Both the position numbers and the translations under genes were made by a program. The notes under the pieces were generated by a model. It saw only the letters and a program-made list of their open reading frames with translations. It was not told the origin of the DNA and searched no databases. Positions 1 through 64,000 of a DNA stretch of 64,000 nucleotides are shown piece by piece (positions within the stretch are counted from its first letter, which is position 1; each line of letters begins with the position of its first letter). Source of the stretch: Actinomycetota bacterium (GTDB taxonomy: Bacteria; Actinomycetota; Nitriliruptoria; Nitriliruptorales; Nitriliruptoraceae); NCBI GenBank assembly GCA_019347575.1, contig JAHWKY010000015.1, positions 1-64,000 on the forward strand. Direction: 5' to 3'.

Positions 1-1044
1 CTTGGCGCCGGCGTCCTGGTGCTGACCGTCCTTGGCGTACGCCACCGACAGCACCTCACCCTTGGCGCCCCGCCCCATCAGCCACACCGACGGGTACTTC
101 ATCGTGACCTTGGAGCCGATGTTGCCGTCGATCCACTCCATCGTCGCGTCCTCGTAGGCCGCGGCGCGCTTGGTGACCAGGTTGTAGACGTTGGTCGACC
201 AGTTCTGGATGGTCGTGTACCGCACCCGCGACCCGGGCTTGGCGATGATCTCGACCACCGCGGAGTGCAGCGAGTCCGAGCTGTAGATGGGCGCGGTGCA
301 TCCCTCGACGTAGTGGATGTAGCTACCTGGCTCGGCGATGATCAGGGTCCGCTCGAACTGGCCCATGTTCTCCTTGTTGATGCGGAAGTAGGCCTGGAGC
401 GGGATGTCCACCTTGACGCCCTCGGGCACCCAGATGAACGAGCCGCCGGACCACACCGCCGTGTTCAACGCGGCGAACTTGTTGTCATTGGCCGGGATGA
501 CCTTGGTGAAGTGCTCGCGGAACAGGTCCTCGTGCTCACGGAGTGCCGTGTCCGTGTCGAGGAACAGCACGCCCTTCTCCTCGAGGTCCTCGCGGATCTT
601 GTGGTACACGACCTCGCTCTCGTACTGAGCCGCTACGCCGGCGATGAGACGCTGCTTCTCGGCTTCGGGGATGCCGAGCTTGTCGTAGGTGTTCTTGATG
701 TCGGCGGGCAGTTCGTCCCAGGTCGCGGCCTGCTTCTCGGTGGCGCGGACGAAGTAGTAGATGTCGTCGAAGTGGATCCCCGACAGGTCGCTGCCCCAGT
801 TCGGCATCGGGCGGCGCTCGAACGCCTCGTAGGCGCGCAGACGCAGCTTGCGCATCCACTCGGGCTCGCTCTTGAGGAAGCTGATCTCCTCGACGACCTC
901 GCGTGAGAGCCCGCGCTTGGGCTCGAAGACGTAGTTGTCGGGGTCGTGCCACCCGAACTTGTACTCGTCGAGGTCCGCCGCAACGCGTCGCTGCTGGTCC
1001 TCGGCGGGCGTCATGGTGCCCGGAGTGATGATCTGGTCGGTCAC
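1..1044 (-). CDS. sufB: SufB, Fe-S cluster scaffold subunit (3' end beyond window)
   Basis: SufB is the scaffold of the SufBCD complex, on which Fe-S clusters are assembled in the cytoplasm. 348 codons are visible out of the usual 470 or so. The frame is still open at base 1, so the gene runs off the window. Visible family signatures include [13 protein letters not shown], the YVEGCTAP segment with its conserved Cys, and [13 protein letters not shown], which belong to the beta-helix core. The start is GTG at 1044: GGAGGG lies five bases upstream, and the GTGA overlaps the stop of the upstream regulator by four bases, implying translational coupling. sufD, sufC and sufS would be expected beyond base 1 (inference). 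Confidence 0.95.
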
Positions 1045-1775
1045 TGGGACCCTCCATCGGATCGGATGATCGGAAGCTGGTTCGCGTCGGTGGGGACGTC
1101 CTTCGGCGTGACGGTGCACACGCATGCGTGCGCCCCGGAGGCCAGCGTCTCGCGCCGGCTCAAGGTCACGTCGTCGCCCAGGACGCGCTTGAACATCGCG
1201 GCCTCGTAGGCGCACATCTCGGGGTGGTACTCGGCCACGTCGTAGATCGCGCAGTGCTCCTGGGTCAACCGGAAGCTGTCGCCGTCGGCCTCGACGCTGG
1301 CGAAGTAACCGTCGACGCTGAGCGCGTCAGCGAGGTCCTGGAGGCGCCGCTCGATGTCGGCCTCGGCGTCGATCAACTCGTCGTAGTCGGACGCCTCCCG
1401 CTGCATGCGCCAGTTGAGGTACGCGCGCAGCTCGCCCCGCCCGTGCCGCTCGACGAGGTAGTCCAGCAGCTCGCTGGCCATGCTCGCGTAGCGGTGCGGG
1501 TACAGCGCTCGGGCGCGCTCGGTCAGGTGGTAGGTGGCGACGGGACGGCCGACCGGCTGCTTGACCGTCTCGGAGGCGACGAAGCCGTCGGACTCGAGCA
1601 CCGCGAGGTGCTTGCGGACGGCCACGTCGCTGATCGCGAGGTCCTCAGCCAGTTCGGGCGCGGTGCGGTTGCCGTGGCCACGCAGCAGCTCGACGATGGT
1701 CGCCCGCGCCTCACCGAGCAGCGAGACGAGGGAGACCGCTTCGTCGCGGGCGGCTTGATCGCGTGTAATGGACAT
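1041..1775 (-). CDS. sufR: SufR-type Fe-S-sensing transcriptional regulator of the suf operon
   Basis: A 244-residue winged-helix regulator. The N-terminal part has an ArsR/MarR-like HTH (residues about 15-80, including [18 protein letters not shown]). The C-terminal part carries cysteines in the pattern C-X12-C-X29-C-X-C (HCAIYDV, EMCAYEA, HACVC), fitting the SufR family in which Cys ligands hold an Fe-S cluster that controls DNA binding. I chose ATG 1775 (MSITRDQ). An in-frame upstream extension to about 1916 lacks similarity to an HTH protein and would swallow the promoter. The gene overlaps sufB by 4 bases, so it is co-transcribed, and autoregulation is likely. SufR assignment is by motif and neighbour. 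Confidence 0.88.
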
Positions 1776-1850
1776 CGTCAGAGACGGCCTCTCGGTGCGG
1801 TTCTGGAGCGCTGGGAGCGCGTTCCGTACTTCCTGAACCTCGTGGTTGCG

Positions 1851-1880
1851 ATAGTACGAGTGCGCGGGGCGCACCGCAAA
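1851..1880 (-). promoter_or_regulatory. Putative sufR-sufB promoter with operator in the spacer
   Basis: On the minus strand TTTGCG (1880-1875) and TACTAT (1856-1851) are separated by 18 bases, a plausible -35/-10 pair placing transcription start about 70 bases before ATG 1775. The spacer holds a perfect inverted repeat, GTGCGC-N3-GCGCAC (1860-1874), where a bound repressor would block RNA polymerase. SufR is the obvious candidate ligand. The assignment is inference from position. Confidence 0.5.
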
Positions 1881-2095
1881 CCCCGGTTCCGCGCGGACGG
1901 TGGACCGCTCCCCCACCCCGGCGTAAGGTCGGTGACGTCACGCCGTCCGGGGTGCGTGAGCCCCGCGGAGGCACCCGAAGGAGGATGGCGCGCGCTCGCG
2001 CGTTCGCCGCCCGGGAGCCCCGTCTCCCCCGGCCGAACCGGCCCGTTGCGGCCCGCCAGGCCGACGAGACGAGACACCAGCGGTACGCCGTGACG
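1881..2095. other. Intergenic spacer with a GTGACGTCAC palindrome
   Basis: With the promoter region this forms a 360-base gap between the response regulator's end and sufR. I see no supported gene. A perfect 10-base palindrome, GTGACGTCAC, lies at 1932-1941, about 50 bases upstream of the putative sufR -35 box. It could be a second regulatory site or chance in GC-rich DNA. Confidence 0.4.
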
Positions 2096-2123
2096 GGAGG
2101 CCCCGGGTTCGCCCGGGGCCTCC
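2096..2123 (-). terminator. Strong hairpin terminator of the ATP-grasp/transglutaminase operon
   Basis: A perfect 12-bp stem (GGAGGCCCCGGG and its complement) closes on a TTCG tetraloop 13 bases beyond the stop codon of the receiver-domain gene. There is no clear T-tract, as is common in GC-rich actinobacteria. Confidence 0.8.
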
Positions 2124-2135
2124 GCCATGCCGGTT

Positions 2136-2501
2136 TCAGGTGCCGAGGATGTCGTCGAGGACCGTCTGGAGGTCCTCGGGCTCGAACGGCTTGCCGACGT
2201 ACGCGTCGGCACCGGCCGCGATACCCGCGGCGCGGTCGTCGCTGGTGGAGCGAGCGGAGAGCATGATCACCTTGAGCGCCGACAGGTCCGGGTCGCCGCG
2301 GATCTCCTTGAGGGTCGACAAGCCGTCGAGCCGGGGCATCATCACGTCGAGGACCACGAGGTCGTAGGGCTGCCCACCCCGCAACTCGTCGAGGGCCGCT
2401 TGGCCATCACCGACCTCGGTCACGTCGTGATCGAAGCCCAGCAGCATGCCCAGCAGGGACCGGATGCCGGGCTCGTCGTCACAGACGAGGATGCGGGCCA
2501 A
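2136..2501 (-). CDS. Single-domain response regulator (receiver only)
   Basis: 121 residues that are entirely a CheY-like receiver domain. The acidic pair CDDEPG is near the N-terminus, the phospho-acceptor Asp is in VVLDVMMPRLDG, and the conserved Lys is in VGKPFEP. There is no output domain. The start is TTG at 2501: GGAGG sits seven bases upstream and the receiver fold begins immediately (LARILVCDDEPG). Upstream in-frame codons would overlap the poly-Gln end of the transglutaminase gene. No histidine kinase is in the window. It lies last in the ATP-grasp/alpha-E/transglutaminase run, so it may belong to it or be an orphan. Confidence 0.85.
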   Translation of the reverse strand: MARILVCDDEPGIRSLLGMLLGFDHDVTEVGDGQAALDELRGGQPYDLVVLDVMMPRLDGLSTLKEIRGDPDLSALKVIMLSARSTSDDRAAGIAAGADAYVGKPFEPEDLQTVLDDILGT

Positions 2502-2550
2502 CCCGTGCCTCCGTGTCTTCCCAGGTGTGAGCACTCTAGATGCGCTGCTC

Positions 2551-3432
2551 TCACTGCTGCTGTTGTTGCTGCTGTGCACTCCGTCGTATGTGGACCGACA
2601 CGTGCAGATCGTGGTCGGTCGGCCCGGTGTACAACCCCCGCATCGGGGCGACGTCGTCGTAGTCGCGGCCGTGGCCGATCTTCACGTGCCGCAGACCGAC
2701 CTCCTGTCGGTTCGTGGGGTCCAGGCCCCACCAGCCGAAGCCGGGGATGGCGACCTCGACCCAGGCGTGCGTCTTGACGTCGACCTCGTCGACGTCGGGG
2801 TCGGTGCCGTTGCGCTCGCTGACGGCGAACAGGTAGCCCGATACGTAGCGTGCGGGGATGCCCAGGCTCCTGGCCATGCCGATGACGACGTGAGCGAAGT
2901 CCTGGCACACGCCCACGCGAGCGGCCAGCACCTCGGCCACCGGCACGCCGACGTAGGTGGCGCCGGCGCGGTACTCGAAGCTGGTCCCGACCGCGCGGTG
3001 CAGCGCCAGCGCCGCCCCCACGACGTCGTCACCGGCGACCTCGGCGCGTTCCCGTGCCTCCGTCGCCACCACGTCGTTCCACTCGACATGCGGGGAGGGC
3101 TCGAGGTACTCCAGGTGCTCGTCGCGGAAGTCCGCCTCGGTGAGTTCGGCGAACCTCGGCGACGCGGCCACTGGCCGTCCCCGCGACGTCTCGACGGTCG
3201 CGGTGGCGACCACCTCGAGGTGACGGTGAGGCAGGCGGATCCCGAACGCGTCGACGCGCGTGCCCCAGTAGTCGACGTAGGAGAAGGTCCGCGAGGACGG
3301 TGACGTCGTGACGTCGTAGTGCAGGACCTGTTGGCGTTCGTCCGATGTCGGACACGCACGTAGCTCGTTCTGCGACTCGACGACCTCGCCGGCGTAGTCG
3401 AAGACGGTGCGGTAGCGGATGTCGAAGCGCAC
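2551..3432 (-). CDS. Transglutaminase-like cysteine protease with poly-glutamine C-terminus
   Basis: 293 residues. An N-terminal bacterial transglutaminase domain starts at RFDIRYRTVFDY. It is followed by a transglutaminase core with Cys in GVCQDFAHVV, His in KTHAWVEV and Asp in GLDPTN, a complete Cys-His-Asp triad. It ends in seven consecutive glutamines written as CAG/CAA codons (2554-2574). GTG 3432 is used, with GAGGG just upstream and 8 bases after the alpha-E stop. It belongs to the known triplet of circularly permuted ATP-grasp, alpha-E and transglutaminase. Members are proposed to form and cleave amide or peptide linkages, but the substrate is unknown. The poly-Gln tail is outside the fold. 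Confidence 0.9.
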   Translation of the reverse strand: MRFDIRYRTVFDYAGEVVESQNELRACPTSDERQQVLHYDVTTSPSSRTFSYVDYWGTRVDAFGIRLPHRHLEVVATATVETSRGRPVAASPRFAELTEADFRDEHLEYLEPSPHVEWNDVVATEARERAEVAGDDVVGAALALHRAVGTSFEYRAGATYVGVPVAEVLAARVGVCQDFAHVVIGMARSLGIPARYVSGYLFAVSERNGTDPDVDEVDVKTHAWVEVAIPGFGWWGLDPTNRQEVGLRHVKIGHGRDYDDVAPMRGLYTGPTDHDLHVSVHIRRSAQQQQQQQ

Positions 3433-3440
3433 GGTCGCCC

Positions 3441-4403
3441 TCAGCTCGTCGCGACGATGTGGAAGCCGCCAGCCTGTCGGTGCTGGAAGTACTCGGAGGC
3501 CACCGCATCGGCCAACGTCGACGTGCCTGCCTGTACCTCGTCGAGGAACCCGTGCAGGCCTTCGCCCATGAGCTCGTCGACGCTGGTGTACTCCAGCGAA
3601 GCGCGCAGCCGGCCGACCAGCCGGCGGGCCCGCGTCCCGACGCCTCCCTCGTCGCTCAGCCGCACCAGTTGGTGCTCGGCTGCCTGCACGGCGAACAGCA
3701 CCGACCGGGGGAAATCGGGCGACAGGAGCAGGAACTCGACGACGTCAGCCGGCTGCATCGAGGCGCGGTACCCCTTGCGGAACGCCTCGACACCGCTCGC
3801 GGACTTCAACACGGCGACCCAGTGGTGGAACTCCATCGGGGCCGCCGACGCCAGCTGCTGGAAGCGCACGTTGAGCAGCCGGCAGGTCATCTCGGCACGT
3901 TCGAGCATCCGACCCAGGGTCAGGAAACGCCAGCCGTCGTCGCGCGGCATCGTCTCGGTCGCGACGCCCACGATCATCTGGCAGCGGCGCTTGACGAACG
4001 AGAACAGCTCGTAGGGGCGCTCGCTGATCTCGACCTCGAGGTCGCGTGCGCGCAGGTCGAGGTAGAGGCCGTTCACCGCCTCCCACAGCTCCAACGAGAC
4101 CAGCTCGCGGACGCTCCGGCCGTTCTCCCGTGCACGGCCGATGGCGGCGAGCATCGAGCCCGGGTTGGTGTCGTCGAGGACGAGGAACCGGATCACATCG
4201 GTCGCCTCGACCTCGCCGTAGTGGTCGCGGTAGGCCGCCCGGAGGTGGAGCACGTCGAGCAGCTGGGCCCACGCGGCGGCCACCTCGGAGGGAGGCGACT
4301 CGAGCAGGCCGTGGTAGGTGACATCGACCATCCGTGCGGTGTCCTCGGCGCGCTCCACGTAGCGCCCCGACCAGAACAGGTTCTCCGCCAGTCGTGCCAG
4401 CAC
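3441..4403 (-). CDS. Alpha-E domain protein
   Basis: 320 residues, all helical, beginning MLARLAENLFWSGRYVERAEDTARM, the characteristic start of the alpha-E family with its conserved Arg/Glu residues. No catalytic function is established for the family. It always travels with circularly permuted ATP-grasp ligases, as here. GTG start at 4403 lies 11 bases after the ATP-grasp stop, and the transglutaminase begins 8 bases beyond its own stop, so the three are one transcript. Confidence 0.92.
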   Translation of the reverse strand: MLARLAENLFWSGRYVERAEDTARMVDVTYHGLLESPPSEVAAAWAQLLDVLHLRAAYRDHYGEVEATDVIRFLVLDDTNPGSMLAAIGRARENGRSVRELVSLELWEAVNGLYLDLRARDLEVEISERPYELFSFVKRRCQMIVGVATETMPRDDGWRFLTLGRMLERAEMTCRLLNVRFQQLASAAPMEFHHWVAVLKSASGVEAFRKGYRASMQPADVVEFLLLSPDFPRSVLFAVQAAEHQLVRLSDEGGVGTRARRLVGRLRASLEYTSVDELMGEGLHGFLDEVQAGTSTLADAVASEYFQHRQAGGFHIVATS

Positions 4404-4414
4404 TCGTCAGCTCC

Positions 4415-5863
4415 TCAGAGTCCGGGCTCGAGGACCCACGTGTCCTTCGAACCGCCCCCTTGGGAGGAGTTGACCACGAGCGAGCCCTCCCGGAGGGCCA
4501 CCCGGGTGAGCCCACCCGGGATCGCCTCGGTCGTCTCGCCCGAGATCACGAAGGGGCGCAGATCCACGTGTCGCCCCGCGAACCGGTCCCCGACCAGCGT
4601 CGGGTGGCGCGAGAGGCTCACGACCTCCTGGGCGATGTAGCCGCGGGGGTCGTCCTCGACGCGCTGACGGAACGTGGCGATCTCGTCGTCGCTGGCCTCC
4701 GGGCCGATCAGCATCCCGTACCCACCGGACTCGCCCACCGGTTTCACGACGAGCTCCGGCAGTCGAGCCAGGACCTCCGCCCGCTGATCGTCGTCCCAGA
4801 GCAGGTAGGTCTCGACGTTGGGCAGGATCGGCTCCTCGTCGAGGTAGTAGCGCACCAGGTCGGGTACGAACGGGTACACCGCCTTGTCGTCCGCGACGCC
4901 GTTGCCGAGCGCGTTCGCGATGGTCACGTTGCCCGAACGCATCGCCGACAGCAGGCCCGGGACACCGAGGGCCGAGTCGGGGCGGAGCACCACGGGGTCG
5001 AGGAAGTCATCATCGATGCGCCGGTAGATCACGTCGACCCGCTGCAGTCCCCGCGTCGTGCGCATGTACACGACGTGTTCGTCCACCACGAGGTCCGGGC
5101 CCTCCACCAGCTCGACGCCCATCTGGCGGGCCAGGAACACGTGCTCGAAGTAGGCCGAGTTGTGCACCCCTGGGGTCAGTACCACCACCGTGGGGTCCTC
5201 GCCAGCGGCGGGCGGGGCGATCGAGCGCAGCGCCCGGAACAGCAGCATCCCGTAGTGGTCGACCGGTCGGATGCGGTACCGGCGGAACACGACCGGCAGC
5301 ACCCGGGTCATGGCGGCGCGGTTCTCGAGGACGTAGGAGATGCCGCTGGGGTTGCGGAGGTTGTCCTCCAGCACCCGGTACGTGCCGTCGCCGTCACGCA
5401 CGAGATCGATACCCGCGACGACACAGCGCGCCCCGTGCGGCACCTGGATGCCGAACGCCTCCCGACAGAACCCGTCTGACGACCCGATCAGCCAGCGCGG
5501 CACGACGCCGTCCCGCACCGCCGCCCGCTCCCCCGCGTACAGATCCTCGAGGAAGCGGTTGAGCGCCGTGACGCGCTGGATCAGTCCACGCTCGAGCAGT
5601 TCCCACTCGTCGGCCGGGATTATCCGCGGACACAGGTCCATCGGGAAGGTGCGCTCAACGCCCTCGTCGTCGCCGTACACCGTGAACGTGATGCCCTGCG
5701 TGCGGAAGATCGTGTCGCGGAGACGTTCGCGCTGCGCCAGTTCGTCGGGGTTCAGCTCCCGGATGCGCGATGCGAGGTCGCGGTAGTGGCCGCGCACCTG
5801 GCTGCCGTCATCGAACATCTCGTCGAAGAAGCCGGCTCCGTCGTAGCCGTCGAAGAACGTCAT
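4415..5863 (-). CDS. Circularly permuted ATP-grasp family protein
   Basis: 482 residues matching the circularly permuted ATP-grasp family. Recognisable segments are FDEMFDDGSQVRGHY near the N-terminus, the central GVPRWLIGSSDGFCREAFG-type region, DNLRNPSGISYVLENR, and LVVKPVGESGGYGMLIGP in the nucleotide-binding lobe. Such enzymes are predicted to form amide bonds using ATP. First gene of the minus-strand operon with alpha-E, transglutaminase and receiver genes. ATG at 5863. The product of the pathway is not known from sequence. Confidence 0.92.
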   Translation of the reverse strand: MTFFDGYDGAGFFDEMFDDGSQVRGHYRDLASRIRELNPDELAQRERLRDTIFRTQGITFTVYGDDEGVERTFPMDLCPRIIPADEWELLERGLIQRVTALNRFLEDLYAGERAAVRDGVVPRWLIGSSDGFCREAFGIQVPHGARCVVAGIDLVRDGDGTYRVLEDNLRNPSGISYVLENRAAMTRVLPVVFRRYRIRPVDHYGMLLFRALRSIAPPAAGEDPTVVVLTPGVHNSAYFEHVFLARQMGVELVEGPDLVVDEHVVYMRTTRGLQRVDVIYRRIDDDFLDPVVLRPDSALGVPGLLSAMRSGNVTIANALGNGVADDKAVYPFVPDLVRYYLDEEPILPNVETYLLWDDDQRAEVLARLPELVVKPVGESGGYGMLIGPEASDDEIATFRQRVEDDPRGYIAQEVVSLSRHPTLVGDRFAGRHVDLRPFVISGETTEAIPGGLTRVALREGSLVVNSSQGGGSKDTWVLEPGL

Positions 5864-5908
5864 ACCAGCGAGAGTAGTGGCGTTCGCACGGGGGAGAGCG
5901 GGGTTGGA

Positions 5909-5944
5909 CTGCGGACGGGGCGCCGCGAGGGCACCCCGCCGCAG
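5909..5944 (-). terminator. Hairpin terminator after the 81-residue hypothetical gene
   Basis: CTGCGG (5909-5914) pairs with CCGCAG (5939-5944), and CGGGG plus GCC pair with GGC and CCCCG inside, leaving one mismatch and one bulged base. It lies 6 bases beyond the stop at 5951 and also insulates the ATP-grasp promoter. Confidence 0.6.
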
Positions 5945-5950
5945 CGGTCG

Positions 5951-6196
5951 TCACGCGTCGGGGCGCCCCGGCATGCCCCGCAGCTCGTGGTCGAAGGGCT
6001 CGGTGAGCAGACGCTGCCAGGCGATGCCGAACGCCGCCTCGGCGTCCTCGCCCCGCAGCAGCGCGAGGGCCTGGAAGGTCACGTCCCAGCCGAACTCGAG
6101 CACGAGGACGTTCACCGCATCTTCGGCGCCCACGGTGGACACGAGGGCGCGGGCGACTCCCATCACCGAGGTCAGGCGGGGGTGGCGGTGCTCCAC
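5951..6196 (-). CDS. Hypothetical protein, 81 residues
   Basis: Not recognised. The core (GVARALVSTVGAEDAVNVL, then FGWDVTFQALALLRGEDAE) reads like an alpha-helical soluble protein with normal amino-acid balance. I chose GTG 6196 because GGAGG precedes it by about six bases. Longer in-frame starts give Arg-rich unnatural extensions. It stands alone between the ATP-grasp operon and a small plus-strand gene. Confidence 0.6.
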   Translation of the reverse strand: MEHRHPRLTSVMGVARALVSTVGAEDAVNVLVLEFGWDVTFQALALLRGEDAEAAFGIAWQRLLTEPFDHELRGMPGRPDA

Positions 6197-6397
6197 GTCG
6201 GTCCTCCGGATCGTCTCGCGTGGGCGGTGCATCCCATCCAACGAGCGACCGACCGCCAGGTGACGCACCGCGACCGGCCAACGCGGAGAGTCACGAACCG
6301 AACGTCAAGGAACGCGCTGCGTGAGCCGAAACCAACAGCGACGGGGGCCCCCGGAGACCCGCGCTCGCGGCGCGCCCACCGCGGAGGCAACGGCAGC

Positions 6398-6574
6398 GTG
6401 GACATGGACGAGGTGGACATGAGCGACAACACCGCCGAGCGCTCCCCTGTGGCGCACCGGTCGGACGTGGTCCGACGGCTGCTCCAGCGGGGCGTGTCGC
6501 CCCGCACCCTGCTGCTCGTGCTGCCGACCTGGGAGCCGACGATCACCTCCGCATCGGCCGATCCCCGCCCTTGA
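6398..6574 (+). CDS. Small hypothetical protein, 58 residues
   Basis: Not recognised. The sequence DVVRRLLQRGVSPRTLLLVLP forms a plausible amphipathic helix-turn-helix-like segment, while the tail is low in structure. GTG 6398 lies ten bases after GGAGG. ATG 6404 and 6419 are alternatives. No partner gene is obvious, and it is followed immediately by the 59-base repeats. Confidence 0.4.
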   Translation: MDMDEVDMSDNTAERSPVAHRSDVVRRLLQRGVSPRTLLLVLPTWEPTITSASADPRP

Positions 6575-6592
6575 AGGCCAGGCCGCCCCCGA

Positions 6593-6713
6593 GCGGGGCG
6601 AGCGGGTGCAGATCGACCCGGCTACCGGGTCCCGATGCACACGCTGAGGTTGACGCGGGGCGAGCGGGTGCAGATCGACCCGGCTACCGGGTCCCGATGC
6701 ACACGCTGAGGTT
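6593..6713. repeat. Two identical 59-base direct repeats, period 62
   Basis: Copies at 6593-6651 and 6655-6713 are identical and separated by three bases. Each contains a hairpin, ACCCGG-cta-CCGGGT (6616-6630 and 6678-6692). The second copy ends on the first base of the stop-codon triplet of the hydrolase gene. Convergent genes flank it, so it could serve as a doubled terminator. Confidence 0.9.
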
Positions 6714-7393
6714 CAGCCCAGGTGCTCGCGCAGGAAGTCGACGGTGCGCTGCCACGCCTGGGCGGCCGCCTCCGGGTGGTGCGCCTCGGGGCGCGTGTCG
6801 TTCATGAACGCGTGGCCGGCGCCCTCGTAGGTCTCGACCTCGACCGGGACGTCGTTGGCGCGGATCAGCCCGGCGAGCTCCTCGACCTTCGACACCGGGA
6901 TGAAGTCGTCGGCCGTGCCGATGTGCATCAGGACGGGGCAGCTGACGTTGCTGAGGTCGGGTTCGCCGTACCAGAACACCCCGTAGAAGGGCACCGACGC
7001 CCCGATGCTGGCCGGGGCGGTGTTCGCGGTGACCAACGCGAGCGCCCCGCCCATGCAGAAGCCGGTGACGCCGACCTTCGCGCCGGTGACCTCGTCGCGG
7101 GCGAGCAGGAAGTCGATCGCGCCGCGCAGGTCCCGCGCCGCGACGGTGACCTCGAGCTCCTGCATCATCCGGCCGGCCTCGTCCGGCTCGGTCGTAGTGT
7201 CCCCGTGGAACAGGTCCGGGGCGAGCGCCACGAACCCCGCCGCGGCGAAGCGGTCAGCGAGATCGCGGATGTGCGGCACGAGACCCCACCACTCCTGGAT
7301 CACGATGAGGCCGGGACCCGATCCCGTCTCGGGGACCGCGAGGTAGCCCTCCACATCGCCGTTGTCCGTCGCGAAGGTGACTGTCTCTCCCAA
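6713..7393 (-). CDS. Dienelactone hydrolase family protein
   Basis: 226 residues, the normal length for the family. The alpha/beta-hydrolase nucleophile is a cysteine in GFCMGG, with Asp in GTADDFIP and His in GAGHAFMND completing the Cys-Asp-His triad. VIQEWWGLVPHIRDLADRFA is the typical N-terminal signature. Known members hydrolyse dienelactones in chloroaromatic breakdown or act on other esters. No ring-cleavage genes are nearby, so the substrate is open. Start TTG at 7393 (LGETVTF) with GAGGG about nine bases upstream. Confidence 0.92.
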   Translation of the reverse strand: MGETVTFATDNGDVEGYLAVPETGSGPGLIVIQEWWGLVPHIRDLADRFAAAGFVALAPDLFHGDTTTEPDEAGRMMQELEVTVAARDLRGAIDFLLARDEVTGAKVGVTGFCMGGALALVTANTAPASIGASVPFYGVFWYGEPDLSNVSCPVLMHIGTADDFIPVSKVEELAGLIRANDVPVEVETYEGAGHAFMNDTRPEAHHPEAAAQAWQRTVDFLREHLG

Positions 7394-7464
7394 GGGTGTG
7401 TCCCTCTCATGCGGTGACGACGCGAGGCTAGTGGAGTCTCCGTGCGGGTCCTCCTACCTCGCGA

Positions 7465-7490
7465 GCGGCCGAGACCGCGCTCTCGGCCGC
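7465..7490 (-). terminator. Perfect 10-bp hairpin, probable terminator
   Basis: GCGGCCGAGA (7465-7474) pairs with TCTCGGCCGC (7481-7490) around a six-base loop, 70 bases beyond the stop of the 154-residue hypothetical gene. The core GAGA-N6-TCTC recurs in inverted orientation at 37637-37650. Confidence 0.6.
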
Positions 7491-7562
7491 GGGGGCGCAG
7501 CGGGGCGTGGATCGACGACGCGGAGCGGCGTCGCCAAAGGGCCGGATGCGGCGTCGCGGATA

Positions 7563-8027
7563 TCAGGAGCGGTCGGACCAGACGGGCAGGCCGAAGTAGC
7601 GCAGCCGGTCGGGGAAGTCACCGATCACGCGCCAGTCCATCGCGTACGCGTGGGCCAGCCGATCGAGGTCGTCGTCCTCGAGATCGCCGGCGATGTAGGC
7701 GCGCAGCTCGGCCACGAAGGTGTCGCTGTGGAGGGGGAACACGACGTCGACGACGCGGTGGTTGATCGCGACCCAGACGTGGTCGAGCTCGGCGCCACCG
7801 ACGTCGAGGCCACCACGGATGACGGTCGCCTCGAGCTCGAGACGGGACGCGACGTGGGCGACGCGCCGAGCGGCGTCGCGCACGTCGCGGGGCGTGAAGG
7901 GCGCCCGGGCGTGCTCGCGGGCGAGCGCGGCGACGAGCTGCGGACCGGTCGGGACGGGGAACGTGGCGGGACGGAAGCGCGCGGGGCGCCGCGGGGCGAG
8001 CGCGTGACCCTCGCGGCGCTGCGGCAT
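7563..8027 (-). CDS. Hypothetical protein with faint transglutaminase-like end
   Basis: 154 residues, not confidently recognised. The stretch ELDHVWVAINHRVVDVVFPL resembles the His/Asp part of transglutaminase-like folds (His in DHVWV, Asp in VVDVVFP). I see no matching active-site Cys, so catalysis is doubtful. ATG 8027 has a strong GGAGG eight bases upstream. It is divergent from the FabL-like reductase gene, sharing a 154-base upstream region. Confidence 0.65.
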   Translation of the reverse strand: MPQRREGHALAPRRPARFRPATFPVPTGPQLVAALAREHARAPFTPRDVRDAARRVAHVASRLELEATVIRGGLDVGGAELDHVWVAINHRVVDVVFPLHSDTFVAELRAYIAGDLEDDDLDRLAHAYAMDWRVIGDFPDRLRYFGLPVWSDRS

Positions 8028-8181
8028 CGCCGACCTCCTCGCCAGCCCTGGCATGCTACATCGACCCCAGGACGACCGGCCTGAAGCCACCCGTGCGAGG
8101 GGCGGGGTGCCGCCGGTCTCGGGAGGCGGGTGCCCGGCCGTGGCACATCACCCTCATAGGCTTCGCCCTGAGGAGGTGGCG

Positions 8182-9006
8182 ATGGCCGAGGCGTACCGAC
8201 CGCTGGAGGGGCGCACCGCCCTCGTGACCGGGGGCTCCCGCGGCCTCGGTGCCGCGACCGCGCGCAGGCTCGCGGGGTGGGGCGCCCGGGTGATCGTCAC
8301 CTACCGCAAGGAGCAGCGAGCCGCAGCCGAGGTCGTCGCAGCCTGCGACCGAGAGACGGTCGGCGCGCGAGCCGAGCCACTCGACCTGCTCGAGGAAGAC
8401 AGCGTCCGCGACCTGTTCGCGCGCGTGACCGAGCGGGAGGGGCAGCTCGACGTGCTGATCGCGAACGCCGCCCAGACGGCGTTCAAGCCCCTGATGGAGC
8501 TGAAGATGCACCAGATCGACAAGACCTTCGCGATCTCGGTGCGTCACTTCATCCTCATGGTGCAGCTGGCCTTCCCGCTGCTGCAGCCGCGGAGCGGCCG
8601 GATCGTGGCGGTGTCCGGGGCTGACACGGTCGCCTACATCCCTGGCCACGGGCTGCTCGCCGCGGCGAAGGCCGGCATGGAGACGCTGGTCAAGTACCTG
8701 GCCTGCGAGCTCGGGCCGACCGGGGTGACGACCGTCGGCGTGCTCCCCGGCTACATCGACACCGACTCGATCAAGCTGATGGCCGGGCCGCTCCACGCCG
8801 AGCTGCACCGCGCCGAGGTCGAGACGCACCCGCTGCGCACCGCCGCGACACCAGAGGACGCCGCGGAGGCGGTGGCGCTGCTCTGCCTCGACGAGGCGCG
8901 CTGGCTCAACGGCCACATCGTGCACAACGACGGCGGGGGGCTGTTCGCGATGCTCGGCCGCTTCGGAGAGGCCTGGGGACGCGGCGTCGACGCCACGCCG
9001 CGCTGA
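8182..9006 (+). CDS. Short-chain dehydrogenase, enoyl-ACP reductase III (FabL)-like
   Basis: 274 residues with a Rossmann fold. TGGSRGLG is the cofactor loop, NAAQTAF replaces the usual NNAG, and DGGGLF lies near the end. The overall pattern (PLMELKMHQIDKT, PGYIDTDS, LNGHIVHNDGG) resembles FabL. That family uses Tyr-X6-Lys. Here the Lys is in AAAKAG but the position seven residues earlier is His, and the -4 position is Leu, so neither the Tyr-X6-Lys nor the Tyr-X3-Lys motif is present. Start ATG 8182 with GAGGAGG six bases upstream. Product could be a modified reductase or a non-catalytic relative. Confidence 0.85.
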   Translation: MAEAYRPLEGRTALVTGGSRGLGAATARRLAGWGARVIVTYRKEQRAAAEVVAACDRETVGARAEPLDLLEEDSVRDLFARVTEREGQLDVLIANAAQTAFKPLMELKMHQIDKTFAISVRHFILMVQLAFPLLQPRSGRIVAVSGADTVAYIPGHGLLAAAKAGMETLVKYLACELGPTGVTTVGVLPGYIDTDSIKLMAGPLHAELHRAEVETHPLRTAATPEDAAEAVALLCLDEARWLNGHIVHNDGGGLFAMLGRFGEAWGRGVDATPR

Positions 9007-9678
9007 TCACCTGGCCGGTTCGCAGAGCAGGTGCCACGCCGCCCCACCGACGCCCAGCATCGACTCCCCCGGCTCGTCCCCCCAGGTCGCCACCACGTCG
9101 AGCCCCGACTGGTACGCGAGGGCGCGCAGCTCGCGGGGGTAGAGCGCGGTCACCTCGACGATCTCGGTCTGCTCGTCGCCCTCGGCGTTGGGGCGGCTGA
9201 GGCGAGCCCGGTGCCGTTGCTCCCAGGCGTCACCCTCGAGGTGCTCGAGTCGCACGTCGGTCTCGTTCTCGGACACCGGCATGCCCGAGGCGAGCCAGTG
9301 CGGGTTCAGCAGCCGCAGCAGGACGCGGCCATCCTCGCGGCAGTGGGCCGCGGCGCGCTTGACGATGCCGCCCCGCACCGCAGGATCCTCGACGCCGTTG
9401 ATGAGCGATGCGGGCACCACGATCAAGCCGAACTCCTCGCGCAGCTCCACGGCGTGGGGGGGTGAGGTGACGAAGCGGATGTTGGTCCACCCCTCGGTGC
9501 GTGCACGACCTTTGAAGCGCGCGATGCGTCGACGGTCCTCGTCGACCGCGATGAGCTCTCCGGCATGTGGCGCCAGCAGGCCGGCATGCGCCCCCTCGCC
9601 GGCGCCGAGGTAGAGCACGCGTCCGTCGGGCGACGCCGCCGCAGCCTCTGCCCACCAGTCCGCCGGGCCTGCGCTCAC
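9007..9678 (-). CDS. Class I SAM-dependent methyltransferase
   Basis: 223 residues with the SAM-binding motif VLYLGAGEGAHAGLLA and acidic LIAVDEDRRRIARFKGRA (post-I). A ribosomal RNA small-subunit methyltransferase-like order is seen (GLIVVPASLINGV, then GRVLLRLLNPHW), but the target is not evident. GTG 9678 overlaps the helicase stop as GTGA, so it is translationally coupled to recD2. It converges with the FabL-like gene with no spacer. Alternative upstream starts would lie inside the helicase gene. Confidence 0.82.
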   Translation of the reverse strand: MSAGPADWWAEAAAASPDGRVLYLGAGEGAHAGLLAPHAGELIAVDEDRRRIARFKGRARTEGWTNIRFVTSPPHAVELREEFGLIVVPASLINGVEDPAVRGGIVKRAAAHCREDGRVLLRLLNPHWLASGMPVSENETDVRLEHLEGDAWEQRHRARLSRPNAEGDEQTEIVEVTALYPRELRALAYQSGLDVVATWGDEPGESMLGVGGAAWHLLCEPAR

Positions 9679-11879
9679 GCGCTCACCTCCGTGGTCGTCG
9701 CTGCGGAGCCTGCCAGGTCGGCGAGGCGTTGGGCGAGCAACGTCTGTCGGTTGAGGGGTACGTCGTGGTGGGCAGCCACCTGCAGCGCGGCTGCCTGACC
9801 CACCGTGATCAGCGCGCGCTGGGCCCGGGTCACCGCGGTGTAGGCCAGGTTGCGCCACAGCATCGCGCGGTGCGAGCTGTCGACGACGAACACGACGACC
9901 GGCCACTCGCCACCCTGCGACTTGTGCACCGTCACGGCCCACGCCGGCACCAGATCGCGGACCGCGATGGTGTCGTAGGTCACCTCGCCCCGCGGGAACA
10001 GCACCCGCAGCTCGCGCTTGCCCGCGTCGACGTCCACCACGCGACCCACATCGCCGTTGCTGACGTCGAGCTCGGGATCGTTCCGCGTCTGCATCACGCG
10101 GTCGTGCTCGTGGAAGCCGCCCACGTCCGGCCGCCCCGCAGCGGGGTTGAGCGCCGCCTTCAGGGCTTCGTTCAACGCGTCGACCCCGGCGTCCCCACGG
10201 TAGATGGGAGCGACGACCTGCACCTGCTCGACGTCGACACCGAAGAAGTCGGGCGCGCGGTTCGCGATCGCCTCGACCACCCGGGCGACGATGCCGCGAC
10301 GTGGGCTCTCGGCGTGGAACAGGTCGCCGTCGCTGCCGCTGAGATCCCAGACCTGTCCGTTGTTGATCGCGTTCGCCAGCGCGACGATGCGGCTCTCCGC
10401 CGCCTGCCGGTGGATCTCGGTCAGGGTGACGTGCGGCACGATGCCGCTGCGGAGGAGATCGCGGAGCACGTCGCCTGGCCCGACGGGAGGGAGCTGGTCC
10501 GGGTCCCCGACGAACAGCAGGTGGGCGCCGTCCTCGATCGCGGCGGTGAGGTGCGCCGCGAGCGAGGTGTCCGCCATCGACACCTCGTCACAGACGATGA
10601 GGTCGAACGGGAGCCGCTCGCCCCGCCCGTAGCGGAAGGCGAACCCGGTGCCGCCCGCCACCGGACGGGCCTCGAGCAGCCGATGGACGGTCGAGGCGGG
10701 ATGGCCGACGAGCTCCTCGATCCGCTTCGCGGCGCGCCCGGTCGGGGCGCACACCGCCACGGACAGCCCGACGGCTTCCGCGGCGTCGACGACCTCGGCG
10801 ATCGTGCGGGTCTTGCCCGTGCCCGGCCCTCCCGTCAGCACCGTGACTGGGTGGTCGAAGACGAGCTGGACGGCCTGAGCTTGTCCCGCCGTGAGGTCGT
10901 CGGAGGGCTCGACCGTGGGGGCGAACGGACGCAACCGCGAGTGCGCGACGGACAGTCGCGCGATGTCCTCGGCGAGGTCCCGCTCCGCAGCGAGGCCGCG
11001 GGGCGTGTACAGGGCATCCACGACGCCGTCTGGCGCGGTGACCCGCTCGCGGACGAGCGCGCCCTCGGCCTCGGCGATCTCCACCCCCCGCACCGCGGCC
11101 ACGACGTCCACCTTCAGCAGGGTGGCGGCTTCCTGCGTGCACTGTGAACGCGTGAGGTACTGGTGGCCGTCACGTCGGCGCGCCGCCGCCATCGCCGCTC
11201 GGGCACCCGCGGCCAGGCGCTGCCCGTCGAGAGGGTCGACGCCCAGGTGTTGGCCGAGTGCGTCGGCGTGGGCGAACCGGGCACGTTCGACCTCGAGTAG
11301 CCCGTAGGGGTTCGCGCGCAGGATCTCCGCAGCGGTGGCTCCGAAGTGCGCGTGGGCGGCGCGTGTGACCGTGTGGGGAACCCGCGCCGGTTCGAGCAGC
11401 TGCACGAGTTGTGCGAAGGCGAGTCCGGCTCGCCAGCGTTCGTGGAGTGCGTCAGCCTCCTCGCGCTCGAGTCCGGCCTCGGAGACGAGCCGGTCGGGCT
11501 CGTGCTCGATGACGCGGCCGGCTCCGGCTCCGAACACGGTGAGGACACGCTGGATGGCACGGGCCGAGACGTCCTCGAAGCGGTCGGACTGCAGGAAGGT
11601 GCGCAGTCCCTCCGCGGTCGTCGGCGCGACCTGCTCGTAGAAGAGCGCGTCGAACGTCTCGCCGTGCCGCGGGTGGTCCACCCATCGACCCACGAGGCGG
11701 ACGTGCTGGCCCTGGACGAGGTCGGACAGCGGACCGACACAGGCTGCACCGGTGCCGTCGTCAAGTTGCAGCTCGACCACCCCGTAGCCGGTGTCGCGGT
11801 TGCGGAAGCGCACACCGACGACCTCGCCGGTGAGCTCCTCGGACTCGAACAGGCGCTCCACAGCGGGAGCCTGCCACAC
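9675..11879 (-). CDS. recD2: RecD2-like ATP-dependent DNA helicase (SF1B)
   Basis: 734 residues, the length typical of RecD2, the helicase found without RecBC. Order: N-terminal OB-like domain (GEVVGVRFRNRDTGYG), helix-hairpin-helix region (VFGAGAGRVIEHEPDRLV), Walker A GGPGTGKT near residue 350, Walker B CDEVSM near 430, GDPDQLPPVGPGDVL (motif III), and C-terminal VHKSQGGEWPVV with TAVTRAQRAL (motifs V/VI). It unwinds DNA 5' to 3' in repair. Start uncertain: GTG 11879 is annotated and GTG 11861 is equally possible. Neither has a strong ribosome site. Confidence 0.9.
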   Translation of the reverse strand: MWQAPAVERLFESEELTGEVVGVRFRNRDTGYGVVELQLDDGTGAACVGPLSDLVQGQHVRLVGRWVDHPRHGETFDALFYEQVAPTTAEGLRTFLQSDRFEDVSARAIQRVLTVFGAGAGRVIEHEPDRLVSEAGLEREEADALHERWRAGLAFAQLVQLLEPARVPHTVTRAAHAHFGATAAEILRANPYGLLEVERARFAHADALGQHLGVDPLDGQRLAAGARAAMAAARRRDGHQYLTRSQCTQEAATLLKVDVVAAVRGVEIAEAEGALVRERVTAPDGVVDALYTPRGLAAERDLAEDIARLSVAHSRLRPFAPTVEPSDDLTAGQAQAVQLVFDHPVTVLTGGPGTGKTRTIAEVVDAAEAVGLSVAVCAPTGRAAKRIEELVGHPASTVHRLLEARPVAGGTGFAFRYGRGERLPFDLIVCDEVSMADTSLAAHLTAAIEDGAHLLFVGDPDQLPPVGPGDVLRDLLRSGIVPHVTLTEIHRQAAESRIVALANAINNGQVWDLSGSDGDLFHAESPRRGIVARVVEAIANRAPDFFGVDVEQVQVVAPIYRGDAGVDALNEALKAALNPAAGRPDVGGFHEHDRVMQTRNDPELDVSNGDVGRVVDVDAGKRELRVLFPRGEVTYDTIAVRDLVPAWAVTVHKSQGGEWPVVVFVVDSSHRAMLWRNLAYTAVTRAQRALITVGQAAALQVAAHHDVPLNRQTLLAQRLADLAGSAATTTEVSA

Positions 11880-11944
11880 AGCCGGGACGTCGCCGCCGCG
11901 CCGGTACGGCAGCGTTGTGGGTGGTGAGATCGGGGCGGGTGACC

Positions 11945-12511
11945 TCAGGTGTGGCCGTTGCCGCTACGCGCATCGATGAGGTCAGGTGCGCGGGGTACCG
12001 GTTCGGGCCCCGGCTCCCCTTCGCTCGGAGGGGTCCAGAGCTCCTCGTCGGTCACGTCGCGCTGCTCCGCGCGCTGGCGGACGAGCCAGCCTGCGGCGAA
12101 GCCGAGCGCGAAGCCGCCTCCGGCCCACGCCGCGGTGCGTACCCGTCGGCGGCGGCGGATCCCACGCGGCGGTTCCACGGACGCTGCCAGAGCGCGTCCG
12201 CGCTCCTCCAGTTCGCCGGTCACCTCGCGGCTGCGGCTGCCGAGCACCTGCACGAACGCGGTCAGGGCCGCCACGATGCGGGCCAACAGCCCCGGGACCT
12301 CCTCCGCGAGCTCCCGGGCCGTCTCCGCGGTCGTGGCCGCCACGTCACGCACCGCCGCTGCCGTCGTTCCGGCGGCATCGCGGACCCGCTCGGCCGCTGC
12401 GCCGGTCGCGTCCGTCACCGTGTCCCTGGTGGCCTCGGCGGCGTCGCGGGCCGTGTCGCCGCTGGCCTCAGCGCGTGCGCGGAGCTGTCGCGTCTTCTCC
12501 ATCACGGTCAC
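11945..12511 (-). CDS. Ala-rich helical membrane-associated protein, LEA/apolipoprotein-like repeats
   Basis: 188 residues. Residues 10-80 are made of imperfect 11-residue helical repeats rich in Ala/Thr/Asp (DTARDAAEATRDTVTDA and the like), as in LEA or YtxH-like stress proteins. A probable membrane segment (AAWAGGGFALGFAAGWLV) follows near residues 132-150, with an acidic Pro-rich tail. No enzymatic function is visible. GTG 12511 has GGAGG five bases upstream. Divergent from the CPBP protease gene. Confidence 0.75.
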   Translation of the reverse strand: MTVMEKTRQLRARAEASGDTARDAAEATRDTVTDATGAAAERVRDAAGTTAAAVRDVAATTAETARELAEEVPGLLARIVAALTAFVQVLGSRSREVTGELEERGRALAASVEPPRGIRRRRRVRTAAWAGGGFALGFAAGWLVRQRAEQRDVTDEELWTPPSEGEPGPEPVPRAPDLIDARSGNGHT

Positions 12512-12588
12512 GGTGACCTCCGTCGTTGCTGGTGCTGGTCGAGGGATCGCCTTCTGACCGTACCGCCGGGCTCCCGCAGGAGGGAAGG

Positions 12589-13428
12589 GTGTCCCTGTCC
12601 GGAGGTAGCCTCCGGACCGTGTCCAGCGATCTGCTCCGCTTCCTCGTCGCCGCGTGGGTCGTGGCCATGCTCGGCCGCGCCGGGGTCGGGGCCTGGCACC
12701 ACCGCGAACTCACGCTGACCGTCTGGCGACGGATCGGGGTGACCCAGATCTTCGGGGCCGTGGCGCTGCTGGCGGTCGTGTCGTCCCTCGGGCTGGCCCT
12801 CCTCGAGTGGGTGCCGCCGCTCCGGGTCGGGCTCGGCGACGTCGTGGGGTTCACCGGCAACGCCGTCTTCGTCCCGCTCGAGGAAGTGGCCCAGCGCGCC
12901 GGTCCAGCTCCCGCCACGGGACCGGACTGGGTGCTCATCGGGCTGTCCAGCGCGTTCCTGCTCCCGCTCGCGGCGCTCCTGCCGTGGCTCGCCTTCATCG
13001 AAGAGGAGGTCTTCCGCGCCGGACTGGAACGCACCAGCCTCGGAGGCGAGGCCCTCGCGGCCCTGGTGTTCGGCCTCGCCCACCTCATCATGCTCGTGCC
13101 GCTGGCCGCTTCGCTCGCCATCGCGGTCGCGGGCTTCGTGTACGGGCGGATCTACCGACGCGCCTTCCGCCGATCCGACGGCATCGGCGTGCCCTGGATC
13201 GTGCTGTCCTCGTTCCGACCCACGAAGCGGGCCCGTCGTGCGGCCGACGAGGCGCGACGCGGTCAGCTGACCGCGCTGGGCATCGATCCCCGCGACGGCT
13301 ACCTCGTCGACCGGACCCCGGAGCGGCGCCAGGCGGATGCGGTGCTGCAGGCGGCCACGTGGCACGCGACGTTCAACACGCTCGTCGTCACGCTGGTCTA
13401 CGCGAGCCTGGTCGTCACCAGCCTCTGA
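12589..13428 (+). CDS. CPBP family intramembrane metalloprotease
   Basis: About 279 residues with several hydrophobic segments. The CAAX protease/bacteriocin-processing motifs are present: Glu-Glu-X3-Arg in FIEEEVFRAG, His in VFGLAHLIM, and a final His/Asn in WHATFNT. Residue count and order fit Abi/CPBP proteases of the inner membrane. GTG 12589 has AGGAGGG just upstream. GTG 12619 is an alternative, preceded by a perfect hairpin (GTCCGGAGG/CCTCCGGAC, 12597-12617) that would hide its ribosome site. Substrate unknown. Confidence 0.85.
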   Translation: MSLSGGSLRTVSSDLLRFLVAAWVVAMLGRAGVGAWHHRELTLTVWRRIGVTQIFGAVALLAVVSSLGLALLEWVPPLRVGLGDVVGFTGNAVFVPLEEVAQRAGPAPATGPDWVLIGLSSAFLLPLAALLPWLAFIEEEVFRAGLERTSLGGEALAALVFGLAHLIMLVPLAASLAIAVAGFVYGRIYRRAFRRSDGIGVPWIVLSSFRPTKRARRAADEARRGQLTALGIDPRDGYLVDRTPERRQADAVLQAATWHATFNTLVVTLVYASLVVTSL

Positions 13429-13499
13429 GTGCTCAAGTAGCGAAGCGGTAGCACAGCCTGAGCTGAGTGCTCAAGCAGCGAAGCGGTAGCACAGCCTGA
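13426..13499. repeat. Two 36-base direct repeats, one mismatch, period 38
   Basis: Copies at 13426-13461 and 13464-13499 differ only at one base (T/C). Each contains GTGCT...AGCAC that can close a hairpin. The first copy begins with the TGA stop of the protease gene. They fill most of the gap between two convergent genes and are followed by a GC-rich run, so a doubled terminator is likely. Confidence 0.85.
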
Positions 13500-13518
13500 A
13501 GCGGGGCGGGGCGCGGGG

Positions 13519-14616
13519 TCAGGCGGGGCGCTTGACCGACCAGCGGAGGTCGGTGCCGTCGGCGAGCTGGTCGAGCCAGGCTGCCGGGTCGAGCGCCTGC
13601 GCGGGGCTGACCACGCCGGTGGTCAGCGCACCGCCGTCACCGAGGGCGACCGCTGCCGAGACCAGGAACTCCGCGGTGAGCCCGTAGACGTCGGTCGCGT
13701 TGGCCCACGCCCGCGAGAGGGTTCCGTCCGCGGCTTCGACCTCCGCGACGCAGGCCCAACGGACGGCGCTCCCGCGCTCACGCGAGGGACCTTCGGGGCC
13801 GAGCGTGATGAGCTTGCGGAGCCCGGCGGCCGCCGGGTCCCACCTCGTCACCGTCGCAAGGAACTGAGCACCCTCGGCGAGCATGGACGGCAGCTGCAGG
13901 TAGGTCCGGACCGTGCTCACCCCGGGGTGGTGGCGAGGCACCATCAACGGTTCACCACCGGGGAAGCTGGCCGCGTGCGCCGGACCGACGGGCTTGGGGA
14001 ACCACGCCAGTCGCCGTGTGCTCGCCATCCGCTCGCGGCGGAGCTCGCCGTCGACGTACGCCACGCCGTCCTCGCCGAGCATGGAGGCGAGCGTCCGCCG
14101 CGTCCCCTTGGACGCCACGGTGAGCAGACTGCCGACGCCCTTGACCGCGTACGCGACGTGCACCTCGCGGGGCACCTCGACAGCGTCGGCCGCGATGGAC
14201 GCCAGGAGGTCGCCGGGGACGTAGTCGTAGCCGCAGGCCGGCAACGCACACACGCCTCGCTCGCGCGCGCGGGCGTCGAGCCCGTAGGCCCATCGGATGA
14301 AGCCCTGCTCCCCGGTGGAGTCGACGTAGTGGCAGCCCCGAGTGACCGCCGCTTCGAGCACCGGTCGACCGAGCTCCTGGAACGGTCCCACCGTGGTGAT
14401 CAGCACGTCGAGCTCGTCGCACAGATCGTCGAGGACGGGGCGGTCGTGGACGTCGATGACCCGTACCTGGGGCGCCGGTGCGATCCCCGCCACGGCCTCC
14501 TCGACCCGGCCGCGATCGCGGCCAGCGGCGACGAAGGCGATGCCACGCGCTGCCAGCGCTCGGACGACGAGGCGCCCCGTGTAGCCGCTGGCTCCGAGCA
14601 CGCCGATGGTCGCCAC
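13519..14616 (-). CDS. Saccharopine dehydrogenase-like NAD(P)-binding protein
   Basis: 365 residues. The N-terminal Rossmann loop GVLGASGYTGRLV is typical of the trans-acting enoyl reductase/saccharopine reductase-like family of actinobacteria, followed by GRDRGRVEEAV, VLITTVGPFQELG, HYVDSTGEQGF and PACGYDYVPGDLLA, all family hallmarks. Members reduce lipids (for example phthiocerol-type enoyl groups) or are uncharacterised. Start GTG 14616 with GGAGG four bases upstream. The longer in-frame extension is Arg/Pro-rich shadow sequence. Converges with the protease gene. Confidence 0.85.
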   Translation of the reverse strand: MATIGVLGASGYTGRLVVRALAARGIAFVAAGRDRGRVEEAVAGIAPAPQVRVIDVHDRPVLDDLCDELDVLITTVGPFQELGRPVLEAAVTRGCHYVDSTGEQGFIRWAYGLDARARERGVCALPACGYDYVPGDLLASIAADAVEVPREVHVAYAVKGVGSLLTVASKGTRRTLASMLGEDGVAYVDGELRRERMASTRRLAWFPKPVGPAHAASFPGGEPLMVPRHHPGVSTVRTYLQLPSMLAEGAQFLATVTRWDPAAAGLRKLITLGPEGPSRERGSAVRWACVAEVEAADGTLSRAWANATDVYGLTAEFLVSAAVALGDGGALTTGVVSPAQALDPAAWLDQLADGTDLRWSVKRPA

Positions 14617-14783
14617 GTCGCCTCCTGCGGGTCGGGGTGTGGGGTCGAGCGTAGGAGCGATCCCGACCCATCGCGGCCGGCGCCCGCCGGAGCCGTCGAG
14701 CATGCGTGACTCGCGCGGGGAGGGACGGCATCATCCCATCCCCCGGTGGGGAGCACCGGGAGGACGCGAGGGGACGAGGAGCG

Positions 14784-15173
14784 GTGGACGTCGTGGCCCT
14801 GGAGCGCGCGCAGCTCCCCGAGGACGCCAAGCTCGTGCGCGTCTCGGCGCTCGGCACCGACTGGGTCAAGCGCATCCCCCCCGTCCCCGGTGGCTCCACG
14901 ATCACCGTCAGCTGCGGGGACGCGGCTCTCGCCGCAGCTCCCGCCGATGATCTGGTGGCGCACGGCCTCCGCATCGCCGGGGTGCTCACGCGCGGACCGA
15001 TCGGCGGCGGGTTCGTGGACCTGCTGGTCCCAGGTGCGCTGATACGCGCTCACCCTTCGTGGTGGCGTGAGCTACGCAACGTGGCGGAACGGACCTTCTC
15101 CCTCGCCCACGGGCCGGTCCAGGTGGTCTTCGCCGACGTCCTGGCGATCCACGCCGCAGCGAACGAGCGCTGA
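14784..15173 (+). CDS. Hypothetical protein, 129 residues
   Basis: Not recognised. A compact mixed alpha/beta protein with balanced composition (ITVSCGDAALAAAPADDLV, GLRIAGVLTRGPIGGGFVDL). GTG 14784 follows GAGGAG by a few bases. It is divergent from the saccharopine dehydrogenase-like gene and stands alone. No export signal or membrane span is visible. Confidence 0.6.
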   Translation: MDVVALERAQLPEDAKLVRVSALGTDWVKRIPPVPGGSTITVSCGDAALAAAPADDLVAHGLRIAGVLTRGPIGGGFVDLLVPGALIRAHPSWWRELRNVAERTFSLAHGPVQVVFADVLAIHAAANER

Positions 15174-15526
15174 ACCTTCCGCTCGCTGGTAGTTAGCAGC
15201 GCTGCGCCTGCTTGCTCCAGCACGCATGAGCGTCCGATTTGCATCTCTAGCAGGTGGAGTGCCATGATGCGGCCCAGTTGCACCGCTCACCATTGCGAGC
15301 ACGTGCCGTGCGTAGAGCGCGCGATCGACGGCCGTACAGGGCCTGGTGCTTGCAATAGTTAGCGGCAGTGGGTACACCTGTTGATGAACCCGCGGAACGA
15401 CCCGTCGGAGCGGTCCGGCGGGGGGACGGAGACCCGTAAGGCTCCCGTAGCCTCACCCGGCTCCCGCTCCGTCTCCCCTCCCGACCGTTCCGTGCCCGCG
15501 GATCCGACCCCCGAGGAGGCAACACG
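15174..15526. other. 353-base gap with lower GC and a structured leader
   Basis: No supported gene. Bases 15181-15360 are about 62% G+C by hand count, clearly below the surroundings, and are flanked by an 11-base direct repeat, TAGTTAGC(A/G)GC (15190-15200 and 15356-15366). Nearer the next gene, GACGGAG (15425) and CTCCGTC (15467) form a stem enclosing a small AGGCT/AGCCT hairpin, a possible structured 5' leader. I could not match it to a known riboswitch. Confidence 0.5.
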
Positions 15527-16123
15527 ATGGCAACCACCACCAAGAACAAGACCACGAGCAAGTCCACCACTAAGCGGTCCACGTTCAAGCACCTGCACGA
15601 GCGTGAGGCCACGACCGTCGTCAAGGACGCCGCGTACGTCGCGGCCGGTCTGGCCGGCGACGCGATCGACTTCGCCAAGAACCTTCCGACGCTCGTCAAG
15701 GACGCCCCGAACAAGGCCAAGGAGCTGCGTCAGCAGGCTCCCGAGAAGGTCAAGGAGCTCCGGACCAAGTTCGAGCAGGAGTTCGACGCCCGTCGCGGCA
15801 AGCTCAGCAAGGAGCTGGACAAGCGCGCCACGAAGTGGGAGAAGGCGTTCGACAAGAAGGCCAAGGAAGGCAAGAAGACCGCCGACCAGCTGCGGGAGCA
15901 GGAGCAGGTCAAGAAGGTCCTCGACCAGACCTCCAACACGCGCAGCCAGGTGAAGGCGGCTCTCACGTCGGTCAAGAAGACCGCTGATGCGGCTCTCGAC
16001 GCCGGCAAGAAGCAGGCCGACAACGCCCGCTCGCAGCTGAAGGCCGCGGCGACCTCGACGCGCAAGTCCGCCGAGACGATCGTCGAGGCGACCGAGGAGG
16101 CCGCCGAGGACCTCGCCAGCTGA
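15527..16123 (+). CDS. Lys/Ala-rich coiled, DNA- or heparin-binding-like protein
   Basis: 198 residues, extremely rich in Lys and Ala, predicted almost wholly helical. A basic Thr/Lys N-terminus (TTTKNKTTSKSTTKRS) is followed by a short hydrophobic helix (AAYVAAGLAGDAIDFAKNLP) and long charged coiled stretches with repeats such as KKTADAALDAGKKQAD. It resembles mycobacterial heparin-binding hemagglutinin or phasin-like proteins and histone H1-like tails, but I cannot tell which. ATG 15527 with GAGGAGG eight bases upstream. Ends at a strong terminator, so it is probably monocistronic and well expressed. Confidence 0.8.
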   Translation: MATTTKNKTTSKSTTKRSTFKHLHEREATTVVKDAAYVAAGLAGDAIDFAKNLPTLVKDAPNKAKELRQQAPEKVKELRTKFEQEFDARRGKLSKELDKRATKWEKAFDKKAKEGKKTADQLREQEQVKKVLDQTSNTRSQVKAALTSVKKTADAALDAGKKQADNARSQLKAAATSTRKSAETIVEATEEAAEDLAS

Positions 16124-16145
16124 CACCCACCGTGCTAGCTACCAC

Positions 16146-16179
16146 GCCAAACGCCGCCCCCTCGTGGGGCGGCGTTGGC
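16146..16179 (+). terminator. Strong hairpin terminator
   Basis: GCCAAACGCCGCCCC pairs with GGGGCGGCGTTGGC across a short loop, with one bulged A, 22 bases after the stop of the Lys/Ala-rich gene. Confidence 0.85.
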
Positions 16180-16222
16180 CGTTGGAGGCACGTAGCATCG
16201 CCAGTCGACACACGGAGCAGTC

Positions 16223-16681
16223 ATGAGCCTGCAGCAGCGCATCCAGAGCGACCTCACGGAGGCGATGAAGGCACGCAACAGCCGTCGGGTGTCTGCCCTG
16301 CGGATGGTCATCGCGGCGATGAAGAACGCCGCGATCGAGCAGGGCAAGGGACCACAGGGCCAGCTCGAGGACGACTCCGTCGAGGCGATCCTGGCCAGCG
16401 AGGTCAAGAAGCGTCGCGAGGCCGCGGAGGCGTTCCGGGGCGCCGGCCGCGAGGAGCAGGCCGCCGGTGAGGAAGCTGAGGCCGAGATCTACGCGACCTA
16501 CCTGCCCGAACCGCTGTCGGACGAGGAGCTGAAGCGCATCGTCGACGGCGCCATCGCCGAGGTCGCAGCGACCTCCCCGAAGGAGATGGGCCAGGTCATG
16601 AAGACGGTCATGGCGCAGGTCGGCAACCGCGCCGAGGGCGCACGCATCTCGGCGCTCGTCAAGGACAAGCTGACCGGCTGA
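16223..16681 (+). CDS. GatB/YqeY domain-containing protein
   Basis: 152 residues, the full length of stand-alone YqeY proteins. Family signature at the start (LQQRIQSDLTEAMKARNS...VSALRMVIAAMKNA) and toward the end (YLPEPLSDEELKRIVDGAI, SPKEMGQVMKTVMAQ). The domain is the tRNA-binding tail domain of the GatB amidotransferase subunit, and free-standing versions have unproven roles in tRNA amidation. It overlaps the next gene by one base (TGATG). Confidence 0.95.
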   Translation: MSLQQRIQSDLTEAMKARNSRRVSALRMVIAAMKNAAIEQGKGPQGQLEDDSVEAILASEVKKRREAAEAFRGAGREEQAAGEEAEAEIYATYLPEPLSDEELKRIVDGAIAEVAATSPKEMGQVMKTVMAQVGNRAEGARISALVKDKLTG

Positions 16682-17319
16682 TGGATGCGGGCGGGACGCA
16701 CGGGCGCTCGCCCGGACCGTGGCTCCTGACGGTCGTCGGGACGCTGCTGCTACTCGCCGGCACCGTCCTCGTGCTCAGGTCCGCCACTCCCCTGGACGCC
16801 ATCTCACCGGTCGCGGTCGCGAACTCGGTGCTCCAGGGCGAGATCCCCGACATCGCCGGCCGGGGCGGTATCGGTCTGCCGTACGAGCACGGCGGCGAGG
16901 TGGCCTACGCGTTCGTCGTGCGCAACGACGGCCCGGTCGGCATCACGGTCACGTCGGTCGATGCGGGCGTGGGCGAGCGCACGCTGCTGTCGCCGTACGG
17001 GGTCTTCGTGCTCCCACCCGGCGCCCCGTTGGACGGCGGCGAACTGGAGCACGGCACCGCCTTCACCCCGTTCGCGCTCGGTTCCGGCGAGGAGCGCGTG
17101 ATCGTCGTGCGTGGGACCTTCGACAACTGCGAGTACTTCCACGAGCGCAACCTCGAGCCACACGCCAGCATCGACATCGGCTACCGCATGCTCGGTGTGC
17201 CCGGCAACCAGCGGGTGGAGTTCGATCGCGACATCGTCGTCAAGTCACCGATGATCGTCGGCTGTCCCGACCGCACGCTCGACCGCGAGGACGATCGCCG
17301 CACCGACGCAGGATCGTGA
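16681..17319 (+). CDS. Hypothetical membrane-anchored exported protein
   Basis: 212 residues. A single N-terminal hydrophobic segment (WLLTVVGTLLLLAGTVLVL, residues about 15-33) is followed by an extracytoplasmic beta-rich domain (EVAYAFVVRNDGPVGITVT) like Ig-type or DUF916-like folds with possible disulfide Cys (FDNCEYF, VGCPDR). Not assigned to a family. ATG 16681 shares a base with the YqeY stop, so it is co-expressed. It converges with the LPTTG gene with a one-base gap. Confidence 0.75.
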   Translation: MDAGGTHGRSPGPWLLTVVGTLLLLAGTVLVLRSATPLDAISPVAVANSVLQGEIPDIAGRGGIGLPYEHGGEVAYAFVVRNDGPVGITVTSVDAGVGERTLLSPYGVFVLPPGAPLDGGELEHGTAFTPFALGSGEERVIVVRGTFDNCEYFHERNLEPHASIDIGYRMLGVPGNQRVEFDRDIVVKSPMIVGCPDRTLDREDDRRTDAGS

Positions 17320-17320
17320 G

Positions 17321-19177
17321 TCAGGCGGCCGCGACCATCCCGTAGCGGTTCCTCCGGCCGAGGCGCACGGCAGCGCCCAGCAGCGCGATCCCGCCCACGA
17401 TCAACGCGACGCCGCTGCCCGTGGTCGGCAGGCTGGGACCAGCCGGCGCCGCGTCCACGGGCGGTGGCGCGGGATCGTCGTCCTCGTCCGGATCGGGCGC
17501 CGGTTGCGTCCCGGGGCCCTCGCGCCCGGCTGGCTGGACCGGATCGTCGAACCAGTCGCAACCGGGCGGGTCGGGGTTGTCCTCGCGGTCGTAGGGGGCA
17601 CACGGCGCAAGACCAGCGCTCTTGATCGCGGTGCCCGTCGGGAGCATCGACCCGCCGCTGTCGCAGTCGGGCAGGCCGATCTCGGAGTTGCTGGTGACGT
17701 CACCGGCGGCGGAGGTGTTGCCCTGCCAGCAGTTGCCCAGTCCCTCGTCGTCCCACCAGAAGTCGGTCCCGTTGGGCTGCTTCCACCCTTCCGGGTGCTC
17801 GGCGAGATGGTTGTCGCGGAACCAGTTGTGGTTGGACGTGTCGAACTGGTTGGCGCTCTCGAGGATCGATCCGGGGTCCTCGGGGCTGGCGCGCAGGATC
17901 GCGGGCACGAAGAACAGCATCACGCCGGTGCGCCAGTTGTCGTAGATCAGGTTGTCCTCGACGAGGTCGTGGTTCCCACCGGCGATCATCACCCCGGTGC
18001 CGGCGGGCACGGGGAAGACCGGGCACACCGTGCCCTGCTCGTAGCCGCGTTCGGCCGGGGGCCGGTCGCAGATGCCGCTGTGGACGAACTCCTTCACGTA
18101 GTTGGAGTTGTTGGCGTAGATGCGGTTGTTGCGCACCCACAGGTGGTCCTGGGGCATCCCCGGGTGCCCGCCGACGAAGCTGTCTACGACGATGCCGGTC
18201 TGGTTGGCGTAGAACTCGCTGTCGTGGATGTAGATCGAGTTGCCGGCCGTGCCCGAGTGGCCGAGGGCGTTGTGGTGGCTCTTGCAGTTGCGGATCTCGA
18301 TCGACCAGCGATCGAGCGGCCCGGTCTGATCGCTGTCGCTGTTCACATCCGCCGCCGATCCGGGGTACAGACCGGAGTCGCCGTTGTGGTGCGCCTCGCA
18401 GTTCTGCATCACCCCGTGGTCGGACGTGAACGTCAGGATCCCGTAGAGGTCGTTGTAGCGGGTGACGACCCGGTCGAGCAGGTACCCGTCGGTCTCGTGG
18501 ACGTAGACCGCGTTCTCTCGGAACAGCTCGAACGTCATGTTGCTCAGCACGAAGCCGTCGGCGCGGTCCGCCTTCAGCCCGTTGTGCTTGATCCAGTCAC
18601 CGTCCGCTTGGAAACCGCCTCGCAGTACCGTGTCCTCGGGTCGCTCCCCCGTGCCCATGATCTGCAGGTCACAGAGGTTGTTGTCGCACGCGAGGTCCGC
18701 ATCCTCCGGGTCGTCGCCCGCGATCGTGACCAGGTTGATGACCTCGCCACACGTCACGATGAGGTCGTACTCCACGATGCCGCCGTCGTAGTCCTCGGTG
18801 CAGGCAGGAGCGTGCGAAGGCTCCTCGCGGTACGTGCCCGGCAGGACGTAGATGTTGGTCCCTGGCTGACCGTTGTCACGGACGTGGTAGACGGCGGCCT
18901 GGATGTGCTCGAAGTCGCAGCCGTGGTCGTCGAGCAGGTGCTGGTTGAACCCCTTCACGTCCGCGTCCGTCATCGCTGCGACGGCCGCGGCGCTGCCGGG
19001 CTTGCAGACCACGACGTGAGGTGTGAACTCGTCGTGCTCGCGCAGCTCGGGGACGGTGCCATCGCCGGGCGGGAACTGGCTCTCGCGTTCCTCGTGGGCC
19101 AACGCCGCGGAAGCGCTGAGGACCAGGCTCGCCGCCAGGGCGAGGACCGTCACGGATCGACGCGTGGTGGATGACAT
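17321..19177 (-). CDS. Exported right-handed beta-helix protein with LPTTG sorting-like tail
   Basis: 618 residues. Signal peptide (VTVLALAASLVLSASAALA, cut near residue 27). A long right-handed parallel beta-helix follows with many Asn/Asp/His turns (MTFELFRENAVYVHETDGY, IEIRNCKSHHNALGHSGT, VRNNRIYANNSNYVKE), resembling NosD/pectate-lyase-like surface proteins. A Pro/Asp linker leads to LPTTG, a hydrophobic helix (VALIVGGIALLGAAV) and positive charges, then a short extra tail (GMVAAA). Probably anchored to the cell envelope by a sortase that is not in this window. A paralogue lies at 24970-26334. Ligand or substrate unknown. Confidence 0.88.
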   Translation of the reverse strand: MSSTTRRSVTVLALAASLVLSASAALAHEERESQFPPGDGTVPELREHDEFTPHVVVCKPGSAAAVAAMTDADVKGFNQHLLDDHGCDFEHIQAAVYHVRDNGQPGTNIYVLPGTYREEPSHAPACTEDYDGGIVEYDLIVTCGEVINLVTIAGDDPEDADLACDNNLCDLQIMGTGERPEDTVLRGGFQADGDWIKHNGLKADRADGFVLSNMTFELFRENAVYVHETDGYLLDRVVTRYNDLYGILTFTSDHGVMQNCEAHHNGDSGLYPGSAADVNSDSDQTGPLDRWSIEIRNCKSHHNALGHSGTAGNSIYIHDSEFYANQTGIVVDSFVGGHPGMPQDHLWVRNNRIYANNSNYVKEFVHSGICDRPPAERGYEQGTVCPVFPVPAGTGVMIAGGNHDLVEDNLIYDNWRTGVMLFFVPAILRASPEDPGSILESANQFDTSNHNWFRDNHLAEHPEGWKQPNGTDFWWDDEGLGNCWQGNTSAAGDVTSNSEIGLPDCDSGGSMLPTGTAIKSAGLAPCAPYDREDNPDPPGCDWFDDPVQPAGREGPGTQPAPDPDEDDDPAPPPVDAAPAGPSLPTTGSGVALIVGGIALLGAAVRLGRRNRYGMVAAA

Positions 19178-19366
19178 CGCGGCCTACTCGGAAGTGGTCA
19201 ACGCAGGCTAGCCGCGGCGGTCGAGGGCGGCGCTCGGGCCCTCTCGCCGTCGAGTCGCGGCAGGTGCGACCGCATGGCGGTCGAGGAGCAACTCACCCGA
19301 ACGGGTGACGTCCTCGGCTGCCACGTGCGCCATGGTGAGAGCACGGCCCTGAGGTAAGGAGATCCC

Positions 19367-19798
19367 ATGTTCCAGGCTGTCGATCCGAAGATCGAACGAC
19401 TCCGTACGGTCCGCCTGTTCGCAAACCTGCACGACGGTGATGTGCGGCGAATCGGCCGCCTCGTCTCGGAGGTGGAACGTCCGGCGGGAACGATCCTGAT
19501 CGAGGAGGATGCCTACGGCGCGGAGGCCTTCATCATCCAGTCGGGGACGGTCCGCCTCGAACACGACGGGGTCCTGCTCACCCGACTGGGCGCCGGTGAG
19601 ATCGTTGGGGAGTTCGCGTTGATCGACCAGCGGCCACGGTCCGCGACCGCGGTAGCCGAGACCGACGTGGCGCTGTTGGTGCTCAGTACTAGGGAGTTCG
19701 ATCGCCTGGTCGACGAGGTCCCAGCCATCGCCCGTCGTCTGCTCGCCGTGCTGGCGGGGCGCGTCAGGGCCGCCAACCACGCACTCGATCGAACCTGA
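19367..19798 (+). CDS. Single-domain cyclic-nucleotide-binding (Crp-type) protein
   Basis: 143 residues forming just one cNMP-binding domain: LFANLHDGDVRRIGRLV, GTILIEEDAYGAEAFIIQSG, then the phosphate-binding cassette GEIVGEFALIDQRPRSATAVA with the conserved Glu and Arg. No HTH or other output domain follows, so it must act through a partner. AAGGAG lies six bases before ATG 19367. Its closest downstream neighbour, 81 bases away on the same strand, is a class III nucleotide cyclase fused to a regulator, suggesting a cNMP sender/receiver pair (inference). Confidence 0.9.
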   Translation: MFQAVDPKIERLRTVRLFANLHDGDVRRIGRLVSEVERPAGTILIEEDAYGAEAFIIQSGTVRLEHDGVLLTRLGAGEIVGEFALIDQRPRSATAVAETDVALLVLSTREFDRLVDEVPAIARRLLAVLAGRVRAANHALDRT

Positions 19799-19879
19799 TC
19801 CGGGCTCTGGGCTCGGCGTTGTCGACTACCGCCGGGGCACCGCGTGTGCTGGTATGCGATCAGCCAGGGTGAGGGGATC

Positions 19880-22800
19880 GTGAGAGACACGCTTCCGTCA
19901 GGGACGGTCACGCTGCTCCTCGGCGACCTCGAGGGGTCGGTGCGGGCGTGGGAACGCGACCCGGAGGCGATGGCGAAGGCCATGGCACGCGTCGACGCCC
20001 TGATCACCGACCACCTTGAGCAGCACGACGGCCTCCGCCCCGAGGAGCAGGGCGAGGGTGACAGCTTCGTCCTCGCGTTCACGCGCGCGTCGGACGCCCT
20101 CGCGTGTGCCCTGGACCTCCAGCAGGCGTTCGAGCACGAGCTGTGGCCCGGAGGCGTCGATCTCCGCTTCCGGATCGCGCTGCACACCGGCGAGGTCGAG
20201 CTTCGGGACGAGCATCGGTACGTCGGCGCCGCGATCAACCGGTGCGCGCGCGTGCGGAGCCTGGCGCACGGTGGACAGACGTTGCTGTCCCGGACGACGC
20301 AGAGCCTCGTGGCGAACAGGCTGCCCGACGGTGCGGGGCTGCGGTACCTGGGGTCGCACGAGCTGCGGGGCATGACGCAACCCGAAGACGTGTACCAACT
20401 GACACACCCGGCCCTGCGCGACGACTTCCCGGCCTTCGACACCCACGACGTTCCGACCGACAACCTGCCGGTGCAGGTCACGAGCTTCGTGGGACGCTCG
20501 GGCGAGCTCGCCGAGGTCACACGGTTGCTCGAGGGCACACGCGTGCTGACCCTCACCGGTGCCGGCGGCAGCGGCAAGACCCGGCTCTCGCTCGAGGCCG
20601 CACGTGGCCTCGGTGACCGCTACCCCGATGGCACGTGGTGGGCGGATCTGGCTTCGCTGGCGGACCCGGACCTCGTCCCGGCAGCCGTCGCCTCCGCGGC
20701 GGGCGTGCAGGGGCAGCCCGGCGAGTCCCTCATCGAGACGTTGCAGCGGAGCTTGCGGGAACGGCACACCCTGGTCATCGTCGACAACTGCGAGCACGTG
20801 ATCGAGGTGGCGGCCAAGCTGGTCGATGCCGTGGTCCATGCGTGCCCGGGCGTGGACGTGCTGGCCACGAGCCGCGAGCCCCTCGGCATCGACGGCGAGA
20901 CCGCGTTCCGCGTCCCGTCCCTGTCGCTCCCAGCCGACGACGCGTCGTCCATCGGCGCGGTCGGCCAGACCGAAGCCGCGCAGCTGTTCGTCGACCGTGC
21001 CCGCAGCGTCCGGCCGAACTTCCGGCTCACCGAGGTCAACACCCCTGCGGTGGCGCAGGTATGCCGCCGACTCGACGGGATCCCGCTCGCCATCGAGTTG
21101 GCCGCCTCGCGCGTGCGCATGCTCTCGCCCGAGCAGATCGCGGACGGCCTCACCGACCGCTTCCGTCTGCTGACCGGCGGACCGCGGACCGCCGTGCCCC
21201 GTCAACGCACCCTCGAGGCGTCGGTCGAGTGGAGCTACGGGCTGCTGTCGGACCAGGAACGGCTGGTGCTGGCACGACTGTCGGCGTTCGCCGGCACGTT
21301 CGGGCTCGACGGGGCCGAGCAGGTGTGCACCGACGAGGGCATCAACTCCTACCAGGTGCTCGACCTGCTGTCGGTCCTGGTCGACCGATCCCTGGTGCAG
21401 GTCGACGAGTCCACCGGGGACGCCAGGTACCGGCTGCTCGAGACGATCCGCGTCTTCGCACGCCAGCGGCTCGCCGATCTCGATGATCCCGCACGCGTGC
21501 GCGACCGCCATCTGGCGTTCTGCGTCGGCCTGGCCGAGCAGGGCAGGCTCGGCCTCGTCCTCGACTTCGACACCTGGCACGCCCGGCTCGCCGCCGAGGT
21601 CGACAACCTCCGTGCGGCGATGGAGTGGGCGGTGGCGTCCGGCGATCCCCTGGACGTGGTGAAGATCGCCGAGCCGATCTTCGGGTTCTGGATCATCCGT
21701 GGCCTGTACGCCGAGATGCAGCGCCGCCTGAGGGACGCCACGGCGTCGCCGGTGCTGGAGACGGTCGACCGTGCGCGGGGGCTCACGACGGCTGCGATCC
21801 TCACGCTGATGGGCGGTGACTACCCCGCGTCATACGAGTTCGCGTCCGAGGCCGTCGACCTCGCCGACCAGCACGACGACCTGGACACGCGCACCCGCTC
21901 GCACCTCTACCGCGCCTGGACCGGGGCGTTCTCGGGACGGCGGAACGACGAGCAGATCTGGGCCGACCTCGATCTGTCCCACGAGCTCGCGACCGCCCTC
22001 GGCAACCCCGAGATGCTGGCTCGCTGGGGGATGTATGCGGGCGTGATCGAGCTCAACGGACGCTCGATCAGCGGTGGACGAGCGACGCTGGAGGATGCGC
22101 TCGACGTGGCCACGGCGAGCAACCTCCCCGCCCTCGAGATCCCGATCAGGACGTTCCTGGCGGTGGTCGGCTGGTGGGGCGCCGACGTGGACTTCGGCCG
22201 TCACCACGCGAGCATCGCGTTCGAGCTCGCCCAGCCACTCCACTTCCATGCGTTCGCGTCCCTGGCACGGTCCGTTCACGGTGCGTTGCACGCCATGGCG
22301 GGGGACGAGACCGCAGCCCGGCGCCACACGGACGAGGCGAACCGGATCGCGCAACGGGCGGGGCTTCACGCGTTCCAGCTCCACGCGCTGCGCACGCTCG
22401 CCTACGTCGAGCACCGCGTCGCCGATCCGGCGACGGCGCGCACCCTGGCCGACGAAGCACTTGCCGCCATCGGCAGCCGCATGGGTGGCCTGGAGGAAGG
22501 CATCGTGGGGTACTTGGCCGGTGTCGCGGCTCTGCGGACAGGCGATACGTCAGCGGCCCAGCGGCACCTCGAGGTTGCTCACGAGGTGACCCGTGACCCT
22601 TCCTTCAGGTGGGCACACGGACGCGCGCTGCTCGGTCTCGCCTACCTCGCTGGCCTCGACGAGGACATCGAGACCGCCTGGCTGAGGGCGCACGAGGCCC
22701 TCGACGTCCTCGCGACCTGGGGCGACCCGCTGGGCAGCGCCGCCGCGCTGGAGGCCATCGCCGGGATGGCGACGACCACCGGCGACCCCGACAAGGCGGC

Positions 22801-23212
22801 GCGGCTGCTCGGAGCCGCCGAGCGGCAGTACGAGGAACGTGGCATCGCACGCTTCCCGCTCGAGGCCGACCGACATCCGGCCGTCGTCTCCGCGACCCGG
22901 GAAGCTCTGGGCCCCGAGGAGTTCGATCGGCTCCGGTCCGAAGGCAGGGCGCTGCCGTGGGAGGATGCCGTGGCCTACGCGCGCCGGGGCCGGGGCGAGC
23001 GCGGCAGGCCCGCGGTCGGGTGGGACAGCCTCACCCCGGCCGAGCGCGACGTGGTCCGCTGCGTGACGGAGGGCCTGCGCAACACCGAAATCGCCGAGCG
23101 GCTGTTCGTGAGCGTCAACACGGTCAAGACCCACCTGTCGCACGTCTACACCAAGCTCGACCTGTCCAGTCGCGCCGAGCTCGCGGCGCTGGCCGTCCGA
23201 CGTGACCCCTGA
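19880..23212 (+). CDS. Class III cyclase - STAND ATPase - TPR - LuxR HTH fusion regulator
   Basis: 1110 residues. Residues 5-175: class III adenylate/guanylate cyclase, with the metal Asp in LLGDLEGS (D16), a second in EGDSFVLAF, and [10 protein letters not shown] near the end. About 190-480: STAND/NB-ARC ATPase with P-loop GAGGSGKT near 227 and VIVDNCEHV as Walker B. About 500-1000: TPR-like helices. 1045-1105: LuxR-type HTH ([37 protein letters not shown]). GTG 19880 is preceded by GAGGGG and starts at the cyclase fold. Such proteins are large transcription activators that integrate a signal on the TPR part. Its own cyclase residues look intact. Confidence 0.93.
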
Positions 23213-23247
23213 CGACCTACGCTGACAACCTCCGTCGCCGGGGCCCC

Positions 23248-24870
<1,623 letters not shown>

Positions 24871-24969
24871 CACCTTCCTCGGCGACGCCCGCCCGGGCAA
24901 CCGCCGGCGCTCCAGGAACCCGTCACGTCGTCCCGGCCTCGTACGTCCGCCGCGGAAGGATCGCGCGGG

Positions 24970-26334
24970 TCAGCGGTGGCGGAACCCGACCGCCGAACCC
25001 AGCAGGAACAAGCCGGCCACGAGGGCGGCCAGGCCGCCGCCGGTCGTGGGCAGGGACGACGACGCCGGCTGGGGCGTCGGCGGCGTCGATGGGGCCGCCT
25101 CGGTGGCACCGTCACCGTCGGCTGCCGCCGGCATGTTCTGCTGCTGCGGCGCGTCGGGCATGGTCTCGTAGCTCGGACGCTGACGGAGGTCGGCCTCGTT
25201 CTGCGCCAGGTCCGACGCGAGCGCGGAAGCCGACGTCGGCGAGCCGTTGCCCGGTGGGAACGGCACGTCCTTCAAGCCGGTACCACCGCAGCCCCACGCC
25301 CCGTCCTCCTCGATCCCGGGCGGGTCGCTCGTCGCGAACGTGTTGCCCTCGAAGCAGTTGCCCTCACCGGACGCCGCGGTGATGGTGAGGTCAGCCAAGC
25401 CGCTGTCCTCGACCGTGTTGTCGCGCACCGTGTTGTTCTTCGGGTGCCAGATCGGATCGGGTTCCGGCAACGGGAAGATCGCGATCCCGTACTTGTCATG
25501 ACCCGTGACGGTGTTGCCCTCCACGACGTTCTCGTTGCCACCGGCGATGCCGATGCCGACGCCGATCAGCGAACCAGCGAGGTTGTGCGCAGGCGAGTCC
25601 GCGTTGCTGTTGTCCTTGACGACGTTGTTGCGGATGACCGCCTGTCGCTGTGGTGGATCCTCCTCGCTCGTGAGCGAGTTCGGCAGGATCCCGGTGCCGT
25701 TGTTCTGCCACAACGAGTCCTCGAGCACGAGGTTGCCGCCGGCGTTGGTGCCGCTGTAGCCCAGCGCGGAGTACTCGGCGACGAGGCGGCGCAGGGCGAT
25801 GTTGCAGGGGTTGCACTGCCCCACGTAGTAGGCGGCGTCGGCCGAACCGGACGCGTAGCTGTCCTCGAACACGCCGTTGGCGGAGTCGAACGAGAAGATG
25901 GCGTAGATGCCGATCCGGTACGCGGTGAGGTAGCGCCCGAGGAAGCCGTCGACCGACTGCCAGTAGAAGCCGTTGCCGTCGTAATCGTGCGCGGTCATGT
26001 TCTCGATGGTGACGCCGTCGGCGCCGTTGACCTCGATGGCCGTGCTCAGCTCGTTGCGCCCGTCGAGGACGGTGCGGTTGCGGTCGACGCCGCGGATGGT
26101 GATGCCCGCCTGTTCGGGGCCGACGAAGACCTCCTCGTGGTACTCGCCGACATCCACGAGCACGACGTCACCCGCCGTCGACGCGTCCACCGCCGCCTGG
26201 ATGGTGGCGAACTCCTGCGGCACGCGGAGGGTGCGCTCCTGCGCCTCGGCTCGAGGAGCGAGCACGACCGCCGCGAGCGCGAGCGCAGCAAGGCCGAGGA
26301 CGAGTCGAGGGACGGAGCGGACGTGCACGGTCAC
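24970..26334 (-). CDS. Exported NosD-like beta-helix protein with LPTTG tail
   Basis: 454 residues. A signal peptide (LVLGLAALALAAVVLAPRAEA) is followed by a beta-helix domain opening with the classic LRVPQEFATIQAAVDASTAG, then repeated Asn-rich coils (GVTIENMTAHDYDGNGFY, IRNNVVKDNSN, VVEGNTVTGHDKYGI). The tail is SSLPTTGGGLAALVAGLFLLGSAVGFRHR-like: LPTTG, hydrophobic span, Arg/His end. Same architecture as 17321-19177. Start GTG 26334, with GTG two codons later as an alternative. Divergent from the cupredoxin gene. Confidence 0.88.
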   Translation of the reverse strand: MTVHVRSVPRLVLGLAALALAAVVLAPRAEAQERTLRVPQEFATIQAAVDASTAGDVVLVDVGEYHEEVFVGPEQAGITIRGVDRNRTVLDGRNELSTAIEVNGADGVTIENMTAHDYDGNGFYWQSVDGFLGRYLTAYRIGIYAIFSFDSANGVFEDSYASGSADAAYYVGQCNPCNIALRRLVAEYSALGYSGTNAGGNLVLEDSLWQNNGTGILPNSLTSEEDPPQRQAVIRNNVVKDNSNADSPAHNLAGSLIGVGIGIAGGNENVVEGNTVTGHDKYGIAIFPLPEPDPIWHPKNNTVRDNTVEDSGLADLTITAASGEGNCFEGNTFATSDPPGIEEDGAWGCGGTGLKDVPFPPGNGSPTSASALASDLAQNEADLRQRPSYETMPDAPQQQNMPAAADGDGATEAAPSTPPTPQPASSSLPTTGGGLAALVAGLFLLGSAVGFRHR

Positions 26335-26420
26335 GTTGCGGTTCTTCCAACCGGGTCGGGTTATCGTAACCGCGCCAACAGCCCGGTCGACGCCGGTCCT
26401 GGCCTGGAGGTTGCACGAGC

Positions 26421-27221
26421 ATGCGACGACGCGCCCCGGCTGGACCCGTCGGCCTGCTCGCCCTCACCACAGCGGGGCTGCTCGCCTTCGGGGTCGGCGC
26501 TGCCGCAGCCCAGGCCTCGGCGTCGGTGCAGATTAGCCACGCCGGCGCCCCGACCGACTGCAACAGCTCGAGCCCCTACGGCTACGAACCCGCCGAGGTC
26601 CACGTGGACCGCGGCGGCACCGTGACGTGGAGCAACCCGTCGAACCACGGGGTCTGCGGGGCGCAGCCGCACCCCAGCCGCTGCCTCAACGAGGCTCAGA
26701 GCTCGGCATCACCGCGCGGCCGGACCAAGGGCACCTGCCCGTGGTCATCGTTCACGCTCGACGCTGGTGAGTCGGTCGACGTGAGCTTCCCGCAGGACGG
26801 CACGTTCCAGTACCAGTGCTCGGTGCATCCCTACATGTACGGCACGGTCGTGGCCGGCGACGGCGAGCCTGGCGATCCCGCACCTTCCCCGCCCCCGCCC
26901 CCGCCCCCGCCCGAGCCCGAACCCGAGCCGCAAGCGCCCAGCCCCACGGACCGCCAGCAACCGGGGGCCACGCAGCCGCCGACGACACCCGCCGGGACCG
27001 GGACCGTCGAGGGCACGGAGGCGACCACGCCGACCGTGCCGTCCACCGAGGTGACCCCAGCACCGGTCGCGACGGCGGCCACCGCATCCCCGACGCCGAG
27101 CCCTGGCCCTGGGGCCGCCTCTGAGGAGGACGACGGTTCGAACGGTGGCCTCGAGCTGCTCGCGACCATCCTGCTGGCGGCGACCACCGGTGCGCTCGTG
27201 TACGTCCGACAGCTCCCGTGA
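26421..27221 (+). CDS. Exported plastocyanin-like copper protein with Pro-rich stalk and membrane anchor
   Basis: 266 residues. Signal peptide to about residue 31. Cupredoxin domain with copper ligands: His in SNPSNHGVC, then Cys, His and Met in QYQCSVHPYMYG near residue 135. A stalk of about 80 residues with eight consecutive Pro and Glu-Pro repeats follows, then Thr/Ala-rich sequence and a C-terminal transmembrane helix (LELLATILLAATTGALVYV). Probably an outer-face electron carrier tethered to the membrane. ATG 26421 has GGAGG 11 bases upstream. GTGA overlap with the next cupredoxin. Confidence 0.88.
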   Translation: MRRRAPAGPVGLLALTTAGLLAFGVGAAAAQASASVQISHAGAPTDCNSSSPYGYEPAEVHVDRGGTVTWSNPSNHGVCGAQPHPSRCLNEAQSSASPRGRTKGTCPWSSFTLDAGESVDVSFPQDGTFQYQCSVHPYMYGTVVAGDGEPGDPAPSPPPPPPPPEPEPEPQAPSPTDRQQPGATQPPTTPAGTGTVEGTEATTPTVPSTEVTPAPVATAATASPTPSPGPGAASEEDDGSNGGLELLATILLAATTGALVYVRQLP

Positions 27222-27643
27222 GGGTCGCCCTCACCGTCTGCTCGATGGTCGCGATCCTCACGAGCAGCGCCTGCTCGTCGACGCCCGAGCCGGACACGAC
27301 CATCACCCTGGCCGAGTACGTGATCGGGGTCGAGAGCCAACTGGACGCGGGTTCGCACGTCATCGAGCTCACGAACGTGGGCGCCGCGCACCACAACCTC
27401 ACGATCTGCCCAGCGGAGACCGCAGCGACGTGTGGTGGCGAGGGCATCGAGATGGAGGTGCTGCGCAAGCCCGAGCAGGCGCGCGACCCCTCGATCATCC
27501 CCGACCGCAGCGCGGGCATCACGATCGGCCGCAACTGGACCGCGATCGTCGAGGTCGAGCTCGCTCCCGGCACCTACCGGTTCTTCTGCGGGGTCATCGG
27601 CCACGCCGAGCGCGGGATGCGCAACCTCGTGACCGTGTCGTAG
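27218..27643 (+). CDS. Cupredoxin-domain lipoprotein
   Basis: 141 residues. A hydrophobic leader ending in SSACSS (possible lipid-modified Cys, imperfect lipobox) is followed by a cupredoxin fold whose ligands are His in GAAHHNLTICP, then Cys, His and Met in FFCGVIGHAERGM. The start is GTG overlapping the previous stop, so the two copper proteins are made from one transcript. Possible role in copper handling or in electron transfer on the outer membrane face. No oxidase or sortase is adjacent. Confidence 0.85.
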   Translation: MRVALTVCSMVAILTSSACSSTPEPDTTITLAEYVIGVESQLDAGSHVIELTNVGAAHHNLTICPAETAATCGGEGIEMEVLRKPEQARDPSIIPDRSAGITIGRNWTAIVEVELAPGTYRFFCGVIGHAERGMRNLVTVS

Positions 27644-27652
27644 CCGCCAGCC

Positions 27653-27670
27653 CCCGAGAGCCCCCTCGGG
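27653..27670 (+). terminator. Weak hairpin after the cupredoxin pair
   Basis: CCCGAG pairs with CTCGGG around a six-base loop, nine bases after the stop at 27643, between convergent genes. Confidence 0.35.
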
Positions 27671-27718
27671 CTCGCCATCCGGTTGGTCATCGGGCTCGCC
27701 CCCCCGGTCCGGCCTCGG

Positions 27719-28018
27719 TCAGGCCCCGAACAGCTCGGCTGCTTCCGTGCGGGTCCGCACGGGGCGGATGTGGATCGTGTTGGTCAGGGCGATGCCGCTG
27801 TCGATCAGCCACGACTCGATGGCCCCCGCACTGTCGGCGCTCACGGCGTAGAACTGCTGGTGACCGACCGTGTCCACCCACGCGTCGTCGATCGTGACGC
27901 CCCAGGCCGCAGCGCTACCGTCCGCGTCGGTGAGGAAGGCGAGCATCGCCGCCTTGCGCTCGGGTGAGCCGAGGGCGCACAGGGACGGCGGGTGCTCGAG
28001 CGTCACGAGGTAGTGCAC
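27719..28018 (-). CDS. Hypothetical protein, 99 residues (YCII/muconolactone-isomerase-like fold suspected)
   Basis: Starts VHYLVTLEHPPSLCALG at GTG 28018 with AAGGA in front. The pattern of an N-terminal beta-strand (HYLVTLEHPP), a helix (ERKAAMLAFLTD), then AWVDTVGHQQFYAVSADSAGAIESWLI resembles ferredoxin-like alpha/beta-barrel proteins acting on small molecules (DUF3303- or YCII-like), but I cannot assign a family. Divergent from the enoyl-CoA hydratase with about 96 bases between starts. Confidence 0.65.
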   Translation of the reverse strand: MHYLVTLEHPPSLCALGSPERKAAMLAFLTDADGSAAAWGVTIDDAWVDTVGHQQFYAVSADSAGAIESWLIDSGIALTNTIHIRPVRTRTEAAELFGA

Positions 28019-28114
28019 CGGTCGTCCTTCGCTGGAGGCGGGTACGCAGCTTGCCGCGTGAGCCTCGCCACATCCACATCCGAACACCGACCACCGTCTA
28101 CCCCGGAGCGAGCC

Positions 28115-28915
28115 GTGAGCGTCGAGACCGACATCCTCCTGCGGCACCGCGACGAGCGGGGCGTGGTGACCGTCACGCTCAACCGCCCCGACGTGCGCAA
28201 CGCGTTCGGGGCCGAACTCATGGGCGCGATCGCTGACACGTTCGACGACCTGGCCTCCGACGACACGGTGCGCTGCGTCGTCCTCACCGGGGCGGGATCG
28301 GCCTTCTCCGCGGGGGCCGACCTGACCTGGATGCGCGCGATGGCCGGCTACAGCTACGACGAGAACGTCGCCGACTCGCGCCGACTCGACGCGCTGTTCC
28401 GCGCCATCACGCGCTTCCCCGCCCCTGTCGTCGCGCGCGTGAACGGGCACGCCCTCGGCGGGGCGATGGGACTCATCGCGTGCGCCGACATCGCCGTCGC
28501 CGTGCGGGGCGCGAAGCTGGGGTTCACGGAGGCGAAGCTGGGCCTCGCCCCGGCCGTCATCTCGACGTACGTGCAGCCCAAGATCGGGGTCAGCAACGCT
28601 CGGCGCTACTTCCTGACCGGCGAGGTCTTCGACGCCGACCGCGCCTACGACCTCGGACTGGTCCACGAGGTGTGCGACCCCGACGAACTGGACGAGGTGA
28701 CCGGCCGCATCGTGGGTCTGGTCCTGGCCGCCGGCCCGGCGGCGCAGCGCGAGATCAAGGCGCTGATCCCGAGGGTCGCGGCCGCCCCGACCCTCGACGC
28801 CAGCGCCGACGTCACCGTCGACGTCATATCGCGGCTCCGCGTCACGGAGGAGGGCCAGGCGGGCATCCAGGCCTTCTTCGACAAGCGCCCCGCTCCCTGG
28901 ATCCCGGAAGGTTGA
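28115..28915 (+). CDS. Enoyl-CoA hydratase/isomerase, likely methylglutaconyl-CoA hydratase
   Basis: 266 residues with the crotonase fold: VTVTLNRPDVRNAFGAELMG, oxyanion-hole GAGSAFSAGADLTWM and NGHALGGAMGLIACADIAVA, and catalytic-loop region FTEAKLGLAPAVIS. Neighbouring methylcrotonyl-CoA carboxylase and HMG-CoA lyase genes make hydration of 3-methylglutaconyl-CoA to HMG-CoA the likely role (inference by context). GTG 28115 follows GGAG by six bases. Longer in-frame extensions exist but lack a ribosome site. Confidence 0.88.
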   Translation: MSVETDILLRHRDERGVVTVTLNRPDVRNAFGAELMGAIADTFDDLASDDTVRCVVLTGAGSAFSAGADLTWMRAMAGYSYDENVADSRRLDALFRAITRFPAPVVARVNGHALGGAMGLIACADIAVAVRGAKLGFTEAKLGLAPAVISTYVQPKIGVSNARRYFLTGEVFDADRAYDLGLVHEVCDPDELDEVTGRIVGLVLAAGPAAQREIKALIPRVAAAPTLDASADVTVDVISRLRVTEEGQAGIQAFFDKRPAPWIPEG

Positions 28916-28948
28916 ACCGCTGAACCTGCTGGACGGGTTCAACGGTTC
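28914..28948. terminator. GTTGAA-class bidirectional hairpin
   Basis: GAACCG-c-TGAACC pairs with GGTTCA-a-CGGTTC around a short loop, between the convergent hydratase and MscS genes. It shares the GAACC/GGTTC character of the hairpin at 35590-35635. Confidence 0.75.
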
Positions 28949-28969
28949 GATCTTCGCGATGGGGCGCGG

Positions 28970-29875
28970 TCAGCCGCCCCGCCGAACGACGCGTTCGAGC
29001 GCCTCGGAGGCGTCGAGCGTCACGATGTCGAACGGGATGTCGATACCGGCCGCGTCGAAGGCGGCCTTGACGGTCTCGACGACCCGGTCCCTGACCCGTC
29101 GGATCTCCGCCTCCCGCGATCCGGTCCAGTAGCGCAGGTCGAGCTCGATCGCGGACGCCGTGAAGTCGGTGTAGAACGCCTGCGGGGCGGGCACCTTGCG
29201 GACACCTTCAGTCGCAGCCAGCGCCTCCAGCGCGGTCCCGCGGGCCAGCGCGAGATCGCTGTCGTAGTCCACGCCGACGAGTAGGCTGGTCATGACGTGC
29301 TCCTGGCCGGTCTGGACCTCGATCGCGTTGGTGTACACGTCCTTGTTGGGCACGTAGACGATGCGCCCGTCGAAGGTGTGGATGCGCGTCTCGCGGATGG
29401 TGATCTCCTGCACGGTGCCGGCGATCCCCGTCACCTCGATCTGGTCACCAGCCACGAACGGCTGGCGGAAGATCAGCAGGATCCCCGACAGCATGTTGCT
29501 GAGGATGTCCTGGAAGGCGAAGCCGGCCGCGACCCCCATGAGGCCGAGTCCTCCCAGCATCGCGCCGATGCTGACGCTGGGCAGGGCGATGGGCAGCGAC
29601 ACGACGAGACCGAGCACGACGATCCCGACGTACGCGAGGGTGGAGAACACCCGCCCGAAGCTCAGCGTCCGCACCCGCTCGAGCCGCGGACGCAGCACGC
29701 GGCGGACGATGCGGCCGACGATGACGAAGAGCGCGAAGACGAGCAGCGCCAGGGCGAAGCGGGGCGCGGTACGGAACACCGCATCGGCCATGTTCTCGAA
29801 CGACTGGACGATCTGCTCCCACGCCCCCGGTTCCTCGTTCAGCTCCCGCCTCCACGCTGTCGCCGGTGCCACCAT
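28970..29875 (-). CDS. MscS-family mechanosensitive ion channel
   Basis: 301 residues with about three membrane segments (FALALLVFALFVIVG, LAYVGIVVLGLVVSLPIAL, and the pore helix). Pore-lining signature SIGAMLGGLGLMGVAAGFAFQDILSNMLSG with the Gly/Ala packing, then FRQPFVAGDQIEV and VPNKDVYTNAI of the cytoplasmic beta domain. It opens under membrane tension to release solutes during hypo-osmotic shock. ATG 29875. Divergent from the carboxylase alpha gene. Confidence 0.93.
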   Translation of the reverse strand: MVAPATAWRRELNEEPGAWEQIVQSFENMADAVFRTAPRFALALLVFALFVIVGRIVRRVLRPRLERVRTLSFGRVFSTLAYVGIVVLGLVVSLPIALPSVSIGAMLGGLGLMGVAAGFAFQDILSNMLSGILLIFRQPFVAGDQIEVTGIAGTVQEITIRETRIHTFDGRIVYVPNKDVYTNAIEVQTGQEHVMTSLLVGVDYDSDLALARGTALEALAATEGVRKVPAPQAFYTDFTASAIELDLRYWTGSREAEIRRVRDRVVETVKAAFDAAGIDIPFDIVTLDASEALERVVRRGG

Positions 29876-29958
29876 GGCAGTCCGAGCGCCCGCTCCGGAC
29901 CTACCGGACTGGCCGTTCGGGTAGCGTCGCGCTGCCCCGTTCGGAGCCGGAGGTGACG

Positions 29959-31947
29959 TTGTTCTCGACCGTGCTGGTCGCCAACCGCGGCGAGATCGCG
30001 CGACGGGTCATGCGCACGTGTCGTCGCCTCGGCATCCGCACGGTGGCCGTCTTCAGCGATGCCGACCAGGACGCCCCGCACGTCGCCGAGGCCGACACAG
30101 CCGTGCACATCGGCGCGGCTCCGGCGACCGACAGCTACCTCGATGTCGACGCCATCATCGACGCCGCGATCCGGTCCGGAGCTGACGCGATCCACCCCGG
30201 CTACGGGTTCCTGTCCGAGAACCCCGCGCTCGCCGAGGCGTGCGACGCCAAGGGCATCGTGTTCGTGGGCCCGCCCGCGGAGGCGGTCCGCCTGATGGGC
30301 GACAAGGCAGCCGCGAAGCGCCACCTCGAAGCCGCGGGGGTCCCGGTGGTCCCGGGGGTCCACGGTGAGGTCCTCGACGACGAGGCGCTGCGAGCAGCCA
30401 CCACCGAGATCGGCCTACCCGTCCTCATCAAGGCCGTGGCCGGCGGTGGCGGCAAGGGCATGCGCGCCGTCCGTGACGCCGCCGAGCTCGACGCGGCGGT
30501 CACCGCCGCCCGTCGCGAGGCGCAGGGAGCGTTCGGAGACGATCGCCTCATCGTCGAGCGACTCGTCGACGACCCTCGTCACGTCGAGGTGCAGGTCCTC
30601 GGTGACACACACGGGACCGTCGTGCACGTCTTCGAGCGTGAGTGCTCGGTCCAGCGACGCCACCAGAAGGTCCTCGAGGAGACCCCCTCCCCCGCCGTCG
30701 ACCCCGACCTGCGTCAGCGCATGGGACAGGCGGCGGTCACGGCGGCGGAAGCCGTGGGCTACGTCGGCGCCGGGACCGTGGAGTTCCTGCTCGCACCCGA
30801 CGCCTCCTTCTACTTCCTCGAGATGAACACCCGGCTGCAGGTCGAGCACCCGGTCACCGAGCTGGTCACCGGGCTCGACCTCGTGGAGCTGCAGCTGCGC
30901 GTGGCCGCCGGCGAGCCGCTGCCGTTCGCGCAGGACGAACTGGAGCAGCGCGGGCACGCCATCGAGGCCCGCGTGTACGCGGAGGATGCCGCGGCCGGGT
31001 TCCTGCCCCAGACCGGTGACGTCCTCATCGCGCGTTGGCCGGACGGCCCGGATATCCGGGTCGACGCGGGGGTCGAGACGGGCGGGGCGGTCACACGCTT
31101 CTACGACCCCATGCTGGCGAAGCTCGTGGTCCACGCCGATTCACGCGAGGCTGCCGTGGCGCGCCTGCTCAGCCAGCTGCGCTCCACCACGGTCCTCGGT
31201 GTCACCACGAACCTCGAGTTCCTCGCCGACGCGGTCGCGCATCCCGCGTTCGGTCGTGGCGAGCTGACGACCTCGTTCATCGACGACCACCTCGCCGACT
31301 GGTCGCCCGCCCCGACCCCTGTCGCGATGCTGGCCGCCGCCGCCCGGTGCGCGATGCAGGAGCGAACCCAGGCGACCGATCCGTGGGAGACCGTGGGCCC
31401 GTGGCGAGCATCGGGACTGGGCGGGTGGCACGTCTGGCTGCGTGACCGGGGCGAGCGTCACGAGTTGCACGTCGTGGGCGGTCTGCAACGCTTCGACGTC
31501 ACGATCGACGATGATCGCCACGAGGTGCGCGTCCTCCACGACGTCGTCGCTGCGGACGGCGGGCGGGATCTGGACCTCGTCGTGGACGGTGAGTCCGCGC
31601 ACCTGGCCGTCGTCACACGTCGGCAGCAGGTGTGGCTGCACGGGTTGGGGCTGACACGGCGGCTCGAGGTCGAGCCGCTGACGAGGCACGCGGACCCCGG
31701 GCGGGCGGCAGCCGGGGCGGCCTTCACCGCCCCGATGCCCGGGGCGGTCGCCGCGGTCGAGATCGATGCGGGGGACCACGTCCCGGCCGGAGCGACGATG
31801 ATGGTCGTCGAGGCGATGAAGATGGAGCACCCGATCAAGGCGCCCGTGGCCGGGACCGTCACCGCGATCCACGTCGCCGTCGGCGATCCCGTCGACGGCA
31901 CGACCGTCCTGCTCGAGTTCGAACCCGACCCTGAGGAGGAGACGTGA
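29959..31947 (+). CDS. mccA: Methylcrotonyl-CoA carboxylase alpha subunit (biotin carboxylase + BCCP)
   Basis: About 662 residues. N-terminal biotin carboxylase: STVLVANRGEIARRVMRTCRR, DAIHPGYGFLSENP, AVAGGGGKGMRAV (ATP-grasp Gly loop), ERECSVQRRHQKVLEE, FLEMNTRLQVEHPVTE. A linker domain and a biotinyl domain end the chain, with the modified Lys in VEAMKMEHP near residue 622. It carboxylates biotin and presents it to the beta subunit at 23248. TTG 29959 is chosen: GGAGG lies five bases upstream, while GTG 29953 would overlap that ribosome site. Overlaps the lyase gene. Confidence 0.93.
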   Translation: MFSTVLVANRGEIARRVMRTCRRLGIRTVAVFSDADQDAPHVAEADTAVHIGAAPATDSYLDVDAIIDAAIRSGADAIHPGYGFLSENPALAEACDAKGIVFVGPPAEAVRLMGDKAAAKRHLEAAGVPVVPGVHGEVLDDEALRAATTEIGLPVLIKAVAGGGGKGMRAVRDAAELDAAVTAARREAQGAFGDDRLIVERLVDDPRHVEVQVLGDTHGTVVHVFERECSVQRRHQKVLEETPSPAVDPDLRQRMGQAAVTAAEAVGYVGAGTVEFLLAPDASFYFLEMNTRLQVEHPVTELVTGLDLVELQLRVAAGEPLPFAQDELEQRGHAIEARVYAEDAAAGFLPQTGDVLIARWPDGPDIRVDAGVETGGAVTRFYDPMLAKLVVHADSREAAVARLLSQLRSTTVLGVTTNLEFLADAVAHPAFGRGELTTSFIDDHLADWSPAPTPVAMLAAAARCAMQERTQATDPWETVGPWRASGLGGWHVWLRDRGERHELHVVGGLQRFDVTIDDDRHEVRVLHDVVAADGGRDLDLVVDGESAHLAVVTRRQQVWLHGLGLTRRLEVEPLTRHADPGRAAAGAAFTAPMPGAVAAVEIDAGDHVPAGATMMVVEAMKMEHPIKAPVAGTVTAIHVAVGDPVDGTTVLLEFEPDPEEET

Positions 31948-32849
31948 ACCTTCCGGACCGGGTGACCATCGTCGAGGTCGGCCCACGCGATGGCCTGCAG
32001 AACGAGTCGCAGATCGTGGCGACCGCAACGAAGGTGGCGTTCATCGACGGGCTGGCGCAGACCGGCCTGGCCGTGGTCGAAGCGACGTCGTTCGTGTCTC
32101 CCAAGTGGGTGCCTCAGCTCGCGGACGCTGCCGACGTGATGGCGGCGATCGACCGCCGACCCGGCGTGCGCTACCCGGTCCTGGTGCCAAACGAGCAGGG
32201 CCTGGACCGCGCGCTCGCAGCCGGGGCTGACGAGGTGGCGGTGTTCACCGCGGCAAGCGAGGCGTTCACGAGGAAGAACATCAACCGCACGATCGACGAG
32301 AGCCTCGAGATGTTCCGCCCGGTGCTCGACCGCGCCGCCGACGAGGGCGTGCGCGTCCGCGGGTACGTCTCGACCGTGCTCGGCTGCCCGTACCAGGGCG
32401 AGGTTCCCGTCGCCGACGTCGTCCGCGTCACCGAGGCGCTGTTGGAGCTCGGGTGCGATGAGGTGAGCCTCGGCGACACGATCGGTGTCGGGACAGCGGC
32501 CGAGGCGCACGGGCTCATCGGGGCGGTGGCCGAGGTCGCCGACCTCGACCGCATCGCGGTGCACTTCCACGACACCTTCGGCCAGGGCCTAGCGAACACG
32601 CTCGCCGCCTTCGATGCCGGGGTGTCGATCGCCGACACGTCCGCAGGGGGCCTCGGCGGGTGCCCCTACGCACCGGGCGCCAAGGGCAACCTCGCCACCG
32701 AGGACCTCGTGTACGCCCTCCACCGCAGCGGCGTCGAGACCGGCGTGGACCTCGACGCGCTCGTGGACGTGAGCGCATGGATGAGCGAGCAGCTCGGCCG
32801 GGCACCCGAGTCGCGCGCGGTCCAGGCCATCCTGTCGAAGCGGCCGTGA
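31944..32849 (+). CDS. mvaB: Hydroxymethylglutaryl-CoA lyase
   Basis: 301 residues, the usual size. TIM-barrel signatures: VGPRDGLQNE (metal and catalytic Arg/Asp), SFVSPKWVPQ, SVFTAASEAFTRKN-type helix, AVHFHDTFGQGLAN (metal His) and the flexible loop with active-site Cys, GGLGGCPYAPGAKGN. It cleaves HMG-CoA to acetoacetate and acetyl-CoA, the last step of leucine degradation. GTG overlaps the carboxylase stop (GTGA), so it is coupled to mccA. Confidence 0.95.
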   Translation: MNLPDRVTIVEVGPRDGLQNESQIVATATKVAFIDGLAQTGLAVVEATSFVSPKWVPQLADAADVMAAIDRRPGVRYPVLVPNEQGLDRALAAGADEVAVFTAASEAFTRKNINRTIDESLEMFRPVLDRAADEGVRVRGYVSTVLGCPYQGEVPVADVVRVTEALLELGCDEVSLGDTIGVGTAAEAHGLIGAVAEVADLDRIAVHFHDTFGQGLANTLAAFDAGVSIADTSAGGLGGCPYAPGAKGNLATEDLVYALHRSGVETGVDLDALVDVSAWMSEQLGRAPESRAVQAILSKRP

Positions 32850-32862
32850 CCCGTTCCGGGCA

Positions 32863-33867
32863 TCAGCCGGTGTCACGCCGGCGCACCTCGTCGCCGTAGA
32901 GGAACGACAGCAGCACGAACCTGCGGCCGCGGATCACGGGCCGCACCTCGTGCAGCAGCGCACCGGAGAAGAGCAGCGCCTCGCCGGCGGCGGGGCGGTA
33001 GCGGTCGGGACCGTACTCCGGGAAGCGCAGCTCGCCACCGTCGTAGTCGTCGTTCAGGTTCAGGCTCAGGGCGAACCGACGGTGCGCCGTGGCCGCGCTG
33101 AGGTTGTCCCGGTGGGGCTCGAAGAAGCCGCGTTCGGTCTCCTCGTAGCAGCCGATCTTGAACCCCTCGAAGCGGGTCGCCCGGTAGGCGAAGGCGCGAC
33201 TGAGCTCGGGCATCACACGACGTCCGATGTGGGTGGTGAGCGTCCGCAACAGCTCGTCGTCCGCGACGGTGTGGTCGCGTCGCCGCTTGCGCTGTTCGTC
33301 GTGGACCTCGCCCCGTCCGTGTCCCACGGTCGCCTCGACGCCGGTTGCCGTAGCGCCCGCTGACCACGCCGCGATGACCTCGCTCCGCAACTCCTCGCTG
33401 AGCGCGTTGGGCACGAACAGCACCGGTGCCTGCCGGACGATGGTCCGCTCGGACGGTTCGTGAACGAGCCTGGCCACCGCGAAGGCGATCCGTCCGACCG
33501 CCCGAGCGAGGTCGGTGGCCTGCTCCACGACCGCGACACGCACGCTCGGGTCGAGTGCGATCACGATCGGCGCGCCGTCGACCGACACGCCGTACGCGTC
33601 GTGCACTCGGCCCTCCACGTCGTGGTAGCCGTCGAGCTCCTCGGCGCACGCACCGTCGAGCGCCACCACGTCGACCGTCGCCGCCCCCGGTACGCCGTCG
33701 CGCAGGGCTCCGAGCAACGACCGGGTGGTGTCGGCATCGCGGTCGCCAGCGAGGAGGAGCACGGCAGGCGTCCCGCCCACCGTGCTGTAGTACCGAACGG
33801 TCGCGGCGCCCCGCGGCAACGCGAAGTCCGGGGCACGCTCGCCCTTCGCGATCGGTCGCTGCGCCAC
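32863..33867 (-). CDS. Redoxin-like domain fused to a 2OG-Fe(II) oxygenase
   Basis: 334 residues. Residues about 8-140 resemble an AhpC/TSA redoxin (GERAPDFALP...GGTPAVLLLAGDRD) but lack the peroxidatic TxxC Cys. Residues about 180-325 form a prolyl-4-hydroxylase-type oxygenase with iron ligands His and Asp in FEPHRDNLS, distal His in LLHEVRPVI and 2-oxoglutarate Arg in GRRFVLLSF. Substrate unknown. Hydroxylation of a peptide or protein side chain is the family norm. GTG 33867, GAGGAG seven bases upstream, directly after the hydrolase stop, so one transcript. Confidence 0.88.
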   Translation of the reverse strand: MAQRPIAKGERAPDFALPRGAATVRYYSTVGGTPAVLLLAGDRDADTTRSLLGALRDGVPGAATVDVVALDGACAEELDGYHDVEGRVHDAYGVSVDGAPIVIALDPSVRVAVVEQATDLARAVGRIAFAVARLVHEPSERTIVRQAPVLFVPNALSEELRSEVIAAWSAGATATGVEATVGHGRGEVHDEQRKRRRDHTVADDELLRTLTTHIGRRVMPELSRAFAYRATRFEGFKIGCYEETERGFFEPHRDNLSAATAHRRFALSLNLNDDYDGGELRFPEYGPDRYRPAAGEALLFSGALLHEVRPVIRGRRFVLLSFLYGDEVRRRDTG

Positions 33868-33879
33868 GCGCGCTCCTCG

Positions 33880-34707
33880 TCACGTCGGCTCTGACCGTAC
33901 CGTCACGCCGGGTTCGGCCGACCGGCGAGCGCTCAGCAGTGCACGTACGGCGGCGGCTCCGAGCGCGGTACGACCTTCGCCCACCGCGTCGAGGGTGGTG
34001 GTCACCAGCTTCGCGCCGGGCATCGCGGCGGCCCACGCGGTGGCGACCTCGAGGGGATGACCGGGATCGTCGGGCCACCCGACGATGCCGGTGGGGACGG
34101 TGACGCGTGCCAACGTCGCCCCGGTGGGCGCCTCGCCTCCGTCGAGAGCGGTCAGTGCCGCGGCGAGGCTGGCGGCGGGGTGGGTACGCCAATCTCGGCC
34201 GAGCAGCTCCGCCAGCCACTGCGGCACCGACCCGTCACCCGCCAGGCGGTCGAGGACGGGCTCGACCCCGCCCCGTCGTACCTCGGAGGCGATGACCGCG
34301 TGCGGGCCGTCGCCACGCGTAGCCGTGCCGGTCCACGCAGGCAGGCACACGATGAGGCCCTCGAGGTCGGACCGCTCCGCCGCGACAGCGGCCGCCGCGT
34401 GACCGCCCAGCGACACGCCACCGACAACGCGCGCCCCGACCTCGTCCGCGACGGCGGCCAGGTCGGCGACGTGCGCGTCGAAGGCGTGGTCGCCCGGGTC
34501 GGGAAGCGGTGTGCTCGCCCCGTGGCCTCGCAGGTCGTAGGCGACGAGTCGGTACCCCAGCGCCGCGAGCGGGGCCGCGAAGGCCTCGCGGATGAAGCGT
34601 GGTGAGGAGCCGACGCCGTGTGCGACCACGGCGGGCGGCAGGGCACTCGGCCCGTCGTCGTACACCACGAGCGTGACGTCGCCGCGGTCCACCTCGAGCG
34701 ACGTCAC
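33880..34707 (-). CDS. Alpha/beta hydrolase
   Basis: 275 residues. VVAHGVGSSPRFI is the oxyanion strand, VAYDLRGHGAST typical of the family, the nucleophile Ser lies in GGVSLGGHAA, and Asp/His candidates lie in VGWPDDPGHPLEV. Closest in style to epoxide hydrolase/haloalkane dehalogenase-like esterases, substrate not predictable. GTG 34707 follows GGAGG by six bases. It precedes the redoxin-oxygenase by 12 bases and diverges from the SDR gene. Confidence 0.88.
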   Translation of the reverse strand: MTSLEVDRGDVTLVVYDDGPSALPPAVVAHGVGSSPRFIREAFAAPLAALGYRLVAYDLRGHGASTPLPDPGDHAFDAHVADLAAVADEVGARVVGGVSLGGHAAAAVAAERSDLEGLIVCLPAWTGTATRGDGPHAVIASEVRRGGVEPVLDRLAGDGSVPQWLAELLGRDWRTHPAASLAAALTALDGGEAPTGATLARVTVPTGIVGWPDDPGHPLEVATAWAAAMPGAKLVTTTLDAVGEGRTALGAAAVRALLSARRSAEPGVTVRSEPT

Positions 34708-34765
34708 GCACCACCTCCGTCCCAGGCACAACGCTAACGTCGGCGTCCCGACCCGAGGAGACACC

Positions 34766-35581
34766 GTGCCGACCGCGCTCGTCACCGGTGCGAGCACGGG
34801 CATCGGCGCCGCAACAGCCGCCGCCCTCCGGCGGGCCGGCTACGTCGTCCGCGCGGGAGTGCGCACGCCGGAGGACGAAGCGGCCGCGACCCGGCGTGGC
34901 CACCGCCCCGTGCGCCTCGACGTCACCTCGGACAGCGACGTCGCGCGAGCACGCGAGGTCATCACCGGGGAGGGCCCCCTCGACCTCCTCGTCAACAACG
35001 CCGGTATCGCGGTCGCCGCTCCCGTCGAGACGCTCGCGCCCGCCGATCTCGCTCACCAGCTCGATGTGAACGTCGTCGGCGTCCACCGCGTGACGCAGGC
35101 GTTCCTGCCCGCCCTGATCGCTGCGCGCGGACGGGTCGTCATGGTGTCGAGCATCTCCGGGCGGGTCGGCGTGCCGTTCCTGTCCGCGTACGCGGCCTCC
35201 AAGCACGCCCTCGAGGGCTACACCGACTCGCTGCGCCGCGAGATGCGTCCCCACGGTGTCGCCGTGGTGCTGGTCGAGCCCGGCCAGGTCGCCACGCCCA
35301 TCTGGGAGAAGTCGACCCCGTCCGACGAGGAGGTAGCGGCGCTGCCGGACCGGTACCGCGCTCGCGCCGCGACCATCGCGGCCGGGGCGCGGCGGGGCGC
35401 CGTCGACGGCATCCCACCCGAGCAGGTCGCTGACGTGATCGTCGCGGCAGCCACCTCGTCACGACCCCGTGCCCGCTACGCGCTGCCCCTCCGCGACCGC
35501 GTGCTGGCGCGCCTCCTGCCGGTCCTCCCCGAGTCGCTCACGGACCGGCTCGTCGACCGCGAACTCGAGCGCCTCCTCTAG
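34766..35581 (+). CDS. Short-chain dehydrogenase/reductase
   Basis: 271 residues, classical SDR: cofactor loop TGASTGIG, NNAGIAVA, catalytic Ser in MVSSISG, and the intact YAASK (Tyr-X3-Lys). PGQVATPIWEKS matches the retinol dehydrogenase-like SDRs. GTG 34766 has GAGGAG six bases upstream. Divergent from the alpha/beta hydrolase with a 58-base gap. Ends just before a large hairpin. Confidence 0.92.
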   Translation: MPTALVTGASTGIGAATAAALRRAGYVVRAGVRTPEDEAAATRRGHRPVRLDVTSDSDVARAREVITGEGPLDLLVNNAGIAVAAPVETLAPADLAHQLDVNVVGVHRVTQAFLPALIAARGRVVMVSSISGRVGVPFLSAYAASKHALEGYTDSLRREMRPHGVAVVLVEPGQVATPIWEKSTPSDEEVAALPDRYRARAATIAAGARRGAVDGIPPEQVADVIVAAATSSRPRARYALPLRDRVLARLLPVLPESLTDRLVDRELERLL

Positions 35582-35589
35582 ACAGAAGC

Positions 35590-35635
35590 TTGAAATTCAA
35601 CCGTTGAACCGGGCGGGCCGGTTCAAGGGGTTCAA
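35590..35635. terminator. Nested GTTGAA-class bidirectional hairpin
   Basis: Inner stem TTGAACCGG (35604-35612) with CCGGTTCAA (35618-35626) on a five-base loop. An outer TTGAA/TTCAA pair (35590-35594 and 35631-35635) encloses it. Between convergent SDR and hisC genes. Confidence 0.8.
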
Positions 35636-35645
35636 CCAACGTGGG

Positions 35646-36698
35646 TCAGGTGGCGAGTACATCGGCCGAGGCGTCGAGGAAGGCCTCGACCTCGTCGCGG
35701 GTCCCGACGGTGACGCGGATGTGCTCGTCGAGGCGGTACGGGGCGAGGGGACGCACGCCGATGCCGCGCTCGGCGTAGGCCTCGACGACAGGGCCGGCGG
35801 GACGACCGAGGGGGACGAGCACGAAGTTGCCCAGGCTCGGGGCGACGTCGACGCCCAGCTCCCTCAGGCCGTTGAGCAGCCGCTCACGCCCGGTCAGCGT
35901 GCCCTCGATCGCCGCCGCGAGATGCGCCGTATCCTCGAGCGCAGCGCTCACCGCAGCCTGCGCCCCCGCGTTGACGTTGAAGCGGGTGCGGGCCGCGTCG
36001 AACGTGGTGAGCAGATCGGCGGGCCCGGTGAGGTAACCGATCCGGAGTCCCGCCAGCGCGAACGCCTTCGAGAACGTCCGGAGCACGAGCAGTCTGGGGT
36101 GATCGACGTCGAGGTCGGCCACGGTCCGGTAGCCCGCTCGGCCCTCGGCGAAGTGGTGGTAGGCCTCATCCACGACGACGGTCACGTGGTCTGGCACGCC
36201 GTCGATGACCACCGCGAGCTCCTCGCCGGTCAGGTGCCGCCCGGTGGGGTTGCCGGGGTTGTCGATGCACACGACCGCGGTGTCGTCGCCGACGGTGTCG
36301 AGCAGCGTCTGCGCGTCACGCGCGAACGCATCCCCCGACGGTGCCTCGGTGTAGGTCGCTCCGCAGACCTGGGCACCCAGTCGGTAGACGATGAAGCCCC
36401 GGTCGTAGGCCACCACACCCCCACCCGTCCGGCGGTGCTCCACGGCGATGAGGTCCATGAGCAGGTTGGCACTGCCGTTGCCGACGACAACCTCGTCCAC
36501 GTCGACGCCCTCGTGCTTCGCCAGCGCAGTTCGCAGCGCGGTCGACTGGTCGTCGGGGTAGAGGTGCACCTCCTCCGCGGCAGCGCGTAGGGCCTCGATC
36601 ACGCGGGGCGAAGGACCCCACGCCGACTCGTTGGATGACAGGCGGACCTGCATGCCTCGGGGCGGTCCGACGGCAGCGTCGGCAGCGATGTCGGTCAT
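35646..36698 (-). CDS. hisC: Histidinol-phosphate aminotransferase-like (fold-type I PLP enzyme)
   Basis: 350 residues. Signatures: RLSSNESAWGPSP near the start, GNGSANLLMDLIA, NPGNPTGRHL, VVDEAYHHFA (Asp binding PLP), and the Schiff-base Lys in RTFSKAFALAGLRIGY near residue 215. Matches HisC and its aromatic-amino-acid aminotransferase relatives. No other his genes are in the window, so phenylalanine/tyrosine transamination remains possible. ATG 36698 with AAGGAG just upstream. Follows the E2-like gene by 37 bases. Confidence 0.9.
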   Translation of the reverse strand: MTDIAADAAVGPPRGMQVRLSSNESAWGPSPRVIEALRAAAEEVHLYPDDQSTALRTALAKHEGVDVDEVVVGNGSANLLMDLIAVEHRRTGGGVVAYDRGFIVYRLGAQVCGATYTEAPSGDAFARDAQTLLDTVGDDTAVVCIDNPGNPTGRHLTGEELAVVIDGVPDHVTVVVDEAYHHFAEGRAGYRTVADLDVDHPRLLVLRTFSKAFALAGLRIGYLTGPADLLTTFDAARTRFNVNAGAQAAVSAALEDTAHLAAAIEGTLTGRERLLNGLRELGVDVAPSLGNFVLVPLGRPAGPVVEAYAERGIGVRPLAPYRLDEHIRVTVGTRDEVEAFLDASADVLAT

Positions 36699-36735
36699 GG
36701 GAGCTCCTTCTCGGGATCGGGGCGGTGCCGGACGA

Positions 36736-37563
36736 TCAGACGGCCTCGAGCGCGGGCTCAGGGGCAGCCGCCCCGGTGTCCAGCAGCCTGGGGTCCTCGA
36801 AGATGGCGCGGAACTCGCGCGCCAGCGTCCCCGCCTGGAACCCGTCGATGAAGCGGTGGTCGATGGTCGCCGTGAGGGTGATCGTGGGCCGAGCGACGAT
36901 GCGCCCGTCGACCACCTGAGGTCGCTCGTCCACGGCACCGATGAGGACGTAGATCGGCACGCGCGCGAACGGCGTGGGCGGGACGAAGGCCTCGTCGAGT
37001 CCGAACACCCCCACGTTCGTGACGATCGCGGATCCGAACGGGAAGCGCTCCAGCCCGAGCGCCTTCACCTCGACCCCGAGCGATCCCGTCAGCCACCCCG
37101 TCAGCCACAGCACCGGTCGGAGCAGGAAGGTCGGCAGCAGCCGCACGAGCTTCTTGCTCTTCTCCCAGTCGTCGTCACCCCCGCCCCGCAGCCGCCCGGC
37201 CTTCTCGCGCAGCTCGCGAGCGATGTCCTCGACCGGCTTGCGGTCGGTGTGTTCCACCTTCGCCCGGGCGAGGTCGGACCCGTCCTCCATCGTCACGAGG
37301 AACGTGACGTCCACACGGTCGTGGGGTTCGTAGCGGCCCATGACGATGCGGCCGTTAAGCGACGGCTCGGCGGCAAGCGCGCGGGCGAGGGTCTTGCCGA
37401 CGACGTGGGTCAGCGTGACCTTCTCGCCGGTGCGCTCGCGAACCTCGGCGACGTAGTCGAGCACCGGTCCGGCATCGAGCGTGAGCTTGCCGTAGATGTT
37501 GCCCTCGCGGGGCGCGCGCCAGCTCGCGATCGCGAGCTTGCGACGGGTCGTCGATATGGCCAC
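36736..37563 (-). CDS. 2-oxoacid dehydrogenase acyltransferase catalytic-domain protein
   Basis: 275 residues consisting of only the E2 catalytic domain: no lipoyl or E1/E3-binding domain is present. The active-site motif DHRFIDGFQAG near the C-terminus corresponds to His-X3-Asp-Gly, and THVVGKTLARALAAEPSLNGR is typical of the N-terminal part. Stand-alone versions are known but their substrates are not. A hydrophobic stretch (LLPTFLLRPVLWLTGWLTG) suggests membrane contact. GTG 37563 after GAGGAG. Upstream of hisC on the same strand. Confidence 0.85.
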   Translation of the reverse strand: MAISTTRRKLAIASWRAPREGNIYGKLTLDAGPVLDYVAEVRERTGEKVTLTHVVGKTLARALAAEPSLNGRIVMGRYEPHDRVDVTFLVTMEDGSDLARAKVEHTDRKPVEDIARELREKAGRLRGGGDDDWEKSKKLVRLLPTFLLRPVLWLTGWLTGSLGVEVKALGLERFPFGSAIVTNVGVFGLDEAFVPPTPFARVPIYVLIGAVDERPQVVDGRIVARPTITLTATIDHRFIDGFQAGTLAREFRAIFEDPRLLDTGAAAPEPALEAV

Positions 37564-37632
37564 CTGTCCGCTCCTCGAACCTTGGCGACGGCGCATCCGC
37601 GCCGTCGATCCACGCGTTCGTGCTCAACCCAC

Positions 37633-37654
37633 GGGCGAGAGCGCGGTCTCGCCC
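37633..37654 (-). terminator. Hairpin between the VapBC and acyltransferase genes
   Basis: GGGCGAGA pairs with TCTCGCCC around gcgcgg. About 100 bases beyond the toxin stop. Its core is the inverse of the 7465-7490 hairpin. Confidence 0.5.
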
Positions 37655-37756
37655 GCTCCGTGGGGAGCGAGTCCTTCGCCCCCAACCCGTCCGCTCCTCC
37701 CCGTCCCGACAGCGTAACGGGGGCGGACACCACGGCGACCCGCGTCGCCGGTCGGC

Positions 37757-38155
37757 TCAGGCCGTCACCAGTTCGGTGGCACAGCGAGGGCCTGCTGCCT
37801 CAGCGAGTCGAGCGTCGGCGGTCACCAAGACGACGTCGAGTCGCTCAGCCAGTGCGACGTACCACGCGTCGTACACGGTGACGTTGGTGCGGAGTTCCCA
37901 GATCCGGTCGAGGAACGGAGAAGCGGCGTGGAGGCGCAGCCGGGTGACCCGCAGTCGAGCGCGTGCGCGCTCGGCGACGAGGGGATCGATCTCGCCGCCG
38001 ACGGCGAGTCCGCGGATGGCGGACAGGACCTCGGCCGGCAAGATGTGTGGTGCATCCCAGGTCGTGTCGGCTCGCAGGCGACGACGGGCCCGGTGACCGA
38101 CTTCGGCGCCGTTCGTCAGCGCCTCGGCGAGCACCGACGCGTCGAGCACCGCCAC
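37757..38155 (-). CDS. vapC: PIN-domain toxin (VapC family)
   Basis: 132 residues, one PIN domain. The acidic metal-binding residues are visible: Asp in VLDASVLAEAL, Glu in LPAEVLSAIRGL, Asp in TVYDAWYVALAE and Asp in LVTADARLAEAAG. VapC toxins are Mg-dependent RNases, often cutting tRNA. GTG 38155 lies three bases after the antitoxin stop, the usual vapB-vapC order. Confidence 0.92.
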   Translation of the reverse strand: MAVLDASVLAEALTNGAEVGHRARRRLRADTTWDAPHILPAEVLSAIRGLAVGGEIDPLVAERARARLRVTRLRLHAASPFLDRIWELRTNVTVYDAWYVALAERLDVVLVTADARLAEAAGPRCATELVTA

Positions 38156-38158
38156 GTT

Positions 38159-38401
38159 TCAGCCCGCGTCCCGTTCCGCGCGGATGAACACCGTGGCCGG
38201 CGTCGCGGAGTAGCCCGTCGCCCCCCCGCTGGCGAGTTCGGCCTCGACCTCCGCGGCCACCTCAGCCGGCGTCTTGTGGCGTGCGCTGTCGATGAGCTCA
38301 GCACGGAGGTGTTCTTGCAGGCTCATCCCGGCTGCGGCGGCACGTGCCTTGTGGATGCGGTGGACCTCGTCGGGAACGTCGCGGATCTGGATCGTCGCCA
38401 T
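38159..38401 (-). CDS. vapB: Antitoxin of the VapBC pair (FitA/ribbon-helix-helix type)
   Basis: 80 residues. The N-terminal ribbon-helix-helix domain (MATIQIRDVPDEVHRIHKARAAAAGMSLQEHLR) resembles FitA/VapB antitoxins and would bind its own promoter. The acidic C-terminus would wrap the PIN toxin. ATG 38401, start of the operon. Confidence 0.9.
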   Translation of the reverse strand: MATIQIRDVPDEVHRIHKARAAAAGMSLQEHLRAELIDSARHKTPAEVAAEVEAELASGGATGYSATPATVFIRAERDAG

Positions 38402-38447
38402 CGTGCATGCAGCTTAGCGCTGGAAGCGCTGGGACGCATGCACCCGC

Positions 38448-38786
38448 TCACAGGTAGAGGCCGGTGGCGCCGTCACGCCGGGTCGAGCCGACGGCGTGCA
38501 CGTCGCGCTCCCTCACGATGAGGTAGGCGTCGCCCTGGATGTCGACCTCGATGGCGTCCTCGGGCAGGTACAGCACCTCGTCGTGGACCTGGACGTGGCG
38601 CACGTGGGGGCCGACGCCCAGCACGGCCCCCCAGATGCCCTTGCGCTCGACCGACTGCGCCGTGGCCGGGATCAGGATCCCGCCCTTGGAGCGCCGCTCG
38701 GCGTCGTCGGGCAGTTCGATGAGGATGCGGTCGCCCGTCACGGCGACCGACCTGCGCAGTTCGGGGACGTGCTCGGACGCGGACAT
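38448..38786 (-). CDS. GroES-like co-chaperonin fold protein
   Basis: 112 residues. Core GroES pattern is present: VTGDRILIELPDDAERRSKGGILIPATAQ corresponds to the mobile loop region and its flanking strands, and EVLYLPEDAIEVDIQGDAYLIVRERDV to the C-terminal strands. No groEL is nearby. A second, divergent GroES-like protein is common in actinobacteria. Independent of the neighbours by spacing. Confidence 0.85.
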   Translation of the reverse strand: MSASEHVPELRRSVAVTGDRILIELPDDAERRSKGGILIPATAQSVERKGIWGAVLGVGPHVRHVQVHDEVLYLPEDAIEVDIQGDAYLIVRERDVHAVGSTRRDGATGLYL

Positions 38787-38843
38787 CGGTGGGAGGCTGC
38801 TCCGGGAACGGTGGGCCGGCAGGGTACCCGGGGGGTCCGCAGG

Positions 38844-39389
38844 TCAGCGCTCGTCGTCGCCGTACATGCGGTCGCCGTCCGGTCTGGGTGACGTCCGAGC
38901 TCGAGCGCGCTGGAGGACCCGGCGGGCGAAGCGCCGTAGCGAGGGGAGTTGGAAGGGGATGATGAGCGCCCCGAAGACGATGGTCGTGACCGCGACGTTG
39001 CGCTGCTGCGGGAGTTCGACGGGGAAGTTGAGCACGAGGAAGCCGCCACCGATGACGGCCAGGCCCAACAGCAGAGGTGGGGTGTCCAGGGCGAGCCGTT
39101 GGGCCGCGCGGATGGGCTTGCGCAGCCAGGGCCACTGCGAGGACAGGATGCCCAGCCCACCGAAGACGATCGCCCATCCTGGTCCTGGCAGCGGGATCAG
39201 CAGCACGCCGACCCCGACGACGACCAGGCCGACGACGGTCAGTCCGACGCGACGCAGGCTGCGGCCGATCAGCCTGGGCCCCTGGGTCAGGCGGTCGACG
39301 CGCTGGGACCGCTGCTTCGAACGCTGCGGGGGCGACCGCGGCGTGAGGCGGTCTCGGACTGGCTCGGACTCGGAGCGCTCGGCGCTCAG
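38844..39389 (-). CDS. PGPGW-motif membrane protein (TIGR02611-like), unusual start
   Basis: About 181 residues. Basic N-terminus (EPVRDRLTPRSPPQRSKQR), then helix 1 (VGLTVVGLVVVGVGVLLI) leading into the motif PLPGPGWAIVFGGLGIL, a loop (WPWLRKPI), and two further hydrophobic segments. Function unknown. The first helix lies upstream of the only GTG in the frame (39206), so the true start must be further up. No ATG, GTG or TTG exists there, and the best candidate is CTG 39389 overlapping the regulator stop as CTGA. Confidence 0.75.
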   Translation of the reverse strand: MSAERSESEPVRDRLTPRSPPQRSKQRSQRVDRLTQGPRLIGRSLRRVGLTVVGLVVVGVGVLLIPLPGPGWAIVFGGLGILSSQWPWLRKPIRAAQRLALDTPPLLLGLAVIGGGFLVLNFPVELPQQRNVAVTTIVFGALIIPFQLPSLRRFARRVLQRARARTSPRPDGDRMYGDDER

Positions 39390-40054
39390 CTCGGCACCAC
39401 AAACACCAACCGGGCCACGTCCGAGGACAGCTCGACCTCGCCACCGGGGCCCGCCGTCCCCACGACCCGCACCCCCTTGTCGTCGGCTGTCGTCACCTTA
39501 CCGATGCCGCCCGGCTTGAGTCCGGCGTTCGCGAGCCGGCGCATCAGATCGACGTCGGTCTGCAGCTCCTCGGAGATCCGGGTGACGCGCACGTTGCCGC
39601 TTCCGGCCTCGACGAGAGTGATCTCGTCCTCGCGCTCAGGCGGGTTGGACGAGCCGGGGATCGCGTTGCCGTGGGGACAGACACCCGGATCGCCGAGCAG
39701 CTCGACGAGGCGTCGCTCGACGTCGTCGGAGATGACGTGCTCCCACTTGCACGCTTCCTGGTGGATCTGCTCCCACGGCAGGCCGATGACGTCGTGGAGC
39801 AGACGTTCGGCGAGACGGTGCTTGCGCGCGACACTGACCGCGAGATCGCGCCCCGGCTTGGTCAGCTCGATGACGCGATCGTCCGCGACGTGGACGTAGC
39901 CGTCGTCCTCGAGACGTGCCACCGTCTCGGACACGGTCGGGGCGGCCAGCCCGAGCCGCTCCACGAGCCGTGCCCGCAGCGGCGGGATCGACTCCTCCTC
40001 GAGCTCGAGGACGGTGAGCAGGTACTGCTCGGTCGTGTCGTGGAGATCGGCCAC
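39386..40054 (-). CDS. ideR: DtxR/IdeR-type iron-dependent repressor
   Basis: 222 residues, close to DtxR in layout: winged HTH (PPLRARLVERLGLAAPTVSETVARLEDDGYV), dimerisation/metal region (KHRLAERLLHDVIGLPWEQIHQEACKWEHVISDDVERRL) with His, Glu, His, Cys, Glu and His ligands, and a C-terminal SH3-like domain. The Cys in EACKWEH fits iron (DtxR) not manganese (MntR) proteins. DtxR's Met10 position (DTTEMYL) is Gln here (DTTEQYL). GTG 40054 follows GGGAGG. Divergent from the ferric ABC ATPase, with an iron box between. Confidence 0.93.
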   Translation of the reverse strand: MADLHDTTEQYLLTVLELEEESIPPLRARLVERLGLAAPTVSETVARLEDDGYVHVADDRVIELTKPGRDLAVSVARKHRLAERLLHDVIGLPWEQIHQEACKWEHVISDDVERRLVELLGDPGVCPHGNAIPGSSNPPEREDEITLVEAGSGNVRVTRISEELQTDVDLMRRLANAGLKPGGIGKVTTADDKGVRVVGTAGPGGEVELSSDVARLVFVVPS

Positions 40055-40099
40055 GGCCGCACCTCCCTCCATCGTCGCGCATCCGCGACGGCCGTCAGA

Positions 40100-40118
40100 T
40101 AAGGGTAGCCTTACCTCT
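40100..40118. promoter_or_regulatory. Iron box 1, between regulator and ferric ABC ATPase
   Basis: TAAGGGTAGCCTTACCTCT matches the IdeR/DtxR 19-base consensus (TWAGGTTAGSCTWACCTWA) at 16 positions. It lies 36 bases before the ATPase ATG and 45 bases from the regulator start, so it may control both. Confidence 0.8.
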
Positions 40119-40154
40119 GCTGTCGCCATCGAGAACGCCGTACGGGAGGATGGT

Positions 40155-41264
40155 ATGCCCACCGTCGAGACGACCGCACCGGCTGCGGTCGCCTGCGACG
40201 ATCTGCGTATCGCGTTCGGGGACACGGTGGCGGTCGATGGCCTCGACCTGGTGGTGGCGCCCGGGAAGGTGACCGCGCTCCTCGGCCCCTCAGGGTGCGG
40301 GAAGACCACGACGTTGCGCGCCATCGCCGGATTCGTCACGCCTCAGGCCGGTCGGGTCTTCCTCCACGGCTCCCTGGTCGCCTCGCCGGGCCAGTGCGTC
40401 CCGCCGGAGCGGCGTCGGGTCGGGATGGTGTTCCAGGACTACGCGCTGTTCCCCCACCTGACGGTCGCCGAGAACGTCGCCTACGGCCTGCGTTCGCGTC
40501 CCGACCGGGCGCGGCGCATCGCCGAGGTCCTGGCCCTGGTGGGGTTGAGCGATCTGGGTCATCGTCGCCCTGGCGAGCTGTCGGGCGGGCAGCAGCAGCG
40601 GACCGCCCTGGCACGGGCGCTCGCGCCCGACCCGGAGGTCATCCTTCTCGACGAGCCGTTCTCCAACCTCGACGCCGGTCTGCGCTCGGCGGTCCGCTCC
40701 GACGTCCGCGAGATCCTCCGCCGGGCCGGCGCCACCGCGATCGTGGTCACCCACGACCAGGAGGAAGCGCTGTCGCTGGCGGACGAGGTCGCCGTGATGT
40801 CCAGCGGGCGGGTCCACCAGGTCGCCGCCCCCCACACCCTCTACACCCGACCCGCCGATCGGTTCGTGGCCTCGTTCGTCGGAGACGCCGACCTCCTACC
40901 GGGCCGTCGCGTGGACCGGCACACCGTCGAGACGCCGCTGGGGCGGCTCCCGACGCTCGAACCGGTCACGGCCACGATCGTCGACGTGGTGATCCGCCCC
41001 GAATCGCTGCGCCTCACACCCGACGACGGCGGTCCGTGCGAGGTCCAGGAGGTGACCTACTTCGGCCACGATCAGCTGGTGCGGGTCCTGCTGAACGACG
41101 GCACGTCGGTCCGCTCGCGTCTCGGACCGGAGCCGACCCTGCGACCTGGCGAACGCGTGCGCGTCGAGCTCGACGGCGCCGTCGTCGCCTTCGCCGACGG
41201 CCAGCGAACCCAGACCATCCACCACGCGACGGAGCTCGTCGACGTGCACGGCGACCGCTCCTGA
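40155..41264 (+). CDS. fbpC: Ferric iron ABC transporter ATP-binding protein (FbpC-like)
   Basis: 369 residues. Walker A GPSGCGKTTT, Q-loop VFQDYALFPHLTV, signature LSGGQQQRTALARAL, Walker B VILLDEPFSNLD, His-loop VVTHDQEEAL, then a C-terminal TOBE-type regulatory domain (ATIVDVVIRPESLRL). The whole is FbpC/FutC-like. ATG 40155 with GGGAGG. Preceded by iron box 1. The matching permease and binding protein are 6 kb away. Its stop overlaps the flavoprotein gene. Confidence 0.92.
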   Translation: MPTVETTAPAAVACDDLRIAFGDTVAVDGLDLVVAPGKVTALLGPSGCGKTTTLRAIAGFVTPQAGRVFLHGSLVASPGQCVPPERRRVGMVFQDYALFPHLTVAENVAYGLRSRPDRARRIAEVLALVGLSDLGHRRPGELSGGQQQRTALARALAPDPEVILLDEPFSNLDAGLRSAVRSDVREILRRAGATAIVVTHDQEEALSLADEVAVMSSGRVHQVAAPHTLYTRPADRFVASFVGDADLLPGRRVDRHTVETPLGRLPTLEPVTATIVDVVIRPESLRLTPDDGGPCEVQEVTYFGHDQLVRVLLNDGTSVRSRLGPEPTLRPGERVRVELDGAVVAFADGQRTQTIHHATELVDVHGDRS

Positions 41265-42655
41265 CCTCGAACGCCCACCTGATCATCCTCGGTGCTGGCC
41301 CGGCCGGCGTCGGTGCGGCCTACCGCGCAGCCCGCAGCGGCCACGACGTGACCGTCCTCGAACGAGCCGACCGGGTCGGAGGGGCCGCCGGGAGCTTCGA
41401 GGTCGATGGGGTGCGGGTGGACCACGGCAGCCACCGTCTGCACGCGAGCATCGAACCCGCGATCCTCGACACGCTGCGCGGACTGCTCGGCGAGGACCTC
41501 CAACGCCGGCCTCGACGCGGGCGCATCCGGCTGGCCGAGCGCTGGCTGGCGTTCCCCCTCACACCGGGTGATGCCCTGCGCAACCTCCCTCCGGGCTTCG
41601 CCGTGCGCACGGCCTTGGAGGCGGGCACGGCGTGGGCACGGTCGGCTCGATCGGACACGTTCAGTGAGCGACTGCGAGCCAGTCTTGGCCCGACGATGTG
41701 CGAACGCTTCTACTTCCCGTACGCGAGGAAGCTGTGGGGTGTGGAGCCCGATCGACTGAGCGGCGAGCAGGCCCGTCGGCGCGTCAGCGCCGACACACCA
41801 GGCAAGCTGATCCGCCGCGTCGTCGCCGGACGCGACCCCGAGCGGCGCACGTTCCTGTACCCACGCCGAGGCTACGGCCAGCTCTGGGAGGCCCTCGCGG
41901 AGGCGGCGGCAGCCGACGGCGCCGAGATCCGTCTGGGCACCTCGGCCGAAGCGGTCGAGATCGACGGCGACGGCGTCACCGTCAGCACGACGGACGGCGA
42001 TGTCCAGGGCAACGCCGTGTGGTCGACCATCCCCATGCCAGCACTCGCCGGCATGCTCCGTCCGGCCCCGCCCCCCGTCGTCCTCGCCGCTGCGGCGCGG
42101 CTCCGCTCACGCGCGATGGTGCTCGTCTACCTCACGCTCCCGATGGCTCAGTACACGCCCTTCGACGCGCACTACCTCCCCGAGGAGTGGACACCGGTCA
42201 CGCGCATCTCCGAGCCGATGAACTACCGCGATGCTCGAGGTCACGGCGACCCCAGCGACCGGACCGTCCTGTGCGCCGAGATCCCCTGCGACGCTGGCGA
42301 CGACCTCTGGACCTCCTCGGACGACGACCTCGCCGCGGTCGTCATCGACGCGCTTACGCGCGCCGGGCTTGCACGACCGGACCCATCGGCGATCACGACC
42401 GTGCGTCTCCCGTCGGCCTACCCCATCTACGAGGTCGGCTGGGAGGACGCGTTCGAGCCCCTCGATGCGTGGCTGGAGCGTCAACCGAGGATCCTGACCT
42501 TCGGGCGTCAGGGTCTGTTCGCCCACGACAACGCCCACCACGCCCTGGCGATGGCGTGGGCGGCCGCGGATGCGCTGCTGCTCGACGGGCGGGTGGATCA
42601 CGGCGTGTGGGAACGAGCTCGCGCGCGCTTCCGCGATCACATCGTCGAGGACTGA
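41261..42655 (+). CDS. FAD-dependent amine-oxidase-type flavoprotein, UDP-galactopyranose-mutase/PPO-like
   Basis: 464 residues. FAD-binding Rossmann motif LIILGAGPAGVGAAYRAARSG, then VLERADRVGGAAGSFE, the DHGSHRLH segment, and C-terminal FAD contact (GRQGLFAHDNAHHALAMAWAAADALL). Such proteins, related to protoporphyrinogen oxidase and UGM, are often found with glycosyltransferases. No ATG/GTG/TTG lies in frame near the fold's start. CTG 41261 overlaps the ATPase stop as CTGA. It is on the iron-box 1 transcript. Substrate open: a lipid-linked sugar or porphyrin-type substrate. Confidence 0.8.
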   Translation: MTSNAHLIILGAGPAGVGAAYRAARSGHDVTVLERADRVGGAAGSFEVDGVRVDHGSHRLHASIEPAILDTLRGLLGEDLQRRPRRGRIRLAERWLAFPLTPGDALRNLPPGFAVRTALEAGTAWARSARSDTFSERLRASLGPTMCERFYFPYARKLWGVEPDRLSGEQARRRVSADTPGKLIRRVVAGRDPERRTFLYPRRGYGQLWEALAEAAAADGAEIRLGTSAEAVEIDGDGVTVSTTDGDVQGNAVWSTIPMPALAGMLRPAPPPVVLAAAARLRSRAMVLVYLTLPMAQYTPFDAHYLPEEWTPVTRISEPMNYRDARGHGDPSDRTVLCAEIPCDAGDDLWTSSDDDLAAVVIDALTRAGLARPDPSAITTVRLPSAYPIYEVGWEDAFEPLDAWLERQPRILTFGRQGLFAHDNAHHALAMAWAAADALLLDGRVDHGVWERARARFRDHIVED

Positions 42656-44289
42656 GCCCCTCGACCCGCGAGTACGGCCGGATCGTTCAGCACGCGCCAC
42701 ACGGCAGGCACGACGTGGCGCAGGTAGCGGACCGGGCGCACGAAGGACCGACCGACGCTCCGGAAGCCGTAGCTGATCGGTACCTCGCGGTAGCGGAACC
42801 CCTTGAGGAGCAGCTCGAGGGTCAGCACCTGCGCGTAGTTGTAGTCGTGTGCGACGACCGTGGCGCGGGCCGCTTCGGCCGAAAGCAGCCGGTAGCCGCT
42901 CTGTCCGTCGGTGATGCGCCGACGTGCGACGAAGCTCAGTACCAGGCTCAGGAGGCGGTTGCCCAGGCGGCGATGGGGACGCATCCGATCGATGCGGCCC
43001 ATGAAGCGCGAGCCGACGACGTAGTCGGCGGTCCCCTCGAGGACGGGTGAGGCCAGTCGTTCGAGTTCCTCCGGTGCGTACTCGCCGTCGGCATCGCAGA
43101 AGGCGATGGCGGCGGCGCTTCGCTGGACAGCTTCGGCGAGGCCGACGCGCACGGCGGCACCGAGGCCCCGGTTGGTTCCCAGGGAGACCACCTCCGCACC
43201 GGCGGCAGCCGCTCGCGCGGCGGTGGCATCGGTCGATCCGTCGTCGATGACGAGGACGCGCACGGGTCGTCCGCACACCTCCGCCGGGGCGCGGGCGATG
43301 ACGTTCGCGACCGTGGCTTCCTCGTCGTGAGCCGGGAGGAAGAGCACCACCGGTGCGGTATCGGCGGATGGGGGCGCCGTCGACCGTGCCCGGAGCTGTC
43401 GAGGGAGGCGGAGTCGCCCCAGCATCCCCGGCGCGGGCAGCACGAGGGCGACCGCCCCGGTGACCAGCGAGTAGCCGGTCTTGAGCGCGTGGGCGACCAG
43501 CGCGATGGCGAGAGCGGTCGGGGCGTCCACACCGAGCGCCGTGAGGGCCGCGGTCCCCGCGGCTTCGTACGTGCCGAACCCCCCCGGCGCGACGGCCAGG
43601 AGCTGGGCGGCCACGGTGACCGCTGTGACCCCGACCGCCTCGACGGGGCTCAGGTGGACGTTCACGAGCGCCGCGGCGTGCCACACCACCACCGCTTCCA
43701 GGACCCAGGCACCGACCGTGAGCAGTGCGACCCCGGCTCCCGGCAGGCGGATCTGGGCATCCCGGGACAGCCGCCGCAGCCAGACGATGCCTGCCGCCGC
43801 TACCGCGAACGCGACGATGGCCAGTCCCCCGGCGAGCCAGCCCCACCGCCCCACGGCTCCGCCCACGAGCCGGGGTCCCGCGACCGCCGCGAGCAGGCCG
43901 AGGGCCGCGACGTCCGCTGCCCGTAGCGTGACCGTCGAGGCCGTGGCCGTGGCGGTGGGTACGCCGACGCGACGGACGACGCTGGCCGCGCGCAGCGGCT
44001 CGCCCAGACGCAGCGGCAGGACGTGGTTGCCTCCGAGAGTGACGTGGATCGCCGCGGTGGCGTGACCCAGCGGCAACCCCGGGACGACCCGGCACCACGC
44101 GAGGGCACGGAGCAGGAACGCGATGCCGTAGACGCCCAGCACGGCAGCCGTCGCCAGGGGTGCGGCCACGATCGCGCGCCCCGCTTCCCTCAGCGTCGCG
44201 CCATCGACCGTCCTGAGCACCCACCAGGCGGCGAGCGCGGCGAAGGCCACCACCAGCCCCCCGCGCCACCGACGCCACCCGTCCGACAC
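42637..44289 (-). CDS. Fused flippase-like/LPG-synthase-type membrane domain and GT2 glycosyltransferase
   Basis: 550 residues. N-terminal half: about eight transmembrane helices with the UPF0104/lysylphosphatidylglycerol-synthase-TM pattern (GGNHVLPLRLGEPLRA, APGGFGTYEAAG). C-terminal half: GT2 (DPM1-type) domain, VVLFLPAHDEEATVANVIA, VIDDGSTDAT, the nucleotide-metal motif CDADGEYAPEEL, and DYVVGSRFMG with DGQSGYRLL. The fusion joins polyprenyl-phosphate sugar synthesis with a flippase-like domain. GTG 44289 follows GGAGG by six bases. The 3' end overlaps the flavoprotein gene by 19 bases. Divergent from the epimerase across iron box 2. Confidence 0.88.
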   Translation of the reverse strand: MSDGWRRWRGGLVVAFAALAAWWVLRTVDGATLREAGRAIVAAPLATAAVLGVYGIAFLLRALAWCRVVPGLPLGHATAAIHVTLGGNHVLPLRLGEPLRAASVVRRVGVPTATATASTVTLRAADVAALGLLAAVAGPRLVGGAVGRWGWLAGGLAIVAFAVAAAGIVWLRRLSRDAQIRLPGAGVALLTVGAWVLEAVVVWHAAALVNVHLSPVEAVGVTAVTVAAQLLAVAPGGFGTYEAAGTAALTALGVDAPTALAIALVAHALKTGYSLVTGAVALVLPAPGMLGRLRLPRQLRARSTAPPSADTAPVVLFLPAHDEEATVANVIARAPAEVCGRPVRVLVIDDGSTDATAARAAAAGAEVVSLGTNRGLGAAVRVGLAEAVQRSAAAIAFCDADGEYAPEELERLASPVLEGTADYVVGSRFMGRIDRMRPHRRLGNRLLSLVLSFVARRRITDGQSGYRLLSAEAARATVVAHDYNYAQVLTLELLLKGFRYREVPISYGFRSVGRSFVRPVRYLRHVVPAVWRVLNDPAVLAGRGAQSSTM

Positions 44290-44360
44290 GCCGTCCTCCG
44301 TCTCCTTGTGCCACCCCACGGAACTGCCCGTACCGGCGCCGCTTCGGTTCACCACGTTGG

Positions 44361-44379
44361 TTCGGTTAGGCTGCCCTAA
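44361..44379. promoter_or_regulatory. Iron box 2, between the GT2 fusion and the iron uptake operon
   Basis: TTCGGTTAGGCTGCCCTAA matches the IdeR consensus at 16 of 19 positions. It holds the perfect inverted repeat GTTAGG-N4-CCTAAC (44365-44380). It lies 58 bases before the epimerase ATG and 71 bases from the GT2-fusion start, so both directions may be controlled. Confidence 0.82.
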
Positions 44380-44437
44380 CTCGTTGGCCGCACCCTAGCC
44401 AGGGAGCGGCGCCTACCGGAAGCCAGCGAGGGGACGG

Positions 44438-45343
44438 ATGCACGTCGTCGTAACCGGCGCGGCTGGGTTCATCGGGCACCACGTCGTCGCGGCGTTGGTG
44501 GGACGGGGCGATGAGGTGACCGCGATCGACCGGCGCGGGGGTGCCGGGCCCGGCCGGGCCCTGGTCGACGACCTCGCGGTCCCGTCGGCCGCGAGCATCG
44601 CGGCGCTGGCGACGTGCGATGCGGTCATCCACCTCGCCGGCCGCCCCGGTGTCCGCGACAACGCCCCGCACATCGAGCGGCACCGCATCCGTGACAACGT
44701 GCTCGCAGGCGCCCGTGTCCTCGCTGCGACGCCGCTGGCCACGCCCGTCGTCGTCGCCTCCTCGTCGTCGGTCTACGGCGGCGCCAGGGGGACCTCGGTC
44801 CCGCGACCCTCCCGCGAGGACGACCCCGTCGCCCCCCGAGGTGGCTACGCCGCGTCGAAGGTCGCACTGGAGAGGCTCTGCGTCGAACGCGCTGCGAAGG
44901 GCGGCCGCGTCGCCGTCGCACGACCGTTCACCGTGGCGGGTGAGGGTCAGCGCCCCGACATGGCGATCGCGCGGTGGATCGAGGCGGTACGACGGGGACA
45001 GCCCGTGACCGTCATCGGTAGCCCCCGACGGAGTCGTGATGTGACCGACGTGCGCGACGTCGTCCGAGCGCTGATCGAAATGGTGGACCAGGGCGTGACC
45101 GGCACGCTGAACATCGGGACCGGGGTCGCACACCGACTCGGCGACATCGTCACCAGCATCGCATCCGCGCTCGGCCAGGAGCCACGGGTGAGGGTGGTCG
45201 CCGCCGACGGGGAGGAACCTCCTGCGACCCTCGCCGACACGACCCGGTGCCGACGGCTCCTCGGCTTCGTCCCGGTCACCGACCTCGCTGACATCGTCCG
45301 CCGTCAGGTCGAGTCCGTCCAGCCACTCAAGGAGGCGGTGTGA
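44438..45343 (+). CDS. NAD-dependent nucleotide-sugar epimerase/dehydratase
   Basis: 301 residues, extended SDR. VVVTGAAGFIGHHVV is the NAD loop, SSSSVYGG holds the catalytic Ser, YAASK the Tyr-Lys pair. NIGTGVAHRLGDIV and CRRLLGFVPVTDLADIV are typical of UDP-sugar 4-epimerases. First gene of the iron-box 2 operon; ATG 44438 with GAGGGG. The iron-binding protein follows one base after its stop. Its place in an iron uptake operon is unexpected. Confidence 0.9.
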   Translation: MHVVVTGAAGFIGHHVVAALVGRGDEVTAIDRRGGAGPGRALVDDLAVPSAASIAALATCDAVIHLAGRPGVRDNAPHIERHRIRDNVLAGARVLAATPLATPVVVASSSSVYGGARGTSVPRPSREDDPVAPRGGYAASKVALERLCVERAAKGGRVAVARPFTVAGEGQRPDMAIARWIEAVRRGQPVTVIGSPRRSRDVTDVRDVVRALIEMVDQGVTGTLNIGTGVAHRLGDIVTSIASALGQEPRVRVVAADGEEPPATLADTTRCRRLLGFVPVTDLADIVRRQVESVQPLKEAV

Positions 45344-45344
45344 G

Positions 45345-46352
45345 ATGCGCCATGCCCGTCGCACGATCGCGTCGCTGATCGTCCTGCTCGTCGCCGTGAC
45401 CGCCAGCGGCTGCGGCGGAGGTGCCGACGAGCTGGTGATCTACTCCGGGCGCGGTCGCTCGCTGGTCGGACCACTGCTCGACCAGTTCGCCGAGGAGACG
45501 GGGATCCCCATCGCGGTGCGCTACGGAGACTCCGGTGAGCTCGCCCTGCTGATCGCGGAAGAGGGTGCCGACTCCCCCGCAGACGTGTTCCTGTCACAGA
45601 GCCCGGGGGCGGTCGGGTTCCTCGCCGGCCGTGACCTGCTCGCCCCGCTCGACGAGGACCTTCTCGGACGCGTGGACGAGCGCTTCCGCGCTGGCGATGG
45701 GACCTGGGTCGGCGTGACGGGGCGGCAACGGGTGGTCGTGTACAACCAGGACCTCGTCGACCCCGACGAGCTGCCCTCCTCGGTGTTCGAGCTGACCGAG
45801 CCACCGTACGAGGGACGCATCGCGGTCGCCCCGCAGAACGCTTCGTTCCAGGACTTCGTCACCGCCATGAGGCTGGAGTACGGCGACGACCGCACGCTGA
45901 AGTGGCTGGAGGGCATGGCCGCGAACGGAGCCCGCGTCTACCCGAACAACAACGCCATCGTCGACGCCGTCAGTCGGGGCGAGGCCGAGCTCGGCCTGGT
46001 CAACCACTACTACAACTTCCGCTTCCTCGAGGAGGACCCCGACCTGCCGAGCCGCAACCACGTGCTCCCCGATGGTGACATCGGCGCTCTGCTCATCACC
46101 TCCAGCGTGAGCATCCTCGCCAGCTCCGACGACGGCGAGCGAGGTGACCGCTTCGCGTCGTTCCTGCTCTCCGAGGAGGCGCAGCGATACTTCTCCGACG
46201 AGACCTTCGAGTACCCCCTCGCTGCCGGGGTGGAACCGTCGCAGGAGCTGCCCCCGCTGGGATCGCTCGAGGTACCGGACGTGGACGTCGATGCGCTGTC
46301 CGACCTGGCGACGACCACCGACCTGATCGCGCAGAGTGGCCTCTCCGGTTGA
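45345..46352 (+). CDS. fbpA: Ferric iron ABC transporter substrate-binding lipoprotein (FbpA/FutA-like)
   Basis: 335 residues. Lipoprotein signal ending in VTASGCGGG. Type II periplasmic-binding fold opening with LVIYSGRGRSLVGPLLDQFAEETG, then VTGRQRVVVYNQDLV, and the adjacent tyrosines in GLVNHYYNF near residue 222 that bind Fe3+ in FbpA/FutA proteins. Exported and lipid-anchored to capture ferric iron. Start 45345, translation-coupled to the epimerase; its stop overlaps the permease by 17 bases. Confidence 0.92.
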   Translation: MRHARRTIASLIVLLVAVTASGCGGGADELVIYSGRGRSLVGPLLDQFAEETGIPIAVRYGDSGELALLIAEEGADSPADVFLSQSPGAVGFLAGRDLLAPLDEDLLGRVDERFRAGDGTWVGVTGRQRVVVYNQDLVDPDELPSSVFELTEPPYEGRIAVAPQNASFQDFVTAMRLEYGDDRTLKWLEGMAANGARVYPNNNAIVDAVSRGEAELGLVNHYYNFRFLEEDPDLPSRNHVLPDGDIGALLITSSVSILASSDDGERGDRFASFLLSEEAQRYFSDETFEYPLAAGVEPSQELPPLGSLEVPDVDVDALSDLATTTDLIAQSGLSG

Positions 46353-47979
46353 CCCCACCCTCCTGACGGAGGCACCGACCCCCCCGCGCCGCGCCGGGCG
46401 GCCAGCGGCCTGGCTGACCACCGTGACCAGCGGAGTGGCCCTGCTGTTCGCCGCGCCACTGGGCTTCCTCGTCATCCGCAACCTCTCGCGGGGCGGTGAC
46501 TTCGTCCGGCTCGCGACCTCGCCCGCGACCCTCGGACCTCTGGCGCGGAGCCTGTTGCTCGGGATCACCGTCACCATCGCCGCAGCCGTCATCGGCACGC
46601 TGTCGGCGTGGCTCGTCGTCCGCACGGACGTCCGGGGCGCACGTCTGTGGCGCGTGCTGCTCGCTCTCCCCCTCGTGATCCCGTCGTTCATCGGAGCCTT
46701 CTCGCTACTGGCGGCGTTCGCCCCTGGTGGCCTGATCGAGGGTGCCCTCGCGCCGCTCGGCGTGGCGCGCCTACCCGAGTTCCGGGGCTACGCAGCCGCC
46801 TCGTTCGTTCTCACGCTGCTCACCTTCCCCTACGTCTACCTCCCCGTGGCGGCCCGGCTCGACCAACTCTCGCCGTCGCTCGAGGAGTCCGCCCGGTTGC
46901 TGGGACGGCGCCCGTTGGAAGTCTTCACGAGCATCGTCCTGCCACAGATCCGCGGCGCCGTCCTCGCCGGCTCGCTGCTCGTGTTCCTCTACACCATCAG
47001 CGACTTCGGCGCGGTGCAGCTCCTGCGCTACGACACGCTCACGCGGGCGATCTTCGAGACCCGCGTCTTCGACTCCGCCACGTCGCTGACGCTGAGCCTC
47101 CAGCTGGGCCTTCTGGCCATCCTGATCGCGGCCTCGGAGCGCGGGATCACGAAGGGGCCGACCGTCTCGGCGGGGCCGCGTGCCGTCCGAGGACTGCGGT
47201 TGGAGCTCGGGAGGTGGCGTGCGGTCGCGACCGCGGTCGTCGCTGCGACGGTCGGGCTGGCGCTGCTGGCTCCCGTGGCGGTGCTCACCTTCTGGTCGGT
47301 GCGTGGGCTCGTGCGTGGATCGGGGCGGGCGAGCGCGGTCGCTGCGGACGTGGGGCAGCTCGTCGCTCCGGCGGTCAACACCGCCGTCGTCAGCGTGGTC
47401 AGCGCGGTGGTAGCGGTCATCATCGTGCTGCCGGTCGCGTACCTGACGGTCCGCCGCCCCAGCCGCACGGGGGGGGTCGCGAACGCGGTCGTGGTCGGCG
47501 GGTTCGCCCTGCCGGGTCTGGCGATCGCGCTCGCCCTGACGTTCTGGACCCTCCGCACACCGGGGCCGTTACGCGGCCTGTACCAGACCATGTCGCTGCT
47601 GGTGTTCGCCTACGTGGTGCACTTCGGGGCGCAGGCCCTGCGCACCGCGCAGGTCGCGGTCGCCGGTATCCCGCCTCGCCTGGAGGACGCCGCGCGCTCG
47701 CTCGGCGCGGGGCGCATGCGCCGGCTCTGGACCCTCGAGCTGCCGCTCATGACACCCGGCCTGCTCGCGGGCGCGGGTCTGGTGCTGCTCTCGACGATGA
47801 AGGAGCTGCCCGCGACGCTGCTGCTGGCTCCGGCCGGCTTCGAGACGCTCGCCACCCGGATCTGGGTCGCCGCGGAGGACGCGTTCGTCGCCGACGCGAG
47901 CATCGCGTCGCTGATCCTGATCGCGCTGTCCGGCGTGCTGACCTGGATCCTCGTGATCCGGCGGTCCGCGGCGCTGTGA
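46336..47979 (+). CDS. fbpB: Ferric iron ABC transporter permease, two fused domains (FbpB-like)
   Basis: 547 residues and about twelve membrane helices, in two halves each carrying an EAA coupling motif: SLEESARLLGRRPLEVFTSIVLPQIRG near residue 200 and RLEDAARSLGAGRMRRLWTLELP near 460. This twin-domain layout is typical of FbpB/SfuB. GTG 46336 lies inside the binding-protein gene. The partner ATPase at 40155 is separate. Its stop overlaps the GT-C gene (GTGA). Confidence 0.93.
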   Translation: MASPVDPTLLTEAPTPPRRAGRPAAWLTTVTSGVALLFAAPLGFLVIRNLSRGGDFVRLATSPATLGPLARSLLLGITVTIAAAVIGTLSAWLVVRTDVRGARLWRVLLALPLVIPSFIGAFSLLAAFAPGGLIEGALAPLGVARLPEFRGYAAASFVLTLLTFPYVYLPVAARLDQLSPSLEESARLLGRRPLEVFTSIVLPQIRGAVLAGSLLVFLYTISDFGAVQLLRYDTLTRAIFETRVFDSATSLTLSLQLGLLAILIAASERGITKGPTVSAGPRAVRGLRLELGRWRAVATAVVAATVGLALLAPVAVLTFWSVRGLVRGSGRASAVAADVGQLVAPAVNTAVVSVVSAVVAVIIVLPVAYLTVRRPSRTGGVANAVVVGGFALPGLAIALALTFWTLRTPGPLRGLYQTMSLLVFAYVVHFGAQALRTAQVAVAGIPPRLEDAARSLGAGRMRRLWTLELPLMTPGLLAGAGLVLLSTMKELPATLLLAPAGFETLATRIWVAAEDAFVADASIASLILIALSGVLTWILVIRRSAAL

Positions 47980-49397
47980 CCGGTCAGGAGCCGTCGCGGC
48001 GCCGTCTGGCCGTGGCAACGCTGCTCGCCGCGGTCCTTTCCGTCGCCGCCGTCCTGCCGGGGGCGTGGGCACGATCGACCTACGGCAACCACACCTCCGG
48101 GGACGAACCCCACTACCTGCTCACCGCCATCTCGTTGGGTGAGGACGCCTCCCTCGATGTCCGCGACGAGGTCGCCGACGAGCGCTACCGACCGTTCCAC
48201 GAGCAGCGCCTGAAGGTCCAGGCCGCGGAGCGCGACGACGGGACGATGGTCGTCCCCCACGATCCGCTGCTGCCCGCGCTCCTCGCGGGTCCCGTCCGCC
48301 TCGGCGGATGGCTCGCCGCCAAGCTGGCGCTCGCGCTCGTCGCGGGCGCGCTGGCGGCGCTGCTGGTGTGGACCGGCGTGCGACGGTTCCACCTCCCGTT
48401 GTCGGTGGTGGTGCCGACCGTGGTGCTGTTCGTCGCCACGGCCCCGCTCGCCGCCTACGGCACGCAGGTCTACCCCGAGCTGCCGGCCGCGCTAGCCGTG
48501 ACCGTTGCGGCTGCCGCGCTGCTCGGCCCCTTCCACCGCGGTGGCCAGGCTGCCCTCGTCCTCGCGGCGATCGGGCTGCCGTGGCTGTCGGTCAAGTACG
48601 TCCCGGTGGCAGCCGTCCTCGTCGCCATCGGGGCGTGGCAGCTCCACCGGCGCGGTGCGCGGCGCGCCCTCATCGGCTGGTCCGCAATGCTGGCGCTAGT
48701 GGGACTCACGTACGCGGTCGCCCACCTCGCCTGGTACGGGGGATGGACCGTCTACGCGTCGGGCGAGTTCTTCCGCGAGGCCGGCGGCGAGCTGACCGTC
48801 GTCGGCACCCGCCCTCGCTACGCCGCACGCAGCCAGCGTCTCATCGGGTTGCTGGTGGACCGCCACTTCGGCCTGGCCGCGTGGCAGCCGGCATGGCTGG
48901 CGGTCGTCCCGGCGCTGGCGGCGCTCGCGAGGTCGCGGCCACGGGGCTGGGCGGTGATCGCGGCGCCGACCCTCGTCGGCTGGCTCGTGGCCACGTTCGT
49001 CGCGCTGACGATGCACGGGTGGTGGTTCCCCGGGCGTCAGGTCGTCGTCGTGCTCCCACTGCTGGTGCTGGCGATCGCGTGGTGGGCCGCCCGGTCGCGT
49101 GTCGCGCGCTCGGTCGTGTGGACCCTCGGGGCCTTCGGGGCGGTCACCTGGGCGTGGTTCCTGGTCTCTGCCCTCAACGGCGACGTGACCGTGATCGTGG
49201 ACTTCGCCGCTATCGGCGACCCGATCTTCCAGGTCCGTCAGCCGCTGCTGCCCGACTACGTCCGACCGGGCGTCGGCACGTGGGTCAGGCACGGGGCGTG
49301 GATCGGGCTCGCCGTCGCCGTCGGCGCGTGGTCCTGGCGCCGGCCCGCCGGTGGTCGGGGTCCCATCTGGTCAGCTCGTTCCGGTCCCCGTGGGTGA
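47976..49397 (+). CDS. Integral-membrane GT-C-type glycosyltransferase-like protein
   Basis: 473 residues with about 9-11 membrane helices. An Asp-Glu pair (GNHTSGDEPHYLLTAI) sits in the first extracytoplasmic loop, as in polyprenyl-phosphate-dependent GT-C enzymes (PMT/ArnT type). MHGWWFPGRQVVVVLPLLVLA resembles their C-terminal part. It should transfer a sugar from a lipid carrier on the outer face. GTG 47976 is coupled to the permease (GTGA). It converges with the small lipoprotein, overlapping by 27 bases. Confidence 0.8.
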   Translation: MTGQEPSRRRLAVATLLAAVLSVAAVLPGAWARSTYGNHTSGDEPHYLLTAISLGEDASLDVRDEVADERYRPFHEQRLKVQAAERDDGTMVVPHDPLLPALLAGPVRLGGWLAAKLALALVAGALAALLVWTGVRRFHLPLSVVVPTVVLFVATAPLAAYGTQVYPELPAALAVTVAAAALLGPFHRGGQAALVLAAIGLPWLSVKYVPVAAVLVAIGAWQLHRRGARRALIGWSAMLALVGLTYAVAHLAWYGGWTVYASGEFFREAGGELTVVGTRPRYAARSQRLIGLLVDRHFGLAAWQPAWLAVVPALAALARSRPRGWAVIAAPTLVGWLVATFVALTMHGWWFPGRQVVVVLPLLVLAIAWWAARSRVARSVVWTLGAFGAVTWAWFLVSALNGDVTVIVDFAAIGDPIFQVRQPLLPDYVRPGVGTWVRHGAWIGLAVAVGAWSWRRPAGGRGPIWSARSGPRG

Positions 49398-49562
49398 GCC
49401 GGTGTGGGTACCTGACTGCGACCCCGTGTGGGTGCCGGACTGCGATCCGGTCTCGTTGCCGCCCCCGTCGATCTCGCGGACGCCGCCGCCGTCGTCGGTG
49501 CCGCACGCCGCGGTCAGGATCATCCCAGCTGCCAGCAACGCGCCGGTGAGTCGTCGTGTCAT
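49371..49562 (-). CDS. Small lipoprotein with GTHTGSQ repeats, iron-box controlled
   Basis: 63 residues. Lipoprotein-like signal (LTGALLAAGMILTAACGTDD), then an acidic/Gly-rich linker and a tail made of repeated Ser-Gly-Thr-His-Thr-Gly units (SQSGTHTGSQSGTHTGSPTG). No fold is expected and I do not recognise it. ATG 49562 has GGAGG nine bases upstream. Iron box 3 lies 42-63 bases before the start. Probably iron-repressed. The His/Ser/Thr tail could be a metal-binding or glycosylated surface tag (inference). Confidence 0.7.
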   Translation of the reverse strand: MTRRLTGALLAAGMILTAACGTDDGGGVREIDGGGNETGSQSGTHTGSQSGTHTGSPTGTGTS

Positions 49563-49603
49563 CGCGTGGGACCTCCAGGTCGGTACCCGCCGCCGAGGGG
49601 GCA

Positions 49604-49625
49604 AGGTTAGGGAAGCCTAACCTAT
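49604..49625. promoter_or_regulatory. Iron box 3, highly symmetric
   Basis: AGGTTAGG-N4-CCTAACCT is a perfect 8-bp inverted repeat (49604-49623). TTAGGGAAGCCTAACCTAT within it matches the IdeR consensus at 16 of 19 positions. It lies just upstream of the small lipoprotein (minus) and 137 bases from the LPRTG mini-protein start (plus). Confidence 0.85.
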
Positions 49626-49761
49626 CTCTAGCGTGCGACCGCAAGTCTGGACTAGGCCGTCCGGACCCCCGTGAAACCCCTCGTTCGGTCCATACCGCCG
49701 CCCGTTCGCGTCGCCGACAGTTACCGAAGAACCACCTAGAGGTGGGACGGAGGATCCACGC

Positions 49762-50070
49762 GTGACCCAGGCCCTGCACCGCCACCGCACACACCTGCTG
49801 GTGTGTGTGCTGTGCATCGCGCTCGGGCCGTGGCTGATCCTCGCCACGCCTGCGGCCGCGCAGAACGCGCAGACTGTGGACGTATTCGTCACCGTTCCCC
49901 ACGACTCGGGGCCAGCCGGGCCCGACGCCCCGTCCGCGAGTCCCGATGAACCCCTCCCCCGCACCGGCGCTTCGGCGCGAGACCTCACCGTGATCGCTAC
50001 GGCGCTGGTCGCGCTCGGAACCGCCGTGCTCAAGTCAACCAACTCCCTGAAGCGAGCTTCCCATGCGTAA
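49762..50070 (+). CDS. Exported mini-protein with LPRTG sorting-like motif
   Basis: 102 residues. Signal peptide ending near TPAAAQNA, then only about 40 residues (QTVDVFVTVPHDSGPAG), then LPRTG, a hydrophobic segment (LTVIATALVALGTAVL) and basic end (KSTNSLKRASHA). Too small to be an adhesin by itself. It may be a subunit or anchor of a surface structure with the next two genes. GTG 49762 follows GGAGG by eight bases. The stop overlaps the following gene by 8 bases. Confidence 0.75.
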   Translation: MTQALHRHRTHLLVCVLCIALGPWLILATPAAAQNAQTVDVFVTVPHDSGPAGPDAPSASPDEPLPRTGASARDLTVIATALVALGTAVLKSTNSLKRASHA

Positions 50071-51070
50071 GCGCCACCTCCTCACCACCTCCATCATCGC
50101 CGCTGCCACCGTCGCCATCGCGTCCGGGGCGATCGCGCAGGAGACCTCCTCCACGGATCTGACCGTGGTCAACATCGCCGGCTCCCGTGACATGACGATC
50201 TTGTCCGTGGGCGGCGGGGCGTTCACCTCCGTGGAGCTGGGTACCGCCCGCGAGGTGCCGTTCCTGGCGAACGTGACCGACCTGTTCTACGAGAACGTCG
50301 GCTACGAACTCAACGCGTCGATGTCCAACCTGTACCCGCTCGACGGGACGACCCCGGTGTGCGGGACCGAGCCCGGAGACTTCATCCCGTCGGGGACGTT
50401 GTCGGTCGGCTTCCCGGCCGAGGACGCCTTCGCCCTCGGTGACGTCAGCGCGCTCGCTGAGCCGGTGTTCACGCTGACCGGGACGGTCAGCGGCACGATC
50501 GCCTCGCTCACCGGCCTCACCGTGGGTGACCCGCTGATCGGCACGCTCGACGGCCAGCAGCTCGACGTCGCGCTCGACGAGCTCCTCAACACGCTGCCGC
50601 TCGACGCGGCCAACGGTGCCGGTGGCGCCTTCGCCGCGCCGCTGGCGCATCCGGTGTGCGGCGCCGGGGCCACCACCCCGACCCCCGTCGGCGTGCAGAC
50701 GGGCGACCCGAACGACACGTTCGACTTCGCAGCGCTCGAGGCCACCATCTTCGACCTCATCGCCGACGGTGCCCTGACCCTCAGCCCCGCCGACCTCGTC
50801 TCCGAGGACATCTTCTCGCAGGCCGGGATCGACGGAGCGATCCGGCAGGCGATCCTCGACGCCGGCGGCACGCTGCCGCTCCTCAGTTCGGAACTCGACA
50901 CCGTGGTCGCGGAGCTCCGCAGCACCATGACCGTGACCCTCGACGTGGCCGCGTTGCTGGGACAAACGGGCATCTACAACACGGTGGCGGAACTGGTGGT
51001 CGGTGACCTCACCTCCTTCGATGCGGGCACCTACGGTGGCAGGCTGGAGTTCACGCTCATCGACAAGTAG
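50063..51070 (+). CDS. Exported protein of unknown family in surface-protein operon
   Basis: 335 residues. Signal peptide (LLTTSIIAAATVAIASGAIA). The mature part is acidic and beta-rich (DLTVVNIAGSRDMTILSVGGGAF, FTLTGTVSGTIASLTGLTVG) with no anchor. Two Cys (TPVCGTEPGDF, HPVCGAGAT) could form a disulfide. Composition and context (next gene DUF916-like) recall the secreted WxL-type or pilus-like subunits of Gram-positive operons, but there is no WxL motif I can see. ATG 50063, overlapping the LPRTG gene. Confidence 0.8.
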   Translation: MRKRHLLTTSIIAAATVAIASGAIAQETSSTDLTVVNIAGSRDMTILSVGGGAFTSVELGTAREVPFLANVTDLFYENVGYELNASMSNLYPLDGTTPVCGTEPGDFIPSGTLSVGFPAEDAFALGDVSALAEPVFTLTGTVSGTIASLTGLTVGDPLIGTLDGQQLDVALDELLNTLPLDAANGAGGAFAAPLAHPVCGAGATTPTPVGVQTGDPNDTFDFAALEATIFDLIADGALTLSPADLVSEDIFSQAGIDGAIRQAILDAGGTLPLLSSELDTVVAELRSTMTVTLDVAALLGQTGIYNTVAELVVGDLTSFDAGTYGGRLEFTLIDK

Positions 51071-52076
51071 GCCGAGCAGAGGACGCCCCGTAGGTCATCC
51101 GACGAGGGGAAGACGGCGACGGATCGCGCGACGAGGCCTCATCACCGGGGCCCTCGTCGCGTTCCTCGTCGGCACGCTCCCGGCCTGGGCAGGCGAGACC
51201 GACACGTTCCGGTTCGAGCCGACCCCGCTCGAGGTCGACGGTGAGATCCGCCGCACGTTCGACGCGGCGATCCCACCCGGAACCGCGGTCCGGGACGCGG
51301 TCGCGCTCACGAACAAGACCGACGAGACCCGCACGTTCCGGGTCTTCGCGGCCGACGCGCGCGAGGATCCCGACACGGGCCGCACCGGCGTCGCCAGCTT
51401 CGGCGCCGAACCCACGGGCGTCGGTGCATGGATCTCGATGGACGGAGGGAACAGCCGCGAGGTGACGTTGCCAGGTCAGCAGCGCCTCGAGATCCCGTTC
51501 GAGATCGCTCGGCCGGCCGACGCCACGGTTGGGGGCCTCGGGGCGCTCGTCGCCGAGGAGGTCGCCCAGGGCGAAGGCTCAGGCATCGAGGTGTCGTTCC
51601 GGGTTGCGATCCTCGTCGATGCTCGGGGTGACCCGGGCAGCGAGCCCGGCCTTCGCATCAGTGAGCTCGAACTCCACGCCCCGTTGCAGTTGCTGCCGCG
51701 CAACGCCACGATCCGGGCGTCCGTCCGCAACGAGACGTCGCGCCCGACCAGCGTCGAGGTCGTGTTCACGGTCGAGGCCCTGTTGGGCAGCACCTGGGAG
51801 CTGCCAGCCGGATCGTTCGACCTCGAACCGGGCCAGGCGGCGAGCATCGAGACCCCGTGGGTGACCGTGCCGGAGACGGGCGCCCTCGTCGAGGTCAGCG
51901 CCGACGCGACCTGGCGTGGCGGGACGATCGTGGAACGCACCGGCCGGACGGTGATCATGCCGCTGTGGCTGCCACTCGGGCTGATCCTGCTGACCGGATG
52001 GCTGCTGGTGCGGGAGGTCCGGCGGCGGGAGCAGGAGCCGCTGACGGAGACCTCGGAGGCCGCCCCGTCTACGTGA
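51036..52076 (+). CDS. DUF916-like exported protein with C-terminal membrane anchor
   Basis: About 346 residues. Basic N-region then signal helix (GLITGALVAFLVGTLPAWAGE). Domain 1 has the chaperone/Ig-like pattern (FRFEPTPLEVDG...VALTNKTDETRTFRVFAADA...GAWISM), domain 2 another beta-sandwich (ATIRASVRNETSRPTSVEVVFTVEAL), followed by a membrane helix (IMPLWLPLGLILLTGWLLV) and a charged tail. This order is that of WxL-interacting DUF916 proteins. The start is uncertain (51003, 51021 or GTG 51036), and all overlap the previous gene. Confidence 0.78.
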   Translation: MAGWSSRSSTSRPSRGRPVGHPTRGRRRRIARRGLITGALVAFLVGTLPAWAGETDTFRFEPTPLEVDGEIRRTFDAAIPPGTAVRDAVALTNKTDETRTFRVFAADAREDPDTGRTGVASFGAEPTGVGAWISMDGGNSREVTLPGQQRLEIPFEIARPADATVGGLGALVAEEVAQGEGSGIEVSFRVAILVDARGDPGSEPGLRISELELHAPLQLLPRNATIRASVRNETSRPTSVEVVFTVEALLGSTWELPAGSFDLEPGQAASIETPWVTVPETGALVEVSADATWRGGTIVERTGRTVIMPLWLPLGLILLTGWLLVREVRRREQEPLTETSEAAPST

Positions 52077-52095
52077 CGCGCCCTATCCTCACCGC

Positions 52096-52491
52096 ATGGC
52101 ACGTAGCGGACCACCGGCGTACGCCTGGGACTGGTTCTCCCGGCAGCGGCTGCTGTGGGACGCCGTGCGGCAACGCCTGGCACACCACACGCACCCGGCC
52201 TCCCCTCGCTACCGCAGCGCCCAGACCAAGTCCGACGTCGTGACGCTCCTGCGTGCGGATTACGGCCGCGACGACGACGTCCGCGCCGTCGTCGACCGGA
52301 CCGTGAGCGAGCTGGTGTTCCTCGACCGCACCGACGTGCCGTTCGACCGCCTCGGGCACCGCAACCCGCCGCGCGGCCTGCGCTGGTGGTGGACGGCCCT
52401 GACCGGCGAGGAGGTCGAACGCGACGCGCCGGTCGTCTCTCAACCGACCCAGCTCACCCTCGACGAGGTCCACGAGGGCTACGGCGGCTGA
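52096..52491 (+). CDS. Hypothetical protein, 131 residues
   Basis: Not recognised. Soluble, Arg- and Trp-rich (YAWDWFSRQRLLWDAVRQRLAHHTH, PRGLRWWWTALTGEEVERD). Starts at ATG 52096, 19 bases after the DUF916-like gene. Tail-to-tail with the M23-like peptidase with a seven-base gap. No export signal. Confidence 0.6.
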   Translation: MARSGPPAYAWDWFSRQRLLWDAVRQRLAHHTHPASPRYRSAQTKSDVVTLLRADYGRDDDVRAVVDRTVSELVFLDRTDVPFDRLGHRNPPRGLRWWWTALTGEEVERDAPVVSQPTQLTLDEVHEGYGG

Positions 52492-52498
52492 GCCCGCG

Positions 52499-53416
52499 TC
52501 AGCGGTTGATCTTGGCCTCGATGTGCACGTGAGGCGGGTGCCCGCCCGCGTAGACGTCGACGTGTGAGTTGAACGGGAACTTGGTGGCGGCCTTCGCGAT
52601 GGCCGACTCGCCCGCGATCACCCGCTCCCCCGGCTTCACGCGCAGCTTCCAGACGTGCAGCATCGTGACGGTCAGGTCGGGGCGCCCGTCGGGGACGATC
52701 TCGACGCGGTTGTCGGGGTACTTGCCGTACAGGTCGTACGCCTCGGCCCGCACCACCGTCCCCGTGACGGGGGACAGGACCGGCTCCCCGTCGGCGGGGA
52801 CGATGTCGACCGCCGAGGTCGCGGCGTGTGGCCGACCTCGGCTGGACATGATCACGTAGTTGGGGGCAGCGGCCGGCACCGCGACAGCGGGGACCACGTT
52901 GAACTTGCCGACGTTGTCGTCGACCAGCAGGTTGCCGACCGGAGCCATAGGGAACGCCACGGGGTACGACGCCTCGTGGAAACCGACGATGATCGCCTTC
53001 CGAGCGGGCAACAGCAGTTCCTGCCCGTGGACGACCGCGAACACCGGCGGCGGGGCGGCCTTCCGGGACTGGGCAGCCGAACCCGCCTCGCCGGCCTCTC
53101 CCTTCGCCGCCGCCTGACCGGCTTTCGCCCCGCGTCGCGCGGTCTCGAGCCGTCGTGTCACGGCGGCACGCTCGCGGTGCAGCTCCAGGTCTGGTCCCCA
53201 GGAGACACCGGACCACTGCCTCGCCGCGATCTCCTCGGCGGCGGCTGCGAGCACGCGTCCCTCCGGGGCCGGAGCCGTGAACGCCCCGAGCGCCAGTATC
53301 CCCAGACCGGCACCCACGATACGGAGGGACAGACGGCGGTGGCGCAGTGCCGGCGGGGCGGTCCAGGAACCAGCGGTGTCGGTCCAGGCGCGTATGTCCG
53401 GCGTCGGGTCCGGCAT
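52499..53416 (-). CDS. Exported M23-like (lysostaphin-fold) peptidase
   Basis: 305 residues. Signal-anchor helix near residue 30 (LRIVGAGLGILALGAFTAPA), a charged helical region (residues 60-110), then a LytM/M23 fold: zinc His and Asp in GRPHAATSAVDIVPADG, TVTMLHVWKLRVKPGERVIAG, and the HxH of PPHVHIEAKI. Likely cell-wall amidase/endopeptidase activity, although the linker around the second His differs from classic HLxxxxV. ATG 53416 has GGAGG nine bases upstream. Long G-run-rich leader precedes it. Confidence 0.82.
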   Translation of the reverse strand: MPDPTPDIRAWTDTAGSWTAPPALRHRRLSLRIVGAGLGILALGAFTAPAPEGRVLAAAAEEIAARQWSGVSWGPDLELHRERAAVTRRLETARRGAKAGQAAAKGEAGEAGSAAQSRKAAPPPVFAVVHGQELLLPARKAIIVGFHEASYPVAFPMAPVGNLLVDDNVGKFNVVPAVAVPAAAPNYVIMSSRGRPHAATSAVDIVPADGEPVLSPVTGTVVRAEAYDLYGKYPDNRVEIVPDGRPDLTVTMLHVWKLRVKPGERVIAGESAIAKAATKFPFNSHVDVYAGGHPPHVHIEAKINR

Positions 53417-53756
53417 GTGGGATGTCCTCCAACGGGCGCGCCGCAGGGCGGCCCGCGTCAGCGGGTCGTGTGTGCTGGAGACGCCGCTGGGACGTACGCG
53501 GCGATGCGATGCAGCGCCAACCCCCGGCTGGCGCGTTGTCCCCCCGCCCCCGGCGTTCACCCCCCGAGCGCGGTCGTGAGGCCAACGGCCGAACGGTCAG
53601 GGGGTTCCCACGTGCGCGAAGACCGCACGGACCAGCTGCGTTGGCACCCCCAGACCGCCCGCCGATCAGGTCCGTGCACCGGTTCTGTCGGTCATGACCG
53701 AGCGCACAGGCACATCGACTTCGGGACGGTGCGGGAGGGCGACGGTGGCGCGACGG
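53417..53756. other. 340-base leader/spacer of the M23-like gene
   Basis: No gene is supported. On the minus strand it carries four G-runs of five or six (53521-53565) that could form a G-quadruplex. I looked for a c-di-AMP riboswitch, common before actinobacterial wall hydrolases, and did not find its conserved boxes. Confidence 0.4.
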
Positions 53757-53830
53757 TGGGGTGTGAGGGAGTCGAACCCCCGACCTCTTGCGTGTCGAGC
53801 AAGCGCTCTAGCCAGCTGAGCTAACACCCC
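53757..53830 (-). tRNA. tRNA-Val (GAC)
   Basis: Complete cloverleaf: acceptor GGGGTGT/ACACCCC, D-stem GCTC/GAGC, anticodon stem CTTGC/GCAAG with loop TCGACAC giving anticodon GAC, T-stem GGGGG/CCCTC with TTCGACT. Discriminator A and no encoded CCA. The base before the anticodon (33) reads C, where U is expected. Confidence 0.92.
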
Positions 53831-53986
53831 GGGGGCGCAGAGCGTACCCAACCTACGAGAGGGCCATCGAACCGTTCACGTGGACCGGCAGGGGTACGAT
53901 GGCGTGGGAACGTCGATCGGTTCCCGTCCCGCCGCTCGGCCGCCGGATCGGCGTCGCGCGGCGGCGCGTCCCGCGGAAGGCGAGTC

Positions 53987-55108
53987 ATGGCCGGTGGTCT
54001 GGAAGGCGTCGTCGCAGCTCAGACGTCGCTGTCGTGGATCGACGGTCAGCGCGGCATGCTCGTCTACCGCGGCTACGCCATCGACGACCTCGCCCGCCAC
54101 GCGACCTTCGAGGAGATCTGCCACCTCCTCCTCGAAGGCACCCTGCCCACCGAGGCGGAACTCGAGGCGACCCGCAAGCGCCTCGGCCAGAACGCCGAAC
54201 TCGATGACAACGTGCTGCAGGTCCTGCGGATCCTGCCCCCCGATACCGTGCCGATGGAGGCACTCCGGACCGGGGTCTCGGCGCTGCCAGCTGGCGAAGG
54301 TGTGCCGACCTACGACGCCGACGACCTCGCATCCTCTCGCGACCACGCCTACCGCATCATCGCCAAGATCCCGAGCCTCATCGGGGCCTTCCACCGCATG
54401 CGCAGCGGCGACGAGCCCATCACGCCGGATCCCAGCGCGAGCGTGGCGAGCAACCTCCTCCACGGCCTGCTCGGCACACAGCCCGACGAGGACGCCGTGG
54501 CGGCCATGGACTGCGCGCTGGTCCTGCACGCCGAGCACACCCTCAACGCCTCCACGTTCGCGGCACGGATCACGGCGGCGACGCTGTCGGACATCTACTC
54601 CGCCATCGTGTCCGCCATCGGGACCCTGCGCGGCCCCCTGCACGGGGGCGCCAACGAGAAGGTCGCCGAGCTACTCGACTCGATCGACTCGGTCGACGCG
54701 GTCGAGCAGGTCATCGACGACAAGCTCTCTCGCAAGGAGCGCATCATGGGCTTCGGTCACCGGGTCTACAAGACCGAGGATCCCCGCGGACCGCACCTGC
54801 GGGACTGGGCCGAGAAGCTCGCCACGACCGCAGGAAGAGAGGAGCTGTTCCTCAAGGCCAAGCGGGTCCAGGAGGTCGTGTTCGATCGCAAGGGTCTGTA
54901 CATCAACGTCGATTTCTACTCGGCGCCGCTCTACACGGCGATGGGGATCCCGCGGGACCTGTTCACGCCGCTGTTCGCCGCCTCCCGGGCTGCCGGCTGG
55001 ACCGCTCACGTGCTCGAGCAGCAGGGCAACAACCGCCTGATCCGTCCCACCTCCGAGTACATCGGCGAACGTCAGCAGAACTGGATGCCGCTCCCCCAGC
55101 GCGGCTGA
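53987..55108 (+). CDS. gltA: Citrate synthase
   Basis: 373 residues, the short bacterial type. Catalytic residues are recognisable: His in GPLHGGANEKV, His in MGFGHRVYKTEDPR and Asp in LYINVDFYSAPLYTAMGI. It condenses acetyl-CoA with oxaloacetate. 2-methylcitrate synthase activity cannot be excluded, since both have this size. ATG 53987 with GGAAGG-type site upstream. Monocistronic; preceded by tRNA-Val on the other strand. Confidence 0.94.
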   Translation: MAGGLEGVVAAQTSLSWIDGQRGMLVYRGYAIDDLARHATFEEICHLLLEGTLPTEAELEATRKRLGQNAELDDNVLQVLRILPPDTVPMEALRTGVSALPAGEGVPTYDADDLASSRDHAYRIIAKIPSLIGAFHRMRSGDEPITPDPSASVASNLLHGLLGTQPDEDAVAAMDCALVLHAEHTLNASTFAARITAATLSDIYSAIVSAIGTLRGPLHGGANEKVAELLDSIDSVDAVEQVIDDKLSRKERIMGFGHRVYKTEDPRGPHLRDWAEKLATTAGREELFLKAKRVQEVVFDRKGLYINVDFYSAPLYTAMGIPRDLFTPLFAASRAAGWTAHVLEQQGNNRLIRPTSEYIGERQQNWMPLPQRG

Positions 55109-55299
55109 GGCGGGACGCTCACGCTTCGCCGGCGAGGCAACCGCCGGGCGTAGGGGTGGTCGTTCGTCCGGTCACGGTCCGTGGTTCCCCGCCCTTCGTC
55201 GGGACGTGCGCCCGTACCAGGCGCCTAGCTCGCCGTACCGTCATTGACGAAGTTCGGGTCGAAGCGCGACCCGGCCGGCGGAAGACAGGAGACCCGACC

Positions 55300-55671
55300 A
55301 TGGCTCATCCCCAGCACACCGAACGCGAGGTCTACGTGGACCGAGGCGGTCCGGGCATGGGCGCGATCATCGCCGTGTTGGTGGCGCTCCTCGTGATCGT
55401 GCTCCTCGGCTGGATGTTGTTCTTCAACGGCGACGGCGACACCGACGTCGTTCCTGGGGACACCGACGTGAACATCGAGGAGCAGGTCGATCCCGATGAC
55501 GGTGGTGACACGATCATCGAACCGGGCAGCGACGAAGGTGACACCGTCATCGAGGGCGACACGACCCAGGACACCGGTGACACCACCGACACCACCGACA
55601 CCAGCGACACCAGCGACACCAGCGACACCAGCGACACGACCGCTCCTCAGGACACCAGCACGACCGGGTGA
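55300..55671 (+). CDS. Membrane protein with Asp-Thr/Ser repeat tail
   Basis: 123 residues. One membrane helix (MGAIIAVLVALLVIVLLGWMLFF, about residues 20-42), then an extracytoplasmic acidic tail that ends in Asp-Thr-Thr/Ser repeats encoded by a 9-base DNA repeat. No fold is recognised; possibly a spacer-like surface protein. ATG 55300 after AGGAGA. Confidence 0.75.
   Translation: MAHPQHTEREVYVDRGGPGMGAIIAVLVALLVIVLLGWMLFFNGDGDTDVVPGDTDVNIEEQVDPDDGGDTIIEPGSDEGDTVIEGDTTQDTGDTTDTTDTSDTSDTSDTSDTTAPQDTSTTG
55579..55638 (+). repeat. 9-base tandem repeat (GACACCASC), six and a half units
   Basis: Two units of GACACCACC followed by four of GACACCAGC and a partial GACACG, in frame, coding Asp-Thr-Thr and Asp-Thr-Ser. 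Nearly perfect at the DNA level. Confidence 0.92.
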
Positions 55672-55747
55672 TCCCGCGGTCGCGACGGCCAGACCCGACG
55701 CCCCGCCTGGAGACAGGCGGGGCGTCGCACGTACCGACGCGGGTGAG

Positions 55748-55818
55748 AGGCGGGGACGGGAATCGAACCCGTGATAAGGGCTTTGCAGGCCCCTGCCTTA
55801 CCACTTGGCTACCCCGCC
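55748..55818 (-). tRNA. tRNA-Cys (GCA)
   Basis: Cloverleaf with acceptor GGCGGGG/CCCCGCC, D-stem GCCA/GGCA, anticodon loop CTGCAAA (anticodon GCA), T-loop TTCGATT, discriminator T. No CCA encoded. Confidence 0.93.
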
Positions 55819-55965
55819 GAGGCCGGGGCGAGGGTAGCGAGTCGGGCATGGGGCCTCGCTTCCACGACCTCGCATCCCGCTACACGTCGACGGTCAGCGC
55901 GCAACCGGCCGAGCACGGCGTCGGCGGTTACGGTGCGGCAACCGCGAAGCGTCGGAGACCGCCCC

Positions 55966-57915
55966 GTGACCTCACCTCGGAAACGTCCACGTCGTCCGCT
56001 GACCCGGCGCGAGTTCATCGCCCGCGCGGCGACGTTGTCCGCGGCCGCGTGGGCCGTGCCACTGACGGGGCGTGCGGGGCGGGAGGCGTGGGCGCAGACA
56101 CGCGGGATGGTCTTCGACCCATCCGGTACGACGCTCGAGCGCACCATCACCACCGTGGGCGGCGACGGCCCCTACTTCCCGCTGACCTTCGGGCCCGGGT
56201 GGCCGATCGAGGTGCGGACCGAGCTCGCCGAGGCGAGGTCGGGGCGTGAGGACCGACGCGTCGCGTTGGCCGCGTTCCTGCACCTCACCGACTACCAGCT
56301 CGTCGACTGCCAGAGCCCGGCTCGCGTGGAGTTCTTCGACCGGACCGCGGATCAGCCCACCGACTTCAACCCGGTGAGCGCCGCCCAGCGACCACAGGAG
56401 GCGTTCGTCCCCCACGTCGTCGAGGCACTGATCCGCCGCGCGGGTGACGTCGTTCGGGGTCCGGTGACGGGGCGCCAGGTGTCGTTCGCCATCGCGACCG
56501 GCGACAACCTCGACAACATCCAGACCAACGAACTGCGCTGGTACATGACCCTGCACGATGGTGGCGAGTTCACGCCCAACAGCGGCTCGGCCGACGTCGT
56601 CGAGTCCGTGCAGACCTTCGCCGAGCCGGAGTTCTACGACCCCCACTACTACCACCCCGAGCCGATCGACGACCCGCGGGGCGACGTGTACAAGGACGTC
56701 TACGGCTTCCCCGACTTCCCCGGCGCCATCGACGCGATCCGCAACCCGATCCAGGCGGTCGGCCTGCCGATGCCCTGGTACACGGCGTACGGCAACCACG
56801 ACGCGCTCGTGCAGGGCAACGTCGAGCCCAACCCGCTGTTCGAGTCGATCGCGATCGGGCCGCTCAAGGTGCTGGCGCCGGGCGGGGCGCCGGGCGACTT
56901 CTGGCGCGGCTTGCAGAACCAGGATCCCGGCGTCGTGACGCACGCGCTGGCCTCGGGTGTCGTCCGCCCCGTCGCCGCGGACTCCGAGCGGGCGTTCATC
57001 GATGCGCGTGCGTACATCCGCGCCCACCTCGACTCCCCCGCGACGCCCGGCCCGGTCGGGCACGGCTTCACCGAGGACAACCTCGACGCCGGAACGCTCT
57101 ACTACATCTTCGAGGTCGTCCCGGGCATCCGCGGCATCACGCTGGACACGACCAGTCCGGCGACCTCGGAGGGATCGATCACGCCGGAACAGATGGCGTG
57201 GCTCGAGGCACGCCTCGTCGAGGTCCACTCGCGCTACTACGACGCTGGCGGCGCGGTCGCGACGACCGGCAACGACGACCAACTCGTCGTGATCTTCAGC
57301 CACCACCGCCCCGCGTCGATGCCGCTTCCGAGCTTCGACGCGTCGCAGCCGTTGGCGGGTGGGGCGGCCCTCGTCGAGCTCCTCCAGCGCTTCCCCAACG
57401 TGGTCCTGTGGGTGAACGGCCACAGCCACTTCAACCGCATCGTCGTGCACCCGCACGACGATCCCGTGCGGGGCTTCTGGGACATCACGACTTCGGCCCA
57501 GATCGATCCCCCGCAGCAGGCACGCATCCTCGAGGTCACCGACAACCGTGACGGGACGCTTTCGATCTTCACCACCATCATCGACCACGCCGGGCCGCCG
57601 CAGACGGCCGTCGGGCCCTACGACCTGCTGGGCCTGGCCGCGATCGGTCGTGAGCTGTCGTACAACGACTACCAGGGCAGCGCCGCCGGAGCGATCGGTG
57701 AGTCCACTGACCGCAACACCGAGCTGCTCGTCGTCGCCCCGTTCGCGCTGCCTGCGCCAGATGGTGGCTCGGGTGGCGACAGCGGTGGCGGGGCGCCGGC
57801 ACCCCCGCCCGCCCCGCCGTTGCCGACGACCGGAGCGGGGCTGGGAGCGGCGGCGTTCGGGGCGGCGGTCGCGGGTGCGTTCGCATTGCGGGACCGAGGT
57901 CGCGAGCGAGGTTGA
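55966..57915 (+). CDS. Tat-exported metallophosphoesterase with LPTTG tail (TIGR03767-like)
   Basis: 649 residues. Twin-Arg signal (PLTRREFIARAATLSAAAWA). Metallophosphoesterase motifs in order: LHLTDYQLVDC, IATGDNLDNIQTNE, YTAYGNHDALVQGN, VVIFSHHRPAS and VLWVNGHSHFNRI. Gly-rich linker then LPTTGAG, hydrophobic helix (LGAAAFGAAVAGAFAL) and basic end. Exported folded with metals and fixed to the envelope, probably scavenging phosphate from extracellular phosphodiesters. GTG 55966 has GGAG eight bases upstream. Ends inside a strong hairpin. Confidence 0.92.
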   Translation: MTSPRKRPRRPLTRREFIARAATLSAAAWAVPLTGRAGREAWAQTRGMVFDPSGTTLERTITTVGGDGPYFPLTFGPGWPIEVRTELAEARSGREDRRVALAAFLHLTDYQLVDCQSPARVEFFDRTADQPTDFNPVSAAQRPQEAFVPHVVEALIRRAGDVVRGPVTGRQVSFAIATGDNLDNIQTNELRWYMTLHDGGEFTPNSGSADVVESVQTFAEPEFYDPHYYHPEPIDDPRGDVYKDVYGFPDFPGAIDAIRNPIQAVGLPMPWYTAYGNHDALVQGNVEPNPLFESIAIGPLKVLAPGGAPGDFWRGLQNQDPGVVTHALASGVVRPVAADSERAFIDARAYIRAHLDSPATPGPVGHGFTEDNLDAGTLYYIFEVVPGIRGITLDTTSPATSEGSITPEQMAWLEARLVEVHSRYYDAGGAVATTGNDDQLVVIFSHHRPASMPLPSFDASQPLAGGAALVELLQRFPNVVLWVNGHSHFNRIVVHPHDDPVRGFWDITTSAQIDPPQQARILEVTDNRDGTLSIFTTIIDHAGPPQTAVGPYDLLGLAAIGRELSYNDYQGSAAGAIGESTDRNTELLVVAPFALPAPDGGSGGDSGGGAPAPPPAPPLPTTGAGLGAAAFGAAVAGAFALRDRGRERG

Positions 57916-57952
57916 AGCGTTGAGTGCACGCAGACGTACTCAACTCTTCAAC
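57911..57952. terminator. 15-bp GTTGAA-class bidirectional hairpin
   Basis: GTTGAAG-c-GTTGAGT pairs with ACTCAAC-t-CTTCAAC over a 12-base loop, with one mismatch. It begins before the phosphoesterase stop codon and lies between convergent genes. Confidence 0.88.
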
Positions 57953-57987
57953 GTCGTCGTGGCGGTCGGGGGGCGGGGCGGCAGCGG

Positions 57988-58815
57988 TCAGCGGGTGAAG
58001 GTGGCGCGGCCGGCGTTCGGGGCGCGGTCGGAGGCGGCGGCGTTGAGCAGCGTCCGTTCCTGCGACCAGTCGATGAAGGCGTCGAACCCGCCGCTCGCCA
58101 TGCCACCGATGGAGACCCACGGCACCTGGAAGACGAGGCGGTTGCCGCCGAGGCGGAACTGGCCCGGGTAGTCGATGAACCCATCAGGGGTGTGCAGGTA
58201 GGCGAACCAACCGTCCGAGCCACCGTCGGCGAACAGCTGGAAGTCGCTCTCCCCAGCGTTGGGGTCGCGGGAGATGTTGACGCCGACACCCATCACCTCG
58301 CCTTCGCTGAGTGTGGCGGGCAGGTCGGCGGCGACGTCGACGATCACCCGCGCCTCCTGGCCGTTGTCCTCGATCGTGACGGTGACGAGGTCGGAGTAGC
58401 CCGGACCCTCCAGCCCTTGGTCGCCACCGCGGTCGCTGGTCTGCCCGATCGCGCGGAAGGGTGTCGGGGCGGGCTCGGTCGGGTCACCGGGCTGGGTGGG
58501 CGGCGGGGCGTCGGGCGTCGTGGGTGGTGGCGCCTCGGTTGGCGGAGCGTCCGGAGGCGGCTCGGTCGGTTGCGTGGTTGGTTCGGTCGCCGTTGCCGGT
58601 GTCGTTGGGGCCTCGGTCGGCGCCTCGTCCGCGGCGAGCGGGGCGGGGCGTTCGGCGAGTTCGGTCTTGCGTTCCGTCACCGGCTCGTCAGGCGCCTGCG
58701 GGGCGGCGCAGCCGGAGAGGGCTAGCGCCAGGCTCGCGGCGACCGCGGTGGCCGCGAGGACGGAGTTGAGCGGAGGGGTCACGGGGCGCCCGAACGTAGC
58801 GGAGCCCGACCTCAC
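57988..58815 (-). CDS. Lipoprotein with Pro/Thr-rich stalk and beta domain
   Basis: 275 residues. Signal with lipobox LALSGCAA (lipidated Cys near residue 36), then about 80 residues of Pro/Thr/Glu stalk (TEAPTTPATATEPTTQPTEPP), then a beta-rich domain (DLVTVTIEDNGQEARVIVDVAA, GVGVNISRDP, NRLVFQVPWVSIGG). No known family assigned. GTG 58815 has GGAG seven bases before it. GTG 58782 is an alternative without a site. Converges with the phosphoesterase. Confidence 0.8.
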   Translation of the reverse strand: MRSGSATFGRPVTPPLNSVLAATAVAASLALALSGCAAPQAPDEPVTERKTELAERPAPLAADEAPTEAPTTPATATEPTTQPTEPPPDAPPTEAPPPTTPDAPPPTQPGDPTEPAPTPFRAIGQTSDRGGDQGLEGPGYSDLVTVTIEDNGQEARVIVDVAADLPATLSEGEVMGVGVNISRDPNAGESDFQLFADGGSDGWFAYLHTPDGFIDYPGQFRLGGNRLVFQVPWVSIGGMASGGFDAFIDWSQERTLLNAAASDRAPNAGRATFTR

Positions 58816-58826
58816 GGCCGGGCTCC
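58801..58826 (-). terminator. 8-bp hairpin after the secreted 206-residue gene
   Basis: GGAGCCCG (58801-58808) pairs with CGGGCTCC (58819-58826), starting 18 bases beyond the stop of the secreted gene. Confidence 0.55.
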
Positions 58827-58844
58827 GTCGGAGTGGTTGAACTC

Positions 58845-59465
58845 TCAGTCGTCCTGGTTCGGGCCGGTGGAGTCGGTCTTGTCTTCCTTCGGCGGGGCCT
58901 TGTCCGACCGCATGTCGTGTGGCACCTCGATGAGGAACTCGCCGTCGCAGCTCCAGTCGCCGGAATCCGCGTTGAACTCGATGGTGTAGGTGCGCCCGTC
59001 ACCACGCCCGCTGCGCTCCGACCGGAGCTCGTGCGTGGTCACGGCGGGATCACCGCTGTCGAAATCGAGCACAGGACGACTGTCATCCGTCGTGTTGCCT
59101 GCGCCGACCTCTTCCTCGCCGGGCTCAGGCTGCTGGGATGGTTCCTCGGTCGGCGGCGCTGGCATGAAGGCTTCGACGTACTCATCGTGATACGCGGAGG
59201 TACCGAGCATCACGTCGTCACCGTCGTCGTCGGTCGCCGTGACCGTGTAGTCGGAGTACTTGTGGTTCGGCGGCCACAGCAGGAGGTCGCCGTTGAGTTC
59301 GACCGTGCCGCCCTCAGGACAATCGGCGGGCACGGTGTCCTTCTCGGGGCTCTTGGCCCCTTGAGGATCGTTGCCGCCGTTCCCGGGGCCGGCGAGGCCG
59401 GGGGCCGCGATGAAGAGGGCGCCGACGAGGCCGGTCGCCATGAGGGCTGTGGTCGAGCGTCGCAC
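58845..59465 (-). CDS. Exported protein of unknown function
   Basis: 206 residues. Signal peptide (TTALMATGLVGALFIAAPGLA). The mature part contains LLLWPPNHKYSDYTVTATDDDGD, a pattern seen in Ig/PKD-like secreted domains, an acidic Pro/Glu linker, and DWSCDGEFLIEVPHD with one Cys of a possible disulfide. No anchor, so secreted. GTG 59465 has AGGAG nine bases upstream. Confidence 0.75.
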   Translation of the reverse strand: MRRSTTALMATGLVGALFIAAPGLAGPGNGGNDPQGAKSPEKDTVPADCPEGGTVELNGDLLLWPPNHKYSDYTVTATDDDGDDVMLGTSAYHDEYVEAFMPAPPTEEPSQQPEPGEEEVGAGNTTDDSRPVLDFDSGDPAVTTHELRSERSGRGDGRTYTIEFNADSGDWSCDGEFLIEVPHDMRSDKAPPKEDKTDSTGPNQDD

Positions 59466-59642
59466 TTGGGGTCACTCCTGCGCTGGGGTCGGTTTACCTC
59501 TAGCCGTGAGGGGCTAGTTACACAGGAGAGCGCCGGAGTCCTCTGTGCCGTTACGCCCGGTACGGTTCCGTGCGCCCCGTGCGCACCATGCCGGTTTCGC
59601 GCGCTTCGTTCTCACGAAACGCATCTATAGCGCTACACAGAG

Positions 59643-60590
59643 CTACCCTTCCAGGGCGAGGAGGGCACGTTTGCGCTCCGGGCCCCAGCGGTAACCAGCC
59701 AGCGCCCCGCTCGTCCGGAGCACCCGATGACACGGGATCAGCACCGCGATGGGGTTGGCGCCGATGGCCGACGCGACCGCGCGCACGGCCTCTGGGCGAC
59801 CGACCGCACGAGCAACGTCACCGTACGTGGCGACCGATCCGGGCGGGATGCGCAGTAGCGCCTCCCAGACCTTGATCTGCAGGTTCGTCCCACGCACGAC
59901 CAGACGCGGCGGGGATGACCGCAGTGAGCGCCCCAGCGCCCCGCGGATCCAGTCCGCCGCTTCCGCGGAAGCGTCCGGGTCCCAGACCACGCGTGCCTGG
60001 GGCCAGCTCTCCCGCACCGCCGCTTGCGCGGAAGCGCCGAGCACCTCGTCGCTGCCCGATTCCGCGGAAGTGCGGTCGACCCGGTCGAGGAAGCGCAGCG
60101 CCGCAACGCCCCGCTCGGTCACACCGACCCCGATGGGTCCGAGGGCGGTGGGGTGCACGCCGACCGCGATGGTGGCCCCTCCCCCGCCGCCCCGCGCCTC
60201 GCCGGGAGTCAGCCCATCGACGTCCACGATCAGGTCGTGCAGCCGCCCCGGCGATGACAGCCCCGCGTCCACGCTGGCGTCGAGCACGGTCCGGCGCAGC
60301 AGCAGCGCGCGGGCCTCGGTCGCGGCGAGGTGACGCAGGAACGTCCGAGGCGGCACCCCCGTCCAGCGTCGGAACACTCGCCGGAAGTGGCTCTCGCTGA
60401 GGTGCACGTGCGCCGAGAGGTCGGCCACGCTCAGGCCCCCCGGCTCCGAGCCGTTCCCGGTCTGGCCGCCGGGCGTCGGGCCATCGGTTTGCTCCTCACG
60501 GAGGAGTCGGTACCGCTCGCCCACCGCGTAGCGGATCGCCTCGGCGATGAGGTCGTGGTGGCGTGCGTCGATGGCCTGGGTCGTCGTCAT
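59643..60590 (-). CDS. AraC-type HTH fused to O6-methylguanine-DNA methyltransferase (Ada-like without Zn domain)
   Basis: 315 residues. Residues about 50-100: AraC HTH (LSVADLSAHVHLSESHFRRVF, GVPPRTFLRHLAATEARALL). C-terminal part: methyltransferase with active Cys in IPCHRVLRTSG. The RNase H-like Ogt N-domain lies between. The Ada zinc domain that senses methyl phosphotriesters is absent, replaced by a short region. It repairs alkylated guanine and may regulate genes. ATG 60590. Contains two perfect TTCCGCGGAA palindromes in frame. Divergent start uncertain. Confidence 0.88.
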   Translation of the reverse strand: MTTTQAIDARHHDLIAEAIRYAVGERYRLLREEQTDGPTPGGQTGNGSEPGGLSVADLSAHVHLSESHFRRVFRRWTGVPPRTFLRHLAATEARALLLRRTVLDASVDAGLSSPGRLHDLIVDVDGLTPGEARGGGGGATIAVGVHPTALGPIGVGVTERGVAALRFLDRVDRTSAESGSDEVLGASAQAAVRESWPQARVVWDPDASAEAADWIRGALGRSLRSSPPRLVVRGTNLQIKVWEALLRIPPGSVATYGDVARAVGRPEAVRAVASAIGANPIAVLIPCHRVLRTSGALAGYRWGPERKRALLALEG

Positions 60591-60670
60591 GGGGCCAGCA
60601 TCGCACGCGCCCCGACCCCGCACGACCCGGAACCGCGCACGTGACCCGCCCGGGCGCGCGCGGCAGCGGG

Positions 60671-60931
60671 TCAGGCCGGGTCGGAGGTCTCGTTCGGGGG
60701 TTCGGGGAGGCCGCCGTGCTGGCGCCAGGCCTTCCACAGCGAGCCGCCCACCAACGAGAACCACAGGAGCAGGCCACCCCAGCGCCACCGCGTCCACGGA
60801 GCGCGGCCCTCGGTGGGGTCGATGCGCTTGAAGCGACCGAGCTTGGTGACGCTGCGTGCGACGACGAGGTCCTTCGGGGATGGCGCCGGGGCGAGCGGGG
60901 GTGGCGAGCCCCACCCCGAGCGGGAGCTCAC
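60671..60931 (-). CDS. Small membrane protein coupled to aldehyde dehydrogenase
   Basis: 86 residues. Pro-rich start (SGWGSPPPLAPAPSPKD), then one helix flanked by Trp/Arg (TRWRWGGLLLWFSLVGGSLWKAWRQ, about residues 50-70) and a short hydrophilic end. Unknown function. GTG 60931 overlaps the dehydrogenase stop as GTGA, so it is made with it. Confidence 0.65.
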   Translation of the reverse strand: MSSRSGWGSPPPLAPAPSPKDLVVARSVTKLGRFKRIDPTEGRAPWTRWRWGGLLLWFSLVGGSLWKAWRQHGGLPEPPNETSDPA

Positions 60932-62421
60932 GTGGCGACCCACACGGACTTGACCTGCGTGTAGGCCTCGGCGGCGTGCTTGCCGAGCTCGCGCCCCATG
61001 CCGGACGCCTTGTAGCCACCGAAGCTGACCGCGTCGTCGAACTCGCCGTAGGTGTTGATCCACACCGTGCCCGCCTGGATGCGGGCGGCGACGCGGTGGG
61101 CGCGGCCGAGGTCGTTGGTCCAGATCGACGACGCCAACCCGAACGGGACCGAGTTCGCGACCGCGACCGCCTCGTCCTCGTCGTCGTAGGTCTGGATGGC
61201 CAGGATCGGGCCGAAGACCTCCTCCTGGGCGATGCGCATGTCGACCGCGACGCGGTCGAAAACGGTCGGCTGGAAGAAGTAGCCCACGTCGAGCTCGTCA
61301 GGGCGCGCCCCGCCGGCCACGAGTTCGGCACCCTCCGACCGACCCACATCGACGTACGAAGACACGCGGTCGAGGTGCTCGGCGGAGACGAGCGGTCCCA
61401 TGCGTGTGTCCGCCGCCCAGCCGGGACCCACCTTGGTCCCTTCAGCGAACCCCGCCACCTTCGACACGACCTCGTCGTGGATGCGCTCGTGGACGACCAG
61501 CCGCGACCCGGCGGTGCAGACCTCGCCGGCGTTGTAGAAGATCGCGAACGCGGCGCGCTTGGCGACCGTGTCCACGTCGACGTCGTCGAAGACGATGAAC
61601 GGCGACTTGCCGCCGAGCTCGAGCGTGACCTTGTGGAGGTGGTCCGCCGACACGCGCATGATCTGCTTGCCGACCTCGGTCGACCCGGTGAACGCGATCT
61701 TGTCGACGTCGGGGTTCGCGACGAGTGCCGCGCCAGCCTCCTCGCCGATGCCCTGGACGAGGTTGACGGCGCCCGCCGGAACCCCGCACTCGTGGAGCAG
61801 CCGGATGAGCCACACCGCCGATAGCGGCGTCTGTTCCGCGGGCTTGAGCACGACCGTGTTCCCGAACGCCAGCGCCGGGGCGATCTTCCACGCAGCCATG
61901 AGCAGTGGGAAGTTCCACGGGATGATCTGGCCACAGACGCCGACCGGCTCGCGCAGCGAGTAGACGAAGCGCCCCGGGTTCGAGGGGATGGTCTCGCCGT
62001 AGAGCTTGTCGACCCATCCAGCGAAGTAGCGGAAGCAGTTCGACGCGGACAGGATCTCAGCCTTGGCGTGACCCACCGGCTTGCCGTGGTCGAGCGTGTC
62101 GACCCAGGCCAGCGTGTCCGCCTTCTCGGCCAGCGTGTCGGACACCTTCTGCAGGATCCGCCCTCGCTTCGCAGGCGGCAGACCGCGCCACCGACCCTCG
62201 TCGTGCGCCCCGCGTGCCGCCGCGACGGCTGCGGCGACGTCCTCATCGCCGGCGCGCGGGATCTCGGCGAGGACGTCCTCCGTCGCGGGGTCGCGGGTCT
62301 CGAAGGTGGCCCCGGTAGATGCGGGGCGCTCCTCACCATCGATGATCAGCACCCCGGCGTTCTTGAGGAACTCCGCCACCTCATCGGGGATGTCACGGCC
62401 AGCTCGTACGTCGACGGTCAC
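60928..62421 (-). CDS. Aldehyde dehydrogenase (NAD-dependent, betaine/phenylacetaldehyde-like)
   Basis: 497 residues, the classic length. Cofactor loop FTGSTEVGKQIM, catalytic Glu in LELGGKSPF, Cys in GEVCTAGSR, and IPWNFPLLMAAWKIAPALA. Oxidises aldehydes to acids. The pattern of SASNCFRYFAGWVDKLYGETIP is that of the betaine-aldehyde/retinal branch. Substrate open. GTG 62421 (V in VTVDVRAG). Upstream lie three 30-base tandem repeats shared with the divergent regulator. Confidence 0.93.
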   Translation of the reverse strand: MTVDVRAGRDIPDEVAEFLKNAGVLIIDGEERPASTGATFETRDPATEDVLAEIPRAGDEDVAAAVAAARGAHDEGRWRGLPPAKRGRILQKVSDTLAEKADTLAWVDTLDHGKPVGHAKAEILSASNCFRYFAGWVDKLYGETIPSNPGRFVYSLREPVGVCGQIIPWNFPLLMAAWKIAPALAFGNTVVLKPAEQTPLSAVWLIRLLHECGVPAGAVNLVQGIGEEAGAALVANPDVDKIAFTGSTEVGKQIMRVSADHLHKVTLELGGKSPFIVFDDVDVDTVAKRAAFAIFYNAGEVCTAGSRLVVHERIHDEVVSKVAGFAEGTKVGPGWAADTRMGPLVSAEHLDRVSSYVDVGRSEGAELVAGGARPDELDVGYFFQPTVFDRVAVDMRIAQEEVFGPILAIQTYDDEDEAVAVANSVPFGLASSIWTNDLGRAHRVAARIQAGTVWINTYGEFDDAVSFGGYKASGMGRELGKHAAEAYTQVKSVWVAT

Positions 62422-62460
62422 GTCGGGTCCTCCGCGGATGGGGTCGACCCGAGGGTAGAC

Positions 62461-62550
62461 CGCACGACCGACCGAGCCGGGCGCCCGACCCGCACGACCG
62501 ACCGCCCCATTCGACCGACCCGCACGACCGACCGCCCCGCACGACCGATC
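62461..62550. repeat. Three imperfect 30-base tandem repeats in divergent promoter region
   Basis: Units at 62461-62490, 62491-62520 and 62521-62550 share an identical 14-base start (CGCACGACCGACCG) and end in CGACC/GATC. A partial fourth copy of the start lies at 62538. It fills the space between aldehyde dehydrogenase and the WYL-like regulator, where operators are expected. Confidence 0.85.
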
Positions 62551-62630
62551 TCCGCCCTCTGCCTCGACGGCCGGTCCGCACGGCCACGCACGATCGCATG
62601 ACGGGCTACCGTCGGCGCCGGAGGGAGCCG

Positions 62631-63836
62631 TTGAAGGTCAAGGCCGAGGTCGACGGCCGCACCATCTCCGTCGAGGGTGAGGACGTACTCGCCTGGGATG
62701 GCCACGGGGCGACGGGCAACGGTGCGGACACCGAGTTCGCACGCGCACGCGCCGCGGCGTACGTGCGCGCGAACCCGCGCCCCGACCCCGACGCCCAGGG
62801 CGGAGTGAACGTGCCGGCGCGCCAGCGGATGGCGCTGCTGCGGCGTCTCGCAGCCGGCCCCGCCAGCAAGCTCGAGCTCCTCCAGGCGATGCGCGCGGCC
62901 GCCGGCTACGTCGGCGGCGACGACTGGCGCAACCGCTACGACGAGCTGCGGGGACACGGCAAGCGGGGCGGCGGCCACCTCCCGCTGCCGATCGAGCACG
63001 ACGAGCTCAGCGATACCTACCGGCTGGTGGAGAGCTTCGCCGCGCTGTCGGAGGTGCAGCGCCGCATGTTGGGCCACGCCAAGGCAGCCCTCGACGGCCT
63101 CGGGGCGGCGACGATCGTGCTGGACGGGTTGTTGCCTGACATCGCCCCGCCCGGACGGCCCGCGGTCGACCTCGACCACGTCCGTGGCGACGTGCTCACC
63201 ACGCTCGATGCTGCGCTCGATCGGAACGGCGTCGTGGAGCTGTACCACGACGACGAGCGTCGCGGCACGGACGCCATCGTCACGGGGGTGCCGCGCGCCT
63301 ACGTGACGGCTCCGCACGGATTGATGCTGTGGATCGTCCACGTCGACGAGAAGGGCGCGCGCGTCGGAGGTGGCACGGTCCCCGTCAGGGGCATCCAGCG
63401 CGTGGTGCTGCATCCCGAGATCCGGCCCCGACCGGAGATCCTGCGGGCTCCGACCGTCCCGCTGCGGATCCGGGTGGACCGCGGTGCGGCCCGTCTGTGC
63501 GATGAGCTCGAGGCGCTCGGTCTCGATGTCGAGCCTGGACCTGTCGGTGCGTCCGGACAGGTGGTGCTCGAAGGGGAGCTCAACGTCGATCTCGCGCACG
63601 AGGCGCTCGACACGCTGCTGGTCGCAGAAGGCCCCGTGACCGTCCTCACCCCACGCTGGCTCGCCGCCGGGATCGGGGCGCGTTCACTGCGCCGGTTCCT
63701 CGCTCACGTCGACCCCGACGCCCCCGGGCTACCAGCGGCGGCGGTCGATGGCGTGCGTGCCCTGCTCGCCGCGCTGGAGACCCGACCGCCCTTCGACGGT
63801 GACGCTGCACCCCCCGCAGGTTGGCTGCGTTCGTGA
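62631..63836 (+). CDS. WYL-domain-like transcriptional regulator
   Basis: 401 residues. About 75-150: winged-helix region (ARQRMALLRRLAAGPASKLELLQAM). About 200-260: WYL-like beta domain (VVELYHDDERRGTDAIVTGVPRAYV, LMLWIVHVDEKG, VRGIQRVVL), then a C-terminal WCX-like domain (VPLRIRVDRGAARLCDEL). WYL proteins sense nucleic-acid or other ligands. TTG 62631 has GGAGGG five bases upstream. ATG 62598 would add an Arg-rich tail. Divergent from the dehydrogenase, so it may regulate it. Confidence 0.72.
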   Translation: MKVKAEVDGRTISVEGEDVLAWDGHGATGNGADTEFARARAAAYVRANPRPDPDAQGGVNVPARQRMALLRRLAAGPASKLELLQAMRAAAGYVGGDDWRNRYDELRGHGKRGGGHLPLPIEHDELSDTYRLVESFAALSEVQRRMLGHAKAALDGLGAATIVLDGLLPDIAPPGRPAVDLDHVRGDVLTTLDAALDRNGVVELYHDDERRGTDAIVTGVPRAYVTAPHGLMLWIVHVDEKGARVGGGTVPVRGIQRVVLHPEIRPRPEILRAPTVPLRIRVDRGAARLCDELEALGLDVEPGPVGASGQVVLEGELNVDLAHEALDTLLVAEGPVTVLTPRWLAAGIGARSLRRFLAHVDPDAPGLPAAAVDGVRALLAALETRPPFDGDAAPPAGWLRS

Positions 63837-63883
63837 CCTCGAGACCGGTCCGCGTCACGCCCCCTGCCCGCGCCTGATCCCTC

Positions 63884-64000
63884 TCACGTCTCCGAGGTGG
63901 GGTTCTGCAGGGCGGCCAGCAGGCGCCGGTACGCCTCGAGTCGGTCGCCCGGCACCGCATCCGGGGCCTCCGCCAGCGCGCAGCCCGGGTCACCGGCGTG
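63884..64000 (-). CDS. rsgA: Ribosome-associated GTPase RsgA, C-terminal end only
   Basis: 38 codons visible before the window edge. The text HAGDPGCALAEA followed by a helix (GDRLEAYRRLLAALQ) matches the zinc-finger end of RsgA/YjeQ, where His and Cys bind Zn after CX4CX. The GTPase and OB domains lie beyond base 64000. RsgA helps mature the 30S subunit. Identification rests on this short tail. Confidence 0.75.
   Translation of the reverse strand, partial: HAGDPGCALAEAPDAVPGDRLEAYRRLLAALQNPTSET

Follow-up and report, generated by a model that had tools for sequence, protein, structure and literature searches.

A cargo-less modular lipoprotein under an IdeR-type iron box, and its possible glycosylation by a neighbouring glycosyltransferase pair, in a member of the Nitriliruptoria

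The window, by which we mean the whole stretch of 64,000 nucleotides analysed here, carries on its minus strand a gene for a 63-aa protein (49371–49562; ATG at 49562, stop codon at 49371–49373). A Shine-Dalgarno sequence, GGAGGT, is located at 49571–49576 on the same strand, 8 nt 5′ of the start codon. The translated open reading frame, MTRRLTGALLAAGMILTAACGTDDGGGVREIDGGGNETGSQSGTHTGSQSGTHTGSPTGTGTS, comprises a signal peptide, C20, the CGTDDGGGVREIDGGG module and a Thr/Ser/Gly tail. By inspection, we found an Arg in the n-region, a hydrophobic core and the lipobox MTRRLTGALLAAGMILTAA-C, of which the Cys is invariant across 16 aligned relatives. With these features of the Lgt/Lsp pathway, the product is a putative lipid-anchored bacterial lipoprotein. 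It gave no match in Pfam, and neither a cupredoxin, an M75 nor an Iron_transport domain is present. Scans for sigma-70-type promoters and for terminators detected no candidate.

Upstream of this gene, at 49604–49623, lies the perfect inverted repeat AGGTTAGG-N4-CCTAACCT, which is exact over its whole length (AGGTTAGGGAAGCCTAACCT). In the register 49607–49625, it matches the published 19-bp IdeR consensus, TTAGGTTAGSCTAACCTAA, at 16 of 19 positions, and its core is TTAGG-N4-CCTAA, the half site reported for a single dimer (PMC10317159). The preliminary description of this DNA, a tiny repeat-tailed lipoprotein under a perfect inverted repeat, was confirmed for the open reading frame, the Shine-Dalgarno sequence and the repeat, and several of its details were corrected. 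The palindrome is indeed upstream, at 41 and not 42 bases from the ATG. The amino acid repeat exists as well, but its unit is GSQSGTHT in two copies (49401–49448, minus strand) instead of GTHTGSQ, and the tail, said to consist of Ser, Gly, Thr and His only, contains Gln and Pro in addition to these four. Furthermore, the span assigned to the gene, 49371–49625, takes in the box at its far end, whereas the gene itself ends at 49562.

The same region harbours genes for a DtxR/IdeR-family regulator (39386–40063, minus strand), an FbpC-like ATPase (40146–41264, plus), an FAD amine-oxidase-like protein (41267–42655, plus) and a fusion of UPF0104/LPG_synthase_TM with GT2 that resembles polyprenyl-phosphate-sugar synthases (42637–44355, minus; Pfam PF03706 and PF00535). 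The best NCBIfam matches of this fusion were AglJ/PpgS-like and remained under the cut-offs. These are followed by genes for a NAD-dependent sugar epimerase/dehydratase (44438–45343, plus; PF01370), an FbpA-like substrate-binding lipoprotein (45345–46352, plus; PF13343), an FbpB-like two-domain ABC permease (46336–47979, plus; PF00528) and P0001, a 473-aa multispanning GT-C-like membrane protein (47976–49397, plus). The P0001 gene and the lipoprotein gene are convergent, and the 3′ end of the latter overlaps the former, which stops at 49397, by 27 bases. In several relatives, homologues of the regulator adjoin the cluster or a gene of the lipoprotein family described below, and in G054 a homologue of the FAD amine-oxidase-like gene comes immediately after a tail-only lipoprotein gene. 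On the side of the iron box that faces away from the lipoprotein gene, 139 bases from it, starts a gene for a secreted protein with a sortase-like C-terminus (LPRTGA; 49762–50070, plus), and another such protein (LPTTGA) is encoded at 55771–57915 (plus).

We searched 61 related genomes for relatives of the 63-aa lipoprotein. One was found in G035 (single-sequence match, E 4.8e-13), and further relatives also matched. When the frames were read in these relatives, the matches were seen to span the N-terminus of longer proteins. The preliminary description had overlooked this N-terminal module of larger iron lipoproteins. This module consists of the lipobox, the motif CGxDDGxxVRxI and a low-complexity Ser-Gly, Ser-Ala or Thr-Gly tail; its most conserved part is the motif right after the lipid-modified Cys, unlike what a linker would look like. 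The cargo found in the relatives is a domain of the type Cupredoxin_1, Fea1 (E 4.5e-23) or imelysin (E 1.1e-30); L080 adds an Iron_transport (P19-type) domain whose score barely exceeds the cut-off. The window protein has the lipobox, the motif and a Ser/Thr/Gly tail, and it matches the module profile with E 6.4e-20, being itself one of the 16 profile rows. It very probably belongs to this modular iron-lipoprotein family. The preliminary description had named a lack of homologues with the same repeat as an objection to its own reading; homologues with repeat tails are present, with Ser-Gly or Thr-Gly tails.

Two known groups come close. The N-terminus of the FEA1-related lipoprotein family NF038033 matches the window protein with E 4.4e-8 (residues 9–62 against 4–57 of 406), a likeness over about 55 positions that covers the signal, lipobox, DDG motif and repeat tail. 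However, the score of 32.2 bits lies below the cut-off of 250, and the defining Fea1 domain is missing. The EfeO/EfeM/P19-type iron lipoproteins (Cupredoxin_1, Peptidase_M75, Iron_transport PF10634) are related in that the same module occurs in relatives with these domains, whereas the window protein has none of them, and in the window genome we found neither FTR1 nor imelysin (M75), both of which were sought as partners. Throughout the class, no more than 2 of 66 genomes contain FTR1, which means that most EfeO-like lipoproteins there have no FTR1 gene to accompany them. The single imelysin in the class is a module fusion, as are three of the four Fea1 proteins; the fourth, in G040, lacks the module and a long repeat tail, and its genome has no P0001 homologue. 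Judged from sequence, the module is shared by iron-uptake lipoproteins in Nitriliruptoria, where we place the named relatives Egibacteraceae and Euzebyaceae, and beyond. Weak module matches in G127 and G228 belong to phosphate-binding-type (PstS-like) proteins by sequence and were excluded, as were those in G006, G026 and G033, which were weak or located in longer, different proteins.

Allowing up to three mismatches, the palindrome occurs three times in the window, compared to 0.04 occurrences expected from shuffles, and all three matches are intergenic and within one cluster of IdeR, iron-type ABC and glycosyl genes. IdeR-type boxes are also located between the GT2 and epimerase genes (44361–44379, plus; 16/19) and between the ideR-like and fbpC-like genes (40100–40118, plus; 14/19). 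Of the 34 genes that encode the module, 23 are preceded, at no more than 130 bp, by a box scoring 14/19 or better; for random stretches of these loci the figure is 1.1%. The box-less genes in G042 and G055 sit within same-strand gene runs. The iron box of the preliminary description is thus borne out, and the placing of the lipoprotein gene under IdeR-type control is supported by the 16/19 match and by the boxes in its family. The resemblance to DtxR/IdeR iron regulons consists of the 19-bp box and of a regulator gene inside the cluster; such control is already known, and the novelty is limited to the target. Elsewhere in the window genome, a sigma-factor-like gene (L041 7843–8787) is preceded, at a distance of about 45 bases, by a TTAGG-N4-CCTAA box (16/19) at 7779–7797 of L041 (G000 C12, about 32778).

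P0001 itself has no match in Pfam, NCBIfam or PDB, and PDB profile searches gave no GT-C match. In the sequence test for GT39 (PMT/PMT_2), neither P0001 nor 20 homologues showed a PMT match. The distant homologue L151 has weak PMT_2, PMT and Alg9-like matches (E 0.004 to 0.024, with PMT_2 at 0.004), all under the cut-off, and Pfam scans of the other distant homologues showed no PMT_2 match. An AlphaFold model built from two sequences was too poor (pLDDT 43) and was discarded. The predicted topology is N-in with a large outside loop after TM1, and an invariant Asp43-Glu44 pair is located at the start of this loop. Because of this topology with its invariant Asp-Glu, together with the GT2 donor-synthase fusion and the linkage, we regard P0001 as a candidate GT-C glycosyltransferase. 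Topology, synteny and a single weak match underlie this label, which is the weakest step of our argument.

We then compared the distribution of the module with that of its partner genes. At a cut-off of E 1e-8 or better, P0001 homologues are present in 20 of the 66 class genomes, and all 20 encode the module. The only convincing module without a detected P0001 homologue among these 66 is that of G044, which does carry UPF0104-GT2. There, the contig with the module breaks off about 150 bp beyond the gene and a second one begins in the permease gene, so that the assembly gap may hold a P0001 homologue. Among 396 genomes sampled from the phylum, 8 of the 9 strong P0001 carriers outside the class encode the module. 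With genomes treated as unrelated, the association has a hypergeometric P of about 1e-15 in each set (class; outside). Module genes are often neighbours of the genes for the GT-C-like protein and the UPF0104-GT2 fusion, and outside the class adjacent arrangements are seen again in G066, G077, G095, G157, G210 and G393. In G060, G050 and G373, a module gene is located far from the GT-C-like gene. The 19 class genomes that have a UPF0104-GT2 homologue (E 1e-60) all encode the module. By contrast, the FbpB-like permease family is present in 60 of the 66 class genomes, and the module does not track it. Single polypeptides of about 1000 residues combine the P0001 homologue with UPF0104 and GT2 in L037, L045 and L047. 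The co-distribution could stem from joint inheritance of one cluster. A search of the open-access literature found no paper on an association between this lipoprotein module and glycosyltransferase genes.

These observations point to a mechanism in which iron scarcity would cause IdeR to leave the box, and the lipoprotein and sugar-transfer genes would be expressed together upon this release. The GT2 part would attach a sugar to polyprenyl phosphate, this donor would be flipped across the membrane, and the GT-C-like protein would move the sugar onto Ser/Thr of the lipoprotein tail. The product would be a stalk that is anchored in the membrane, bears glycans and stands next to the Fbp-type iron transporter. 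In relatives this stalk would hold an iron-capturing domain; in the window lineage the stalk alone would have been kept. To this overall reading, a cargo-less modular lipoprotein under an IdeR-type box whose tail is glycosylated by the GT2/GT-C-like pair, we assign a probability of roughly 0.5. Tail glycosylation as such is plausible and is the reading we favour, at about even odds. The preliminary description had also proposed the tail as a glycan acceptor, and the support for this is circumstantial: the module goes along with the genes for the GT-C-like protein and the UPF0104-GT2 fusion, but it does not follow the iron-type permease.

A close known parallel is the Ppm1-Pmt system, which glycosylates lipoproteins in Corynebacterium (PMC3460810), and actinobacterial O-mannosylation is known to target Ser/Thr-rich stretches (PMC12757957). 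Lipoprotein O-mannosylation in C. glutamicum, Streptomyces and Mycobacterium (PMC3460810, PMC12757957) likewise combines a GT2 polyprenyl-phosphate-sugar synthase with a multispanning transferase and acts on lipoproteins with Ser/Thr-rich low-complexity stretches; the window lipoprotein would be such an acceptor. The fusion at 42637–44355 (PF00535 + PF03706) has the domains of such a synthase. On the other hand, the window system is linked to an iron box and tied to one lipoprotein family, its transferase candidate has no Pfam PMT/PMT_2 match, and the fusion partner of the donor GT2 is UPF0104, where M. tuberculosis has Lnt. Since P0001 fails the GT39 sequence test, we do not claim membership in the Ppm1-Pmt group.

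Cargo-less copies were found in eight genomes (the window genome, G035, G044, G053, G054, G057 with two copies, G001 and G052), and it has to be considered whether they are mere leftovers. At the orthologous locus of genus g17, G051 and G037 encode a full cupredoxin protein, whereas G052 shows a clean deletion of the cupredoxin, which demonstrates that cargo is indeed lost at times. In addition, there are broken copies: in G052 (C95) the tail contains a TAG and the cupredoxin has decayed, G058 (C237) has a TAG and a frameshift, and G061 has an apparent frameshift within the repeat. Recoding of TAG in the tails of G052 and G058 was rejected, because the downstream cupredoxins are damaged too (internal deletion, frameshift). 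In L035 (7319–7840) and L036 (3568–4168), from two genera, an in-frame TAG in the Ser-rich tail is followed by a damaged cupredoxin; this is cargo decay under way. The window gene might accordingly be regarded as a functionless relic, left behind when an iron-binding domain was lost. We consider this unlikely for several reasons. In the tree of the GT-C-like protein, the window, G035 and G054 form one deep clade (support 99/97), and their lipoproteins are all cargo-less and Thr-rich, a type of tail that in G058 is found with cargo. Box, start, frame and motif are retained, with 14 of 16 motif residues identical to G035 at a dS near 1. All four nucleotide differences between the two GSQSGTHT units are synonymous (P=0.003), and in a neutral drift simulation at 0.5 substitutions per site, 0 of 20,000 runs preserved both the reading frame and 13 or more of the 16 motif residues. 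The pN/pS ratio was moderately low between the window and G035 (0.60), indicating a loose constraint on the tail, and was 0.36 between the two G057 copies. The window copy thus looks older and maintained, and given the clade with G035 and a third copy, the kept box and motif and the protein-level constraint, the cargo-less form is probably functional. A further short, Thr-rich lipoprotein without cargo (CGGDDRGDVEVEGSTTGGETSTTG...) is encoded in another family of the phylum (L171, about 11180–11415, minus); its gene has a 14/19 box and is 2.5 kb away from that of a distant P0001 homologue. In G057, a gene for an unrelated membrane protein (L079/L033 2035–2616, plus) separates copy a of the cargo-less lipoprotein gene from the gene of the P0001 homologue.

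A functional protein might nevertheless be unglycosylated. DDGxxVRxI could dock the lipoprotein to a partner in the membrane, such as the Fbp-type transporter, while the glycosyltransferases make a separate iron-controlled envelope glycan. The position of the strongest conservation, in the motif after the anchor Cys, would fit such docking, as would the module genes distant from the GT-C-like gene in G060, G050 and G373, and the presence of genes for an FAD amine-oxidase-like protein and an epimerase hints at a broader glycan pathway. However, the widespread permease contrasts with a module restricted to genomes with GT-C-like or GT2 genes, and the Fea1 lipoprotein of G040, in a genome without the GT-C-like gene, has neither the module nor the long tail; this alternative therefore seems improbable to us. 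Far less probable is a His/Thr lipopeptide that itself captures iron, zinc or copper, the other role that had been proposed for the tail. The window tail does contain two His and the gene has an iron box upstream, but His occurs in only 2 of the 31 tails compared and in neither of the nearest cargo-less copies (G035, G054), so that conservation gives this idea no support, and iron binding in the family resides in separate C-terminal domains. The glycosylated stalk remains our preferred reading.

The near-exclusive co-occurrence of the module with a likely sugar-adding pair suggests an iron-controlled sugar decoration of surface lipoproteins. More tentatively, and at slightly less than even odds, a new GT-C-like family and UPF0104-GT2 might form a dedicated iron-controlled system that decorates an interchangeable anchor-tail module, whose cargo would be one of several iron-capturing domains or, in the window genome, nothing, with the bare glycosylated stalk as a starvation product. 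The role that bacterial protein O-glycosylation plays for its carriers has been called an open question (PMC12757957). One anchor module joins four iron-lipoprotein domain families that are usually handled apart, and iron starvation would be linked to a likely protein-glycosylation pair and a candidate acceptor family that is partly defined by the motif after the anchor. With little beyond anchor and tail, the 63-residue protein would serve as a minimal test case.
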